DNA of 64,000 nt. Origin: an uncultured Methylophilaceae bacterium. Lineage in GTDB: Bacteria; Pseudomonadota; Gammaproteobacteria; Burkholderiales; Methylophilaceae. Made by a program: the position numbers and the translations under genes. Of this stretch, positions 1 through 64,000 are shown one piece after another (the first letter of the stretch is position 1; every line of letters starts with the position of its first letter). Location of the stretch: positions 62,001 to 126,000 of the forward strand of contig CAJIZS010000001.1 in NCBI GenBank assembly GCA_905182075.1, given 5' to 3'. The notes under the pieces are model-generated. The model searched no databases, was not told the DNA's origin, and was given only the letters and a program-made list of their open reading frames with translations.

Positions 1-1128
1 TTCGCAAAAAAACAAAAGGTTACAAAAGTTTATATCCATGCTTTTTTAGATGGGAGAGATACTCCTCCTAGAAGTGCGGAAAAATTTATTCAATCTACGG
101 AAAAATTTTGTAAAGAAATAGGTGATAGAGATGATATTTGGTATATCGGTGGTACACTATATTTAGGACACGATTTGGGGCAATATAAAATTGATATTAA
201 TTGGTTAGAAGAACGTAGATTCAAATTATCAGGAAATCTCAGCAAGCCCTCAATGAGTCATACGCTAGAGGAAAATCTGATGAATTCGTAATCCCCACAC
301 TTATAAAAAAATCAGAAACTTATTCAGGAATTCATGATGACGACATGGTTGTCTTCATGAATTTTAGATCTGATAGAGCGCGGCAGTTAACTGATGCGAT
401 TCTCAATGAAGAATTTGGGTATTTTGACAGGGGCTCATTACCCAAAAAACTTAATTACTTTACTCTCACCAACTACGATAAAATACAAAAAAAGGCAAAA
501 ACTATCTTTGAGCCTATTGTGGTTAGAGACACCTTGGGGCAGTTCTTATCCGACTCAGGAAAAACACAATTAAGGATTGCAGAAACAGAAAAGTATCCAC
601 ATGTAACGTTTTTCTTTAACGGGGGAGAAGAAGAAAAGTATGTAGGGGAAGATCGAATTATGGTTCCCTCACCAAAGGTTGAGACATATGATCTAAAACC
701 CGAGATGAGTGCATATGAGGTTACGGAAAAACTAGGTACGGCAATCATGTCGTTGAATTATGATGTGATAATTTGTAACTATGCGAATAGTGACATGGTA
801 GGACATACGGGAAATTTAAAAGCGGCAATAAAGGCAATAGAGGTTTTAGATGAATGTATTGGGATAATATACAAGTCGATACTGAAGGTTGAAGGACATA
901 TGATAATAACTGCTGACCACGGCAATGCAGAACAAATGGTTGATAAGATTAATAGTCAAACACACACACAGCACACAACAAACCTTGTTCCTTTTGTTTA
1001 CATAGGTAAAAAAGCAAAAATTAAAAAAAAGGGCAAGCTACTCATATCGCACCGCTACAACCGTTTACCCTTGCTATGTTCCGCCTTCTTTGATGACAGG
1101 TCAAAACCTTATAGAATTTGATGATTAA
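1..1128 (+). CDS. gpmI: 2,3-bisphosphoglycerate-independent phosphoglycerate mutase, 5' truncated and frameshifted
   Basis: Glycolytic enzyme interconverting 3- and 2-phosphoglycerate with two metal ions. The window opens inside the gene: the segment [17 protein letters not shown] is typical of iPGM. Around 130-250 the frame breaks several times; the expected ISGRYYxMDRD region is recognisable only by switching frames (ISVVHY). From about 252 one frame reads [13 protein letters not shown] through to [12 protein letters not shown], and the metal-site residues HGNAEQM follow. Near 1040 another slip occurs: the open frame stops at 1121, but the neighbouring frame gives the normal end [11 protein letters not shown] and stops at 1128. 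The start lies outside the window. The identity is secure; the breaks look like sequencing errors. Confidence 0.88.
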
Positions 1129-2324
1129 AAATTTAATAATAAATATACTTTTAACTACTTTCATAGTATTTATCTTTACCAGCTTAAGTTTAGCTGGGAC
1201 TCAAAATCAAACAACAGAAAAAAAAGTTAATCTTAATCATATAGCCATAATAAATAGATGACATTGATAAAAAAATAGAAAAAAATAAAGAAACAAAAGA
1301 AAAAGAAGCACTTGAAAAGACGTGAATTCCGAACCAAAAAAGACTAAAAAAGAACTTAACCCTAAAGAATAAAAAAAGAAAAAGTAAAAAAAAATTATCA
1401 AAGCTTATGAAGTGAAACCAAAACTTGAAAAAGAGTTGGTCCTTGGAAAAGAAAGACAATCAGCAGTTCTCTACCAATCGTATATAAAACCAAAACCCGG
1501 TTATTTACAAATGTTCTTAGAGGGTGTTAATCCAAACAAAATAACCAGAGAAATAAATTATCTGGGCTACCTATCAAGATCGTATAACGAAAATATTACT
1601 CAAATTAAGGATACATATAATAAGATCAAAGAAAAGAAGAAAGCAACGAATAAAACAATTAAAAAAATATTTCGAAAAGCAAAAAAAACTTAAAAATAAT
1701 AAAAAAGTTTAAATCAAAAAAAAGCAAAAAAAAATGTTATTAAAAAAATATCAAAAAAAATTAAAATCTCAAAAAAAATTAAAGAAAAAATTAATAAAGG
1801 GAAAAAAAATTAACTTCAATTCAATAAGTTTATTACTTGAAAAATCAAAAAAGAGTCTGCTAAGAAGTCAAAAAATAAGAAATCAATAAATGCTGCTTTC
1901 ATCCAGAGGAATTGTGGATGGAATAAATTTTGCTAAGCTAAAAAAGAAACTAAGGTTACCCGTAAAAGGCAAGGTCACTAATAAGTTCGGCTCTAAGCGA
2001 AGGGATACTGGCGTTACTTATAAAGGTATTTTTATTAAAGCGCCGGAAGGAAGGAAGGTTTATGCGGTTGCAAAAGGAAAGGTAGTTTTTGCAAGTGTGC
2101 TAAAAGGCTACGGTAACATTATTATTCTTGATCATGGGAATCAGTATATGAGTCTTTATGGAAACAATAAATCCCTGATTAAGAAAGAAAATGATATTGT
2201 AAAGGGTGGAGATACCATTGCGCTTGTTGGTAATAGTGGCGGAAATATTACTAATGGCTTATATTATGAATTACGCAGAAAAAGTAAACCATTTGATCCA
2301 CTTAAATGGACTAATAATAGATAA
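1121..2324 (+). CDS. envC: EnvC-like murein hydrolase activator (M23/LytM domain), frameshifted
   Basis: Periplasmic EnvC-type factor that activates cell-wall amidases at division. The ATG at 1121 overlaps the gpmI stop by 8 bases and starts a signal peptide ([17 protein letters not shown]...SLA). A coiled-coil part follows; its readable middle (1412-1693) contains the family-like stretch GVNPNKITREINYLGYLSR. The C-terminal LytM domain is intact in one frame (1890-2324, 144 residues). It appears degenerate: YKGIFI and GLYYELR stand where active M23 peptidases have HxxxD and HxH zinc ligands, as expected of an activator and not an enzyme. Between 1250 and 1880 the DNA is extremely A-rich with several frame breaks in A runs. 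Convergent with yjbQ. Confidence 0.8.
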
Positions 2325-2325
2325 A

Positions 2326-2745
2326 TTATTCACCTATTATATGTAGGTTAACAGTTCTTATAAATTCGTCATATCGATGTTCGAATATAAATATACCTTG
2401 CCATCTTCCTATTGAGATTTCTTTATTTTCAACTGAGAAAGATAAATTAGTTTGTGTCAAAGCTGTTCTAATATGAGCAGGCATATCATCAGAACCCTCG
2501 GCTACATGCGTAAAAATTTTATCCCCATCCTTCACTAATCTTGAGAAAAAATTTTCTAGATCGATTAGGACATCCGAATCATAATTTTCATTTACTAATA
2601 GGCTACTTGAAGTATGAAGAATATTTAACGTTAGCAACCCAGATTCTATTCGTTGAGCTTTAACCCAATTAAGAACTTCCTCAGTAATATCATATAACTT
2701 TCTTCCTTTTGTAACTTTAGTGATTTTTCCAAAAAATTGCTTCAC
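2326..2745 (-). CDS. yjbQ: YjbQ family protein (UPF0047, secondary thiamine-phosphate synthase)
   Basis: Intact 139-residue protein of the UPF0047/YjbQ family. Members have weak thiamine-phosphate synthase activity in vitro, but the physiological role is unsettled. Recognised from LHTSSSLLVNEN (about residues 43-54), HVAEGSDDMPAHI (about 80-92) and the C-terminal GRWQGIFIFEHR (about 113-124), which include the conserved His, Glu and Asp positions of the family. Normal length. The stop lies two bases from the convergent envC stop, and lspA follows upstream on the same strand after 16 bases. Confidence 0.9.
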   Translation of the reverse strand: MKQFFGKITKVTKGRKLYDITEEVLNWVKAQRIESGLLTLNILHTSSSLLVNENYDSDVLIDLENFFSRLVKDGDKIFTHVAEGSDDMPAHIRTALTQTNLSFSVENKEISIGRWQGIFIFEHRYDEFIRTVNLHIIGE

Positions 2746-2761
2746 TATGAATACCAGTCAA

Positions 2762-3185
2762 TCATTTTTTTATTGAATCATAAATTAGTAACATTGCACC
2801 AACAGAAATTGAGGCATCAGCAAAATTAAATGCTGGCCAATAATATTGTTCTACGTGAAACAGTATAAAGTCAACTACGTACCCCAAAAAAAATCGATCA
2901 TAAAGATTTCCATCCCAAGAGGGGCAGACTCCGGCAAAGCAATATGTTCTATTGTATTTTTTAATAATATTTTTTATAACTGCAAGCAATGAGATGACAA
3001 TTAAAAAATATCTTTGCCATCCTCCTTGATCACTCAAAAAACTAAAAGCTGCGCCTTTATTACGAAAGTATACAACTTTTAAAATTGAATTAATTTCGAT
3101 AATCTCTTGAAATTGAAGCCTTGTTATTATTAAAAATTTTAGGGCTTGATCCAACGCAACAATAGAGCTGGTTATGAATGCTAAC

Positions 3186-3193
<8 letters not shown>
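2762..3193 (-). CDS. lspA: Lipoprotein signal peptidase (signal peptidase II)
   Basis: Inner-membrane aspartic peptidase that removes the signal peptide of prolipoproteins. Conserved blocks visible are the N-terminal helix with DQALKFLI, YFRNKGAAFSFL, GNLYDRFFLGYVVDF (first catalytic Asp) and WPAFNFADASI (second catalytic Asp). Length of 143 residues is slightly short. About residues 70-95 (NRTYCFAGVCPSWD) do not look like the expected third membrane helix; reading the neighbouring frame there gives a hydrophobic stretch, so two compensating single-base errors are likely. The start overlaps the ileS stop by 8 bases, and ileS-lspA is a common operon. Confidence 0.88.
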
Positions 3194-5956
<2,763 letters not shown>

Positions 5957-5960
<4 letters not shown>

Positions 5961-6848
5961 AATTTACTTATAAAATCTTTAGTCGCTTGAATATCTAGCT
6001 TTATTTGTGATTTAAGTGCTTCAATAGTAGGAAAGTGAAACTCATCTCTAATTTTTTTTAGAAAATTTACACGGACATGTTTTCCATATAAATCATCAGA
6101 AAAATTTAGTATGTGTACCTCAAGATATATTTTTTTTTCGCCTGAAACAGTTGGCCTAGTTCCTAAATTTGCCACACCAAACATATTATCTAATTTTACA
6201 GCAAAGACTCCACTTAAAGGAGGTTGTTTATGATGAATATGTATATTTGCTGTCGGAAATCCAAGTTGACGGCCTATTTTTTTCCCGTGGACTACTTTTC
6301 CAGAGATAAAATAATATCTACCTAGTAGTTCTTTGGTAAGTTTAAAGTCACCATCAGCCAGGGCGTTTCTAATAATTGTACTAGAGACTCTTTGGCTTAA
6401 ATATTTAACTTCATCAAGCGCAATAACTTCAATTCCGCTTTGTTTGATTTCCTCAACCCCGGAATCTCTATTTTTTCCATACCTAAAATCTTTGCCTACT
6501 AAAATTTTCTTTACATTAATTTGATTCTGTAAATTATCGGTAAAATCTTCGCCACTTAACAAGGAGAAGTCTTTATTAAATTTTATTACATAAACTGGAC
6601 CGATTTTTTGAATCAAAAAACTCGAGTTTCTCTCGAAGACTAATAATTCTTTGGGGCGAGTCTTTTAAAGAAAAAAATTCTCTTGGGTGTGGCTCAAACG
6701 TCATAACAGCAGACTCTAAATTTAGATTCTTTGACATTAGAGTTAATTTATTAATTAGAGCCTGATGCCCTAAATGTATTCCATCGTAATTACCTATCGT
6801 TAAAATACAAGGAGGATGATTTTTAGGGAAATGTCTATAAATTTTCAT
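5957..6848 (-). CDS. ribF: Bifunctional riboflavin kinase / FAD synthetase, one frameshift
   Basis: Makes FMN and then FAD from riboflavin. The N-terminal nucleotidyltransferase half shows [10 protein letters not shown] (residues 19-28) and FEPHPREFF. The C-terminal kinase half shows [15 protein letters not shown] and the GVFAVK and GTRPTV blocks. The frame changes once, near 6600 (EFFDSKN joins [16 protein letters not shown]). Overall length, about 297 residues, is normal. It sits between murJ and ileS in the order murJ-ribF-ileS-lspA, a classical proteobacterial operon with overlapping or nearly overlapping ends. Confidence 0.92.
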
Positions 6849-8376
6849 TAATAATTATGATTTTTTTTTAAAAATTTAGTCATAAGACCTCCCATTTAAG
6901 CTTATAAAATATACAACAGTGCCAATAAAAATTAAAAATAATAAATTACCAACCCTTGATATCGCGGAATAGTTTAACCAATCTTCAGTTGACCCCTTAA
7001 AATAGAACAGCACTGCAGACATAATGCTCGCAGAAACCAATACTTTGATTATAAATTTAAATATGTTGGAATCTAATTTAAACAATTTACTTTTTTGAAG
7101 GAAGAAAAAAAGCAACCCAGCATTTATACATGCGCCTAAACCTATTGCAAGTGCTAGTCCCGCATGCTGAAATATGCCAATAAAAATTAAATTCATAAAT
7201 TGCGTACAAAATAGGGTAAAAATAGCAATCTTAACTGGAGTTTTAACATTTTGCTGAGCGTAAAAAGCTGGAGCTATAATTTTGATTTGAATTAAACCAA
7301 TTAAACCAACACTATAAGCTACCAATGCGTTACGAGTCATTAAAACATCAGCTTCCTGAAAGGCTCCATAAAAAAATAATGTAGTAATTAAGGGTATAGA
7401 TAAGATTACTAGCGCTGCTGATGCTGGAGCAGCCGTGAGTATTCCTAATTTTATGCCCCAATTAATCAAGCTGGAATATTCAGATTTTTTATTATTTGCT
7501 AAACTCCTTGAGAGGCTTGGAAGAAGAACGGTGCTGAGCGCAACACCAAGTACCCCTGCTGGAAATTCAATAAGTCTATCTGCATAATAGAGCCAAGAGA
7601 CACTTCCGACCGCCAAGAATGATGCGAATACTGTGTTAATCAATAATGAAATTTGAGCCACTGATACACCAAGTATTGATGGGCCCATTAATTTTATAAC
7701 TCGCCATACTCCAGGGTCATTAAAATTAAAGTCTAAGCTTGGTAAACAACCAATTTTTTTTAAAAAAGGTATCTGCCACAAATCTTAAAAATTTTGTAAA
7801 AGCTAATGCAACTCGAAGAACAAAAATAGGCTGACTAAAATAGTCAGCAAAGAATAAAGCAGCAATAATAAATGAAATATTTAACCAGACGGGAGTAAAC
7901 GCAGGGACAGAAAATTTACCAAATGTATTTAAAACGTAAAGTCATTCAAAAGAAATTTATAAATAATATAGATATAAATATTATTCTTAAAAGATCTGGG
8001 ATCTAACAAGACTGTATATTGAAATGAAGCCTGGGGCACTAAGATATATTAACCAAGGTGCGCCAAAAATACCAAGCAGTTTTAGGAGTGCTGGATCACA
8101 TGAACGTAAATTAGTAATTTCATTATTAGTTGATTTTAATTCAAATTTTTTATTTTTTTCCTTATATTCAGATAAAATAGGTATAAATGCTTGAGTAAAT
8201 GCTCCCTCAGCTGATATTCTTCTCAATAAATTTGGTATTTTAAATGCTACAAAAAAAGCATCCGTGGCTAACCCAACACCGAAAACTCTAGCGATAATAG
8301 TATCTCTTATGAAACCTAATACCCTTGATAGGGTTGTCATTCCCCCAACGTTGGTAAGTATTTTAAATAAATTCAT
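6849..8376 (-). CDS. murJ: Lipid II flippase MurJ, frameshifted
   Basis: MVF/MurJ polytopic membrane protein that flips lipid II during peptidoglycan synthesis. The N-terminus is clear: MTTLSRVLGFIRDTIIARVFG and FFVAFKIPNLLRRISAEGAFTQAFIPILSEY. The C-terminal 300 residues (6876-7781) form a series of membrane helices with GPSILGVSVAQI, LYYADRLIEFPAGVLGVALSTVLLPSLSR and the APAFYAQQ motif. Between 7782 and 7990 the middle helices are readable only by changing frames (WLNISFIIAALFFADYF). The natural stop is probably the TAA at about 6849 in a neighbouring frame, just touching the ribF start. Divergent from rpsT. Confidence 0.9.
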
Positions 8377-8538
8377 AATGGAGCTATAAAATATTGAATG
8401 TATTTGATTTTATCATGGTAGTCTTATTAAATTATAAGATAGGATAAGTTTAATAACGAAATTTTAGTAATGACTTGTATCTAATTAAGAAAATAGATAG
8501 AATACGTATTCTTTAAAATGCGATACAAGGATAGTTAT

Positions 8539-8790
8539 ATGGCCAATACTGCTCAAACAAAAAAACGTGCCAGACAAAATGATTCACAGAGAGCTCACAA
8601 TGCAAGCCTTCGATCAAGTCTGAGAACAGCATTAAAAAAAATTATTACTTCAGATGTAAAAGAATTTACATCACAAGCTTTTGACGAGAACACTCCTGTA
8701 ATTGACAAAATAGCTGATAAAAATATTATTCATAAAAATAAAGCGGCTAGACATAAATCTAGACTGAATTCTGCTATAAAGTCTATGTAA
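8539..8790 (+). CDS. rpsT: 30S ribosomal protein S20
   Basis: Small basic protein binding the 5' domain of 16S rRNA. The start at 8539 (MANTAQTKKRARQND) is chosen over an in-frame ATG at 8518 because MANTAQ is the universal S20 start in proteobacteria. Conserved HNASLRSSLRT and the C-terminal IIHKNKAARHKSRL are present. 83 residues, a few shorter than usual. Single-gene unit, divergent from murJ and convergent with purK. Confidence 0.96.
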   Translation: MANTAQTKKRARQNDSQRAHNASLRSSLRTALKKIITSDVKEFTSQAFDENTPVIDKIADKNIIHKNKAARHKSRLNSAIKSM

Positions 8791-8800
8791 CATTACTAAA

Positions 8801-8823
8801 AGCTTCTGTAAGTTTAGAAGCCT
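8801..8823. terminator. Hairpin between convergent rpsT and purK
   Basis: Six-base stem GCTTCT (8802-8807) and AGAAGC (8816-8821) with an 8-base loop, flanked by A and T residues. It sits between the ends of two convergent genes, so it may serve both. The stem is short and its strength uncertain. Confidence 0.5.
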
Positions 8824-9995
8824 TTAGTTTTCCAACAAAATTTTTCTTACTTCTTCGACCCTCTGTAAAACTTCTTCGTCAGTTTGGCCTATTAATCCTA
8901 GTATTGTTATATGGCCCATTTTCCTTCCTTTACGGGGCTGATCTTTCCCATACAAGTGAAGTGTAACTCCAGGCCCAGCAATCATTTCAAATTTTGGTTC
9001 TTTTAGTAGTCCGTCTCTAAACCATAAATCACCTAAAATATTTAACATTGCCGATTTAGGAAACTGTGTTGCTTCTTTTCTTAGATTATTTCCCGTTAGG
9101 GTTAATACTTGTTGATCAAATTGATTGTAACCGCAAGCATCGATAGAAAAGTGTCCTGAGTTATGAGGTCTAGGTGCAATTTCATTAACAAAGATATTGC
9201 CTTGACTGATAAAAAATTCTACAGCCATAACGCCAATGTAACTTAATTCGTTAGCAACTTTCTTAGCTAATGATATACAAGCACTTTGCTCTCCTTCAGG
9301 ATCGATTCCTGAGATGAATGATACATCCAAGATACCTGCTTCATGGTAGTTTCGAATCACTGGATACACTACAAACTTAGCATCAACAGACCTAGCCAAA
9401 ACTACAGAAAATTCACCATCTAAATCTAGTTTTAACTCCAAAGTACATGGCACACTATTAAAAGCTATGAACGCTGCCTCTAGTTCAGCCTTATTATTAA
9501 CATGAATTTGGCCTTTGCCATCGTAACCAAATCTAGCACTTTTCCATACAAATGGATACTTGCATTTTTCAGCATTAGCATCACTAATTAAATCATAGTA
9601 TCGATAACAAAGTAGGTCCCAACAGGCATCCCACATTTTTTAAGGAAATCTTTTTCTTTAATGCGATTTTGAGCAATAGATATTGCTTTGGAACTAGGAC
9701 GAACAATAATGTCTTTTTCAAGGTACCGGAGGGTTTCAGCGGGAATGTTTTCGAATTCAGTTGTAACTAAGCTGCAGATATCTTTTAACTGATCAAGTGC
9801 CTCTAAGTCATCGTATGGCTTACATATATGTTTATTAGCAATTTTACCTGCTGGGCTTTTATCGTCAGGATCTAATACAACAACTGAATAACCCATTTTT
9901 TGTGCTGCAATAGTAAAAAAACGACCTAGTTGGCCGCCACCCAAAATCCCTAGAGATCCCATCGGTATGACTGTCTTACCCAAACTACTTTGCAT
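8824..9995 (-). CDS. purK: N5-carboxyaminoimidazole ribonucleotide synthase PurK, frameshifted
   Basis: ATP-grasp enzyme of purine synthesis making N5-CAIR from AIR and bicarbonate. The N-terminal half has the dinucleotide-fold motif GILGGGQLGRF and VLDPDDKSPA; the C-terminal half has WKSARFGYDGKGQ, VEFFISQG, NEIAPRPHNSGH and the C-terminal KPRKGRKMGHIT-like block. One frame change near 9620. Combined length of about 385 residues is normal. The start overlaps purE by 11 bases, forming the usual purE-purK pair. Confidence 0.92.
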
Positions 9996-10479
9996 CTAAC
10001 TTCATATTTAATACCTTTTCTTCGAATATTATGTAATAAAAGGCTAGAATCTTTTTACGAACTTCTTTATCATTTACAGCAATTAATGAAGCGGCAAATA
10101 ATCCAGCGTTATATGAGCCAGGCTCTCCAATAGCAAATGTTGCAACAGGAATACCTTTGGGCATTTGAACAATAGATAATAGTGAGTCATGCCCCTCTAA
10201 GTGTTTAGATGGAACTGGAACCCCTAGAACTGGTAGGGTAGTTTTTGAAGCAACCATTCCTGGTAAATGCGCAGATCCTCCTGCTACTGAATCTCCATTT
10301 AAACCATTTTTTTCTGCTTCTTTTAAAGAATAGTATTTATATTCTTTATTATCGATTGAAATTATTTTGAGTTCATGCTTTTTGGCAATTTCATCTAGTA
10401 TTTTAGCTGCATACTTCATAATCGGCCAATCACTGTCTGACCCCATAATAATTGCAACCACTATTCTTTTTTTACTCAT
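9985..10479 (-). CDS. purE: N5-carboxyaminoimidazole ribonucleotide mutase PurE
   Basis: Converts N5-CAIR to CAIR, the step after PurK. GSDSDWPIMK (residues 13-22), GSAHLPGMVASKT, VLGVPVPSKHL and SIVQMPKGIPVATFAIGE are all classical. The frame is open throughout (164 residues), but residues about 40-60 read IISIDNKEYKYYSLKEAEK, where the family has the active-site SAHRTP motif. The flanks are perfect, so a local sequence error (paired indels or a replaced patch) is more likely than a true active-site change. The stop of proB overlaps its start by 8 bases. Confidence 0.9.
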   Translation of the reverse strand: MSKKRIVVAIIMGSDSDWPIMKYAAKILDEIAKKHELKIISIDNKEYKYYSLKEAEKNGLNGDSVAGGSAHLPGMVASKTTLPVLGVPVPSKHLEGHDSLLSIVQMPKGIPVATFAIGEPGSYNAGLFAASLIAVNDKEVRKKILAFYYIIFEEKVLNMKLDAK

Positions 10480-11614
10480 TTTTTTCCCTGTTACCCAAAG
10501 TGATAACCAAATTATTCCTATGAATTAAATTTGACTCATTAATATAACCAAGTGTAGATTCAATTTTATCACTTGATAACCCTATTATTTTTTTTGCTTC
10601 TACTGAATTATAATTGACAAGTCCCCGAGCAATTTTTTTTCCTACCTCATCAAAGCAATCAACAACTTCACCACGATCAAACTTTCCTTCAATGTTTAAT
10701 ACTCCTATAGACAAGAGACTTTTTCCATCTCTCACAAGCGCTTCAGCAGCTCCTTTATCAATGTAAACCTTGCCGAGTGATTTTAAATTATTTGCAAGCC
10801 ATTTCTTTCGCGCAACTAACTTAAGCTCCCTACTTTGGAGAAATGTACCTAGATCATTCTTAATATACAGAGATTTAAGAATATTTTTAGACTTTCCAGA
10901 AGCAATTATTGTATGCGTTCCACTTAAAGCAGCTCTTCGTGCTGCCTCTATCTTTGTGGTCATACCACCAGTCCCAATATCAGAAAAAGTACCGCTTGCA
11001 ATTTTATCTAATTTTTTGTCATCGACAAATGCATTTGAAATGAGCTCGGCTTTATTATTTTTTTTAGGATCCTCAGTAAATAAACCTTTTTCATCAGTTA
11101 AAAGTAGAAGGCAGTCGGCCTCTACAAGATTTGAAACCATAGCTGCCAAATTATCATTATCTCCGAACCTTATCTCGTCAGTTGCAACGGTATCGTTCTC
11201 ATTAATTACTGGAATAACTTTATCGGAAATAAGCCTACAGATTGTAGATCTTGCATTTAAATACCTTTTTCTATCGCTAAGATCATCGTGTGTCAATAAA
11301 ATTTGTGCAGCGATAAGGTTATTTTGAAAAAATATTTTTTGATAAATTTGAGCTAAGTCCATTTGACCGACAGCTGCTGCAGCTTGAAGTTGACTTAACT
11401 CCTTAGGTCTTTTCTTTATTTCTAATCTTTTAATTCCAGCTGCAACTGCTCCGCTTGTGACAACCAAAACCTCTACGCCCTGAGCGACAATAAAAGCAAT
11501 TTGTTGAATTAAGTCAGATAAGAAATTTTCGTTCAAACCCTTCTCATTAGTTACCACACTAGAGCCGAGTTTAATTACAACTCTTTTAGCTTCTGAAAAT
11601 TTGTATTTTTCCAT
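10472..11614 (-). CDS. proB: Glutamate 5-kinase
   Basis: First enzyme of proline synthesis, phosphorylating glutamate on the gamma-carboxyl. Intact, 380 residues. The amino-acid-kinase domain shows RVVIKLGSSVVTNEKG (residues 10-25), VTSGAVAAG, INENDTVATDEIRFGDND and GTGGMTTKIEAA. A C-terminal PUA domain is present (about 280-370, SIGVLNIEGKFDRGEVV). It follows obgE in the rplU-rpmA-obgE-proB order common in proteobacteria; the gap to obgE is one base. Confidence 0.95.
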   Translation of the reverse strand: MEKYKFSEAKRVVIKLGSSVVTNEKGLNENFLSDLIQQIAFIVAQGVEVLVVTSGAVAAGIKRLEIKKRPKELSQLQAAAAVGQMDLAQIYQKIFFQNNLIAAQILLTHDDLSDRKRYLNARSTICRLISDKVIPVINENDTVATDEIRFGDNDNLAAMVSNLVEADCLLLLTDEKGLFTEDPKKNNKAELISNAFVDDKKLDKIASGTFSDIGTGGMTTKIEAARRAALSGTHTIIASGKSKNILKSLYIKNDLGTFLQSRELKLVARKKWLANNLKSLGKVYIDKGAAEALVRDGKSLLSIGVLNIEGKFDRGEVVDCFDEVGKKIARGLVNYNSVEAKKIIGLSSDKIESTLGYINESNLIHRNNLVITLGNREKNE

Positions 11615-11615
11615 A

Positions 11616-12620
<1,005 letters not shown>

Positions 12621-12638
12621 TTATCTTTCCACCAAATA

Positions 12639-12668
12639 AAAAAGCCCTATCACTTGACAGGGCTTTTT
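12639..12668 (-). terminator. Intrinsic terminator after rplU-rpmA
   Basis: Stem AGCCCT / AGGGCT extended by A/T pairs (AAAAAGCCCT ... AGGGCTTTTT) with a 10-base loop and a T run on either strand. Placed between the rpmA stop and the obgE start on the minus strand, so it can separate ribosomal protein transcripts from obgE. Confidence 0.8.
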
Positions 12669-12685
12669 GTAAATTTTTAAATAAA

Positions 12686-12941
12686 TTAAACAGGAAGAAT
12701 GTTTACCAATTTCCTTTTTAATGATCCTTTAGTCGTAAAATTTACTTTCCCGTCTGCTTTAGCGAATAAAGTATGATCTTTGCCCATACCAACATTGTCG
12801 CCCGGGTGCATTTTTGTTCCTCTTTGCCTAACAATTATGTTTCCAGGAATTACTACTTCGCCACCATACTTTTAACCCTAGTCTTTTAGACTGGGAGTCT
12901 CTTCCGTTTCTAGAACTACCGCCTGCTTTTTTATGTGCCAT
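12686..12941 (-). CDS. rpmA: 50S ribosomal protein L27, frameshifted
   Basis: Starts [20 protein letters not shown] at 12941, the classical L27 N-terminus whose Gly/Lys tail reaches the peptidyl-transferase centre. After LGLK the frame slips (near 12870) and continues as [17 protein letters not shown], then [18 protein letters not shown] and ends VNILPV at 12686. About 84 residues in all. L27 is needed for normal growth and both halves are highly conserved, so a single missing base is the likely cause. Confidence 0.93.
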
Positions 12942-12963
12942 CTATAAAATCCTTAATTATAAT

Positions 12964-13278
12964 TTATTTAATAGCTATCTTATTAATCTTAATCTCAGTA
13001 AAACTTTGTCTATGACCCTGTGTTTTCCTATAACCCTTTCTTCGATTCATTTTAAAAATTATAACTTTGTCACCTCGTCCATGAGAAACAATTGTGGTGT
13101 CAACAATTGCGCCTTTGACCTCAGGGGTTCCAATTGTAACCTTATCGCCATCTACAATGGTGAGTACTGAGTTAATACTATGATTTTTACCCACTTCGAC
13201 AGATAGTTTCTCTACCTTCAGGGTTTCTCCCTCGACTACTTTAAATTGTTTTCCACCTGTTTTTATTACCGCGTACTA
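12964..13278 (-). CDS. rplU: 50S ribosomal protein L21, start codon corrupted
   Basis: Large-subunit protein contacting 23S rRNA, in the usual rplU-rpmA pair. One open frame reads [19 protein letters not shown]...EKL, then [17 protein letters not shown] and the C-terminal [13 protein letters not shown] block. The codon where Met is expected (13276-13278) reads TAG, directly before Tyr-Ala-Val. The first internal ATG (13194) would remove 27 conserved residues, so the true start is almost certainly the damaged codon at 13278. Confidence 0.9.
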
Positions 13279-13461
13279 CCACCTTACCTTTTAATTTATA
13301 TTCCTTTTTGATTCGCGATTATACTGAAAAAATAAGAATTTATCAATGTATTAAGGCTGCACTAGAATTATATTTAAATGTGCTATTTAGTAAGCTATTA
13401 AAATAACAAAGCCAGAATATGATAAAATTTTTAATTTATTAATTACAAAAGTATATTCTCT

Positions 13462-14430
13462 TTGTCTTTCGAAAATATTATTCTACCAATTAGAGATCAC
13501 CTTAATTCCGTAAATAGCGTTATTACACAATCCCTTAAATCTGAAGTCCCGATAATTAATCAGATTTCCAGCCATATTATTAATGGTAAAGGGAAGAAAA
13601 TGAGGCCAGTTCTTCACTTATTACTTTCTGGGTTACAAGGTAATATTTCAAAAAAACACTATGAGGCTGCATCAATAATTGAACTTATTCACACCGCAAC
13701 CCTTCTTCATGATGATGTAGTCGACCAATCAATGACAAGAAGAAATTCCAAAACAGCTAATGCTATTTTTGGCAATGCAGCAAGTATTTTAGTGGGTGAC
13801 TTTATATACTCAAGATCATTTCAAATGATGGTTGAAATAAATGACATGCAAATCATGAAAGTTCTTGCGGATGCAACAAATAAAATTTCAGAAGGTGAGG
13901 TGTTGCAACTTCTTAATAGCCATAATCCAGATATTTCAGAAAAGCATTACTTTAAGGTTATAGAATTTAAAACTGCACAATTATTTGAGGCATGTGGAAG
14001 TATTGCGGGATTAATAAATAATACAGATAAAAAAACAATCCAAGCGTATGCAAAAATTGGTCATCATTTTGGATTAATATTTCAAATAGCTGATGACATT
14101 CTTGATTACTCAGGAAAGCCAAATGAAATTGGTAAGAATATAGGGAATGACTTAAGTGAAGGAAAGGTAACGTTGCCTTTAATTTACACCATACAAAAAT
14201 CAAATGAAAATCAAAAAGAGATGATAAAAAACTCAATAAAAACTGGAGACATCAGTAAGTTGTCTGAGATAACTCAGATCATGGAAGACAATAATATTGT
14301 AAAAACAGTAAAAATAAGTGCAGAAAAACACATAATAGAGATTAAAAAAATACTTGATGAACTTGGTCCACATGAAAATAATAATATCATCGTTAATTTA
14401 GCTGAACATTCAATAAATAGAAATTATTAA
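13462..14430 (+). CDS. ispB: Octaprenyl/polyprenyl diphosphate synthase
   Basis: Trans-prenyltransferase that makes the ubiquinone side chain from IPP and FPP. Intact, 322 residues. First aspartate-rich motif DDVVD at about residues 90-95 (LLHDDVVDQS), GKKMRPVLHLL near residue 40, second aspartate-rich motif IADDILDYSG. The likely start is a TTG at 13462 (MSFENIILPI); no in-frame ATG lies upstream. Divergent from rplU across about 180 bases that must hold both promoters. Ubiquinone use fits coq7 elsewhere in the window. Confidence 0.94.
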   Translation: MSFENIILPIRDHLNSVNSVITQSLKSEVPIINQISSHIINGKGKKMRPVLHLLLSGLQGNISKKHYEAASIIELIHTATLLHDDVVDQSMTRRNSKTANAIFGNAASILVGDFIYSRSFQMMVEINDMQIMKVLADATNKISEGEVLQLLNSHNPDISEKHYFKVIEFKTAQLFEACGSIAGLINNTDKKTIQAYAKIGHHFGLIFQIADDILDYSGKPNEIGKNIGNDLSEGKVTLPLIYTIQKSNENQKEMIKNSIKTGDISKLSEITQIMEDNNIVKTVKISAEKHIIEIKKILDELGPHENNNIIVNLAEHSINRNY

Positions 14431-14435
14431 AAAAC

Positions 14436-14781
14436 TTAATGCAATAAAATCTTTTCGCCATCGACAGCGCGATAGTAGCTTAATTTCGCACATTGGGTTT
14501 CTTTTTTCGATTAAGTCACCATCAAAAATTGACTTATCGTCAATAAAAACGACTGCGTGACCAGAGTGATATAGCGTTATTTCTGCATTTTGTTTTTTAA
14601 ATTTCAGATGATAAGAGACATAATGCTCACTCTCAGATTCTGACCATATTTCCCAGCCTTTTCCACCCGTAAGTTGCTCAAGCCAACCTGTAAGGTCAAC
14701 TTCAACTTTACAAACTACTGAGTCACTAAGGGATAAAAGATCTACTGGGAGGTAAAGATTATTATTTTCTGTATTTTTCAT
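14436..14781 (-). CDS. Hypothetical protein, about 115 residues
   Basis: Not recognised. The start MKNTENNN at 14781 is preferred to the longer frame from 14862, whose first 27 residues are Asn/Ile-rich and unlike protein. The body is acidic and mixed: DLTGWLEQLTGGKGWEIWSESESE, then a strand-like stretch AEITLYHSGHAVVFIDD. Near 14490 the open frame turns into an odd basic tail, whereas the neighbouring frame gives a plausible end (KLSYYRAVDGEKILLH, stop at 14436), so one frameshift is inferred. No signal peptide or membrane segment. It lies between ispB and coaE, where larger relatives often carry type IV pilus genes. Confidence 0.5.
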
Positions 14782-14861
14782 ATTGAAGTTATAAGTTATC
14801 ATATAATTTATATTAAATATATGGTGAATTAAATTAATATCACAATTACAATTTTTATACA

Positions 14862-15477
14862 ATTATAACAACTTTAAGCCTTCTTATAAACGGCAACGCC
14901 TCAAATATTTTTAAAAAAATTCCTAATGTTTATTTGGTTGACCTTGATGAAATATCGAAAAAAATCACACAAAAAAATAAGCCCGGATTTATAAAAATAA
15001 TTGAGAAATATGGAAATTATTATTTAAATTTAGACTTCCAGAAGTTGAAGAAATAAAATACAAGCAGATATTTTTAATTCAAAAAAAATAAAAAAAGATA
15101 TTGAAGCTATGCTTCATCCAATTATATATAGAAGCTGTATTGATGAAATTAAAATTATTACCAGACAAAAAAAATTTTATTATGCGGTCATTGTAATACC
15201 CTTACTATTTGAATCAGAGACTTATCAAGATTTAGTTTCAGAAACTCTACTCATTGACTGTGAAGAAAAAACTCAAGTTTCAAGAGTCCAATCAAGAGAT
15301 AATATTTCAACTCAATTGATAGATAAAATAATGTCATGTCAGTCAAGTAGAGAGGAAAAGCTAAGGAAAGCTGATAAAATAATAGATAATAACTCGCAAA
15401 ATATCTCAAAACTCAAAAGAGATGTAATCGAGTATCACGAAAATTTAATACATAATAAACTGGTAAATATAAAATGA
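14862..15477 (+). CDS. coaE: Dephospho-CoA kinase, damaged N-terminal half
   Basis: Last step of coenzyme A synthesis. The C-terminal half is clear: MLHPII (about 15109), VIPLLFESETYQDLV, TLLIDCEEKTQVSRVQSRD, and SREEKLRKADKIIDNN. The N-terminal half is readable in pieces (NVYLVDLDEISKKITQKNKPGF, then KIIEKYG) with a frameshift near 15045. Where the P-loop GGIGSGKST should stand (about 14880-14900) the sequence reads LLINGNAS, so the ATP site is missing or corrupted and no start codon can be assigned. Followed directly by zapD (stop overlaps its start), the conserved coaE-zapD-yacG order. Confidence 0.85.
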
Positions 15478-16212
15478 TTACATACGAATTAGCTCTGAAT
15501 GAAAGAACAAGAAGGTTTCTCAGGGTGCAAGAAGTTTTGCAAAAGTTTGAAGCTCAAATAAATAGTATGAGCAAGTTCTCAGAGCACGCCTGCTTCACTA
15601 CACTTTTCGATGTTATGTCTTGCGCATCAAGGTCAGACCTAAAGATTGAAATAATTCAGGAGCTTGATTAACTATTCAATTAATTTTGTAAAAAAAAATA
15701 AAATTTAAAAATAATATAAAAAAAACTTTAAGGATAACTTTATAAAAAAATCTTTAGAGAAAAGTAATATTCCTACAGGGCATCATTTTGGAAATGATAA
15801 ATTTTTACAAGAACTTAAAGCTGCATCAGATAGCCCTTTTGGTATAGTAAGTAGCGATATTACACAATTTCAATCTTGGATTAAACAACTTGAAACTAAA
15901 GAGAAAAAAGATTATTTTAGAAATAAGTTTAAAGTTTATGCGCCAATTTATAGTGGTCTTAATGTAATCATAACCATACTAAAGTCAAGCGCTCAAAGTG
16001 TTTCTCATATTACAAAATCAGGTGTTTTGCAGCACTCACTCGATCCTAATTTAAAAAATGATTTAGTTCTAGTAACGCTCCCTATAAAAGGAAGACTTTG
16101 TCCGCAAATAACATCAAATAAATATGCACTAAACATTCACTTTACACAAAATAACCAGTCTATTATGATAGCCAAACCTATAAAATTTAAATTGTCTGTT
16201 TGCTCTTTCTGA
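15474..16212 (+). CDS. zapD: Cell division protein ZapD, frameshifted
   Basis: FtsZ-bundling protein (DUF1342 family). The N-terminal piece MITYELALNERTRRFLRVQEV and SCASRSDLKIEIIQELD ends at 15671. After a frame-broken, A-rich stretch the rest continues with NIPTGHHFGNDKF, SDITQFQSWI, and the C-terminal LCPQITSNKYALNIHFTQ typical of ZapD. Combined length near 245 residues is normal. The stop TGA overlaps the yacG ATG (ATGA-type overlap, 16210-16214). Confidence 0.88.
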
Positions 16213-16382
16213 TGAAAATTAAATGCCCAACCTGCTCAAAGATTAATTCAAGTAACCCGAAAACACTTTTTATTCCTTTTTGTTCAGAAAAATGTAAATT
16301 AATTGATCTTGGTGACTGGGCTAATGAAAAATACTCAATAACTGATGATCAAAAAAATGAGAATATTAATGACGAAATATAA
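16212..16382 (+). CDS. yacG: DNA gyrase inhibitor YacG (small zinc protein)
   Basis: Small zinc-ribbon protein; E. coli YacG inhibits gyrase. 56 residues from the ATG at 16212: MKIKCPTCSK with CPTC (first Cys pair) and PFCSEKCKLIDLGDWANE with C-S-x-x-C (second pair), followed by an acidic tail. The start overlaps the zapD stop. The stop lies just after the start of the downstream PCuAC gene, so the three genes are probably co-transcribed. Confidence 0.9.
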   Translation: MKIKCPTCSKINSSNPKTLFIPFCSEKCKLIDLGDWANEKYSITDDQKNENINDEI

Positions 16383-16797
16383 TCACTTTCTAATCCTCCT
16401 AATATCTTTTTTATTAGCTATTTCAGTGCATGCAGCTGAAGTAAAAATTAATTCAGCTATTATTAAATTACCTAGGCCGGGACAAAACGTAACTGCAGGC
16501 TTTATGCGGCTAGAATCATCGGAAACGTTATTAATAAAAAAAATATCTAGTGAATATATTGATAACATTGAAATACACTCTATGGAAAGGCAGTATGGGG
16601 TAATGAAAATGCGAAAGATGCTGAGACCTATGGTCTCCCCTAAAAAACCCCTTATTTTAAAGCATGGAGGAAATCATTTGATGCTTTTTGGCGTAAATAA
16701 AGACCTCAAAATAGAAGGTGAAATTTCGATATTTTTTGAGTTTGAAAAAAATAATGGTGAGATTATTTCAAAGAACTTCACTTTTACCACCAACTAG
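16369..16797 (+). CDS. Periplasmic copper chaperone PCu(A)C family
   Basis: Exported copper chaperone of the PCuAC/DUF461 family; relatives deliver Cu(I) to the CuA site of cytochrome oxidase. MTKYNHFLILLISFLLAISVHA is a signal peptide (start at 16369 chosen so the hydrophobic core begins early; upstream Met codons exist at 16345). Copper ligands of the family are visible: IEIHSMERQYGVMKM (His and Mets) and LKHGGNHLMLFGV (His-Met). About 142 residues, intact. Its presence fits the cytochrome oxidase genes at 33-42 kb. Confidence 0.85.
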   Translation: MTKYNHFLILLISFLLAISVHAAEVKINSAIIKLPRPGQNVTAGFMRLESSETLLIKKISSEYIDNIEIHSMERQYGVMKMRKMLRPMVSPKKPLILKHGGNHLMLFGVNKDLKIEGEISIFFEFEKNNGEIISKNFTFTTN

Positions 16798-17716
16798 TTC
16801 TTCCATATATCTCTTTGACTAGCTATCCCAATTGCGCCAGCACTTTGTGCGCGCTCAACATCCCCCAAAGCCATTCCTCCAAGAGCATATATTGGCATAG
16901 TGTATTTTATTGCTAATTTTGAAAGCTCCTCCCAGCCAATTGGAGAGGCTTTAGGGTGAGAAAGTGTTTTATTGATTGGTGATAAAACTGCAAAATTAGC
17001 TCCCTTCATTTCAGCAACATCTAAATCTTTTATGTTGTGACAAGATGCTCCAATTATAAGCTCTTTCGGAAATTTATTAATTGTATGAATTTGTCCTGAA
17101 TTTAGTTGAACACCATCAGCAGATAACTCATAAGCTAAATTTATATTACTATTTATCATTACCTTTACATCCCTCCCCCTGCAAACTTCTAAAATTTGCT
17201 GAGCAAATTTTTTATACTCATAATCACTTAATTCTTTCTCTCTTACCTGAATCAATTTAGTCCCATTTTTTATTCTATTCTCAAGTTGTATTCAAGAAGG
17301 ATGTACAGATCCATTAGCATTTAATTATGATCAGGTAAATTTATTGCGCCAGCAACAAACTTATTAGGAGGTAAAACCCTTGATAAATCTATTTTTTCAA
17401 AAAACTCCCAAGATAATAATTGTCCCTCTTTCGAACTAGCATCGCCACTCCACTTAAGTATTTTAAAAAAATAAAGAATTACATCTGTATCTTCGTATGA
17501 AAAGCTTCTCGTTACCCATTGCTTTGCCTCTATAACCTCTACCCCCAACTCTTCATAAATCTCTCTATCTAATGCCTGTCTTGGTGTCTCATTCTTTTCA
17601 AGTTTTCCTCCTGGGAACTCCCACCATCCAGACCAGGATTGCAAAGCAGTTCTTTGATTAATGAGGACATGATTCGATGAGTTTACTAAGATACCAACAG
17701 CTACTTCAATCGGCAT
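16794..17716 (-). CDS. Nudix hydrolase / thiamine phosphate synthase-like fusion protein, frameshifted
   Basis: Betaproteobacterial two-domain protein: N-terminal MutT-type Nudix hydrolase (17321-17716) and C-terminal TenI/ThiE-like barrel (16794-17255). The Nudix box is visible as GGKLEKNETPRQALDREI followed by YEELGV; upstream GWWEFPGGK is typical of MutT. The barrel has IQVREKELSDYEY, GVQLNSGQ, IIGASCHN and ALGGM. The linker (17256-17320) is broken in frame, but KNGTKL can be read directly before IQVREKEL, joining the two. A sanitising 8-oxo-dGTPase role is inferred from the MutT half. The barrel may not make thiamine phosphate. Adjacent to argJ, two bases apart. Confidence 0.85.
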
Positions 17717-17718
17717 TA

Positions 17719-18945
17719 TTATGTTCTATATTCTGAGTTAATTTTTACGTATTCATGAGAAAGATCTGATGTCCATATAACTGCTTGTTCATCCCCCCTT
17801 CTAAGTGAAATAGTCAGTAATATCTCAGATTTTTTCATTTCAGTCTGAATTGTATCTTCATGGTAATTTTGGGCCTTACTTCCCCTTTCAGCAAATAAAA
17901 TATTATTCAAGGAAATATCAATATTTTCTACATCAAAATTATTAAGCTTACAGTTCCCAATTGCTGACAAAACTCTACCTAGGTTAGCATCTGATGCAAA
18001 GAAGGCAGTCTTTACGAGTGAAGAGCATGCCACCCCCATAGCGACTTCCTTTGCCTCATCATAAGTCTGTGCGCCAACAACTTTAATAGTAATAAATTTT
18101 GAAGCACCTTCTCCATCTTTAATAATCGCCTGTGCTAACTCTTTTGCTACCTCCAAAACTGCAGCCTTTAAAACCTTATAGTCATCAGAATCTTCTGTAA
18201 TTAATTTATTTTTAGCTTTATTTGTGCTTATAAGAACAAATGAATCGTTTGTAGATGTGTCTCCATCGACCGAAATACAATTAAAACTTTCTTGAGTCAC
18301 CTCTTCAATTAATTTATCTTGTATATTTGGTGCAATATTTATATCCATACCAATAAATGCAAGCATAGTAGCCATATTTGGATGAATCATTCCTGAACCT
18401 AATATTTCTCCAATTTCTGAAATAATTTGCCCTTGAATTTTAATTTTACGAGAGGTGGCCTTGGGAATTGTATCTGTCGTCATTATTGATTCAGCTGATA
18501 ACAACCAATTATCTTCTTGAAAATTTTTTATTGCTGAAGGGATAGCTTTCTTTATTTTTTCAACTGGTAAAGGCTTCATTATTTCCCCAGTAGAAAAAGG
18601 CAACACCTCGTCTTTTTTTATATTGAGTTTTGACGCTAAAAATTCACAAATGGCTAGAGAGTCATTTAGTCCATCGTCACCCATTCCAGCATTAGCAGAT
18701 CCTGTATTTATAATTAACGCCCTAATTTTATTAGTTAACTTTAAGTTCTTTCGTGCAATTATTACAGGTGCGGCACAAAATTTATTGGTGGTGAAAACTC
18801 CAGTAACAGTTGCCCCCTCGGGTAAGGAAATAATTAGTAGATCTCTAGTACCCTCATTTTTTAGATTCGCCATAGAGGTGCCTAGAATTATTCCTGCAAT
18901 TGGGTGCAAATCTTTATTGTCTGGTTTTTTTAAATTTACTGCCAT
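17719..18945 (-). CDS. argJ: Bifunctional ornithine acetyltransferase / N-acetylglutamate synthase
   Basis: Cyclic arginine pathway enzyme transferring acetyl between acetylornithine and glutamate. Intact, 408 residues. The precursor is cut autocatalytically before Thr in the motif HPNMATMLAF (about residues 187-196), which is present. Also visible: GTGVF-type N-terminal strand (ATVTGVFTTNKFCAAPV), NTGSANAGMGDDG, SVDGDTSTNDS, DGEGASKFI and the C-terminal DLSHEYVKINSEYRT, as in the family. cysS lies immediately upstream with a three-base gap. Confidence 0.95.
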   Translation of the reverse strand: MAVNLKKPDNKDLHPIAGIILGTSMANLKNEGTRDLLIISLPEGATVTGVFTTNKFCAAPVIIARKNLKLTNKIRALIINTGSANAGMGDDGLNDSLAICEFLASKLNIKKDEVLPFSTGEIMKPLPVEKIKKAIPSAIKNFQEDNWLLSAESIMTTDTIPKATSRKIKIQGQIISEIGEILGSGMIHPNMATMLAFIGMDINIAPNIQDKLIEEVTQESFNCISVDGDTSTNDSFVLISTNKAKNKLITEDSDDYKVLKAAVLEVAKELAQAIIKDGEGASKFITIKVVGAQTYDEAKEVAMGVACSSLVKTAFFASDANLGRVLSAIGNCKLNNFDVENIDISLNNILFAERGSKAQNYHEDTIQTEMKKSEILLTISLRRGDEQAVIWTSDLSHEYVKINSEYRT

Positions 18946-18948
18946 AAA

Positions 18949-20237
18949 CTATTTTTTTCTCCAAGTTGTCCCTTCTGGAGTATCCTCTATAATAATATCA
19001 TTGTCCAAAATGACCTTTTCACACCAAATAATTAGATTATTCATGGTAGAACAACTTTACAGAGCTTTGACTATAATTAATAACCACCCCTATCATAATG
19101 AATAAATAATGGAATTAATTTTTGCTCAAGTAATAAGCCTGTGTATTTGGTTTATAAATACGAATAACCATAAAATTTTTTAACTAAATTAAAAATAACT
19201 TTTACATATCTGGGAAAAGATTTATTTTATCCCCATCTTTTAAAGTTACTATCGGTTTGACCAATCTATTTTATAACTAGAACTCCTCTCAACATCTCTG
19301 ATTGATAGATACAGGGTAGTTAAAGATTTCTGTGCCTCACTTAATTGCTCAAAGGAATAATTAAGAGGACTTCTGTAATGAGCTCTTAGCATAAAAAACC
19401 TTACGACTTCAGGTTTAACTTTGTCAGTTATGGAGCGTATGGTAGAAAAGTTACCTAATGATTTAGACATTTTTTCGTCACCTATTTTTACAAAACCATT
19501 ATCAAATAAATATGACATAATTACAACTATGAGTTGCCTCAGACTGAGCTATTTCATTTTCATGATGAGGAAACTGTAGATCCTGACCGCCACCATGTAT
19601 ATCAAAATGATTTCCCAGAATCTTATTACTCATTGCTGAACACTCAATATGCCAACCAGGTCTTCCTTTTCCCCAAGGAGAATCCCAAAAAGGCTCATCA
19701 TCTTTAGAAGGCTTCCTCCAACATAAAACTATTTTTTTTTGCCTCAGAAACTTTAACTCTATTTCCCGCACGCGCAAATACTATTGCCCAGCCAATGAAT
19801 TCGAGTGAAAAACGAGTAAAAAACATCATTATTAATTTAATCTACGGTATATCCTTTTTCTAAAAGAATTTTGGCGCAATGCAAACCAATATAGTCTGTC
19901 GCCTTAGGCTCAAAATCAGGCCTTATTATTCCAAGCGCATCTGCGTCTATATGCTTTTGATATATTTTTTAGTAATTTCCTGATAAGGCAGTCCTTGTTC
20001 GGCTGCCCTCGCAATAATTTTGTCGTCAATATCGGTGATATTTCTTACATATAAGACCTTAAAACCACTTTCTCTTAGCCATCTGTTCATAAGATCAAAA
20101 GCAATCATAGATCTTGCATGGCCTAGGTGACAAAAGTCATATACAGTCATGCCGCAAACGTATAACTTTACATGGCCTGAAATGATGGGCTTAAAGACTT
20201 CTTTTTTTTTGGTTAAACTGTTATAAATTGAAAGCAT
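18949..20237 (-). CDS. cysS: Cysteine--tRNA ligase, heavily frameshifted
   Basis: Class Ia synthetase. The N-terminal piece (19947-20237) has [20 protein letters not shown] (HIGH-like HLGH and the first zinc Cys) and [14 protein letters not shown] frame-broken part reads [17 protein letters not shown]. The next piece has [20 protein letters not shown] and [21 protein letters not shown] (zinc ligands). Then comes [10 protein letters not shown] (KMSKS). From 19249 down, only the last part is readable: [15 protein letters not shown] ending at 18949. About 60 residues of the C-terminal helical domain cannot be recognised. Essential gene, so the multiple breaks are taken as sequence errors. Confidence 0.9.
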
Positions 20238-20376
20238 GATTAAATTTGAAAAACATTACCCCTTAATTGGTAAAGAGATGTTATTTATGATAAATTTGTA
20301 TTACGATATGGAAAAATTATATCACGAGTAAATTTTAGATCGCCAACAATTAAACCTAATTATATAAGAGAGTTTT

Positions 20377-20940
20377 ATGAAAATAACTTACAAGTTTTTA
20401 TTAATTGCCATATTGTCCCTAATAAGCCTTAACTCTTTTTCGGAAGAAAAAGAAAACCTAGTAATAGATACGTCATTAGGCAAGATAATTATCGAAACTT
20501 ACCCCGAAAAAGCTCCGATTACAGTCAAAAACTTTCTTCAGTATATTGATGAAGGCTTCTATAAGGGAACAATTTTTCATCGAGTTATTGATGGGTTTAT
20601 GATTCAAGGTGGTGGTTTTGATAAAGATATGAATCAAAAACAAACTAATGATCCAATTAAAAATGAAGCTGATAATGGCTTAAAAAACGAAATATATACT
20701 ATCGCTATGGCAAGAACATCAGTTCCTCATTCAGCTACATCACAATTTTTTATTAACGTAGGTAATAATGATTTCTTAGATTATCCTGGGCAAGATGGTG
20801 CCGGCTACTGTGTTTTTGGAAAGGTAATCGAAGGGCAAGACGTAGTTAAAAAAATTAGCAAGCGTGCAGTAACAGTAAAATCTGGCATGGGAGATGTTCC
20901 AATTAAGAAGGTAACGATTAATTCAATTAAAAGAAGGTAA
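20377..20940 (+). CDS. ppiA: Periplasmic cyclophilin-type peptidyl-prolyl isomerase
   Basis: Cyclophilin catalysing prolyl cis-trans isomerisation, exported by an N-terminal signal peptide (MKITYKFLLIAILSLISLNSFS). Intact, 187 residues. Active-site blocks: FHRVIDGFMIQGGGF (Arg of the catalytic site), MARTSVPHSATSQFFINV and GYCVFGKVIEGQDVV. Positions 20507-20763 are identical to part of the next gene. The order ppiA-ppiB-lpxH downstream of cysS on the opposite strand is common in betaproteobacteria. Confidence 0.92.
   Translation: MKITYKFLLIAILSLISLNSFSEEKENLVIDTSLGKIIIETYPEKAPITVKNFLQYIDEGFYKGTIFHRVIDGFMIQGGGFDKDMNQKQTNDPIKNEADNGLKNEIYTIAMARTSVPHSATSQFFINVGNNDFLDYPGQDGAGYCVFGKVIEGQDVVKKISKRAVTVKSGMGDVPIKKVTINSIKRR
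20507..20763 (+). repeat. 257-bp exact direct repeat, copy 1 (inside ppiA)
   Basis: Identical base for base to 20995-21251 in the tandem ppiB gene. It covers the cyclophilin core from Ala-Pro-Ile-Thr-Val to Phe-Phe-Ile-Asn-Val. Outside the block the two genes differ strongly. Offset between copies is 488 bp. Confidence 0.98.
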
Positions 20941-20942
20941 AC

Positions 20943-21437
20943 ATGATCACTATCAAAACAACATTAGGTAATATTACAGTCGAACTTGAAGAAAAAAAAG
21001 CTCCGATTACAGTCAAAAACTTTCTTCAGTATATTGATGAAGGCTTCTATAAGGGAACAATTTTTCATCGAGTTATTGATGGGTTTATGATTCAAGGTGG
21101 TGGTTTTGATAAAGATATGAATCAAAAACAAACTAATGATCCAATTAAAAATGAAGCTGATAATGGCTTAAAAAACGAAATATATACTATCGCTATGGCA
21201 AGAACATCAGTTCCTCATTCAGCTACATCACAATTTTTTATTAACGTAGGTTATAGAAGCTTTGTAAAAGGCGATCCTGCTGCCATCTTGCTGGTAGAAT
21301 GTCGCGGAGAAACTGAAGCGCAGTTGGACAGCGCTATTGAAAAAATGAAAGCTACTAAAACAGGAACAACAAATGGACACCAGGATGTCCCAAGCGAAGT
21401 AATATTAATTGAGGACGTATCTACTGATAAAAATTAA
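20943..21437 (+). CDS. ppiB: Cytoplasmic cyclophilin-type peptidyl-prolyl isomerase, apparent mosaic
   Basis: Cytoplasmic cyclophilin lacking a signal peptide: MITIKTTLGNITVELEEKKAPIT. The frame is open for 164 residues, but the sequence is patchwork. Residues 18-103 are encoded by DNA identical to ppiA. About residues 104-134 (FVKGDPAAILLVECRGETEA...) do not belong to cyclophilins and resemble the C-terminal region of FAD-linked oxidases. The last 30 residues (KTGTTNGHQDVPSEVILIEDV) are the normal PpiB end. The conserved block expected after FFINV (Gly-Tyr-Ala-Val-Phe-Gly) is missing. A ppiB gene is certainly here, but its sequence as given is probably not its true one. Confidence 0.82.
   Translation: MITIKTTLGNITVELEEKKAPITVKNFLQYIDEGFYKGTIFHRVIDGFMIQGGGFDKDMNQKQTNDPIKNEADNGLKNEIYTIAMARTSVPHSATSQFFINVGYRSFVKGDPAAILLVECRGETEAQLDSAIEKMKATKTGTTNGHQDVPSEVILIEDVSTDKN
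20995..21251 (+). repeat. 257-bp exact direct repeat, copy 2 (inside ppiB)
   Basis: Identical to 20507-20763. Its right edge (21251) is exactly where the foreign-looking FAD-oxidase-like piece begins, suggesting one event or artefact made both. Confidence 0.98.
21252..21345 (+). other. Foreign-looking patch in ppiB resembling a FAD-linked oxidase
   Basis: Translates as FVKGDPAAILLVECRGE and TEAQLDSAIEKM. The pattern Gly-Asp-Pro-x-Ala-Ile-Leu-Leu-Val-Glu followed by an amphipathic helix is characteristic of FAD-linked oxidases (COG0277 type) and is unknown in cyclophilins. Base composition is visibly richer in G and C than the flanks. The match was made from memory of the family, not by search. 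Confidence 0.55.
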
Positions 21438-22197
21438 TTCTAGTGCAGTTTTTGTTTCAGATACTCATTTAAATGATTCGTCACCAGAGACAATAGCTAA
21501 ATTTATTAATTTCCTTGAAAAAAATGTCAGTAAATATGGCTGTCTTTTTATTTTAGGTGATCTTTTTGATTGGTGGATTGGTGACGACACCAATCAATTC
21601 CCTCAGATTATCAGCGCATTAAAAAAACTTTCAAAATCAATGAATATCTATTTTATTGCTGGTAATAGAGATTTTTTTATTGGAAAAGGTTTTGAAAAAA
21701 AAACTGGTATTCAAATCCTTAAAGACCCTACATTAATTCAACTAGGTAATAAAAAAACCATACTTTTGCATGGCGACACTTTGTGTGTAGATGACAAAAA
21801 ATATCAAAAATTTAGAACTATTGCACGATCAATTATTATTAAGAAGATATATTTAAACCTTCCCTTAGTGTTAAGGCAATATATTTTTAAAGCAGTGAGA
21901 AAAAAAAGTGACGAAGGAAAGAAATCAAAAAATATTGAAATAATGGATGTTAATCAGGCTGCTGTAGAAAATTTATTTAACGAATTTAATTGCCCTCCCC
22001 TTATGATTCATGGTCATACACATAGGCCAAAAAAACATTATTATAATTTTAATAATAAAGAAAATCAGATTGAAGTTATTAAGGTGATCAGAAAGCTTTT
22101 TACTCTGGGACAAAAAAAAATTAAAGGTTGTAAATATTTAATTTTTTTTATTTCTTTCGCATTCCTCTTTTCTATTTCCAAGTGCTGCTTGATTTAA
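21409..22197 (+). CDS. lpxH: UDP-2,3-diacylglucosamine diphosphatase LpxH, C-terminus unclear
   Basis: Calcineurin-like metallophosphatase of lipid A synthesis. Metal-binding motifs are complete: AVFVSDTHLND (DxH), FILGDLFDWWIGDD (GDxxD), FIAGNRDFF (GNRD), LLHGDTLC (HGD) and MIHGHTHRP (GHTH). The open frame starts with a TTG at 21409, overlapping the ppiB end by 29 bases; no ATG is available near the domain start. After ENQIEVIKVI (about 22090) the protein no longer resembles the family, and the frame runs 60 bases into convergent nusB, so a frameshift near 22085 is likely and the true stop is probably earlier. Confidence 0.9.
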   Translation: MRTYLLIKINSSAVFVSDTHLNDSSPETIAKFINFLEKNVSKYGCLFILGDLFDWWIGDDTNQFPQIISALKKLSKSMNIYFIAGNRDFFIGKGFEKKTGIQILKDPTLIQLGNKKTILLHGDTLCVDDKKYQKFRTIARSIIIKKIYLNLPLVLRQYIFKAVRKKSDEGKKSKNIEIMDVNQAAVENLFNEFNCPPLMIHGHTHRPKKHYYNFNNKENQIEVIKVIRKLFTLGQKKIKGCKYLIFFISFAFLFSISKCCLI

Positions 22198-22599
22198 AAT
22201 TCCATTAATATATTTGTGTCCATCGGACCCACCGAATGATTTGGAAATCTCAATAGCTTCGTTTATCACAACCTTATAAGGCACTGATAGTAAATACTTT
22301 AGCTCATATATTGAAATGTACATAACTGAAAGCTCAATTGGACTTAGCTCCTTATACTCACGATCTGTATGCAACATAATTTCTTTCTTCAGTTCCTCAA
22401 GGTTTTCAAATACGCCTTTTAAAATCAAATTATAATATAAATCTAAATGAATAAAATCCGGATCATCAAGAATATCTTTTTTAATTTGCTTTAAGTCGAA
22501 TTGATTCACAATCCCTCGATAAACTCCTTTCATTGCTAATTCTCGTGATTTCCTACGATTATTATTTTTTTTTACTGATTTAGAGGTTTTTTTATGCAT
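22138..22599 (-). CDS. nusB: Transcription antitermination factor NusB
   Basis: All-helical antitermination factor acting on rRNA operons with NusE. Intact, 153 residues: a basic, Lys-rich N-terminus, [15 protein letters not shown] (residues about 15-29), the central [15 protein letters not shown] and [31 protein letters not shown] (helices with the conserved Glu-Ala-Ile-Glu and Lys-Phe/Gly-Ile-Leu positions). ribH lies two bases upstream, forming the standard ribH-nusB pair. Confidence 0.93.
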   Translation of the reverse strand: [153 protein letters not shown]

Positions 22600-22601
22600 A
22601 A

Positions 22602-23008
22602 TTATCTTTTAGGAAATTTTATTGCCATTTCTATTGCTGCTTCTGCTGCTTCCTCTGCTTCCTCTGCTTCTTTCGAGTGCTTGCTCAGCAGTATTTGTAG
22701 TTAAAACAGCATTAATAATAGGTATAGAGTTATCTAATTGAACTCGCATTATTCCACTTGCTGATTGCTCTGATACAACCTTACTCCGTAACTTTTTCTA
22801 TTACCATCACTGTTAATTAAAAACTTATTGTTTATTATATTTTGTTTACTGATTTTTTTGAGTGATTTAATCTGTTTTAAATATTTATTGCCTCAGCTCT
22901 AACACCTAAATCTTTTAGCTTAGAGGTACAAGCTTTCGAAATTTTTTCGATAATCTTCTCGTTAAACCTTGAGCAAACAATGCCCACAATTAAATCACTA
23001 GTTATCAT
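22602..23008 (-). CDS. ribH: 6,7-dimethyl-8-ribityllumazine synthase, shortened and frameshifted
   Basis: Penultimate step of riboflavin synthesis. Start MITSDLIVGIVCSRFNEKII at 23008, then SKLKDLGVRAEAIN. A broken, A/T-rich middle (22790-22900) has no recognisable protein and the central substrate-binding part is missing. The end is clear again: SEQSASGIMRVQLDNSI, then PIINAVLTTNTAEQAL, and an Ala/Glu-rich C-terminal helix. Here short tandem repeats (22640-22672) expand Glu-Ala-Glu-Glu-Ala. The 407 bases are about 60 short of the usual gene. Directly upstream of nusB. Confidence 0.82.
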
Positions 23009-23015
23009 AAGTATT

Positions 23016-24566
23016 TTATTGAAAGATTATCAACCCTTTTTGTAGAGCATTAAATATGCCTAAAGTTATCGGAACCAAAACTACAATCCAAGCAACAGGC
23101 AAAATAATACTTTGCAGCTTTGTATTTGTTTTAGACGATGTCTTTAGCACCTCTTTACTACTTGCAGCTATAGATTGCTCTTTTTTTAATTCTGAATTAC
23201 TCATAAAATACTTCTTATTTACTGGACGAATTAGTAGGTTAAGAATAAATCCACCGACTAAAAGCATTGCCAAAATTTTAAAGCTAGAATTATAAGCTTG
23301 CTCAGAAGGTATACCTTGTGACAGCTGATACTCTCTTAAGTAAGAAATTAACATTGGGCCAATAATCCCTGCCGTCGACCACGCAGTTAAAAGTCGGCCA
23401 TGTATAGCCCCAACATGTTGTGTTCCAAATATATCAGCAAGGTATGCTGGGATTGTTGCAAAGCCTCCTCCGTACATAGTTAAAATAACCAAAGTTATTA
23501 AAACAAATGTTGCAATATACTGGTTTAAACCAGCCCAAGGAGCTGCTAAATATAAACATGTACCTAAACTAAAAAATATTGCGTAAGTCAATTTTCTGCC
23601 AAGAAAGTCTGACGATGACGCCCAAAATATTCTCCCCAAAATGTTTGATAGTGATAGTAAGGCCCCAAAACCTGTAGCCACTGCACCAATTATTAATGGA
23701 TCAAAGCTACTAGCAGCAATTTCTTGGAACATTGGTTTGGCTACTGATAAAACACCAATACCTGCAGATACATTCAAGCAAAGAACTCCCCATAAAAACC
23801 AAAATTGAGGGGTTTTATGAGCAACTCCTACGTGAACATGATTAGATGAAATCATTGTGGTGGCTTTTTTGATTTCCGGCTTCCAACCATCCGGCTTCCA
23901 ACCATCCGCAGGGACTCTGTAACCAAAAGCGCCGATTATCATGGCTACAAGGTATATACAACCCATGAAAAAGAAGGTTTGAGCAATGCCATAAGTACTA
24001 ATAAGACTGTCTCCCAAGGGCATTCCTATCATAGCGCCCCCACCAAAACCCATGATTGCCATGCCTGTAGCTAAACCCCTTCTATCAGGAAACCATTTAA
24101 TTAAAGTTGATACGGGGGAGATATAACCAAGACCTAATCCTATTCCACCAATAACACCAGCCCCTAGCCATATTAACCATAATTGGTGTAATGAAACACC
24201 TAATGATGTAATCATTAATCCGCCACCCCAAAAGACTGCAGCTGCAACACCAGCTTTTCTTGGACCTGCCTTCTCTAACCAATGGCCAAAAACAGCTGCG
24301 GCTAAACCTAAAAATACTATGGCTATAGCAAAAGTCCATACCACATCACTTCTCAGCCAATCACATGAGGTAGTAAAAGCCCTCTCTAAAAAACTAGTTG
24401 ATTCAGAGCACTCAGTACCGATGAGCTTTGTTAGTCCTGTCCAAAATATACTAAAACCATAAATCATCCCGATAGATAAGTGAATCAATAAAGCTGCGGG
24501 GGGCACCATCCATCTGTTAAAAGACTTATCAGCAATAATTTTATCTTTAGCTAGAAAATCAAACAT
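23016..24566 (-). CDS. MFS transporter, oxalate/formate antiporter (OFA) family
   Basis: Twelve-helix major facilitator of the OFA family, whose members exchange or import small carboxylates. The actual substrate cannot be read from sequence. The start at 24566 (MFDFLAKDKIIADKSFNRW) is preferred because GGAA lies a few bases upstream. Typical signs: HLSIGMIYGFSIFW (helix 1), GPRKAGV between helices 2 and 3, PDRRGLATGMAIMGFGGGAMIG, and a second-half SNILGRIFWASSSDFLGRKL. The central loop contains a tandem DGWKPDGWKP (15-bp duplication at about 23878-23910). Divergent from phoB with Pho-box-like repeats 80-110 bp upstream of the start, so phosphate regulation is possible. Confidence 0.85.
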   Translation of the reverse strand: MFDFLAKDKIIADKSFNRWMVPPAALLIHLSIGMIYGFSIFWTGLTKLIGTECSESTSFLERAFTTSCDWLRSDVVWTFAIAIVFLGLAAAVFGHWLEKAGPRKAGVAAAVFWGGGLMITSLGVSLHQLWLIWLGAGVIGGIGLGLGYISPVSTLIKWFPDRRGLATGMAIMGFGGGAMIGMPLGDSLISTYGIAQTFFFMGCIYLVAMIIGAFGYRVPADGWKPDGWKPEIKKATTMISSNHVHVGVAHKTPQFWFLWGVLCLNVSAGIGVLSVAKPMFQEIAASSFDPLIIGAVATGFGALLSLSNILGRIFWASSSDFLGRKLTYAIFFSLGTCLYLAAPWAGLNQYIATFVLITLVILTMYGGGFATIPAYLADIFGTQHVGAIHGRLLTAWSTAGIIGPMLISYLREYQLSQGIPSEQAYNSSFKILAMLLVGGFILNLLIRPVNKKYFMSNSELKKEQSIAASSKEVLKTSSKTNTKLQSIILPVAWIVVLVPITLGIFNALQKGLIIFQ

Positions 24567-24647
24567 AAAAATTCCTTTAATATTCTTAAAAAAACATAGA
24601 AGACTCATGATAATGTATTTTAATAAATCGTCCTAAATTTATTAAAA

Positions 24648-24676
24648 ATGACATATAGATGACATATAAATGTCAT
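24648..24676 (-). promoter_or_regulatory. Pho-box-like direct repeats
   Basis: ATGACA at 24648, ATGACA at 24659 and ATGTCA at 24670 are spaced exactly 11 bp; read on the minus strand the first two are TGTCAT repeats. PhoB boxes are TGTCA-containing direct repeats with 11-bp period, so spacing and core agree. The site lies between the divergent MFS gene (start 24566) and phoB (start 24716). Orientation favours the MFS gene, with possible phoB autoregulation. No binding evidence beyond sequence. Confidence 0.55.
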
Positions 24677-24715
24677 AATATTAAGAGAGCTTAAACTTTA
24701 TAAACATTAAATATT

Positions 24716-25398
24716 ATGGCAGCAAATATTTTAATAGTAGAAGATGAAACTTCAATTTTGGAATTAATAGCGCTAAACCTTCAGCAAGCTGGCTTCAAAC
24801 CTATTCGAGCAATTAATGCCGAGTATGCAGATAATATTATTAAAGAAATCAATTCATACTTTGGTTCTTGATTGGATGTTACCAGGAATGAATGGTATAG
24901 AATTTTTGAAAAAAGCTGGACTAGAAGTTTCTCATATTAAAACTCTGTAATATTGCTCACAGCAAAAAGTGAAGAGGATAATAAAATCATGGGACTTAAT
25001 GCTGGTGCAGACGATTATTTAACTAAACCCTTTAGCCCAAGGGAGTTAGTAGCTCGTATTAAAGCTCTGTTAAGAGGAAGGTCTCCAGAACTAATTGATG
25101 AGCCAATCATAATATCTGAACTAAATCTAAACCCACAAACTCATCAGGTTCAAGTAGATGATAAATTAATTAAAGTGGGTCCAACAGAGTTCAAGCTCCT
25201 ACATTTTTTTATGAAAAATATATAAGGCTTTTTTCTAGAAATCAAATTATAAATAAAATATGGGCTAATAATTATGATGTAGATGAGCGAACTGTTGACG
25301 TTCATATAAAAAGACTAAGAAAAAACCTAGCTGAAGTTGGAAAAAATAAATTAATTCATACCATTAGAGGTTTTGGATATAAGTTTTCAGAAAAATAG
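24716..25398 (+). CDS. phoB: Phosphate regulon response regulator PhoB, frameshifted
   Basis: OmpR/PhoB-type regulator. The receiver domain begins [22 protein letters not shown], continues in a shifted frame as [18 protein letters not shown] (phospho-acceptor Asp in LDWMLPG), then [32 protein letters not shown] (conserved Thr and Lys). The winged-helix DNA-binding domain reads [13 protein letters not shown], then, after a slip near 25224, [24 protein letters not shown] and [11 protein letters not shown]. Frame breaks near 24870, 24945 and 25224. Total about 227 residues, normal for PhoB. Followed by phoR. Confidence 0.9.
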
Positions 25399-25463
25399 AT
25401 ATATTTAGTGGAGTGACATTATGGTAATAATAAAAAATTTTAAAAGAGAGGAAGAGGAATATT

Positions 25464-26759
25464 TTGAAAGATATTAGATGGAATACTTTTTGGTTCTTTT
25501 TAATACAACTTTGTTTGTACCTGTTTATTTCCAAAATCTCCAGTAAAGAAATCGCATTAATTATTATATGTACTTTATTGACAATATACATTTTAATAAA
25601 CGCAATATGGATGCATAAACTCAATACCTGGCTTACAAAACCCTCAATTGAGAAGCTTCCGCAAGGTACCGGCGGATGGGAAGGTATTTTTTCTAAAATT
25701 TATCAAGATATAAGAACAAGAAGAAAGTCGAAAAAAACCCTGGCGACAACTATCGATCAATTTATCTTGGCGTCAGATGCGATTTTTGATGGAATTATTA
25801 TTATTAACGAATCGAATGAAATTGCATGGGCAAATAAAAGAGCAAAAACTATGTTTGGCATAGACTCAATCAAAGATAAAACTCAACCAATACAATACAT
25901 ATTTAGAAATACAGAATTCACCGCCTATCTTGATGCTGAAGACTACGACCAACCAATACATATTAAAACTAAAAACATTATTGAAGATATTGAAATTAGA
26001 ATTATTAGTTTTGGGAAATTTACAAAAACTTATTATTGGTAAAGATATTAGTGTAATCATAAAAAATGAATCAATAAGAAAAGAATTTGTTTCAAATTTT
26101 TCACATGAATTAAAAACACCATTAACAGTGATAACTGGTTTTATTGAGACGCTAGATGCAAGTTTAATAACTGATAAACCAACAAAGCAGATATTTAACT
26201 TAATGATGGAGCAGTCAACAAGAATGAAGCGATTGATTGATGACCTTTTATTGCTTTCAAATGTAGAGTCAAGTCTTATTAAAAATAGGTCTGAGGAAAT
26301 AAATAGTAAGAAGTTATTTGAAAAGATAAAGAAAAATATTAAATTAGTAGATAAAGGTAGGCATAAAATTATTTACAAAATTAATTATCAATTCAATATT
26401 TATGGATCGAAGCACGAAATTGAAAGCGCTTTTACCAACTTGATTACTAATGCGATTCGTTATACACCCAACGATAAGGTGATTAATATTAATTGGAATG
26501 CTATCAATTATACCCCTATATTTGAAGTAATTGATTCAGGGATTGGTATTGAAAAAAAACATATCAATAGAATTACAGAAAGGTTTTATCGAGTTGATGA
26601 TGATAGAAGTAGATCTACTGGAGGAACTGGTCTTGGCTTATCTATTGTGAAAAATATAATGATTAAACACCAAGGTGAATTAAATATTTTAAGCGAAATG
26701 GAAAACCTAACCCGTTTAAATCTTTTCCTAGCGACAGGCTTATTAAAATTGAGAATTAA
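25464..26759 (+). CDS. phoR: Phosphate regulon sensor histidine kinase PhoR, frameshifted
   Basis: Membrane sensor kinase partner of PhoB. TTG start at 25464 behind GAGGAA; two membrane helices within residues 1-50; a PAS-like domain (ASDAIFDGIIIINESNEIAWANKRA). The frame slips near 26030. The kinase core follows: H-box NFSHELKTPLTVITGF, N-box ITNAIRYTP, G1 VIDSGIGIEKKH and G2 GGTGLGLSIVK. Near 26700 a second slip fuses the open frame to the next gene. The neighbouring frame gives the expected end FKSFPSDRLIKIEN with a stop at 26759. About 430 residues, normal for PhoR. Confidence 0.9.
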
Positions 26760-27459
26760 AATAATAAATATTTTTTTTATATCAATTATATTGTTTGGGT
26801 GTTCAAATACCATTGAAAGAAAAGATTCTACACAATATGATAAAGGCTCCTTTAGTCAATTAAAAAAATCTGATTTTGATCGTATGGCAGATTATGAGGT
26901 AAGAGAAAATATAGAAAGTCTAAAAATATTAGCACTAAAATTATACAAAAAAAATCCACAGGAGTTAAGAAAAACAACTTCAGACAGTCCGGAAAAAACC
27001 ATTAGCTGGTTATTTGGTCATCAACACAACTGGCTATTTAGTGAAATTAATAACTCACAAGATGTAGAAGCATTAAACCAAGTATTTGATAATAATTTTA
27101 AGGGTGATCGGGTTTTGTCTCTGATTACCGGACTATATACAATGCTATTAAAAGCTCATGATGGTAAAATTAATTTTGATATGCTTGATTCACTAGACCC
27201 GCAATTAATTTACAACGTCGCACGAAATATAGAGGTTGTTGTTTGGAGGCTGTCCTCAAAAAGAAATGATCTTGGTAGGCCATTCTTACTAACCAATGAA
27301 GTAAATGGTAATACAGCAAATTTATCTTTTGAGAGAGAATTTGGCAAGATCATTGGAAGAACTGATTACTTTGCGTATGTTTTATCTGAAAAAAATGAGA
27401 GATTCATTACGAGAGCGATCCAAAGTGCATCTGTAAGAGTGTTTCTACCTTTTTTATAA
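26749..27459 (+). CDS. Putative lipoprotein of unknown function
   Basis: Begins with TTG at 26749, overlapping the phoR stop by 11 bases: a short signal peptide IKIINIFFISIILFGC, with a lipobox (Leu-Phe-Gly-Cys) at the lipidation Cys, followed by SNTIERKDS. About 236 residues. The mature part is polar and mostly helical (YEVRENIESLKILALKLYKKNP, TISWLFGHQHNWLF). It resembles conserved hypothetical betaproteobacterial lipoproteins, and no function is known to me. Convergent with the large oxidoreductase gene, whose end it overlaps by 6 bases. In the raw sequence it appears joined to PhoR only because of a frameshift. Confidence 0.75.
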   Translation: MRIKIINIFFISIILFGCSNTIERKDSTQYDKGSFSQLKKSDFDRMADYEVRENIESLKILALKLYKKNPQELRKTTSDSPEKTISWLFGHQHNWLFSEINNSQDVEALNQVFDNNFKGDRVLSLITGLYTMLLKAHDGKINFDMLDSLDPQLIYNVARNIEVVVWRLSSKRNDLGRPFLLTNEVNGNTANLSFEREFGKIIGRTDYFAYVLSEKNERFITRAIQSASVRVFLPFL

Positions 27460-30400
27460 CAAAATCTTTTCAATACCCCCGTTTGTTGCTTTTTCCACAT
27501 AATCTTGTAACCAATTTTCGCCTAAATTATGCTTAGCTAACTCTACAACAATATAATCTGCGGAAGTATTGGTATCATCCCCGTATCTTGCAAGACCCTG
27601 TAAACATGACGGGCATGAAGTTAAAATTTTAACCTTAGTTGTTGGATCAACAGAATTTATTTCTCTAACTCCCTTCTCAATCTCTTCTTGCTTCCTCATT
27701 TTAACCTGAGAGGCAATATCTGGCCTAGTTACAGCAAATGTTCCGGACTCACCGCAACATCGATCATTCAATGGTATATCCTTCCCAAACAACTCTTTGG
27801 TAACTTTTTCTGGAGCGTATGTTTTCATAGGGCTGTGACAAGGATCATGGTACATGTATTGCTGGCCACTTACCCCATTAATAGAAACACCCTTCTCCAT
27901 TAAATATTCGTGAATATCAAGTAATCGACAGTCAGGGAAAATCTTCTCAAATTCATATTTTTGCAATTGATCCATGCAAGTGCCACAAGAAACAATAACA
28001 GTTTTAATATCTAAATAATTTAGAGTATTGGCTACTCTATGAAACAAAACTCTATTATCTGAGGTGATTTCTTGCCCCTTTATCTCATCGCCCGATGATG
28101 TTTGAGGGTAGCCACAGCAAAGGTATCCGGGAGGAAGAACCGTAACAGAACCAATCTCATAAAGCATCGCTTGGGTTGCTAGGCCAACTTGAGAAAATAA
28201 ACGCTCAGAACCACAGCCAGGGAAATAAAACACTGCATCGGAGTTATCATTAATTTTTTGGGATTACGAATTACTGGAATAGTCTTGTCATCTTCAATCC
28301 CTAAAAGACCCCTCGATGTCTTAGTTGGCATATCTTTCGGCATTGGTCGGTTCATAAAGTGTATTGTTTGTTCATTATAATCACACTTGCAATGTCTCCT
28401 TTACAAAAATTTACTAAATTTAATTTTTTAAATATTTTATGTCCCCAACGTTGCGCACTATAACCAAAATCTACCATAAACTTTCTCATAAGTTTTATGG
28501 TCATTGGGTCTTTCATATTAAGATAGGTAATTGCAATTGAGTTTCCAAGATTAAAGTGCTTCTTGCCCTGTTCTCTTAAAAAATTTCTCATTGTAATTGA
28601 GACTTCACCGTAATCAATATCAACAGGGCATGGAGCTAAGCATTTATGGCATACGGTACAGTGGTCTGCAACATCATTAAATTCATCAAAATGCTTAATT
28701 GAAATTCCTCTTCTAGTTTGCTCCTCATATAAAAATGCCTCAATCAAAAGTGATGTAGCAAGGATTTTATTTCTGGGACTATATAATAAATTAGCCCTGG
28801 GGACATGAGTTGCACATACCGGCTTACATTTCCCACAACGGAGGCAATCGCTAATAGAATCAGCTATTTCACCAATTGCTGATTGATTCATGATGATAGA
28901 TTCTTGTTCGAGCAAGCCAAAACTTGGAGTGTAGGCATTGTGTAAGCCTGAGCCATGGAGAAGTTTTCCTTTATTGAAATGGCCATCTGGGTCAACCTTT
29001 AACTTATATTCTGCAAAAGTATCAATAGTTTTAGTATCTAAAAACTCCATCTTAGTGATACCTATACCATGCTCTCCTGAGATAACTCCATCAAGGCTTT
29101 TAGTTAAACTCATTATCCTAACAACAGCTTTCTGAGCATCTTGCATCATTAAATAGTCATCCGAATTCACTGGGATATTCGAATGAACATTTCCATCACC
29201 AGCATGCATATGAAGAGCAATAAACACTCTGGACTTTAAAACTTTTTGATGGGTTTCTTTTATACTACTAAGAAGTGATTCGTACTCTCTCCCAGAAAAA
29301 ATCTCATACAGAGGTTGTTTTAACTCTTTCTTCCAAGATACAACGACCTCGTGATTTTGAATAGCTTGGAATAAATTTATATAACTCCCTTTTAAGGAAT
29401 TAAGGTGAGGGAATTCTAAAACAGGTTTATCTAAGCCCAGCAAGTAGCCTTCCCATTTAGATTCTGTACTCTCTAATAAAGTAATTGCTAAGTTTTTCTT
29501 TTTTTCATTTAGGTCTGAATCTAACTCGTGAGCTGACAAAGTGCCATGATTAGAATTTATTAAATATTTTAATTCTTTAATAAGTTTTAATTTTTGATCT
29601 TTCGACAACTCAATATTAATTCTTTCTATACCATTTGAATAACGACCCAAGTTTGGCAAAGGAATAACTACGTCTTCATTTATCTTAAATGCATTAGTAT
29701 GCTTTGCTATTGCTGCAGTTCTAGCCCTATCAAGCCAGAACCTTTTCCTAGCCTCCGGAGATATCGCAATAAAACCTTCTCCATTTTTCGTGTTAGCTAA
29801 TTGAACTACTTTAGAAGATACTGTGCCTACTAAATCTTCATTATCACTTGCAATGTCAGCTATTAAAATCATTTTCGGTCGTATTTTTCTTGCAGCTTTC
29901 GTTGTGTAACCAACTGCTTTAATATACTTTTCATCGAGATGCTCAAGACCCGCAAGAGAAACATCATCCACACCATCTATAAAATCTTTTATTTGTACTA
30001 TTGTTGGCACTGCCTCGCTTACACTTCCGAAGAACTCTAAGCATATAGTGCGAACATAATGAGGCATTTTATGCAAAATAAATGTTGCTGATGTTATTAA
30101 GCCGTCACAGCCTTCTTTCTGAATACCAGGTAGCCCACTAAGAAACTTATCAGTTACATCTTTTCCTAAGCCAGATTTCCTAAAATTAGCTCCAGGGATT
30201 TCTAGAACTTCTGGCTCGCCCTTTAAAGAAGTTCCGTCACTATCAAACCTACTGATTTTAAACTTAGCTATTGATGAGTCGTGAATTTTTGCTAAATTAT
30301 GACCAATTCTTTCGATTTCTACCCAGTCTCCATTCGGATCAACCATCTTCCATGAAGCCAAATTATCAAGAGCAGTACCCCAAAGAACGGCTTTCTTTCC

Positions 30401-31285
30401 TCCGGCATTCATTGCAACATTACCTCCTATACAACATGCATCGGCAGAAGTTGGGTCTGTTGCAAATTCAAGTCCATTTTTTGATGCAATATCCATTGCT
30501 CGTCGTGTGACCAATCCAGCACCGCAATGAATTGTTGGGACAGATTTATGAACTCCAGGTAGCTCTTTATATTCAATATCGCTAACATGATCCAGTTTTT
30601 CTGTATTAATTACTGCTGAAAGTGGGGTTAATGGTATTGCTCCTCCTGTATAGCCCGTCCCTCCACCTCTTGGGATAATTGTCAACTCAAGCTGAATACA
30701 TGCCTTTACAATTGCAGCAACCTCAGCCTCAGTATCAGGGTTGATTACAACAAAGGGGTACTCAACCCTCCAGTCTGTTGCATCTGTAACATGAGACACT
30801 CTAGCTAAGCCATCAAACTGTATATTGCCTTTATTGCTAAATTTTTTTAATTTAGAAAATACTCTTTTTCTAAGTTTCTTTATTTTTTTAAATTCGGATT
30901 CGAACGCTTGAATCGCAGTTCTTGCAGCTTTTGTTAACTGCGCCGCCTTCATGTTACCAAAGCTTCTATCTTCAATAGTTTGCATACGATGATTCATCGC
31001 CTGCAATAATAAGTTTAGCCTTTTAGGATTCTCTAAAAGGTCATCCTGCAAATAAGGGTTTCTATTTACCGCCCATAAGTCCCCCAGCACTTCAAACAAC
31101 ATTCTTGCCGAACGCCCTGTTTTACGTTCTTCTCTGAGCTCTTGCACAATTACCCATGCATCATCCCCAAGAAATTTAATAACAATTTCTTTGTCAGAAA
31201 ATGATGTGTAGTTATAAGGAATTTCTCTAAGTTTAGAAGAAGCACAGGCATGACAAAACGAATTGTAAATGCGTTCATAACTCAC
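27454..31285 (-). CDS. Giant FAD-linked oxidase / Fe-S / CCG-domain oxidoreductase (DUF3683 type), frameshifted
   Basis: About 1,275 residues after joining two pieces. An N-terminal DUF3683-like region ([34 protein letters not shown]) precedes an FAD-binding PCMH domain ([18 protein letters not shown]) and a FAD-oxidase C-terminal domain ([29 protein letters not shown]). Two 4Fe-4S motifs follow ([11 protein letters not shown] and [15 protein letters not shown]), then two CCG (Cys-Cys-Gly) domains (YPQTSSGDE preceded by [15 protein letters not shown]). The break at 28240-28360 encodes the linker in shifted frames ([20 protein letters not shown]). Architecture resembles D-lactate or glycolate oxidase fused to its iron-sulfur subunit; the substrate is unknown. 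Confidence 0.85.
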
Positions 31286-31413
31286 AGACTATTGAATAAA
31301 TTAAAGGATATCATGTACATAAAATGCATACAACGTAAATGGGCTAGGGATAAAATAAAAAATATGAGAAAATTGGATTATAATTTATTGATTACGAAAA
31401 CGGATAAAGTTTC

Positions 31414-31827
31414 ATGCTCTGGATCAAAGCATTTCATATTATTTTTATGGTTACATGGTTTGCTGGTTTATTCTACCTTCCGCGATTATTTGTTTATCAT
31501 GCAATGACAACCGATAAATTGGGCCATGATAGGTTTGTTATAATGGAAAGAAAACTTTTATTTGGAATAATGACTCCAGGTGGAATTTTAACTATTATTT
31601 TTGGCATATGGTTATGGTTGGGTTATGGCTATAATGGAACATGGCTTTGGTTAAAAATTTTATGTGTCATTGCTTTAATTTTATATCATATTTACTGTAT
31701 CAAATTTTTTAATCAATTTAAGAAAAACATAAACACCAGGAGCCATATTTTTTACCGATGGTTTAATGAGGTTCCTGTAATTTTATTAATACTAATTACT
31801 TTATTAGTTGTTATAAGGCCCTTCTAA
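31414..31827 (+). CDS. hemJ: Protoporphyrinogen IX oxidase HemJ
   Basis: Small membrane protein (137 residues, four helices) oxidising protoporphyrinogen IX in organisms without HemG/HemY. Characteristic start MLWIKAFHIIFMVTWFAGLFYLPRLFVYHA with the conserved His and Arg, then MERKLLFGIMTPGGI, WLWLKI and the C-terminal RWFNEVPVILLI. Intact. Heme synthesis fits the ctaA/ctaB heme A genes nearby. The next gene starts at its stop codon. Confidence 0.92.
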   Translation: MLWIKAFHIIFMVTWFAGLFYLPRLFVYHAMTTDKLGHDRFVIMERKLLFGIMTPGGILTIIFGIWLWLGYGYNGTWLWLKILCVIALILYHIYCIKFFNQFKKNINTRSHIFYRWFNEVPVILLILITLLVVIRPF

Positions 31828-32731
31828 ATGAAAATTCTAATTTGCGGATCATTAGCATACGACTCAATTATGGTATTCCATGATTATTTTAAAAACCATA
31901 TTCTTCCAAATCAAATAGATAAATTAAGCGTTGCTTTTTATGTCCCCGAAATGAAGAAAAATTATGGAGGCACAGCTGGAAATATTGCTTATAATTTAAA
32001 GCTTATTAATGGGCACAGTAGGCACCGACTTTGATATTTATGCTACATGGATGGACAAACATGGTATTTCTCGTGACCATGTTCACGTTAAAAAAGGGCA
32101 TTATACTGCTCAAGCATTTATCACTACAGATATAGATGATAATCAAATTACTGCCTTTCACCCAGGCGCTATGAACTTGGCTCACGAGACTTCTATTGAT
32201 CAGACGAATGATATTCGTCTAGCCATAGTTGCACCCGATGGTCGTGATGGAATGCTTCAACATGCCCAACAATTAGTTGATGCTAAAATCCCTTTTATCT
32301 TTGATCCAGGCCAGGGTTTACCTATGTTTAATGGGGAGGAATTGGTTAAATTTTCTCAACAGGCCACGTACATTGCACTAAATGAATATGAAGCACAGTT
32401 ATTTCAAGATAAAACTGGTTTATCTGCCAAAGAAGTATCTAAGCATGTTGAGGCTTTAATCATCACTCGAGGCGGTCAAGGTTCGACCATCTACACTCAA
32501 GGTGAAAAGCTGACTATTCCCTGTGCAAAAGCTGAGCAATTACTCGATCCAACTGGTTGTGGTGATGCATATCGCGCTGGGCTGATCCATGGCATTTTAC
32601 ATGGTAAAGAGTGGCAAACTACTGGATTAGCTTCTATATTGGGCTCAATTAAAATTCAGTCGCAAGGTGGCCAAAATCATTCGCCAACTAAAGAAGATAT
32701 TGAAACACTCTTCGGGCACGCTTTAAATTAA
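31828..32731 (+). CDS. PfkB-family carbohydrate/nucleoside kinase, one frameshift
   Basis: Ribokinase-fold kinase. The N-terminal part MKILICGSLAYDSIMVF ... NYGGTAGNIAYNLKL has the family's Gly-Gly-Thr-Ala-Gly-Asn substrate motif. After a slip near 32008 it continues GTVGTDFDIYATWM, ITRGGQGSTIY and the catalytic signature DPTGCGDAYRAGLIHG. About 300 residues. Substrate uncertain (adenosine/ribose-type). From about 32030 on the DNA is clearly richer in G+C than the N-terminal part and the neighbours, so this part could be a patch from a related genome. Overlaps the convergent apaH by 9 bases. Confidence 0.82.
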
Positions 32732-33532
32732 GTCTCTTGAGTCTGCGTTAACGCTTTTAATTTCCTTAGTATGTAAGTTAAAAGCAGTTAACTCCCTTCC
32801 CCAGACGCAGCCAGAGTCGAGAGTAACTCCGTATTCATGCTCAACAATACCAATAGATGACCAGTGGCCTGTCATTATAAAATTTCCAGCTTCTATTCTC
32901 TTAAAATTAAACCAAGGAATTAAGTTACTAGGTAAATTATTTAATTTGCCCTTATACGAAAAGTTAATAGCGCCACTTTTTTCTATAACTCGCATCCTTG
33001 TCATTACATTTATTGTTGACCTTAATAAGTCATCTTCGTCAAGATTGGGACTCCATACCCTTGGTTCATCCCCATACATCTTCTTAAAAAATTGATTTGG
33101 ATTTTTATTTAACGCGCACATAACCTGCTTTGATAAATCTATAGAATTAGTTGTTGACCACTCAGGAAGAATGCCCGCATGAACCATAAAGAATTCATCC
33201 TCAGCTTCCACTAACGTTAGGGACAAAAGCCATTCAATAAGATTTGATAACTTTCTTGACCTAAGAGTTGAATAAAGAGAGTCGGATGAGTTTAATTTTT
33301 TTTTTGTTACGGCAAGGGCTAATAAATGCAGATCATGGTTACCTAGTACAACCTTTAATGATTTTCTATTTTCATAGCACCAGTTAAGAACTTCAAGTGA
33401 ACCTCTTCCCCTGTTAACAAGATCTCCCGTAAGCCATAGCTGATCTTTATCATTACTAAAACTAAGGCTGCTTAATAAATTTTGAAATGAGTAGAAGCAT
33501 CCTTGAATATCACCTATAGCATAGGATGCCAT
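32723..33532 (-). CDS. apaH: Symmetrical diadenosine tetraphosphatase ApaH
   Basis: Hydrolyses Ap4A to two ADP; also implicated in RNA decapping in other bacteria. Intact, 269 residues. Calcineurin-like metal motifs: YAIGDIQGC (residues 4-12), WLTGDLVNRG (the Asn is normal in ApaH) and VVLGNHDLHLLALA, then VHAGILPEW and TGHWSSIGI. C-terminal LDSGCVWGRELTA is typical. Confidence 0.94.
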   Translation of the reverse strand: MASYAIGDIQGCFYSFQNLLSSLSFSNDKDQLWLTGDLVNRGRGSLEVLNWCYENRKSLKVVLGNHDLHLLALAVTKKKLNSSDSLYSTLRSRKLSNLIEWLLSLTLVEAEDEFFMVHAGILPEWSTTNSIDLSKQVMCALNKNPNQFFKKMYGDEPRVWSPNLDEDDLLRSTINVMTRMRVIEKSGAINFSYKGKLNNLPSNLIPWFNFKRIEAGNFIMTGHWSSIGIVEHEYGVTLDSGCVWGRELTAFNLHTKEIKSVNADSRDLI

Positions 33533-33549
33533 TTATATTTTAAGCCTTA

Positions 33550-34017
33550 TTAAAAATTACCGCCGGATGAATTTGCCATAAATATAACAGCAGCCTCCAT
33601 TTCAGCATCTGTTAAAGAAGCATTACCTCCTTTTGCAGGCATTGTTCTGATGCCATTAATTGCATTACTAACTAAAAGATCTTTTCCTTGGGCAATTCTT
33701 GGCTCCCATTGAGCTTTATCTCCAATCTTAGGGGAATTCATCAACCCTGTGGAGTGACACATTGCACAATTTGCTTTCACAATCATATCTCCAGAAATAC
33801 TGCTAGAGGGAGCTTCAGATGAATCGCCCTCTTCTAGCTTAACGATTGCAACAGGCGTAACATTTTCTTGACCATCAGTTTTAACAACTTCCTCCACTGG
33901 CTTAGGAGAATCGTATTTTTTTGTAGCCACTACAATTATTACAATTGCGATAACTAGACTACCAATAACAACTCCAACAGTCTCTAAAACACTTCTTAAT
34001 TCGCTTTGCTTACTCAT
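33550..34017 (-). CDS. Membrane-anchored cytochrome c5 family protein
   Basis: Monoheme c-type cytochrome with an N-terminal membrane anchor (VVIGSLVIAIVIIVVAT), a Ser/Glu/Val-rich linker and one heme site CAMCH with distal Met in GIRTMPAKGG. Intact, 155 residues. It lies at the distal end of the heme A/oxidase gene block, so electron donation to the oxidase or to another respiratory enzyme is plausible but not shown by sequence. Confidence 0.9.
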   Translation of the reverse strand: MSKQSELRSVLETVGVVIGSLVIAIVIIVVATKKYDSPKPVEEVVKTDGQENVTPVAIVKLEEGDSSEAPSSSISGDMIVKANCAMCHSTGLMNSPKIGDKAQWEPRIAQGKDLLVSNAINGIRTMPAKGGNASLTDAEMEAAVIFMANSSGGNF

Positions 34018-34037
34018 CAGAACCCTTTCTTACAATG

Positions 34038-34927
34038 TTAAATAAAAATAAATTTATAATAATGATCTACTAAAAAAGCTGTAAATATTAAACCCAAGTA
34101 CAGAATTGAATAATTGAAAATTTTCTTCGATAGTTTATCAGAATAATTCCTGTACAACACAACAACATAATAAAGAAATATAGCGTTTAATATTGTTGCA
34201 AAGAACAAATAAATTAACCCAGTCATTCCTACACTAAAGGGCATCATAGTAACTATCGCTAAAATAATTGTATATAAAACGATATGTAACAAAGTAAATT
34301 TCTCACCATGGGTCACGGGCAACATTGGGATACCAACTTTGGCATACTCTTCTCTTCTATATAAGGCTAAAGCCCAGAAATGTGGAGGAGTCCAACAAAA
34401 AATTATCAAAAAAAGAATCCAAGCTTCTGGTGAAAGTTGATTATTTACTGCGGCCCACCCTAAAACTGGTGGCATAGCACCTGAAGCACCACCAATGACT
34501 ATGTTCATTGGTGTGGCTGGCTTTAAAAATATAGTGTAAATCACTGAATATGAAAAAAAAGTTATTAGGGTTAGCCACATTGTTAAAAAATTTACAAAAC
34601 AAAAAAGAATAAGTAATCCAGTACTACCAAGAATAGTGGCAAATACAAAAGTTTCTTGTTGAGTAATCTTACCAGTAGAAAGGGGTCTTCCTTTAGTTCT
34701 TGCCATACGAGAATCAATCTTTTCTTCAATTAAGCAGTTAAAAGCGGCGGCGGCGCCTGAAACAAAACCTATACCTAAAATTGAAGCAATTAAAACGTCA
34801 ACAGCAACCATTGACGGAGTTGATAAAAACATACCAATTACTGCTGTAAAGACTATTAATGCATTTACCCTTGGTTTACAGAGGGTAATAAAATTTTTCA
34901 GACCATCAGCTGAATAATAGTTTTTAT
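34038..34927 (-). CDS. ctaB: Protoheme IX farnesyltransferase (heme O synthase), start damaged
   Basis: UbiA-family prenyltransferase adding farnesyl to heme B. The polytopic body contains [21 protein letters not shown] with the N-x-x-x-D-x-x-x-D metal motif, [42 protein letters not shown] (second Asp-type motif region) and [14 protein letters not shown]. The reading frame is open upstream of the first ATG (34832) and encodes the expected [19 protein letters not shown], so the true start is further out. Restoring one lost G at about 34927 would give ATG followed by KNYYSADGL. About 296 residues. Confidence 0.9.
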
Positions 34928-35912
34928 TGAATATTGCTTTTATTGTTGTCTGTATTGTCTAAATAATACAACATTGCATTATCGAAAGTGATTTTTTTAG
35001 CTACTTTGGTAATCAAAGTGGTAAATAAAATAATAAATTAGCAACACCGATTATAAACTGAAATATTATTCCTAGGATTAACAAGCCTCGGTACAAACTA
35101 ATACCTGGATATGATTTTAAATAATAAGCTAACAAGACTAGATAAATTGTTAAAACTATTGCGCCGACTCTATGGACCCACTGAATAGCATATAATGCTT
35201 CCATAGATAGTGGCTCTCCAAATGCAGTCAGTCCTAATTCACGAAAAATTGTAAAACCATTTACGAAGTCCATATCAGGAATGAGTGAACCATGGCAAGT
35301 TGGATAGTCCGTACAAGCTAACGCTGCATAATTTGTACTCGTCCAGCCACCTAGTAGAATCTGGATAAACAACAAAGGTAAAGCAAGTCGAACAAAAAAC
35401 TTTATCTTTGGAGTTATAATTATTGTGTTACTTATTGATCCATAATGTCTGTGAGCAATGTATGTCAATAATCCTAGAGTCGACATCCCGCCTATTAAAT
35501 GGGCAGTAACAATAGCTGGATACAGAAGCTCTGTTACAGTCCACATACCTAAAAGCCCTTGAAAAATAATCAGAGCCAAAAGACAGTAAACTGTAGTTAC
35601 TCTGACTTTAATTTCATCTTTATTTTTGTAAGCGAAGTATGTGATACACAGAACAAACACTCCTAAAATTGCGGCAATGTATCTATGAATCATCTCACGC
35701 CAAGCCTTGCCAACATCTACAAAGGTATCAGGGTAATCTAGCTGTGCCAATAAAATTGCTTCCTGACTTTCAGGAACTGAAAGTGTCCCAAAACAACCAG
35801 GCCAATCAGGGCAACCCAAGCCAGCATCAGTGAGCCTTACATACGCGCCAAAGACTACGACGCATAAAGCGAGTGGTACGCATATTAAGATTAATCTATT
35901 AAACCAAATCAT
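34922..35912 (-). CDS. ctaA: Heme A synthase CtaA (Cox15), frameshift near C-terminus
   Basis: Eight-helix membrane oxidase converting heme O to heme A. Clear blocks: [37 protein letters not shown] (heme His), [14 protein letters not shown] (heme His), [21 protein letters not shown] and [12 protein letters not shown] (heme His). The open frame stops at 35013 after [11 protein letters not shown]. One frame over, the sequence continues ITKVAKKI for about 30 residues to a stop at 34922, which suits the missing last helix. Forms ctaA-ctaB with overlapping or adjoining ends. Divergent from the thioredoxin-like lipoprotein gene. Confidence 0.92.
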
Positions 35913-36005
35913 AATTTTTTATAATTTTTTTTTGTATTTTGAAAGATGGTAATGTACTCTAAACATTTAAATGACTATCTGCAATGTTGACTTTACCAAA
36001 CGATT

Positions 36006-36500
36006 ATGACTAAAAAAATTACTTTTTTTCATAATAATATATAATTGTGAAAATGAAAAAATTTCTGTTTCAAAAAAAATACTATTTCCGACCTAACAAT
36101 GATCACGATTAATGGCAAGAAAATAACAACACAGGATTTAAGAGGTAAAGTAGTACTTTTTAATTTTTGGGCAACTGACTGTCCAGGGTGTATCAATGAG
36201 ATGCCTGAGCTTATTAATACCTACAATAAATATAAAAAAGATAATTTTGAAGTAATAGCAGTCTCAATGTTTTATGACCCGCCAAGTAGAGTCATAACTT
36301 ATGCTAAAAATAATAAATTACCATTCCCTGTTATTCTTGATTTTGACAAAAGTATTAAGAATGCTTTCAAGAACATTAAACTCACACCAACATCCATTCT
36401 AATTGACCGAAACGGTAAGCTTATCAACACAATTATTGGAGAAATTAATTTTACCACCTTTAATAAGTTGCTTGAAGAAGAGTTAAAGAAAACTATTTAG
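36006..36500 (+). CDS. TlpA-like thioredoxin-fold lipoprotein, 5' frameshift
   Basis: Thiol-disulfide oxidoreductase with the active-site motif WATDCPGC (CxxC) and a cis-proline region LTPTSILIDRNGK. The uninterrupted part is 133 residues from 36099. Upstream, an ATG at 36006 followed by a slip in an A run gives LLFFIIIYNCENEK, a lipoprotein signal with a Cys after a hydrophobic core, so the full protein is probably a membrane-anchored periplasmic lipoprotein of about 164 residues. Relatives keep cytochrome c or CuA cysteines reduced; its place next to the oxidase genes suits that. Convergent with the Sco-like gene (4-base overlap). Confidence 0.8.
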
Positions 36501-37075
36501 AAGAGTTTAAATAATCTTTCAATATCTTTAATAATTCCAATAGGGCTTGTCCCCTCAGGGTATTCCATCATCAAAAAACCAAAGGGGTCGATAAGATAGA
36601 TTGATTTGTTAGAAAAATTTTTGTATTTAGAAAGCCTTTTTAATAATTCTTCATATCCTTGCTGGTTACTATCTAGATACTTTTGACCGTTGAATAATCC
36701 AGTATAATTTTCCCAAGATAATATTGATTTAGCGATCAAAAGTCTGTCTACATCGCCTCTATCTTCACCTAAAGCTAAACGAATCTGTCTAACCTGATAC
36801 AAATGTTCTTCGCATAATATATCGCACATTTCATCAACAACAAAAGTGAGTACCCACTTGTCTTTCAAGGATACTATCCTACTATTGGCGATGTCTGAAA
36901 CCTTTAACTCACCAAGCTCAATAACTGGGTTAATTAGTTTTCCATTTTCAACGCCATTAGAATTTTTTTTAAAGTCAGTATAAAAAACTAAATACCAACT
37001 TAATAATATTGGAACAAAAAATAACATTGCGATACCAATTAAAAATATCCTTGCTTTCATTTTCTTACTTAACAT
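36497..37075 (-). CDS. Sco-like membrane protein of the cytochrome oxidase locus
   Basis: 192 residues, intact. One N-terminal membrane helix (IFLIGIAMLFFVPILLSWYLVFY), then a soluble thioredoxin-like domain with WVLTFVVDEMCDILCEEHL, whose CxxxC pair recalls Sco copper proteins, and YLIDPFGFLMMEYPEG near the end. This protein is regularly found between SURF1 and ctaA in betaproteobacterial oxidase clusters. A role in CuA assembly or thiol redox is inferred from the CxxxC and the location. It overlaps the SURF1 gene by 11 bases. Confidence 0.78.
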   Translation of the reverse strand: MLSKKMKARIFLIGIAMLFFVPILLSWYLVFYTDFKKNSNGVENGKLINPVIELGELKVSDIANSRIVSLKDKWVLTFVVDEMCDILCEEHLYQVRQIRLALGEDRGDVDRLLIAKSILSWENYTGLFNGQKYLDSNQQGYEELLKRLSKYKNFSNKSIYLIDPFGFLMMEYPEGTSPIGIIKDIERLFKLF

Positions 37076-37807
37076 TTTTTTTCCTTGTCAGACTAAGTCT
37101 TATGAAAATAATTAATAGAGTAATGGCAAATGCAAACCATTGAAAAGCATAACCATAATTTTTTTGTGAGTCGGGTGCTGGTAATTTAAAAATTTTGTAA
37201 TATACGTTATCGACAAGTGGGTCTAAATAAATCATATATGGTAATAAATTAAATGATAAAAAATAACTAAGTTCTTCTACGTCAAGCTTTTGAAATCTAA
37301 AGATAGAGGAATTTAATGTTTCAAAATTATCTTGCCCTAAAGTAATCCCTTTAGCTGGAAAGTTTGCAACATGCCCTATTAACTTTACTTTACTTGTTAA
37401 AGAATTGATTACTGGAATTATTTCACGGCTTTGTAAGTTTGGATGCCAACCCCTATTAACTAAAACAATATGATTTGTATTTAGAATTTTAAATGGAGTA
37501 ATAATATTAAATCCAGGCTGTTTATTGAAAATCTGATTATCAAGAATAATATTTTTTTCATTTAAAAATGAACCATTTAATTCAACCTTGTCCATAGAAT
37601 AGATTCTTTATTATGAATCTTAATATTATTATCATTTAAGTTAACTAATTTATCCTGCTGTCGTAAGGTATAACTATCATTAAGTAAATTCTTTTGATTT
37701 GCGCGATCAAGTTGCCAAAAACCGAGTTTAATAAAGCAACAAAATGTGATGATAAATGCTAAAGTTGGTATTAATTTAAAATTAAACTGATAATTTTTCA
37801 AATACAA
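37065..37807 (-). CDS. SURF1 family cytochrome oxidase assembly protein, one frameshift
   Basis: Membrane protein required for efficient heme a insertion into oxidase subunit I. The N-terminal piece has a membrane helix and GFWQLDRANQKNLL. After a slip near 37590 it continues VELNGSFLNEKNIILDN, IVLVNRGWHPNLQSRE (VNRGW is the SURF1 signature) and the C-terminal NYGYAFQWFAFAITLLIIFI (final helix). About 245 residues overall. Divergent from the DUF2909 gene. Confidence 0.9.
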
Positions 37808-37831
37808 AGTACTTTCCTTATGGAGAACTAA

Positions 37832-38047
37832 ATGGACATTGCTTCAGCTTACAAGTTTCTAATTATTATTATTTTGATAATTATAATACTTTCTTTAACC
37901 AGTGGCCTTCATTTCCTGATAAAAGACAAAGATCAATCAAAAAAAATGGTCAAGTCTTTAACCGTAAGAATTGTCTTATCTATTTTATTATTTATCTTAT
38001 TGTTCTTTGGGTTTTATATGGGTTGGTTATCTCCGAATCATATTTAA
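37832..38047 (+). CDS. Twin-transmembrane protein, DUF2909 family
   Basis: 71-residue protein with two hydrophobic helices (LIIIILIIIILSLTSGLHFLI and IVLSILLFILLFFGFYMGWL) joined by a short Lys/Asp loop. DUF2909 proteins are found next to SURF1 and coxC in betaproteobacterial oxidase clusters; function unknown. Intact, followed at once by a strong terminator. Confidence 0.85.
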   Translation: MDIASAYKFLIIIILIIIILSLTSGLHFLIKDKDQSKKMVKSLTVRIVLSILLFILLFFGFYMGWLSPNHI

Positions 38048-38076
38048 AAAAAGCTACCTTGGGGTAGCTTTTTTTT
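38046..38076. terminator. Bidirectional intrinsic terminator
   Basis: Perfect stem GCTACC / GGTAGC with loop TTGG, preceded by seven A and followed by eight T, so it works on both strands. It separates the plus-strand DUF2909 gene from the minus-strand coxC gene. Confidence 0.95.
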
Positions 38077-38083
38077 CATGTCC

Positions 38084-38986
38084 TTATATCCAGTATATGC
38101 AAATAAATAAAAATAACCAGACCACGTCAACAAAATGCCAATACCAAGCGACTGCTTCAAAAGCGAAATGATCTTTATTACTGAAGTGACCTTTAAGGCA
38201 TCTAACTAAAATAATAGCCAACATAACAGCACCCATGGTCACATGAAACCCATGGAATCCGGTTAACATAAAGAATGTAGACCCATATATACCACCATTT
38301 AATGTTAAATCTAGCTCATTATAGGCGTGAGCGTATTCTTGAGCCTGAAACCCTACAAAAATAAAGCCAAGTAAAATCGTTGCAAATAACCACCCACACA
38401 ATGCTTTTCGATTGTTGTTCTTTAATCCCCAATGAGAAAAAGTTAGTGTTACACCACTAGTTAATAATAAAGCAGTATTAATTGCCGGAACACCGAAAGC
38501 GGGAACTACATCATCGTATTCTAGAAATGGCTCTCCAGTTAAACCTAAAGCATTTGTTGGGTCAGGTATCGTTATTAGAGGCCATGAGGCTTGGAATGCA
38601 GGCCAGAGAAACTCATGTGTTCCATTATGAAGCCCTTGCCCCTCTCCACTTAACCATGGGATTGAAAACATTCGCGCATAATATAATGCACCAAAAAAAG
38701 CTGCAAAAAACATCACTTCTGAAAGAATGAACCAACCCATACCCATTCTAAAACTTACATCCACTTGTTTACTATACTTTCCTGCTAAACTTTCCTTGAT
38801 AACATCCTTAAACCAACCATGAAACATATAAGCTACTGCGGCTAGTCCAATAAATAATATAAACTTTCCAATATCTCCACCGTTAAACCAAACCGCACCA
38901 CCTAAGAAAGATGTAAATAATGAAAGTGTGCCTACTATGGGCCACTTACTTCCCTCTGGGACATAATATATATCTTTAGTTGCCAT
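38084..38986 (-). CDS. coxC: Cytochrome c oxidase subunit III
   Basis: Membrane subunit of the aa3-type oxidase. Intact, 300 residues, seven predicted helices: MGMGWFILSEVMFFAAFFGA (the conserved Glu in SE), INTALLLTSGVTLTFSHW, TGFHGFHVTMGA (the His-Gly-x-His motif) and the C-terminal AWYWHFVDVVWLFLFICIYW. The order coxB-coxA-ctaG-coxC is the standard betaproteobacterial one. Confidence 0.96.
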   Translation of the reverse strand: MATKDIYYVPEGSKWPIVGTLSLFTSFLGGAVWFNGGDIGKFILFIGLAAVAYMFHGWFKDVIKESLAGKYSKQVDVSFRMGMGWFILSEVMFFAAFFGALYYARMFSIPWLSGEGQGLHNGTHEFLWPAFQASWPLITIPDPTNALGLTGEPFLEYDDVVPAFGVPAINTALLLTSGVTLTFSHWGLKNNNRKALCGWLFATILLGFIFVGFQAQEYAHAYNELDLTLNGGIYGSTFFMLTGFHGFHVTMGAVMLAIILVRCLKGHFSNKDHFAFEAVAWYWHFVDVVWLFLFICIYWI

Positions 38987-38988
38987 AA

Positions 38989-39560
38989 TTAATTCCTATC
39001 TTTTATAAGTTCTAGTTTAGCTGCAACCTTGTTTACCCTAAAAAAAGTATACGAAAGTGTTAGCGCTGTAACATCTTCAGGTAAATCTTTATCTACTTCA
39101 AACCTTACGACCATTTCTTTTGCTTCACCAGGTTTTAGTAATTGGTTTATAAAACAAAAGCATTCAGCTTTTTTAAAATATAATGATGCAATCTGAGGGG
39201 AGACACTTGGTATGGCCTGTCCTGTCACATTCCCATTATATAAATTCTCAACAACATATGTCGCTTCATAAAATTTGCCTGGGTGCACTTTCATCGTCTT
39301 AACATTTGATTTCAATTTCCAAGGCAGATCACCATTAATATTTGAATCAAACCTTATTTTCACAATACGATCAGTTTTATATTCTTCTTTTACTTCACGT
39401 ATTCAGATTGAAACACTTTTCCATTAATACCAGTTACCTCACAAAAAACATCATACAAGGGAACCATTGCATAACCAAAACCAAACATTAAAAATGTAAA
39501 TACAGTCAAACTTAAAACAGTTTTTTTTACACTTTTTATTCTATTTCTTATTCTATTCAT
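38989..39560 (-). CDS. ctaG: Cytochrome c oxidase assembly protein CtaG (Cox11), one frameshift
   Basis: Copper chaperone delivering Cu to the CuB site of subunit I. N-terminal membrane anchor (VLSLTVFTFLMFGFGYAMVPLYD) with the conserved FCEVTGINGK; the soluble domain carries the copper motif ECFCF. A frame slip near 39400 separates the anchor (start at 39560) from the domain. About 190 residues in total, normal. Downstream of the small assembly protein, upstream of coxC. Confidence 0.92.
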
Positions 39561-39660
39561 TTATTGCATGCATAAGAACAAATATGCCATAAAAAGATAA
39601 AGCTATTATCCCTAAAAAAAATGCTAGTTTTTTATTTTTTTTCCCTAGCTGCTCCTTAAC
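39553..39660 (-). CDS. Small single-helix cytochrome oxidase assembly protein (CoxX-like)
   Basis: A frame of about 35 codons reading KEQLGKKNKKLAFFLGIIALSFYG-type sequence: a basic start followed by one hydrophobic helix (LAFFLGIIALSFYGIFVLM) and a stop that overlaps the ctaG start by 8 bases. Betaproteobacterial oxidase clusters regularly carry such a tiny protein between coxA and ctaG. No clean start codon is visible (the frame opens at GTT), so the 5' end is uncertain. Confidence 0.6.
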   Translation of the reverse strand, partial: VKEQLGKKNKKLAFFLGIIALSFYGIFVLMHAINE

Positions 39661-39693
39661 GAGCTGTTATATGTGACAAAATTGTCTCCTATA

Positions 39694-41278
39694 TTACTTG
39701 ATAACAGGTAATTCTTCAAACTGGTGAAATGGTGGTGGAGAAGACAATGTCCATTCCAGTGTATCCGCACCTTCACCCCAAGGATTATCTGCACATTGTT
39801 CGTTCTTGATAAATGCATGAATTAACATGACAAAAAATACTAAAAGTCCAACAGAAGAGAGATAAGATCCGATTGAAGAAATATAATTCCAACCAGCAAA
39901 AGCATCTGGGTAATCAGCATATCTTCTTGGCATTCCAGCAAGGCCTAAAAAATGCTGTGGGAAAAATACAATATTAACGCCAATAAATGAAAGCCAGAAA
40001 TGAAGCTTACCTAGTCTTTCGTCATACATATACCCGGTCCATTTTGGAAGCCAGTAATAAACAGCAGCCATCAAGGCAAATACAGCGCCCGTTAATAAAA
40101 CATAATGAAAGTGAGCTACTACAAAATATGTATCATGATATTGAAAGTCGACTGGCGTTATTCCCAGCATTAATCCTGAGAAACCACCAATAGTAAATAA
40201 AATAACGAAAGCACATGCAAATAGCATAGGTGTCTCAAATGTTATTGAGCCTCTAAACATTGTTGCTATCCAATTAAATACTTTAACTCCAGTTGGAACA
40301 GCAATTAACATTGTCGCGTACATGAAAAATAATTCGCCCTTAATTGGAAGGCCAACAGTAAACATATGATGAGCCCAAACAAAGAAAGAAAGAATTGCGA
40401 TTGATGCTGTTGCATATACCATTGAGGCATACCCAAATAATGGTTTTCGTGCAAATGTTGGAATTATTTGAGAGACTATACCGAAAGCAGGTAAAGCTAA
40501 AATATAAACTTCAGGGTGTCCAAAAAACCAAAATATGTGTTGAAATAAAACTGGATCGCCACCGCCAGCTGCATCAAAGAAGCTGGTACCAAAATATTTA
40601 TCTGTTAGCATCATGGTCACTGCACCCGCTAAGACTGGCATTACTGCTACCAGTAAAAATGCAGTAATTACCCAAGTCCATACAAATAACGGCATCTTCA
40701 TATAGGTCATGCCAGGCGCGCGCATGTTCATCACAGTAGCAATGATGTTAATAGACCCCATAATCGATGAGGCTCCCATGATGTGTACACCGAAAATAAA
40801 GTAGTTCACTGTGTCTGGCGCATATGTTGTGGAGAGAGGCGCATAGAATGTCCAACCAAAGTTAGGTCCGCCACCTTCCATAAATAAAGTACTAATTAAA
40901 AGCGCGAATGCAAAAGGCAAAATCCAAAAACTCATATTATTCATTCTTGGAAGCGCCATATCTGGAGCTCCAATCATTAATGGAATCATCCAATTAGCAA
41001 GGCCAACACCTGCTGGCATAACTGCTCCAAAAATCATAATAAGTGCATGCACAGTTACCATCGAATTATAAAATTGAGGGTCAACAAATTGAAGTCCGGG
41101 CTGAAATAGTTCAGCACGAATAATCATCGCCATAGACCCGCCTACAAAAAACATAGTCAGGGCGAAAATTAAATATAATGTACCAATGTCTTTATGGTTG
41201 GTCGAAAAAAACCACCTCTTCAACCCAGTTGGTTTGTGATCATGATCATGCTCATTATCTTTTGCCAGTGCGACTCAT
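39694..41278 (-). CDS. coxA: Cytochrome c oxidase subunit I
   Basis: Catalytic subunit of the heme-copper oxidase. The body is intact from residue [20 protein letters not shown]; heme and CuB ligands are visible in [24 protein letters not shown] (His and cross-linked Tyr), VWAHHMF (His-His) and [11 protein letters not shown]. The open frame begins at 41223, but the preceding codons encode a normal His/Asp-rich N-terminus ([20 protein letters not shown]) in the same frame and reach ATG at 41278 after one slip. About 527 residues. aa3-type, K- and D-channel residues not checked individually. Confidence 0.96.
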
Positions 41279-41317
41279 ATTTCATCCCTAAATTATTAAT
41301 TGGTTAACATTTTCCAT

Positions 41318-42447
41318 CTACCTTGCTTCTGATATTTCTTTTGGTTGACTATATCTCCAGTGTTATTACCCCAGTGCATTCCTTTCGTAGGTAGTAACGG
41401 CAGCGATATCTAAATCAGATAACTGCTCACCAAAAGCAGGCATTAATTTTTTACCGTATATAATTTGTTTTATATGCGTAATCATTTTGAAACCAATTAA
41501 TTGCAATGGGACTTTTAACTAAGGCTGGGAAAACACCGCTCACGCCTTCACCATTAGCCTGGTGACACATTAAACATTGAGCCTTGTAAACTGTCTCGCC
41601 TTTTGTCATCAACTCTTCCATAGTAAACCGTTTGCTAGTTTTGTGATTCTAATGCAGCAAGTTTTAATGCTTTTCTATCATCAATCCACGCTTCATAATC
41701 CTCCATTGAAACAGCTTTAACAACAATTGGCATGTATCCGTGACCTTTACCACAAATTTCTGTACATTGGCCTCGATAAGTACCTGGCTTTTCAATCACA
41801 GCCCAATTATCGTTAATAAATCCTGGGATTGCATCTCTCTTCCAGCCTAGGTCTGGAACCCACCAAGAGTGAATCACGTCGTTAGCTGTTGTTAAAATTC
41901 TTATTTTTGTATTAATCGGGAGAACAATTGGATTATCAACCTCTAAAAGATAATTTTCTGCTTCCATTGGATCAAGGCCTGAATCTCGTTGAGCTATCTC
42001 AGAACTGTTTGCATCGAGCGCAGCATAAATAGTTAAGTCTTCGTCCAGATAATCATATTTCCATTTCCATTGATAGCCAGTTGCTTTGATAGTTACTTTA
42101 GCTTCAGATGTATCATCCATTCTTATAAGTAGTGATGTAGCTGGAACTGCTAAAGAGACAATGATTACTGTAGGAATAATAGTCCAAATAATCTCAACAG
42201 TTGTACTGTGGGAAAATTTTGCTGGCTTAACGCCCTTTGATTTACGGTGATGAAATATAGACCAGAACATAACAGAAAAAACTAAAATACCAATAATAGT
42301 AACTACCCACAAGGTCACCATGTGCATATTATAAATTTCACGACTTATTGGTGTTACACCTTTCGTCATATTAAGACCCCAATCAGCAACAGCTGAAACA
42401 GGTAATACGAATAGCACAAATAACATTTTTTGGTATATGGATTTCAC
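41318..42447 (-). CDS. coxB: Cytochrome c oxidase subunit II with fused C-terminal cytochrome c, frameshifted
   Basis: Signal peptide (MKSIYQKMLFVLFVLPVSAVA), two membrane helices, then the cupredoxin domain with the CuA motif CTEICGKGHGYM (C-x3-C-x3-H-x2-M) near residue 225. The open frame ends at 41635, but the sequence continues as a cytochrome c domain: ELMTKGETVYKAQCLMCHQANG (heme CxxCH) and, after another slip, LMPAFGEQLSDLDIAAVTTYERNALG (Met ligand), ending at 41318. Such caa3-like fusions are normal in betaproteobacteria. About 375 residues. Two frame breaks, near 41635 and 41480. Confidence 0.9.
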
Positions 42448-42624
42448 AGTTGGGTTACCTTTCTTTCTTTAATCAAAAATTTTAGAAATATTATCAGCTA
42501 AATAAAAAATATTCAATTACAAAAACAAAATTAAACAAATAAAAATTTCGCTTACATAGAGTTTTGATTGCAATTTGACACAAAGTTTAATTTAACCTCT
42601 TTCCTATTATTGACAACCTTATTT

Positions 42625-43086
42625 TCAAAGAGTTTTAATTAAATTAAATAATTTTTTTCTATCACCTTCGTTTACATTCCTTGCAATGAATACTTTTTTC
42701 CCAGATTTAGCTATAAAGACTTCAGAGGGTTGCGTTTTAGTTGAAACTTTATATTTAAATTCTGACCATTGCCTCACGAAATTATAATCTTTTTTTCTTT
42801 TACCATTAACGAAAGTTACTTTAATATTATTTTGATCAAGAAAAACTTCTTCGAAGTAGGTACTTTTAAGAGCAGTAATGTATAGGGCATAACCCAGGAA
42901 TAAAACTTCGACCCCATAAAAAGGTATCGCTAAATATAAATTTACTGTGCTTAATACAATAGCTATTACTAATACAAATATAGCAAAACATAAATATATC
43001 TTTTTTATTAATCCCCATGACATTGCTGGGTTAGGTCTTATAATAAAAAGATGTTTATTTAAATCTAAGGTTTTATGCTCAATCAT
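42625..43086 (-). CDS. DUF2244 family membrane protein
   Basis: 153 residues, intact. Two adjacent membrane helices (LCFAIFVLVIAIVLSTVNLYLAI and GVEVLFLGYALYITAL), followed by a beta-rich cytoplasmic domain (FVRQWSEFKYKV, KKVFIARNVNEGDRKKLF). DUF2244 proteins typically stand beside coxB; function unknown. The 177 bases between it and coxB hold no gene I can recognise and probably contain the coxB promoter. Confidence 0.85.
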   Translation of the reverse strand: MIEHKTLDLNKHLFIIRPNPAMSWGLIKKIYLCFAIFVLVIAIVLSTVNLYLAIPFYGVEVLFLGYALYITALKSTYFEEVFLDQNNIKVTFVNGKRKKDYNFVRQWSEFKYKVSTKTQPSEVFIAKSGKKVFIARNVNEGDRKKLFNLIKTL

Positions 43087-43146
43087 ATTAAACTTAAGAC
43101 GTTATAAAAAAGTTATAATTCAATATTAATTTACAAATACTAAATT

Positions 43147-43233
43147 TGGTGCCGGGAGCGAGAATCGAACTCGCACGCTATTACTAGCGCTGGATTTTGA
43201 ATCCAGTGCGTCTACCAATTCCGCCATCCCGGC
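43147..43233 (-). tRNA. tRNA-Leu (anticodon CAA)
   Basis: On the minus strand the acceptor stem GCCGGGA pairs with TCCCGGC. The anticodon arm is CTGGA-TTCAAAA-TCCAG with CAA as anticodon (reads UUG). A long variable arm and the T arm GTTCGATTC follow, with the CCA end encoded. Total 87 bases, the class II size expected of tRNA-Leu. Confidence 0.97.
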
Positions 43234-43271
43234 ATGATAGTTGACATATTATAACAACCAATAACATTTAA

Positions 43272-44307
43272 ATGAATATCGAAGATTTTAATTATGAACT
43301 TCCAGGCAATTTAATAGCCCAGTATCCTCCAGAAAACCGAGGAGATAGTAAGCTATTACTTGCAAATCCTTCTACTCAAACACTTAAAGACTTAACTTTT
43401 AAAAGCTTTCTAGGGCTAGTAGGTCCTAATGATTTAATTATTTTTAATAACACAAAAGTTATTAAAGCTAGATTGTATGGTCAAAAAGAAACTGGAGGAA
43501 TATAGAAATTTTAATTGAGCAAGTTCTTGAAAATCAGCAAGCATTAGCAATGATTAAATCATCAAAAAAAATTAATCTAGATTACAAAATATTACTTTCA
43601 GAAAATTATGAAGTAGAGATAGTGGAAAGAAAAAATAATCTATTTTTAATTAAATTAAATCAAGGGTCATTTGATGAATTAATGGAAAAAAAAGGTCACA
43701 TACCACTTCCCCCTTATATAAATCGTCCAGATGAAATTGATGATATAGAAAGATATCAAACAGTATTTGCAAAGCATGAAGGTGCTGTTGCTGCGCCAAC
43801 TGCTGGCTTACATTTTTCGAGCTGCCATTTAAATTTTTTGTCCATATCTGATAAATTAGTTACGCCTTCATAACTCTTCACGTCGGATCAGGAACATTCC
43901 AGCCAGTTAAAGTATTGGATATAGACAAACACATTATGCACAAGGAGTTTTTTGAAATTACGGAAGAAACAAAAATAAAAATTGAAACTACAAAAAAAAA
44001 CGGGGGACGCATTATTGCAATAGGTACAACTGTTATGAGAGCTCTTAAAAATAAATTATTCCTTTCTTAAATCTCAAATGAGGTTTTCTAACAAAAATTT
44101 TTATAAAGCCAGGTTATAAATTTAAATTAGTTGATAGCTTACTTACAAATTTTCATTTACCTAAATCATCACTTCTTGATGCTAGTGTCTGCTTTTGCTG
44201 GCTATGAATTTACAAAAAAAATATCATAAGCTAATCAATATAATTATCGCTTTTTTAGTTATGGTGATGCAATGTTTATTGAACAAAAAAATGTTGGTAT
44301 GGACTAA
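43272..44307 (+). CDS. queA: tRNA preQ1(34) S-adenosylmethionine ribosyltransferase-isomerase QueA, frameshifted
   Basis: Builds epoxyqueuosine at the wobble position using SAM. N-terminal [29 protein letters not shown] and [13 protein letters not shown]; middle [32 protein letters not shown]; then in other frames [46 protein letters not shown] and the C-terminal [14 protein letters not shown], stop at 44307. At least five breaks (near 43503, 43850, 44070, 44180 and 44230). Full length of about 345 residues is normal. Confidence 0.9.
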
Positions 44308-44347
44308 CTTCTAAATAGTGAGTTAATTTTAAAAGGAATAAGTAAAA

Positions 44348-45219
44348 ATGATTACAAAGAAATTATTGGTATTAATTATTCTATCAGCCCTTAATATAAG
44401 TGGCTTAAATGCAGAGGTTTTAGAAAAAGCTGAGCTTATTCTTAAAATTAACCTAAAAAAAGCTCCTACCTCTAGGCCACAAACAGTCGCATATATTCCT
44501 GTTGAAAAAAAATATTATATTGCCGATGGAGGTTTAGCTCCAATGGGCTCTGCTACTGAAGCACCGATATCTAAATCGCTCATTCATACATATGATGAGA
44601 CTGGAAAATATATTGAGTCCACTAGAGCTGGCTTTGATAACCGCTCGATTTATTTCAACCAAAAAGAAGCTCGACTAGAAACAATTTCATATAACGTTTC
44701 AAGTGCAGGAGGTTTTGCGCCAATGACTGGAATTTTCTCTCTCGACCTTGATGATAACGGCCTGTTAACAGGAAAATCTAGTTCTATCTCAGGTTTTGCA
44801 GCTGCTATGGGAAGTGCTGGGACTATGCCCTCTTTTGATAGTAAAAATAATATTTATTACGCTAAACAGGAAAGAACAAACGAAGTTTTTGTTGTGGACG
44901 CTAAAACTTATAAACTTATAGAAACAATTAAACTTGATTTTACAAAGCCAAATGTTGAGCATCACGACGTTGCTAGTCACTTTGTTGCATACACCGAAAA
45001 GAAAAATGAAGAATTTTACTTGATGTAGAAAATAAACGATTTTTAGTTTATGACACCGAAGGGAAATACAAAGGAGAAAGCAAGTTGCCCAAAGATTTGA
45101 AGTTACGTTCAAAAAATTATTTTAATGGGCTAGGCTACACACTTAACGGATATTACTTTGTTTATATTGACTCTGAGGGTGAGTTTGGAAGCTATCATGC
45201 CTATAAGGTGCTTAAGTAG
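44348..45219 (+). CDS. Secreted protein of unknown function, beta-propeller-like, one frameshift
   Basis: Signal peptide MITKKLLVLIILSALNISGLNA, then about 265 residues with repeated strand-rich units: TVAYIPVEKKYYIADGG, SLIHTYDETGKYIEST, FSLDLDDNGLLTGK, VFVVDAKTYKLIETIKLDF. The pattern of tyrosine/aspartate turns with Gly-Lys-Tyr recalls YncE/NHL-type propellers, but no family is named with confidence. The frame slips near 45028 and continues ENKRFLVYDTEGKYKGESKL to a stop at 45219. Convergent with proS (8-base overlap). RBS AAGGAA lies upstream of the ATG. Confidence 0.7.
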
Positions 45220-46453
45220 ATCTAAATGCTAGGTCTCGTTTAGTTAGTTTATCTTCATCAATAAATACTGGATCATCTGATTGTCTATTTTTGTACTCAA
45301 CTTTTTTTTCGTTAATTAGCCTCTCGCTGATTGTCAGCCTATGAGGAATTCCTATGAGTTCAGCTTCACTAAACATTATTCCTGGTCGCAGACCTCTATC
45401 ATCTAAAATAACATCACATCCAAGATCAAGTAACTTATTATAAATGGAGTCAGCTAAACTTTTAACGTCATTATTTTTATCGTATCCAATAGGAGTAATC
45501 ACCACCTCAAATGGTGCAATTGCATCTGGAAAAATTATACCCCTATCATCATGCCCTTGTTCTATAGCTGCAGCTACTATTCTAGAGACACCAATTCCAT
45601 AGCAACCCATAAACATATTTATTGATTTTGAGTCTTTAGTAAGATTTGGCATTCATTGAATCTGAATACTTAGTACCTAATTGAAAAATATGCCCTACCT
45701 CAATACCTCGTTATTTCTTTAAATCCTTTTTCTCTAAGTGATAGTGATAATTCTCCAGCTTCTAAAAAATCAAATTCATATTTTCCAAATAGTTCATCTT
45801 CCCCAGAGTCTGCTAATACATGAAATTCATGAGAGCCTTCCCCTCCTATAGCTCCGTTATCTGCCTGAACAGCTCTAAAGTCCAATCCAATTTCTTTGAA
45901 AATTTCACCATAAGTGTCAAACATTATTTTGTACGTCTTCTTTAAACAATCGACATCACTGTGAAATGAATATGAGTCCTTCATCAAGAATTCTCTTGCG
46001 CGCATAACACCGAATCTAGGTCTAATCTCATCTCTAAATTTAGTCTGAATTTGATAAAAATTAATTGGAAGTTGTTTGTAACTCTTTTACAGTATTTCTA
46101 ATAAGGTCAGTAATAACTTCTTCATGAGTAGGACCTAAACAAAAATCTCTGTCATGCCTATCTTTGATTCTTAATAGCTCTGGACCCATTTTCTCCCAGC
46201 GATTAGTTTCTTCCCATAACTCGGCTGGTTGTATTGCAGGCATAAGTAACTCAATCGCCCCAGCTTTTGTCATGTGCTTACGAATAATATTTTCTATTTT
46301 TTTTAATACCCTCAGGCCCATCGGCATTACGCTATAAAGCCCGGAACCCAAACGACGAACCAACCCTGCCCTAATCATAAGCTGGTGACTAACTAACTCA
46401 GCGTCTGCTGGCGCCTCCTTAAAGGTAGAGATGTAAAATTTAGATGCTCGCAT
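45212..46453 (-). CDS. proS: Proline--tRNA ligase, frameshifted and lacking the editing insert
   Basis: Class II synthetase. Pieces: 46061-46453 ([31 protein letters not shown], motif 1, and [19 protein letters not shown], motif 2 region), 45700-46005 ([35 protein letters not shown]) and 45212-45652 ([18 protein letters not shown], motif 3, and the anticodon domain [11 protein letters not shown]). Between them [19 protein letters not shown] is readable. Where E. coli ProRS carries a roughly 180-residue INS editing domain (after SGED), only about 30 unrelated residues stand. The whole gene is about 413 codons instead of about 570. A true short ProRS or a deletion artefact are both possible. 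Confidence 0.9.
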
Positions 46454-46456
46454 ATT

Positions 46457-46957
46457 TTATTTTTTAATTACTTTGATTAACTCTTTGATATCTTGCCATA
46501 ATTTTCTTTTTTTCTCTGGATTTTCAATCACTTCTTTTAGTGAAACAGATGTCATGAAAGGTTTAGTCGTCACCATTTCTTTTATTTCCCCATGTAAGTC
46601 TTGTTCAAGAAAGAAAACAAAATCACATAAATTTATTTCATTTTTAATCACAGCTGCCTCAATCATCTGTGACTCTTTTTTACCAGAGTCTCCCATGGTA
46701 CTAATAAAGCCACTAATCTTTTCAAACAATTTATGCTCCAGAGAAGCAAAGGAAGTCATAAAACTATAAGGCGCTATAAAAAGGCATGATTGATTATTAA
46801 TTTTTACTTCCTTAAGTAAATACTTCTTCTCACTTGAATATTTTTTTTCTTCTGAATACGCTTGGTTGTTAAGTTTATCCTTACTTTGTTTTTCAACCCA
46901 AAATGGCTTTAAACCAAGAACCTCATAAACCAAAGATTCATTATTATTATCGCTCAT
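46457..46957 (-). CDS. Candidate DNA polymerase III psi subunit (HolD-like)
   Basis: 166 residues, intact; not securely assigned. The N-terminus YEVLGLKPFWVEKQ recalls the clamp-loader-binding tip of HolD (a short conserved Leu-Gly-Ile-x-x-Trp segment). A Lys/Ser/Glu-rich stretch follows, then an alpha/beta domain. The C-terminus SVSLKEVIENPEKKRKLWQDI resembles the Asn-Pro ... Lys-Arg ... Leu-Trp-Gln-x-Ile end of HolD. In gammaproteobacteria holD stands directly beside rimI, as here (4-base overlap). Many betaproteobacteria have a uracil-DNA glycosylase at this place; no glycosylase motif is visible here. Confidence 0.5.
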   Translation of the reverse strand: MSDNNNESLVYEVLGLKPFWVEKQSKDKLNNQAYSEEKKYSSEKKYLLKEVKINNQSCLFIAPYSFMTSFASLEHKLFEKISGFISTMGDSGKKESQMIEAAVIKNEINLCDFVFFLEQDLHGEIKEMVTTKPFMTSVSLKEVIENPEKKRKLWQDIKELIKVIKK

Positions 46958-47406
46958 ATTGTAAGACCCATTAAAAGACCATCTTCCCTGCCATTTCTTT
47001 TTTTATAATAATTACTTCTTACGCCAAGCTCATTAAACCCAGCTTTACTATATAAACTAATTGCAGAGCTGTTTGAGTAACGTACTTCTAAAAATATATT
47101 AGTTATTTTTTTTTCTTTGCAATGATCTTTAATATTTTCAATCATCATACGCCCTATTCCCATTCTTTGATGGTCGTTTTTTACTGCTATGTTCAATAGT
47201 TGACATTCATCTAATGTCGTTAATGATACAGAGTATCCAACAACCATATTATTGATTTTTATTACCATAAAGAGGTTTTCTGCATTTATTGCATCAACAA
47301 AGTTACCCTTTGACCATGGCGAATAATGGCACTCATTTTCAATCCGTAATATTTCTGATAAATCACTTTTAGTTCCTTCGAATTGTAAAAATTTATCAGA
47401 AACCAT
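46954..47406 (-). CDS. rimI: Ribosomal protein S18 alanine N-acetyltransferase RimI
   Basis: GNAT acetyltransferase modifying the N-terminus of S18. Intact, 150 residues: IENECHYSPWSKGNFVDAI, the acetyl-CoA binding loop QRMGIGRMM, and LEVRYSNSSAISLYSKAGF (typical RimI block) with the conserved Tyr. The ATG overlaps the tsaB stop. The tsaB-rimI pair is standard in proteobacteria. Confidence 0.92.
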   Translation of the reverse strand: MVSDKFLQFEGTKSDLSEILRIENECHYSPWSKGNFVDAINAENLFMVIKINNMVVGYSVSLTTLDECQLLNIAVKNDHQRMGIGRMMIENIKDHCKEKKITNIFLEVRYSNSSAISLYSKAGFNELGVRSNYYKKRNGREDGLLMGLTI

Positions 47407-48095
47407 TATTTTAATTTTTTTTTCAAGGCCTTTCTTTCTTTTAATGTATCAGCAACTTTGTTTCTTATATATAATAAATCTTTTTATTTAAATCAAATTT
47501 TTCCGAAAATTCATCTTTAGCTATTTTTGCAATTGAACCGGCAAGTATATTATCTTCTTTAGCACACGAAGCACCTATGGCGTTATACCTTTCCTCCAAG
47601 AATTTCTTATAGGGCTCAACCCCCGATCCTATTAAAACAGGATCTTTAGCATTAATATTTGGGAGGTCAGAGGGATCATATAACCCATCCTTAACAATGG
47701 GTGTGTATACATTGTTAATCTTTTGATAAGCACCGATATACAATTGACTCATTCGTGCATCTATACAAGAAATACAGTAATCTAGCGCCAGTTTTTTTTG
47801 CTAACGCCTTAAGGGTATTCACACCAACAATAGGTAAATTATTTGCGAAAGCTATCCCATATGCAACTCCTGCTGCTATTCTTAGTCCCGTGAAAGAACC
47901 GGGACCTGATCCAAATGCTACCCCATCAAGACTTTTAAAATCTAAGTTTTCATCGTTCATGATTGATTGTATCTGAGGAAGAATACTATCTGAATTATTT
48001 TTTCCAGACGGATATTCTTTTTCGACCAACCTCTCATCAATTAGTAAAGCAATAGATAGGGTTTGACCTGAAACATCGATAGATAAAATTTTCAT
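47406..48095 (-). CDS. tsaB: tRNA threonylcarbamoyladenosine biosynthesis protein TsaB, frameshifted
   Basis: ASKHA-fold partner of TsaD in t6A synthesis. N-terminal MKILSIDVSGQTLSIALL, LDGVAFGSGPGSFTGLRIAAGVAYGIA (the family signature) and VGVNTLKALAKKTG. The frame slips near 47770. The C-terminal part QLYIGAYQKIN ... KDGLYDPSDLP follows, and after a further slip near 47465 it ends YIRNKVADTLKERKAL with a stop at 47406. About 230 residues, normal. Confidence 0.9.
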
Positions 48096-48103
48096 AAATT
48101 AAA

Positions 48104-50019
48104 TTAGTCCAAATTTTCTAAAAATTGAATTACCTCTCTTTCATCCCTGGTCCTCTTAAATGCAGGGAGGCTTCTCCAAATTTTACTCCCATATTTCTTT
48201 TCTACAATTCTTGGGTCACATATCATCAAAACACCTTTATCGAATTCGTCTCTTATGAGTCTCCCTGCTCCCTGTTTAAGTCTAATAATAGCCTGGGGGA
48301 GTTGCATTGTCATAAAGGCATTCTCACCACTTTCATTAATCATCTTAATTTTTGATGCAAAGACCGGATCTCCGGGAGACTGGAATGGTAGCTTGTCAAT
48401 AATAACTAGTGACAAAGAAGCACCTCTTACATCAACACCCTCCCAAAAACTAACAGATCCAATTAAAATAGCGTTGCCATGGTTTTTAAATTGATCTAAT
48501 AATAATTTTTTTGAACCACTTCCTTGAACTAAAATTGGGTAGGTTATATTTTCTTTTTCAAATTCATCTAAAAGTAAAGACCTGATTTCTTCCATAGCCC
48601 TTATGCTTGTTGATAAAATGAAGGCCCTACCTTTTGCTGATTTAATAAGAGGTAACGCTTTTTTTACCAGAGTAAGGGAATATAAGGAATCTGCTGGTCC
48701 TGGCATATCCTCTGGAACATATAAGCAAGCATTTTTATTGTAATCAAAAGGACTAAGTAGTAATTTAGTCTTTGTTTTCTCCAAGCCCATTAAAGATTGA
48801 AAGTGCTCAAAGCTTTCACGGACTGCCAAAGTTGCTGAAGTAAAAATCCAAGAACTATCATTTTCTTTTTTAAACTTTGTAAAATATTCAGCCACACTCT
48901 CACGGGTTGAATTAAATTGAATTGATTTTTTAAAGTTTGACTAAAGTTTTTTGTTCCTGTTTTTTTAGCTTCAGTTAAAGATTTAGCAATTATTTTTTCC
49001 GTAAACTTTTCAAACTCAGGGCCTTGATCATTATGCTTAGAAAGTAATAGATGCAATGAATTAATCAGTTCAATAAGCTCATTAAATTTTTTTAAAAAAG
49101 AATTTAAAACCAATACTTTTTATATCAAATTTATTATTTTTAATGCCTGGTATATCGATAAGCTCATCAATAATTTTTTGAAGGCTTTTTGTCAGGTCAG
49201 CTATTAAGTTGAATGTTTTGGGAAATTTTACATATGCTTGATTACTATCTTGTAACAAATTTAAAATTTGGGTAGAGGATATACTTTGACCAAAAAATAT
49301 CGAGGCTGTGTCTGGTAATTGATGGGCTTCGTCAAAAATTACTGTATTCGCTGTTGGAAGGATTTCTGAGAGCTCCTCATCCTTAAGAACGAAATCTGCA
49401 AAAAATAAATGATGGTTAACAATAACAACTCTGAATCTAAAGCTTTTTTTCTCGCTTTTACCAGATCCCAACTTTTATAAAACTCACAATTTTGCCCCAA
49501 ACAGTTGTCTTTCGTTGAAGTGACTAATGGCCAGATTGTTGCTTTCTCAGGAATTGATAATTCGCTAATTTCTCCTGAAACAGAATAGTCTGAAAATTTT
49601 TTAATTTCACGAATATATTTAGCGTCCTCTTTGTTAAAAAATTGGCCCTGCAAGAGAGCATCTTCCATCCTTAACTGGCAAATATAGTTTGCCCTGCCCT
49701 TAAGAATATTTATATCGACCGGGACACCTAATGCATCTCGAATTTTAGGTATATCATCAAAAAATAATTGATCCTGAAGATTTTTAGTTGCTGTTGAGAT
49801 GACCACTTTTCCGCCGTTTATTATAGCCGGGACAAGGTAAGCAAAAGTTTTACCGACCCCTGTTCCTGCCTCAATAATTAAAGACTCATTATTCTCGATA
49901 GCATTCTGAACCAATTTTGCCATTTCAATTTGTTCAGTACGAGTATGATAATTATCCACAGTTTTCCCAAGTGCACCTTGTGGGTCAAAAAAATCATCAA
50001 TAATCACTTCTTGCTTCAT
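48104..50019 (-). CDS. dinG: ATP-dependent helicase, DinG/YoaA family, frameshifted
   Basis: XPD-like superfamily 2 helicase with an iron-sulfur domain. N-terminal piece (49339-50019): Walker A IEAGTGVGKTFAYL, STATKNLQDQLFF, Cys residues of the Fe-S domain (NYICQLR; NCLGQNCEFY). Next piece: VVIVNHHLFFADFVL and the DEAH box FDEAHQLPDTA. C-terminal piece (48104-48895): AFILSTSIRAMEEI, FWEGVDVRGASLSLVIIDKLPF and LKQGAGRLIRDEFDKGVLMICDPR (motifs V and VI). Three breaks near 49450, 49095 and 48880. About 638 residues, normal. Confidence 0.92.
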
Positions 50020-50270
50020 ATGGTTCTTTTTTTAGGTTTAACTTCTAGCCAATAAAGTTTCATTAAAACTTCATAATGTAAATAGATGATACACAAATTC
50101 ATAAACTTTAAATCAATAAAAATGATGGGGAACTTAATAAAGTATTAGTAAGTCAGAATTCTGTTATTAAACGTAAAAGACTATTAATTTAAACTAGAAT
50201 CACTTTATGCGATTTATTTGATGTAATATTCCTTTTATAACTTTTTAAACTATTGAGAAGCAACTAAAAC

Positions 50271-51650
50271 ATGCGAACTAAATTCGAAAAATTTTCCCTT
50301 ATTTTTGGTGGAGCAGTCCTAGGTCTTTTATTAAGTATAAATCTCCCAGTCTTTGCTGACAAAAATAGCCCCAACAAATTACCAATAGATGAATTGAGAA
50401 CTTTTGCTGAAGTCTTCGGGAAAATTAAGTCAGACTACGTTGACGACATTGAAGACAAAAAGTTACTTGATGAAGCTTTAAGCGGCATGCTATCTGGGTT
50501 AGACCCTCACTCAACTTTCTTAAATAAAGATAGGTTTAAAGACCTTAATGCAGGAACAGCTGGTGAATTTGGAGGTCTGGGAATTGAAGTTGGTATGGAA
50601 GCAGGTGTTGTGAAAGTGATAACACCAATAGATGATACTCCTTAAGGATTATGTAGAAAAAGGTGATCTAATTGTAAAGCTTAAAGATAGAAACATTATA
50701 GCACCTTTTGATGGTGTTCTTGGATACAGAGGTATTACTGGCGACAAAAATAACATCTATCTCTTCAGTTACAAACGGATGAAATAGTAATAGGTAAAGG
50801 TGGGACTGTGTTAGGTACAACTGCAAGATTAATCGAACCAAATGGATTAGGTGTTGGTGGTACTGTTAATACAATAGGTGGTGCATAATATGGAGAAGCC
50901 ATTAAAAAACTTAGAAAAGAAAACAAATTTGCATTTAACGGAATGATACTTGATATGCGAAATAATCCTGGTGGGCTCCTTCAAGAGGCTGTTAAAATAG
51001 TACGCAGCTTTTCTTAAAGAGGGTGACTTAGTTGTTTATACAGAAGGAAGAGCAGCAGACTCAAAAATGCACCTTACAGCTATTCCGGAAACTTGATTAG
51101 GGATCGCCCTATTGGAAAAAATAATTACCTTAATGGCCTGCCGGAAGACATCAAATATTCTCCATTAGTTGTTTTAGTGAATAACGGGTCAGCCTCCGCA
51201 GCCGAAATTGTTGCCGGTGCATTGCAGGATCATAAAAGGGCGTTGATAGTTGGGACAAGAAGTTTTGGGAAAGGATCTGTTCAAAGTATTCTACCCATGA
51301 TGAATGGAACAGCAATTAAACTTACAACTGCCAGATATTTCACCCCAAACGGAACTTCTATCCAGGGCAAGGGAATTAACCCTGACATAATCGTTACCAA
51401 TGGAAATGAGGTTTCAGAGTACCGAGAAGAAAATATTCCCAACAGACTTTCAAACCCTCAGGACAAAGACAAAGAAAAAGAAAAAAAAGCTTCTCCAGCT
51501 AAAGATGTCGATGTTAAAGACGGGACTATAAATCAAATCGTTAGCGAAGAAAAAGTTTACAAGCCTATTGCTTTTGGAAGCAAAGATGATAAACAATTTG
51601 CTGAAGCACTCAATATTCTTAAAGGTATTGATTTGTACCAAAAAAATTAA
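50271..51650 (+). CDS. ctpA: Carboxy-terminal processing protease (S41), frameshifted with foreign middle
   Basis: Periplasmic tail-specific serine protease. N-terminal signal anchor ([22 protein letters not shown]), then [36 protein letters not shown]. The PDZ domain starts [26 protein letters not shown] (to about 50643). From there to about 50890 the expected PDZ and linker are absent; see the separate entry. The protease resumes: [44 protein letters not shown] (nucleophile Ser), [11 protein letters not shown] (Lys) and [13 protein letters not shown]. Breaks also near 51015 and 51095. An acidic/Lys tail (KDKEKEKKA) follows. Confidence 0.88.
50648..50887 (+). other. Foreign-looking patch inside ctpA
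   Basis: First part (50648-50735) translates [29 protein letters not shown], the lipoyl-like hairpin of RND/HlyD efflux adaptor proteins, with the typical Ala-Pro-Phe-Asp-Gly. The second part (about 50795-50887) is glycine-rich ([20 protein letters not shown]). Neither belongs in a CtpA PDZ domain. The left edge falls where CtpA itself would have a similar Gly-Asp-Leu-Ile-Val-Lys stretch. Confidence 0.55.
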
Positions 51651-51661
51651 TTCATTTAGCT

Positions 51662-52214
51662 ATGATAGATTCTTTATTCTCTGAAATAGATAGAGCTTTA
51701 AAAATACTCACCGTTAAACCTGTTCCAAGAAGAATAAGGCCAGATAGCTCAACCATACAAAATAAAACCCTTACGCAAAAAGAAAAAGCGCTCAGCGCTA
51801 AATTAATGAGAGTAAATCACACTGGTGAGGTTTGTGCACAAGGGCTTTATCGAGGTCAACTTCTTTTCAATAAAAATTTGTTAATAAAATCTGAACTTGA
51901 AGAAGCAGCTTTGGAAGAAATTGATCATCTGTCTTGGTGTGAATCAAGGATTGAGGATTTAGAAGGTAAAGTAAGTAAGTTGAATCCGATTTTCTATTTT
52001 GGTTCTTTTGCTATGGGAAGTATCGCAAGTATTATTGATGAAAAATATAATCTAGGTTTTTTAGAAGAAACAGAAAAGCAAGTTAAAGATCATCTAATAG
52101 ATATTTTAAAAAAAATACCTAAAAAATCTCATCAAAACCAAAAAAATACTAGAAAAAATACAGGAAGATGAAAAAAAACATCAGCTGTCTGCAAAAAAAA
52201 TGGGTGCTAATTGA
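51662..52214 (+). CDS. coq7: 3-demethoxyubiquinol 3-hydroxylase Coq7, frameshift near C-terminus
   Basis: Di-iron hydroxylase of ubiquinone synthesis. SAKLMRVNHTGEVCAQGLYRGQ with iron ligand Glu, LEEAALEEIDHLSWCESRIEDL (Glu-Glu-x-x-His ligands), FGSFAMGSIASIIDEKYNLGF, ETEKQVKDHL. The open frame ends at 52171, but one frame over the sequence reads KKILEKIQEDEKKHQLSAKKMGAN with the last Glu-x-x-His pair and a stop at 52214. About 184 residues. Fits ispB in this window and confirms a ubiquinone-based chain. Confidence 0.92.
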
Positions 52215-52285
52215 CGCCGCTGCGTCTAACCAAAACGATTAAGGAAAAATTATGACCACATCCACCTATAGAGTTTAAAAATATA

Positions 52286-52599
52286 ATGCAAACATTCAGT
52301 GAGACCTTAGCACCCTTAAAAGCGAAGCAGCTATATCTAAAATTGAAATTTTTAGTCAATCAGGGGCTCTTATTGGAAAGATAGAAAATAAGCCTGGAAG
52401 CTCAGGGTCCGTTAAAGTTTACAATCATCTTTACCTTGAATTTGGAGAGATAAACGCTGAGGCAGCTCTGAAAGGCCTAGAGATTTTCTCAGAATACACA
52501 GAAGAAGCTAAAATAAACCCAGGTAGCCATCCTAATATTGACCGTTTGTTTGATGTTATTAACGATCATAAAGTTCTTAAAATAAAAATCATCAAATAA
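52286..52599 (+). CDS. DUF2322 family protein, one frameshift
   Basis: About 104 residues, missed as a single frame. ATG at 52286 (MQTFSETL), a slip near 52315, then KSEAAISKIEIFSQSGALIG, KIENKPGSSGSVKVYNHLYL, AALKGLEIFSEYTEEAKINPG and HPNIDRLFDVI to a stop at 52599. I recognise this as DUF2322, a betaproteobacterial family of unknown function, from the Pro-Gly-Ser and HPNIDRL stretches. Convergent with the OsmC gene. Confidence 0.72.
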
Positions 52600-52601
52600 A
52601 A

Positions 52602-53015
52602 TTATTTAACAATTTCGCAATCATAAGAAAAATCAATCGACTCCTTTAACATTATTGAAGCAGAGCAGTACTTCTCTGAAGAAAGCTTAATTGCTCTTTC
52701 AACGACTGTTTTATCTAAGCCCTCACCACTAACAATAAAATGAATGTGTATTTTTTTAAACACCTTAGGGATACCCTCAGCTCGCTCTGAAGATATTTCG
52801 GCAACACAATCAGTAATATTTTGACGGGATTTTTTTAGAATAGTAACAACATCAAAAGAAGTACACCCGCCTATTGAAATAAGCATCATTTCCATTGGTC
52901 TCATTCCACTATTTTTACCGCCAAGCTCACTTGGGCCATCTAAACTCACAGAATGACCGGACTCAGATTTACCTAAAAAACTTACGCCATCAGTCCACTT
53001 AACGGAAGTTTTCAT
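52602..53015 (-). CDS. OsmC family peroxiredoxin-like protein
   Basis: 137 residues from the ATG at 53015 (MKTSVKWTDGVSF), preferred over an upstream Met at 53045 because it begins the family domain. OsmC/YhfA-type fold with the two catalytic cysteines visible in ISIGGCTSFDVV and SSEKYCSASIML; RPMEMMLIS precedes the first Cys. Such proteins reduce organic peroxides with thiols; YhfA-type members have unclear roles. It abuts the FKBP gene. Confidence 0.88.
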   Translation of the reverse strand: MKTSVKWTDGVSFLGKSESGHSVSLDGPSELGGKNSGMRPMEMMLISIGGCTSFDVVTILKKSRQNITDCVAEISSERAEGIPKVFKKIHIHFIVSGEGLDKTVVERAIKLSSEKYCSASIMLKESIDFSYDCEIVK

Positions 53016-53016
53016 C

Positions 53017-53376
53017 TTATTGCAGCCCCAGTAACTCAACCTCAAAAATTAAATCAGTATTCGGCGGTATAACATCTCCTGCACCTCTTGCTCCATAAGC
53101 CATGTCTGAAGGAATTATAATCACTCTTTTACCACCAACTTTCATATCTTTCACACCTTCGTCCCAACCCTTAATGACTTGACCAACACCTAATACAAAA
53201 GTAAATGGCTCCCTTCTATCCAGAGAACTATCAAATTTTTTACCTCGGCCATCGCCTTGAGACTGATCATATATCCAGCCTGTATAGTGAACAATAACCG
53301 ACAATCCTTTTTCGGCGGCTCTTCCTTCTCCTTCCTGCAAGTTTTCAATAGTTAACTCTTTAATCTTATCTACCAT
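53017..53376 (-). CDS. FKBP-type peptidyl-prolyl cis-trans isomerase
   Basis: Single FKBP domain, 119 residues, no signal peptide. [57 protein letters not shown] and [15 protein letters not shown] are the canonical blocks including the Tyr, Asp, Phe and Trp pocket residues. Intact. A third prolyl isomerase of the window besides the two cyclophilins. Confidence 0.93.
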
Positions 53377-53467
53377 TTTATAATCTCCTTTTACGATTTC
53401 TATTGCATTTCCAGTCGCGCAAAAAACAAATATTATTAAAAAAATACTTAAGTTAGGCTTGCCATCT

Positions 53468-54865
53468 TCACTTCAAATGTTTTTTGAAGTATGCCAAATC
53501 AATTAAATCTTGTTGAAATAATTCAGATTGATTTGCTTTTAAATCGTTCATCATAAAAATAAAAATATTGTATACCCTTATCTTTATTTAAAAAATATCC
53601 AGGCAATTGCATTCACATCCCTTAAAGATCCAGTTTTAAAATGTCCATTTCCTCTTGCGGGGGAGTGACGCATTCTTTTTTTTAGTGTTCCATCAGTCCC
53701 GATTATTGGAAAAGAGGAGATAACTTCTGGCATCATCGGATCATTATAAATTTTTTCCATTCTACTTCAGCAGATTGCAAGTAACTGTGTTATTCTAGAT
53801 AAACCTGCGCCATTTTCAAAAATAATACCTTTTGAATTTATTTTATTCTTAACTAGCCAGCTCTTTACATAAATATTTATACTTGATTCATTAACAGGAT
53901 ATTCTTTACTCTCTGCCAGTACTGTTAGCATTAAATTTCTAGCCATTAAATTCAAACTAAACTTATTAATATCCCTGATAATTTCACTTAGTGGTTTTGA
54001 AAAATGCGACTTTAGTAACCTAGCATCTAATTCATTAATATTTTTAGTTTTAACACTTCCGTTAAAATTACCCCCATTACTTAACCACAGATCATTAAAT
54101 CATTAGATAATCCACTATCTCTATATTTAAAATCAATTTCTTTTTCAAAACACTTTTTACTGAATTCCCCAGAAAAAATTATTGTACCCATCTGGATCCC
54201 CTATGGCGAATAATCTAGCTTAGATTTCGCGCTATTGCTGATATCATAATTGTAACTTTATTTATTAACCTCTAATTTTTTTAAATCTGGAGTAACCTCA
54301 ATCTTAATTTTTCCACCCTTTTCTGAAAATTTAAAATTTGTTGTATTACTTTGAATTACAATTGAATTTGGGAGGGCGTTATACGCTCTCAATGGATCTT
54401 CATCGAAGTCTTTAATTTGATCTACTGGTAAAAAATAACTATTGTCTAATATCAGGTTTCCTTCTATATTAATAATTCCGTCTCTATGAACCCCTCTGAT
54501 GAGGCGCTCTAAATCTTCTGTGTTAAAGGTTGCATCTCCCCTGCCTTTAAAAATAATATCGCCATGTAAGGTATCGCCAATTATTTCCCCAGTATATAAA
54601 AAATCGGAGCGCCATTTAAAATTTGGGCCCAATTCCTTAAGCGCTATATATGTTGTAATTATTTTTGCTACAGAGGCGGGATTAAATAATTTATTTTGAT
54701 TGCGTATAATTGGAGCACTATTTTTTTCAGAGATATTTTTAACTTACGCTTATAGCTTTCTCTGTCGAAATTATATTTTTTTTCTAATTTTTTATAGGAT
54801 TCAAGATAATCGGCCCACAAAAAATTTGGTATGAATAAAATGAGGGCATAAATAAAAAATTTCAT
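53468..54865 (-). CDS. dacB: D-alanyl-D-alanine carboxypeptidase/endopeptidase (PBP4, DacB), heavily frameshifted
   Basis: Periplasmic class C penicillin-binding protein. Signal peptide [18 protein letters not shown] at 54865. Catalytic SxxK is readable in a shifted frame ([19 protein letters not shown]). Then an intact piece [19 protein letters not shown] ... [13 protein letters not shown] (54258-54632), a fragment [15 protein letters not shown] (SxN region) and the KTG box in [15 protein letters not shown], followed in other frames by [16 protein letters not shown], stop at 53468. At least six breaks. About 465 residues, normal for DacB. Next to bioA (two-base gap). Confidence 0.87.
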
Positions 54866-54867
54866 TT

Positions 54868-56164
54868 CTAGCCGCCTGCCTTCTTAATAGCGTCGTAAGT
54901 GACGTCTATCATAAACCTAGCTTCTGAATCTTTTAAGCAATAAGGAGGCATAAAATAAAAAGTTCGGCCAATCGGTCTAATTAAAACCCCTTTTTCAATG
55001 CAGTATTCAACTGCTTTATCTAAAATAACGCCATCATTGAGTTCAAATGCCCAAATCATGCCTATATTTCTAATATTACTAATAGCTAACGTATTTAACT
55101 TAGTAAACATTAAGTTAATAGATTTTGATTTGATTTTATTTTTCTTTAAAATATTATCTGACTCAAAAATTGATAAAGTTCCTAAGGCTGCACTACAAGC
55201 TAATGGATTACCTGTGTAACTATGTGAATGAAGAAAAGCTTTATTCATTTGTTTGTGATAGAAAGCTTTATAAATCTTATCGCTTGTTAGAGTAACCGAT
55301 AAAGGGAGGTACCCTCCTGTCAAACCTTTAGATAAACAAATAAAATCAGGGTCAACTTTTGCATGTTGATGAGCGAACATTTTACCTGTTCTACCAAACC
55401 CTACTGCTATTTCATCAGCAATAAAATGTATTTTATATTTATCGCATAATTCCCTTACTCCAACCAGATAACTTGAATCATAAATTGCCATTCCAGCTGC
55501 GCCCTGAACCATTGGCTCAATAATAATGCTGGCTATTTTAGAATGCTTTTTTTCGAATATTTTAGCTAAACCTTGTAACTTGCTAGCCATAAAATCATCA
55601 TTGGATTGGTTTGCTTTCTTTAGCCTTAAATCTGGCGATAAGGTTTGAATATGGGGGCGCATTAAAGAATAATACTTGAGATTTAAATAAAGGTATATCA
55701 GTAACAGATAAGGACCCTAATGTCTCACCGTGGTAGCTATTCTCTAAATATACAAACTTATTTTTTTCTGGTAAACCTGTTTGGCTCCAATAATGAGAAC
55801 TCATTTTTAGTGCAATTTCTACTGCATTTGCTCCATCGCTTCCATAAGAGCAATGCCTTAGACTTGGTTAATTTACTTAATTTTTCTGAAAGCTGGAAAA
55901 ATGGTATAAATAAAATTAGAAAACATGAGAAATAATTGATAAATTATTGATTTTTAATATATTTTTTTATTGTTTTATTATTATGCCCAAATAAATTTAC
56001 CCACCATGAACTTGTCACATCCAAATATTTCTTACCTTCAAAATCATATAGCCAGGATCCTCGCCCTTTTTTGAATAGGTATAAGTGGAACAGATTCATA
56101 ATCTTTCATCTGCGAACATGGATGCCACACGATATTTTCTTTTTTTAATATATTTTTTATTCAT
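54868..56164 (-). CDS. bioA: Adenosylmethionine--8-amino-7-oxononanoate aminotransferase BioA, frameshifted
   Basis: PLP-dependent aminotransferase of biotin synthesis using SAM as amino donor. N-terminal, in broken frames: ENIVWHPCSQMKDYES, GKKYLDVTSSWWVNLFGHNN and SYGSDGANAVEIALKMS; NSYHGETLGSLSV; then intact from 55662: IIEPMVQGAAGM, FIADEIAVGFGRTG (PLP Asp), DFICLSKGLTGGYLPL (Schiff-base Lys), AFLHSHSYTGNPLACSAAL and GVLIRPIGRTFYFMPPY. Breaks near 56060, 55930, 55805 and 55650. About 430 residues. No other biotin gene is in the window. Confidence 0.9.
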
Positions 56165-56170
56165 CTTAGA

Positions 56171-57253
56171 TTATGGAGCTGGATTCATTACCTCAAGGTG
56201 TATTTGGTCTATTTGATTAATTATATCTTCAGGTAACTTTGTTTTATAGGCACTTATATTTTGCTTTAACTGCTCCATCGTTGTGGCTCCGATAATTGTA
56301 CTTTTAACGAACCATTGAGAATAAACGAAGCTCAATGCTAATTCCGTTAAACTTAAATTTAAATCTTCTGCTAAGTTTAAGTAACTTTTAATAGCTCTAT
56401 TAACTCCTGGCTTATCGTATCTTTTTGCATACCCAGGAAATAAGTTTGCTCTCCCAAGACTTTTTGGATCTTTAAGGTATTTTCCGGTTAGATGCCCAAA
56501 CCCTAATGGCGAGTATGCTAAAAAAGCTAGATCTTCTCTAAAAAATATCTCTGTCATGCCCAGTTCAACGATTCTATTAATTAAGCTATAGCTATTTTGT
56601 AAAGTGCAAACTAAAGGTAAATTTTTAATTTTTGCGAGCCTTATAAATTCCATTACACCCCATGGCAACTCATTTGATAAAGCAAAGTATCTAACCTTTC
56701 CCTCCTTGACCAAAGACTCAATGCAAGTTAACTGTGATTCGATAGAAACCCAATTAATTTTTTTATTATTATAAAAATCATCTTTAGGATCAAATTTATA
56801 CTGCCCAAACATAGGAACATTTCTTTCTGGCCAATGGAGATAAAGTAAATCAATATAATCTGTTTTCATTCTTTTTAGAGATCCATCAACCGCTTGAGTA
56901 ATATTATTTTCATCTAACGATTTAGGACCACCTCTAATCCAATCAATCGACCTCCTTGGCCCGGCAACCTTAGTAGATATTACTAACTCCTCTCTATTTT
57001 GCCTACCAATCCAATCCCCCATGATTAATTCTGTTGCGTTACACGTCTCCGCTTTAGGTGGAACTGGGTACATTTCTGCGACATCAAAACTATTTATGCC
57101 TTGAGAGCGTGCATAATCCAATTGCATAAAAGCATCTTTTGCTGAGTTTTGATCACCAAAAGTCATCGTTCCAAGAGTAACGGGTGAGATTTTTAAATCT
57201 GTTTGACCGACTTTTCTATAATCTTTTTTATTAAACATATTATTTAATGTCAA
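56171..57253 (-). CDS. Aldo/keto reductase (Tas-like)
   Basis: NADP(H)-dependent TIM-barrel oxidoreductase, 360 residues, intact. Starts at 57253, or at the internal Met 57238 (MFNKKDYRKVGQTDLKISPV), which matches the family start better. Catalytic tetrad positions are visible in SFDVAEMYP (Asp, Tyr), VISTKVAG (Lys) and LYLHWPER (His). Also SLKRMKTDYIDLLYL and STIIGATTMEQL (cofactor end). Close to E. coli Tas; the physiological substrate is unknown. Divergent from the groES-groEL operon. Confidence 0.9.
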   Translation of the reverse strand: MTLNNMFNKKDYRKVGQTDLKISPVTLGTMTFGDQNSAKDAFMQLDYARSQGINSFDVAEMYPVPPKAETCNATELIMGDWIGRQNREELVISTKVAGPRRSIDWIRGGPKSLDENNITQAVDGSLKRMKTDYIDLLYLHWPERNVPMFGQYKFDPKDDFYNNKKINWVSIESQLTCIESLVKEGKVRYFALSNELPWGVMEFIRLAKIKNLPLVCTLQNSYSLINRIVELGMTEIFFREDLAFLAYSPLGFGHLTGKYLKDPKSLGRANLFPGYAKRYDKPGVNRAIKSYLNLAEDLNLSLTELALSFVYSQWFVKSTIIGATTMEQLKQNISAYKTKLPEDIINQIDQIHLEVMNPAP

Positions 57254-57314
57254 TGAGTTATAAGTTAACGTAATTTTTTAGCCCTTGAATTTTAGTACCT
57301 ATTCGTCCCTATTA

Positions 57315-57341
57315 TTAGCACTCTATGAAATCGAGTGCTAA
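57315..57341 (+). promoter_or_regulatory. CIRCE operator (HrcA binding site)
   Basis: Perfect inverted repeat TTAGCACTC, nine-base spacer, GAGTGCTAA, 65 bp before groES. This is the HrcA operator of class I heat-shock genes. Upstream, CTTGAA (57284-57289) and CCCTAT (57307-57312) may form the promoter; their resemblance to a sigma-32 site is only partial. Confidence 0.95.
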
Positions 57342-57405
57342 TTTTATAGCGCAATAGATGTAATTAAATTTTAACTTAAGAATACACTACTAGGAGAACT
57401 TACAA

Positions 57406-57686
57406 ATGAAAATTCGTCCTTTACATGACCGCTTAATAGTAAAGCGTCAAGAAGAAGAGCGTACAACTGCTTCAGGAATTGTTATACCTGAAAGCGCTTC
57501 AACTGAAAAACCAGACCAAGGCACTGTTGAGGCTATTGGTAATGGAAAAATTCTTGAAGATGGTACAACTCGTGCATTAGATGTAAAAGTCGGCGATAAA
57601 TAATGGTTGATCACTTAGGAGAGAAGGTTGATGGCGATGAACTTCTTGTTATGAAAGAAGAAGACATTATGGGAATCATTGAATAA
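57406..57686 (+). CDS. groES: Co-chaperonin GroES, damaged internally
   Basis: Seven-fold ring lid of Gro[31 protein letters not shown] and [21 protein letters not shown] are canonical. At 57601 a TAA interrupts the frame. The segment 57601-57630 does not encode the expected mid-part, and [20 protein letters not shown] resumes in another frame to the stop at 57686. Total length is close to the usual 96 residues, so a short replaced or miscalled patch is likely. RBS AGGAG upstream; CIRCE controls the operon. Confidence 0.93.
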
Positions 57687-57715
57687 ATATAAATTAAATA
57701 TTGGAGTAAAAATAA

Positions 57716-59363
57716 ATGGCAGCTAAAGACGTAAGATTTGGTGATGATGTTCGCCAAAAAATGGTTAAGGGTGTTAATACACTTGCTAACGCAGTGAAAG
57801 TAACATCTAGGGCCAAAAGGAAAGAATGTAGTCCTAGAAAGATCTTTCGGTGCCCCAACAATTACAAAAGATGGAGTTTCAGTAGCTAAAGAAATTGAAT
57901 TAGAAGACAAGTTTGAAAATATGGGTGCTCAGATGGTAAAAGAAGTTGCTTCTAAAACTACAGATAATGCTGGTGATGGAACAACAACTGCAACTGTTTT
58001 AGCGCAAGCAATTATTCGGGAAGGAATGAAATCAGTTGCTGCCGGAATGAATCCAATGGATCTGAAGCGCGGCATGGCAAAAGCTGTTGAAGCAGGTGTT
58101 TTAGCAAAAGATATTTTTGAAGATTTTGAAATCTCGGAAAATTGTGACCGTTTAGGTCTATCTCTGCAAATAATGACAATACTATAGGTAAATTAATTAC
58201 TGAAGCATTTGAAAAAGTAGGTAAAGAAGGGGTAATTACAGTTGAAGAAGCTAAAAGGTGTTGAAACTGAACTTGACGTTGTTGAAGGTATGCAGTTTGA
58301 CAGAGGTTATCTAATGTATACTTTATAAATAATAATGATAGGCAAATTGCACTATTAGAAGACCCATTCATTCTACTTCATGACAAGTAAAAGCAGTTAA
58401 CTCTATGCAACAACAAGTAGCAAAAGCAAGTAAGCCATTATTAATTATTGCAGAGGATATAGAAGGAGAAGCACTAGCAACTCTTGTAGTAAATAAACTT
58501 AGAGGTGGCTTAAAAGTAGTTGCAGTTAAAGCACCTGGTTTTGGCGATAGAAGAAAAGCAATGCTTGAAGATATTGCTATTCTCACTGGTGGAACAGTGA
58601 TTGCTGATGAAGTTGGACTAACTCTAGAAAATATTAAAATTGAAGATTTAGGTCAAGCAAAGAAAATTGAAGTTGGAAAAGAAAATACAATAATAATTGA
58701 CGGTTCAGGCGGCCAAGATAGTATTAAATCTAGAATTGGTCAAATAAAAGCTCAGATTGAAGAATCAACGAGTGATTATGATAAAGAAAAGCTTCAAGAA
58801 AGACTTGCTAAGTTAGCTGGTGGTGTTGCAGTTATTAAAGTTGGTGCAACTACTGAAATAGAAATGAAAGAGAAAAAAGCTAGAGTAGAAGATGCATTAC
58901 ATTCTACAAGAGCTGCAGTTGAAGAAGGTATTGTTCCTGGTGGTGGAGTTGCTCTAATTAGAGCGAAAACTGCTATGCAAAAAATAAAGGGTGACAATGC
59001 AGACCAAGATGCTGGAATCAGCATTGTACTTCGTGCGATAGAAGATCCACTTCGTCAAATCGTATCGAATGCAGGTATTGAGCCTTCAGTTGTAGTTAAT
59101 GATGTTACTGCTGGTAAAGGTAATTATGGATTTAATGCAGCCAATGAAACATATGGAGATATGGTTGAGATGGGTGTCTTAGATCCTACTAAAGTTGTGA
59201 GATCAGCTCTACAAAATGCAGCTTCTGTTGCAGGTTTATTAATTACAACAAAAAGCGTAAAAGCAGATTTACCAAAAGATGAGTCTGCTGCGGTGCTCCT
59301 GATATGGGCGGTATGGGTGGTGGTATGCCTGGTGGTATGGGTGGTATGCCTGGTATGATGTAA
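57716..59363 (+). CDS. groEL: Chaperonin GroEL, frameshifted
   Basis: 60-kDa ATP-dependent folding chamber. Start [21 protein letters not shown] at 57716 behind GGAG. Then in several frames: [50 protein letters not shown] (ATP site), [38 protein letters not shown], and an uninterrupted 300-residue part from 58405 ([55 protein letters not shown]). The C-terminal Gly-Gly-Met tail reads in a shifted frame and stops at 59363. Breaks near 57815, 58150, 58250, 58315, 58385 and 59290. Confidence 0.95.
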
Positions 59364-59389
59364 CTCAATTTACCTTAAGAAGTAAAACT

Positions 59390-59421
59390 AAAAAAAGGCC
59401 TCTTTAACAAGGCCTTTTTTT
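59390..59421 (+). terminator. Intrinsic terminator of groES-groEL
   Basis: AAAAAAGGCCT / AGGCCTTTTTT stem with a short loop (CTTTAACA) and a T tail, 27 bases after the groEL stop. No gene is visible in the remaining bases up to uvrD (59557). Confidence 0.9.
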
Positions 59422-59556
59422 CTGGTCGCATCATCTATAAGGGAGGATATATAGATAACAAAACCAGGTTGTTCACAACTCTTTTATGAGTACATTAGGT
59501 AAAAAAAGTTCCTAAAAATAAATTTTTAAAATTTTTTTCCTGTAGCATTACAAAAA

Positions 59557-61685
59557 ATGAATTCCCAAAATACACAAAATAAATTCCTTGGCGCTTTAAA
59601 CGAAAAGCAAGCAGAAGCGGTTACGCTTAAAAATCAATCTGCCTTAGTTTTAGCTGGCGCGGGTAGCGGAAAGACTAGGGTTCTAATTCAAAGGATTCTC
59701 TGGTTAGTAGAAGATAATGAGTTCTCACCTTTTTCTATTTTGGCTGTAACATTTACAAATAAAGCTGCCAAAGAAATAAAAAGGAGATGTTGCAAATACC
59801 CTCTCATGGCATGTGGGTTGGTACTTTTCACGGCCTCGCTCACCGACTTTTAAAGGCACACTGGCAAGACGCAGGGCTGCCGCAAAACTTCCAGATATTG
59901 GATGGGGATGATCAGTTGCGCTTGGTAAAGCGCGTATGCAAAGGAATGAATGTTAACGAAGAAATGTACCCTTCAAAGGAAGCTCAGTACTTCATTAACT
60001 CAAATAAAGATAAAGGTATTCGATCAGAAGGAGTAAAGCCTCATGATGAGCATACAAAAAAATTAAATGAAGTCTATGCGGAATATGAGAGGCAATGTCA
60101 AAGAGAGGGAGTAGCAGATTTTGCTGAACTTCTTTTAAGGTGCATTGAACTATTCACAAATAACTCTGTAATAAGAAACCACTACCAATCAATTTTTAAA
60201 CATATATTAGTTGATGAGTTTCAAGATACCAACACATTGCAATTTAACTTGCTTAAGCTACTAACGTCAAAGGAAAGCTTTATTTTTGCTGTTGGTGATG
60301 ATGATCAGTCCATTTATGGCTGGAGAGGAGCCAAAATTGAAAATATTCAAAAGATTGAGAATGATTTCAAACCAATACAAGTTATTAAGCTTGAGCAAAA
60401 TTATCGATCAACTGGAAATATCCTTAGTGCTTCTAATGCCTTAATAGCTAATAATCAAAACCGTCTTGAAAAGTCTCTTTGGACGGAGTCAGGTGATGGT
60501 GACTTGATAAATGTATTAAACGCAAGAACAGAAACTGAGGAAGCACAATATGTTGTTGGTGAAATCCAAACTCAATTTAATCAAGGTAGGAATCTAGATG
60601 AATGCGCGATACTCTATCGTTCAAATGCGCAGTCTCGAGTCTTTGAAGAATCTCTAATTAAACAAAATCTGAATTATAGAATCTATGGTGGTTTACGATT
60701 TTTTGAGCGAGCTGAAATAAAAGACGCAATGGGTTATATCCGACTTATTGAGAATACTTCAGACAATATCGCTTTTGAGAGGATTGTGAATTTTCCAACC
60801 CGTGGGATTGGTCTTTCTACGATTGAAAAAATTAGGTCTTATGCAAACGAAAATCAAACTAACCTTTTTCAGTCATCATCTAAACTAGGACGTATTAATC
60901 GTTACTTTGATGTACTTATATCCTCTTTTGCCATAATGAAATATGGTATGGATGTGGATCAGTACATGAAATTTAGAGATGCTCTTACACCTGCAAGCGG
61001 ATTTCAATCTGTACAGTACCGTAAAATTGAAATTGCTTGTACAGATTTAAATAATCTTATAGACGCTCGATACAAAGACAAAGAAAAATAATCAAAGGAC
61101 GGGAATCAATCTCTACTACTAGCTGAATTTCTAGATTATACATCTTTAGAAAGTGGCGAGCTTCAAGCATCAGCCGGCGATGATGCATTCAACATGATGA
61201 CAATGCATGGCTCAAAAGGTCTTGAATTTGATGTAGTATTTATTACCGGATTAGAGGATGGACTTTGTCCTCATGGATAGCATTTCTCAATTAGAGGAAG
61301 AGCGAAGACTTTGTTACGTTGGTATAACCAGAGCGATGCAAAAGCTTTATATTACTTACGCTGAATCAAGAAGGTTGCACGGATCAGATACTTTTAATCC
61401 TCCTTCAAGATTTATTCGAGAAATACCAAATGGTTTTTAATTAAAAGAATTAATACCATTGAGAAAAATACTACAAATACATGGGATACTTTCTCTCAAG
61501 TACCATCCTCAACATCTATAAATCGAGAAATACCTGTAGGTAGGCAAGTCACTCACTCTAAATTTGGTATTGGTATGGTTATTGGCTATGAGGGGGGTGA
61601 AAATGACCTTCGTATTCAAATAAAATTTAAATCTCACGGTGTAAAATTATTAGCCATGGAATATGCAAAAATTGAGCCTATTTAG
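59557..61685 (+). CDS. uvrD: DNA helicase II (UvrD/PcrA type), frameshifted with foreign segment
   Basis: SF1 3'-5' helicase of nucleotide excision and mismatch repair. LNEKQAEAV (Q motif), [18 protein letters not shown] (Walker A), [12 protein letters not shown] (Ia), then after a slip near 59790 [30 protein letters not shown] (II), [14 protein letters not shown] (III), [12 protein letters not shown] (IV). The expected 2B region is interrupted at about 60889-61075 by an unrelated sequence. Then [21 protein letters not shown] (V), [19 protein letters not shown] (VI) and a C-terminal [18 protein letters not shown]. Breaks near 61090, 61270 and 61440. About 709 residues. Confidence 0.92.
60889..61075 (+). 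other. Foreign-looking patch in uvrD resembling tryptophan 2,3-dioxygenase
   Basis: Translates [19 protein letters not shown], then [21 protein letters not shown], then [18 protein letters not shown]. Phe-Arg-x-x-Leu-Thr-Pro-Ala-Ser-Gly-Phe-Gln-Ser-x-Gln-(Phe/Tyr)-Arg is the hallmark of tryptophan 2,3-dioxygenase, close to the Bacteroidetes-type form, and does not occur in helicases. The reading frame runs through both edges. Identification is from memory of the motif. Confidence 0.65.
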
Positions 61686-62445
61686 TCTTTAAGTCTTTAA
61701 AGATATCTCTATAAGTTACATACTGAAAAGCAAATAATACGGAAATATAAGCAGTCATAATAATTAAAATTATCATAACTAATAAAAATGATAAGAACGG
61801 AATAGTCGAAGCATTAATTAATGAGAATATAAAAATTATTATAAAGGTAAGTGAAAGAAAACCTCCAAGCAAAATTAACCATGTAATAGAAATCGGAATG
61901 ATATATGACAAAATACCAGCGAAGCTAGACTTAACTGCTTTAATTAAATTAAAATTGTTATACCTTACGAGTAATGGAGAAAACCAGGTAACTGCATAAA
62001 GTGGTAAAGATAGTATTGCGAGTTTAATGAAAATATGTGAAATACTTTCAGCTAAACCTTCAATTTCCCCTGCCTCCTTAGATAGCAAAACCAAAGATTT
62101 TAAATCATCACTCAATACAAAAGATATTAATAAAGTATAAAAGAGACACAATACCCCCAAGGCTAGTAAACCCTTTAAAGATTCATTAGGCATTTTTAAA
62201 GCCTCACTAAATTTAAAGGCTTTATTTGAATCTAGAGACTTAAAAAAACTTACATAGATAGTAATAACTATTGGCCACACTAGAACCACTAGAGGCATTA
62301 AAAATCCAAGATTAGATAAGCTCGGAAGAATTATATATAGAAATAAATACAACATTCCTAAAAACAAAGAAAATCTGATATTACCCCTCAATAACTGAAT
62401 GCTTTGAAAGGCCCATAAATTTGATTGTCTAAAAATATTTTTCAA
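61678..62445 (-). CDS. BPSS1780-type polytopic membrane protein
   Basis: 255 residues, intact, with six likely membrane helices (LFLGMLYLFLYIILPSL, LMPLVVLVWPIVITIYVSFF, LLALGVLCLFYTLLISFVL, LAILSLPLYAVTWFSPLLV, ILSYIIPISITWLILLGGFL and IMTAYISVLFAFQYVTYRDIF). WFSPLLV in helix 4 and FQYVTYRDIF at the end resemble the BPSS1780 family common in betaproteobacteria; function unknown. It sits between uvrD (convergent, 8-base overlap) and thrB (4-base overlap), the usual place in this group. Confidence 0.8.
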   Translation of the reverse strand: MKNIFRQSNLWAFQSIQLLRGNIRFSLFLGMLYLFLYIILPSLSNLGFLMPLVVLVWPIVITIYVSFFKSLDSNKAFKFSEALKMPNESLKGLLALGVLCLFYTLLISFVLSDDLKSLVLLSKEAGEIEGLAESISHIFIKLAILSLPLYAVTWFSPLLVRYNNFNLIKAVKSSFAGILSYIIPISITWLILLGGFLSLTFIIIFIFSLINASTIPFLSFLLVMIILIIMTAYISVLFAFQYVTYRDIFKDLKTK

Positions 62446-63363
62446 AATAAATCCTTAGTTGATTGTCTATCTATTAATATATCTTTAAACTGGTCTGGAT
62501 TTTTAATAGAAAGAATTTCAGCACTTGGGTTGCTATTCACGTGCTCTAAACGTGAAATGAAAAATCTAAGCGCCGCCCATCTGAGAGCTTTTGGAAGGTA
62601 ATCTAGCTCGTTAGATCTTAGAGGCCTTTCTTCTTTATACCCAACAATCAACATGTCTAATTTTTCTTTATCAATTGTTCCATCCAAATTAATACACCAA
62701 TCATTAATTGAAATTGCTATATCTAATATAAGATGGTCATTACAAGCATAATAAAAATCAATAAATCCAGAAAATTTTTTCAAATAATACATTATCTCTA
62801 AATAAGTCTCCATGAATAATTCCAGTAGGTAAATCAGTTTGATGACTGCTAATTAAAAAAGAAATTTCTTTCCTCGTTTTTATGTAAGAAAACGGTTCAT
62901 TATTTAATTCTTGATATTTATTTTTTATCCACAACAGGTCACGGCTATTTTCTCTTTTCTCTTTAAACTTCATGCCTAAATTATGTAACCGCCCCAATCG
63001 ATTCCCTATCTTATAACAATCTTCTTTATTTATATTCTTTACTTCTTCGCCATCAAGAAAGGAAACGATCAGGGCAGGTTTGTCCATAAGAAAATTTAAT
63101 GACTCACCGCCTTTACTTAGTATGGGCTTTGGGCATCTAAAACCCTGCTCTTGCAAGAAAGTCATTAGGTTAATATAAAAAGGTAGTTCTTCGATAGTAT
63201 GATGTTCAAATATAGTAAGAATATATTTTGACTGATTGGTTGAAATTAAATAGTTAGTATTAGTTACTCCTGCAGAAATTCCTTTTAGGTCTTCGAGTGG
63301 CTCAATATCAAAATTATTAAGCCAAATATTAATCGAAATTGTACACTGAGTTCTTTACTGCAT
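62442..63363 (-). CDS. thrB: Homoserine kinase (ThrB, APH-type), frameshifted
   Basis: Phosphorylates homoserine for threonine synthesis; the aminoglycoside-phosphotransferase-fold version of many proteobacteria. Readable parts: GISAGVTNTNYLIST (nucleotide loop), FYINLMTFLQEQGFRCPKPI, ALIVSFLDGEEV, GRLHNLGMKFKEKREN, TGIIHGDLFRDNVLFE (catalytic Asp and Asn); then after a slip near 62780 SGFIDFYYACNDHLILDIAI (metal Asp) and LRWAALRFFISRLEH. The probable ATG at 63363 is followed by an in-frame stop two codons later, so the 5' end contains an error. About 305 residues. Confidence 0.9.
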
Positions 63364-63395
63364 TTTTAGAGCCTATTTTTTTTAAAAGAAATTTA

Positions 63396-63725
63396 TTAGA
63401 AGCTAACTACGACCCATTGTGGAACAACTAATGGTTTATTATCATCCATTCTTAACCAGTCACCACCCTCAAGCTCTCTTACAAGATAGTATGCTGGAAA
63501 ATTCTCAGGGGTAACTTTTACCAAATACAGTTTTCCATTAATCCTATGTTCTTCTAAAGTATCGGTGCCATCTTGTCTAATTGTAATTTCTGGCTCATCG
63601 AAATAACCTGAGTCTAAGGTGTTTGGTGGCGATGGTATCTCTTCAAGTATAGTTATTTCGTCAGCGATTAACTGTGACGAAAATACAAAAAACAACAAAA
63701 AAATAAAACTTATAATCTTACGCAT
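63396..63725 (-). CDS. DUF2782 family periplasmic protein
   Basis: 109 residues, intact: signal peptide MRKIISFIFLLFFVFSSQLIA, then a small domain EITIRQDGTDTLEEHRINGKLYLVKVTP (charged beta-hairpin) and YYLVRELEGGDWLR. DUF2782 proteins stand between thrB and polA in betaproteobacteria; function unknown. Divergent from polA. Confidence 0.87.
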   Translation of the reverse strand: MRKIISFIFLLFFVFSSQLIADEITILEEIPSPPNTLDSGYFDEPEITIRQDGTDTLEEHRINGKLYLVKVTPENFPAYYLVRELEGGDWLRMDDNKPLVVPQWVVVSF

Positions 63726-63870
63726 TAAAATTTCCTTTTATTAAGTCATGATTCTACCAAAAACCTAAGATATCCGTAAGTTTATATCAAAAATTTAAAG
63801 CTTAGCCTTAAACTGTATAATATTTAATTATTATTAATTTAATCGTAGCTCACATTTAAAGTCAAACTTT

Positions 63871-64000
63871 ATGAAAAAATTGTTATTAATAGACGGGTCT
63901 TCTTATCTCTACAGGGCGTTTCATGTGTATTCAGATTTTAGCCATAAAGGTCATCCTACCGGTGTTATCTATGGGGTTTTAAATATGCTCCGGAGTACAC
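63871..64000 (+). CDS. polA: DNA polymerase I, 5' end only
   Basis: The first 43 codons before the window ends: [20 protein letters not shown] with the 5'-nuclease Asp in IDGSS, then [14 protein letters not shown]. The start at 63871 is the first ATG of the domain. The 145 bases to the divergent DUF2782 gene must hold both promoters. Confidence 0.95.

Follow-up and report, generated by a model that had tools for sequence, protein, structure and literature searches.

The tandem cyclophilin genes ppiA and ppiB of the genus described here have quite probably undergone repeated gene conversion of their shared core, with divergent ends stopping the exchange, and in the window, the whole 64,000-nucleotide stretch of DNA under analysis, this pattern is overlaid by a sequence fault. 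Comparison of the genomes establishes, at the level of sequence, that the two cores are identical within genomes yet diverge from one genome to the next, that the ends are specific to each gene, and that the pattern is repeated in several lineages. The genus, a group of tiny marine methylotrophs that presumably consists entirely of OM43-type organisms, follows the grouping of the tool used and includes the isolates HTCC2181 (G002), KB13 (G001), LSUCC0717 (G014), and LSUCC0665 (G005). PMC4285135 names HTCC2181 as OM43, a marine streamlined clade.

The ppiA-ppiB tandem of the window

The window contains two adjoining cyclophilin genes on the + strand, a ppiA-type gene followed by a ppiB-type gene. 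The original prediction described a block of 257 bp identical between them, and this is borne out: positions 20507 to 20763 equal positions 20995 to 21251 at a spacing of 488, and this is the longest exact run between the tandem genes. A search of the whole window with a 20-base seed revealed no further repeat reaching 35 bp. The calculated chance of an exact run of 257 bases at the 57 to 71% identity of unconverted pairs is ∼10^-36 or less, which rules out a chance repeat. Phage origin of the region was likewise rejected after a phage search that returned 5 records with 68.8 to 72.0% identity, 3 of them annotated as cyclophilins and 2 unannotated.

The first gene (20377 to 20940) is an intact open reading frame encoding a ppiA-type cyclophilin of 187 amino acids. 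It matches Pfam PF00160 with an E value of 1.3e-47 over profile positions 3 to 158 of 159, shows by eye a signal-peptide-like stretch at its N terminus, and was compared in an alignment to 20 genus orthologues and the partial one of G007. Its core carries block copy 1 (20507 to 20763, + strand), reaching from about APITVKNF to FFINVG. The second gene (20943 to 21437) is an open reading frame of the ppiB type encoding 164 amino acids, in which no signal peptide was seen. This gene is a mosaic: the ppiB start is followed by block copy 2 (20995 to 21251, + strand), by an unrelated in-frame piece that replaces the C-terminal core of the cyclophilin (21252 to 21345, + strand, right edge approximate), and by a ppiB-type C-terminal tail (21346 to 21437, + strand; KATKTGTTNGHQDVPSE...) that matches the ppiB tails of the genus. 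The original prediction missed that, in the second gene, the sequence 3' of the block is not ppiB and that the ppiB-type C terminus resumes afterwards. PF00160 is matched only by residues 2 to 110 (profile positions 2 to 119 of 159), and the complete cyclophilin domain of a functional PpiB is lacking, with the core replaced from position 21252.

Core identity of tandem pairs in the genus and beyond

The search of 31 genus genomes, that of the window included, yielded 22 comparable tandem pairs (in G007, ppiA is truncated by the contig end), 3 single hybrid genes, 2 genomes with gene pieces at contig ends (G015 and G023), and 4 genomes in which no ppi match was found (G006, G011, G016, and G027). 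In 9 of the 22 pairs (the window, G003, G014, G029, G001, G005, G013, G024, and G008), ppiA and ppiB show 0 differences over the 252 nucleotides of the window's block, silent positions included. The paralogues of these genomes are closer to each other than to their orthologues, with 100% identity in the block within each genome against 75 to 97% between the nine genomes, i.e., 3 to 25% difference. The LpxH protein, encoded by the neighboring gene, is 38 to 96% identical between the same nine genomes. Each of them carries 1 to 24 private base states, which are absent from the other eight, common to its ppiA and ppiB, and found at third codon positions as well. Three further pairs are partly homogenized, with identities of 94% in G010 (over the 64 nucleotides outside an N gap), 89% in G022, and 84% in G012, and the other 10 pairs are unhomogenized, with 66 to 71% identity between ppiA and ppiB in the block.

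The eight exact genomes besides the window contain identical runs of 388 to 412 bp at a spacing of 501 to 519 bp; in the multiple alignment, the runs of the same genomes measure 317 to 326, presumably owing to a gap opened in both copies. KB13, LSUCC0717, and LSUCC0665 are among these eight, and identical blocks in independent isolates, named in the original prediction as support for real conversion, are thus at hand. The edges of the tracts are sharp in the eight genomes with long runs, the last 45-nucleotide bin being 47 to 73% identical and the preceding bin 93 to 100%. Outside the core, the 22 aligned pairs show gene-specific flanks: ppiA has a signal-peptide-like start and an A-type tail, and ppiB has a short start and a B-type tail with NGHQDVP or a similar sequence. 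The lpxH gene is present in every locus examined. When eight stretches of 20 kb from G014 and G012 were searched separately with a 20-base seed, the only repeat of at least 40 bp was the ppi pair of G014; the pair of G012 spans a stretch border and could not appear in this search.

A wider sample of 91 relatives provided 80 loci, 6 of them from genus genomes already counted and 74 from outside the genus. Half of the latter (37 of 74) contain a tandem pair, no second copy was detected in the other 37, and the longest identical run in the 37 tandem pairs is at most 32 bases. The general statement of the original prediction that the two cyclophilin types normally differ throughout therefore holds for these pairs but not within the genus.

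Two further features of the genus pairs concern the core itself. The unconverted ppiA cores of G004, G002, G009, G007, G025, and G026 are devoid of the residues of a YPGQ segment that is present in ppiB and in the converted pairs, and the absence of this segment may mark a core as A-type. In G010 (L004), a run of 100 Ns (2192 to 2291) interrupts ppiB inside the homogenized block, perhaps through an assembly failure at the repeat.

Phylogenetic analyses

The tree of the block was built from 40 rows representing 20 of the 22 genomes, with G010 and G007 excluded. In all nine exact genomes, the A row is identical to the B row, and the two hence stand together. With these nine identical sets left free, a single A clade is rejected (p-AU of 1.6e-7, log likelihood 38.87 lower); the rejection concerns the remaining rows and speaks for mixing there, chiefly in G012 and G022. 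The converted rows and the window lie on the ppiB side of nine unconverted A rows (99/97).

The LpxH tree places the clade of the window (with G010, G012, G022, and G030; 100/99) apart from the clade of KB13 (100/99), and an unconverted group is the sister of the window clade (92/96). If only path length on this tree is considered, G010 is slightly more distant from the window than are G019, G028, and G020. The private states common to A and B in all nine exact genomes, taken with the LpxH tree, indicate recurrence in separate lineages. By parsimony, these shared private states call for one or more transfers in every one of the eight related lineages; in the window, the outlying lineage, a private state may also be ancestral.

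In a wider protein tree, from which WIN_B, G010_B, and G007_A were excluded, the ppiA of the window joins the unconverted A rows with low support. Constraint tests of this ppiA weakly reject both a purely A-like and a purely B-like ancestry (P values of 0.02 and 0.03), so no direction of transfer is claimed. The same tree, with few columns and many unresolved forks, groups the ppiA cores of the genus with its ppiB cores and not with the ppiA of Methylotenera, which may reflect an older conversion predating the split of the genus.

The foreign piece in ppiB and the quality of the draft

The piece of ∼94 bp at positions 21252 to 21345 has no cyclophilin similarity, directly abuts the block, and is probably an assembly or correction fault. 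Its GC content is 46%, compared to 32% in positions 20377 to 21251; since 3.3% of the 94-bp stretches of the window reach this value, composition alone is weak evidence. No second copy of the piece was found in its own genome, and the 30 other genus genomes gave no match at E values up to 1. Searches with its 40-residue peptide against Pfam and NCBIfam, whose filters drop most weak matches, and against PDB sequences gave nothing up to an E value of 10, and a plasmid search with the piece produced a single match with an E value of 8. Four non-self matches with E values of 0.018 to 0.08 were obtained from 398 Pseudomonadota genomes. The best two (0.018 and 0.065) coincide in their location within FAD-oxidase_C domains, with weak pairwise likeness; of the remaining two, one runs antisense to a longer frame, and the other lies in a protein that looks unrelated by eye. 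The piece has no significant match to the profile of the FAD-linked oxidase C-terminal domain, PF02913. A frameshifted native ppiB was rejected as its source, as the other two frames contain, by eye, no cyclophilin sequence.

The source assembly consists of 1.1 Mb in two contigs and is rated 47% complete; the window spans positions 62001 to 126000 of contig 1. Compared with the relative G012, 23 of the 59 genes of the window are spread over several reading frames; this number includes ppiA and ppiB, which match each other. The cysS gene directly upstream of the tandem (19249 to 20237, − strand) is divided into at least three reading-frame pieces. The multiframe genes and the fragmented cysS characterize the window as an indel-rich draft. 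The G012 protein encoded by cysS has 453 residues, and the part after residue 337 gave no match. Downstream, the likeness of the lpxH-type frame (21409 to 22197) to its relatives fades by eye near the 3' end, probably through a further frameshift of the draft.

A patch scan of the window flagged mainly frameshift stretches and is too coarse to catch the patch in ppiB. It also flagged ∼180 bp at positions 50643 to 50822, within a frame-3 gene (50271 to 51629) that is protease-like by eye. This stretch resembles neither G012 nor G014 (60 residues replacing 68 and 79 replacing 88) and contains stops in frame 3, and its peptide in another frame begins like that of the relatives (GDLIVKL) and then departs. 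The peptide did not turn up in any of the 30 other genus genomes, no second copy of the DNA was found in the own genome, and there is no Pfam match up to an E value of 1; the sole PDB-sequence match is EmrA, with an E value of 0.9. The wording of the peptide is one that we take to be typical of efflux adaptor proteins. The stretch is a probable second foreign or faulty patch, and the ppiB piece is therefore probably not alone, which favors a fault that stitches in foreign sequence.

How far this fault extends in the window is a matter of two readings. In the first, which has nearly an even chance, the 257-bp block and the 94-bp piece of the window form one artifact, a noisy stretch of ppiB having been replaced, in assembly, correction, or polishing, by a path that leads through ppiA and then through the gene of another organism; conversion in the genus is compatible with this. 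The foreign piece starts exactly at the end of the block, as a faulty patch of ∼350 bp would, and preserves length and frame, as a length-guided patch would, with 41 residues in the window compared to 40 in G012 between FFINV and NGHQDVP. Its alignment to the native DNA is also a little above what shuffling gives, as only 12 of 500 shuffled versions align equally well, and the indel-rich window, the low completeness of the assembly, and the second stretch unlike its relatives fit the same picture. Against a single artifact, the exact block in eight other genomes and the shared left edge make a real block unsurprising, and the second stretch was traced to no source in Pfam (up to an E value of 1) or, apart from EmrA, among PDB sequences.

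In the second reading, which we mildly favor, the converted block is native to the organism and the fault replaced only the right-hand part. The left edge of the block lies at the same codons, APITVKNF, as the start of the similarity between A and B in G010, G012, and G022, which favors a native converted block. The sister group of the window on the LpxH tree is not exact (94% over 64 nucleotides, 84%, and 89%), so the perfect identity in the window is not simply inherited; a single bad patch is favored by these inexact relatives, by the foreign piece adjoining the block, and by the second stretch unlike its relatives at positions 50643 to 50822. The original prediction offered either gene conversion or an assembly or correction error. 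Both parts have found their place, conversion as a real and recurrent process of the genus and not a one-off event and a fault as an additional feature of the window, and the choice between them for the window's own block is about even. The window's own ppiB sequence cannot be trusted.

It is very unlikely that the foreign 94 bp are real, illegitimate recombination having exchanged the C-terminal core of ppiB for part of a FAD-linked oxidase gene and thereby inactivated ppiB. The frame is open throughout, and two of the four non-self matches share their place in FAD-oxidase_C domains, but no source copy was found in the own genome, the other two matches are antisense or in an unrelated-looking protein, a random insertion would hardly be expected to match in length, and the draft is error rich, with another such stretch.

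Proposed mechanism

Repeated conversion of the shared catalytic core would most probably proceed by homologous recombination between direct repeats ∼490 to 520 bp apart, by which one core is copied over the other. The transfer would be of the RecA type and nonreciprocal; dependence on RecA is known from other systems. The divergent ends, i.e., the signal peptide or start region and the last ∼25 residues, would stop the exchange and keep each protein in its compartment, the product of ppiA being exported and that of ppiB cytoplasmic. The organism of the window presumably shares this conversion, and a fault would have put ∼94 unrelated bases into its ppiB.

An alternative product of recombination between direct repeats would be a deletion that leaves one hybrid gene. 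G030, G018, and G021 (L011, L013, and L014) each contain a single hybrid gene with the start and signal peptide of ppiA and the tail of ppiB, followed by lpxH. These hybrids may be the deletion product or a collapse of the repeats by the assembler. A tentative extension, for which the chances are below even, is that the two cyclophilins of this streamlined marine genus evolve in effect as a single core with two compartment-specific ends. Conversion would then outpace mutation to such a degree that eight genomes show no difference over ∼400 bp, and the repeats would have recombined further into the hybrids of G030, G018, and G021.

A fresh tandem duplication in every lineage, in place of conversion between two old genes, would be compatible with the tandem order and is highly improbable, as the starts and tails of A and B are gene specific across the 22 pairs, the tails do not group by genome by eye, and lpxH accompanies each examined locus. 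Strong protein selection without conversion can practically be dismissed: the cyclophilin core is well conserved, but third codon positions are identical too, whereas orthologues differ between genomes at many sites, and 10 of the 22 genus pairs are only 66 to 71% identical.

Implications and comparison with known systems

If repeated conversion of the core is true, a tandem of two genes in small, partly cultivated genomes gauges ectopic gene conversion against mutation, and two proteins that are the same in all other parts can be kept apart by nothing more than their localization signals and tails. Exact tandem repeats of ∼400 bp may also break or collapse short-read assemblies at the ppi locus of the genus, so apparent gene losses there in metagenome bins need care. 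Candidate signs of such breakage are the partial genes of G015 and G023, the N gap of G010, and the hybrids of G030, G018, and G021.

The ordinary ppiA-ppiB tandem outside the genus, largely from Betaproteobacteria by record title, has the same gene family in the same order; in the 37 pairs compared, its identical runs do not exceed 32 bases, compared to 388 to 412 in eight genus genomes. The classic cases of concerted evolution are tuf and rRNA. Gene conversion reportedly takes place between the rRNA operons of E. coli, and the ppi pairs resemble these operons in the intragenomic copying between repeats. The copies of rRNA are functionally equal, which ppiA and ppiB are not.

A literature search, with subscription papers and preprints largely outside its coverage, found no work on gene conversion of ppiA and ppiB, and the accessible parts of the literature on OM43 and gene conversion yielded nothing on conversion of ppi genes. 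Recurrent concerted evolution of prokaryotic paralogues by gene conversion is a known phenomenon, described in Wang and Chen 2018 (PMC6053082), and the ppiA-ppiB pair is a new case of it within the searched literature; the terms cyclophilin, isomerase, and peptidyl-prolyl are absent from the main text of that paper as far as it was accessible. As in the cases described there, the copies within a genome are more alike than orthologues, silent sites included, and this is repeated in separate lineages. Unlike those cases, the ppi partners differ in compartment and in their ends, are homogenized only in the core, and are direct tandem neighbors.
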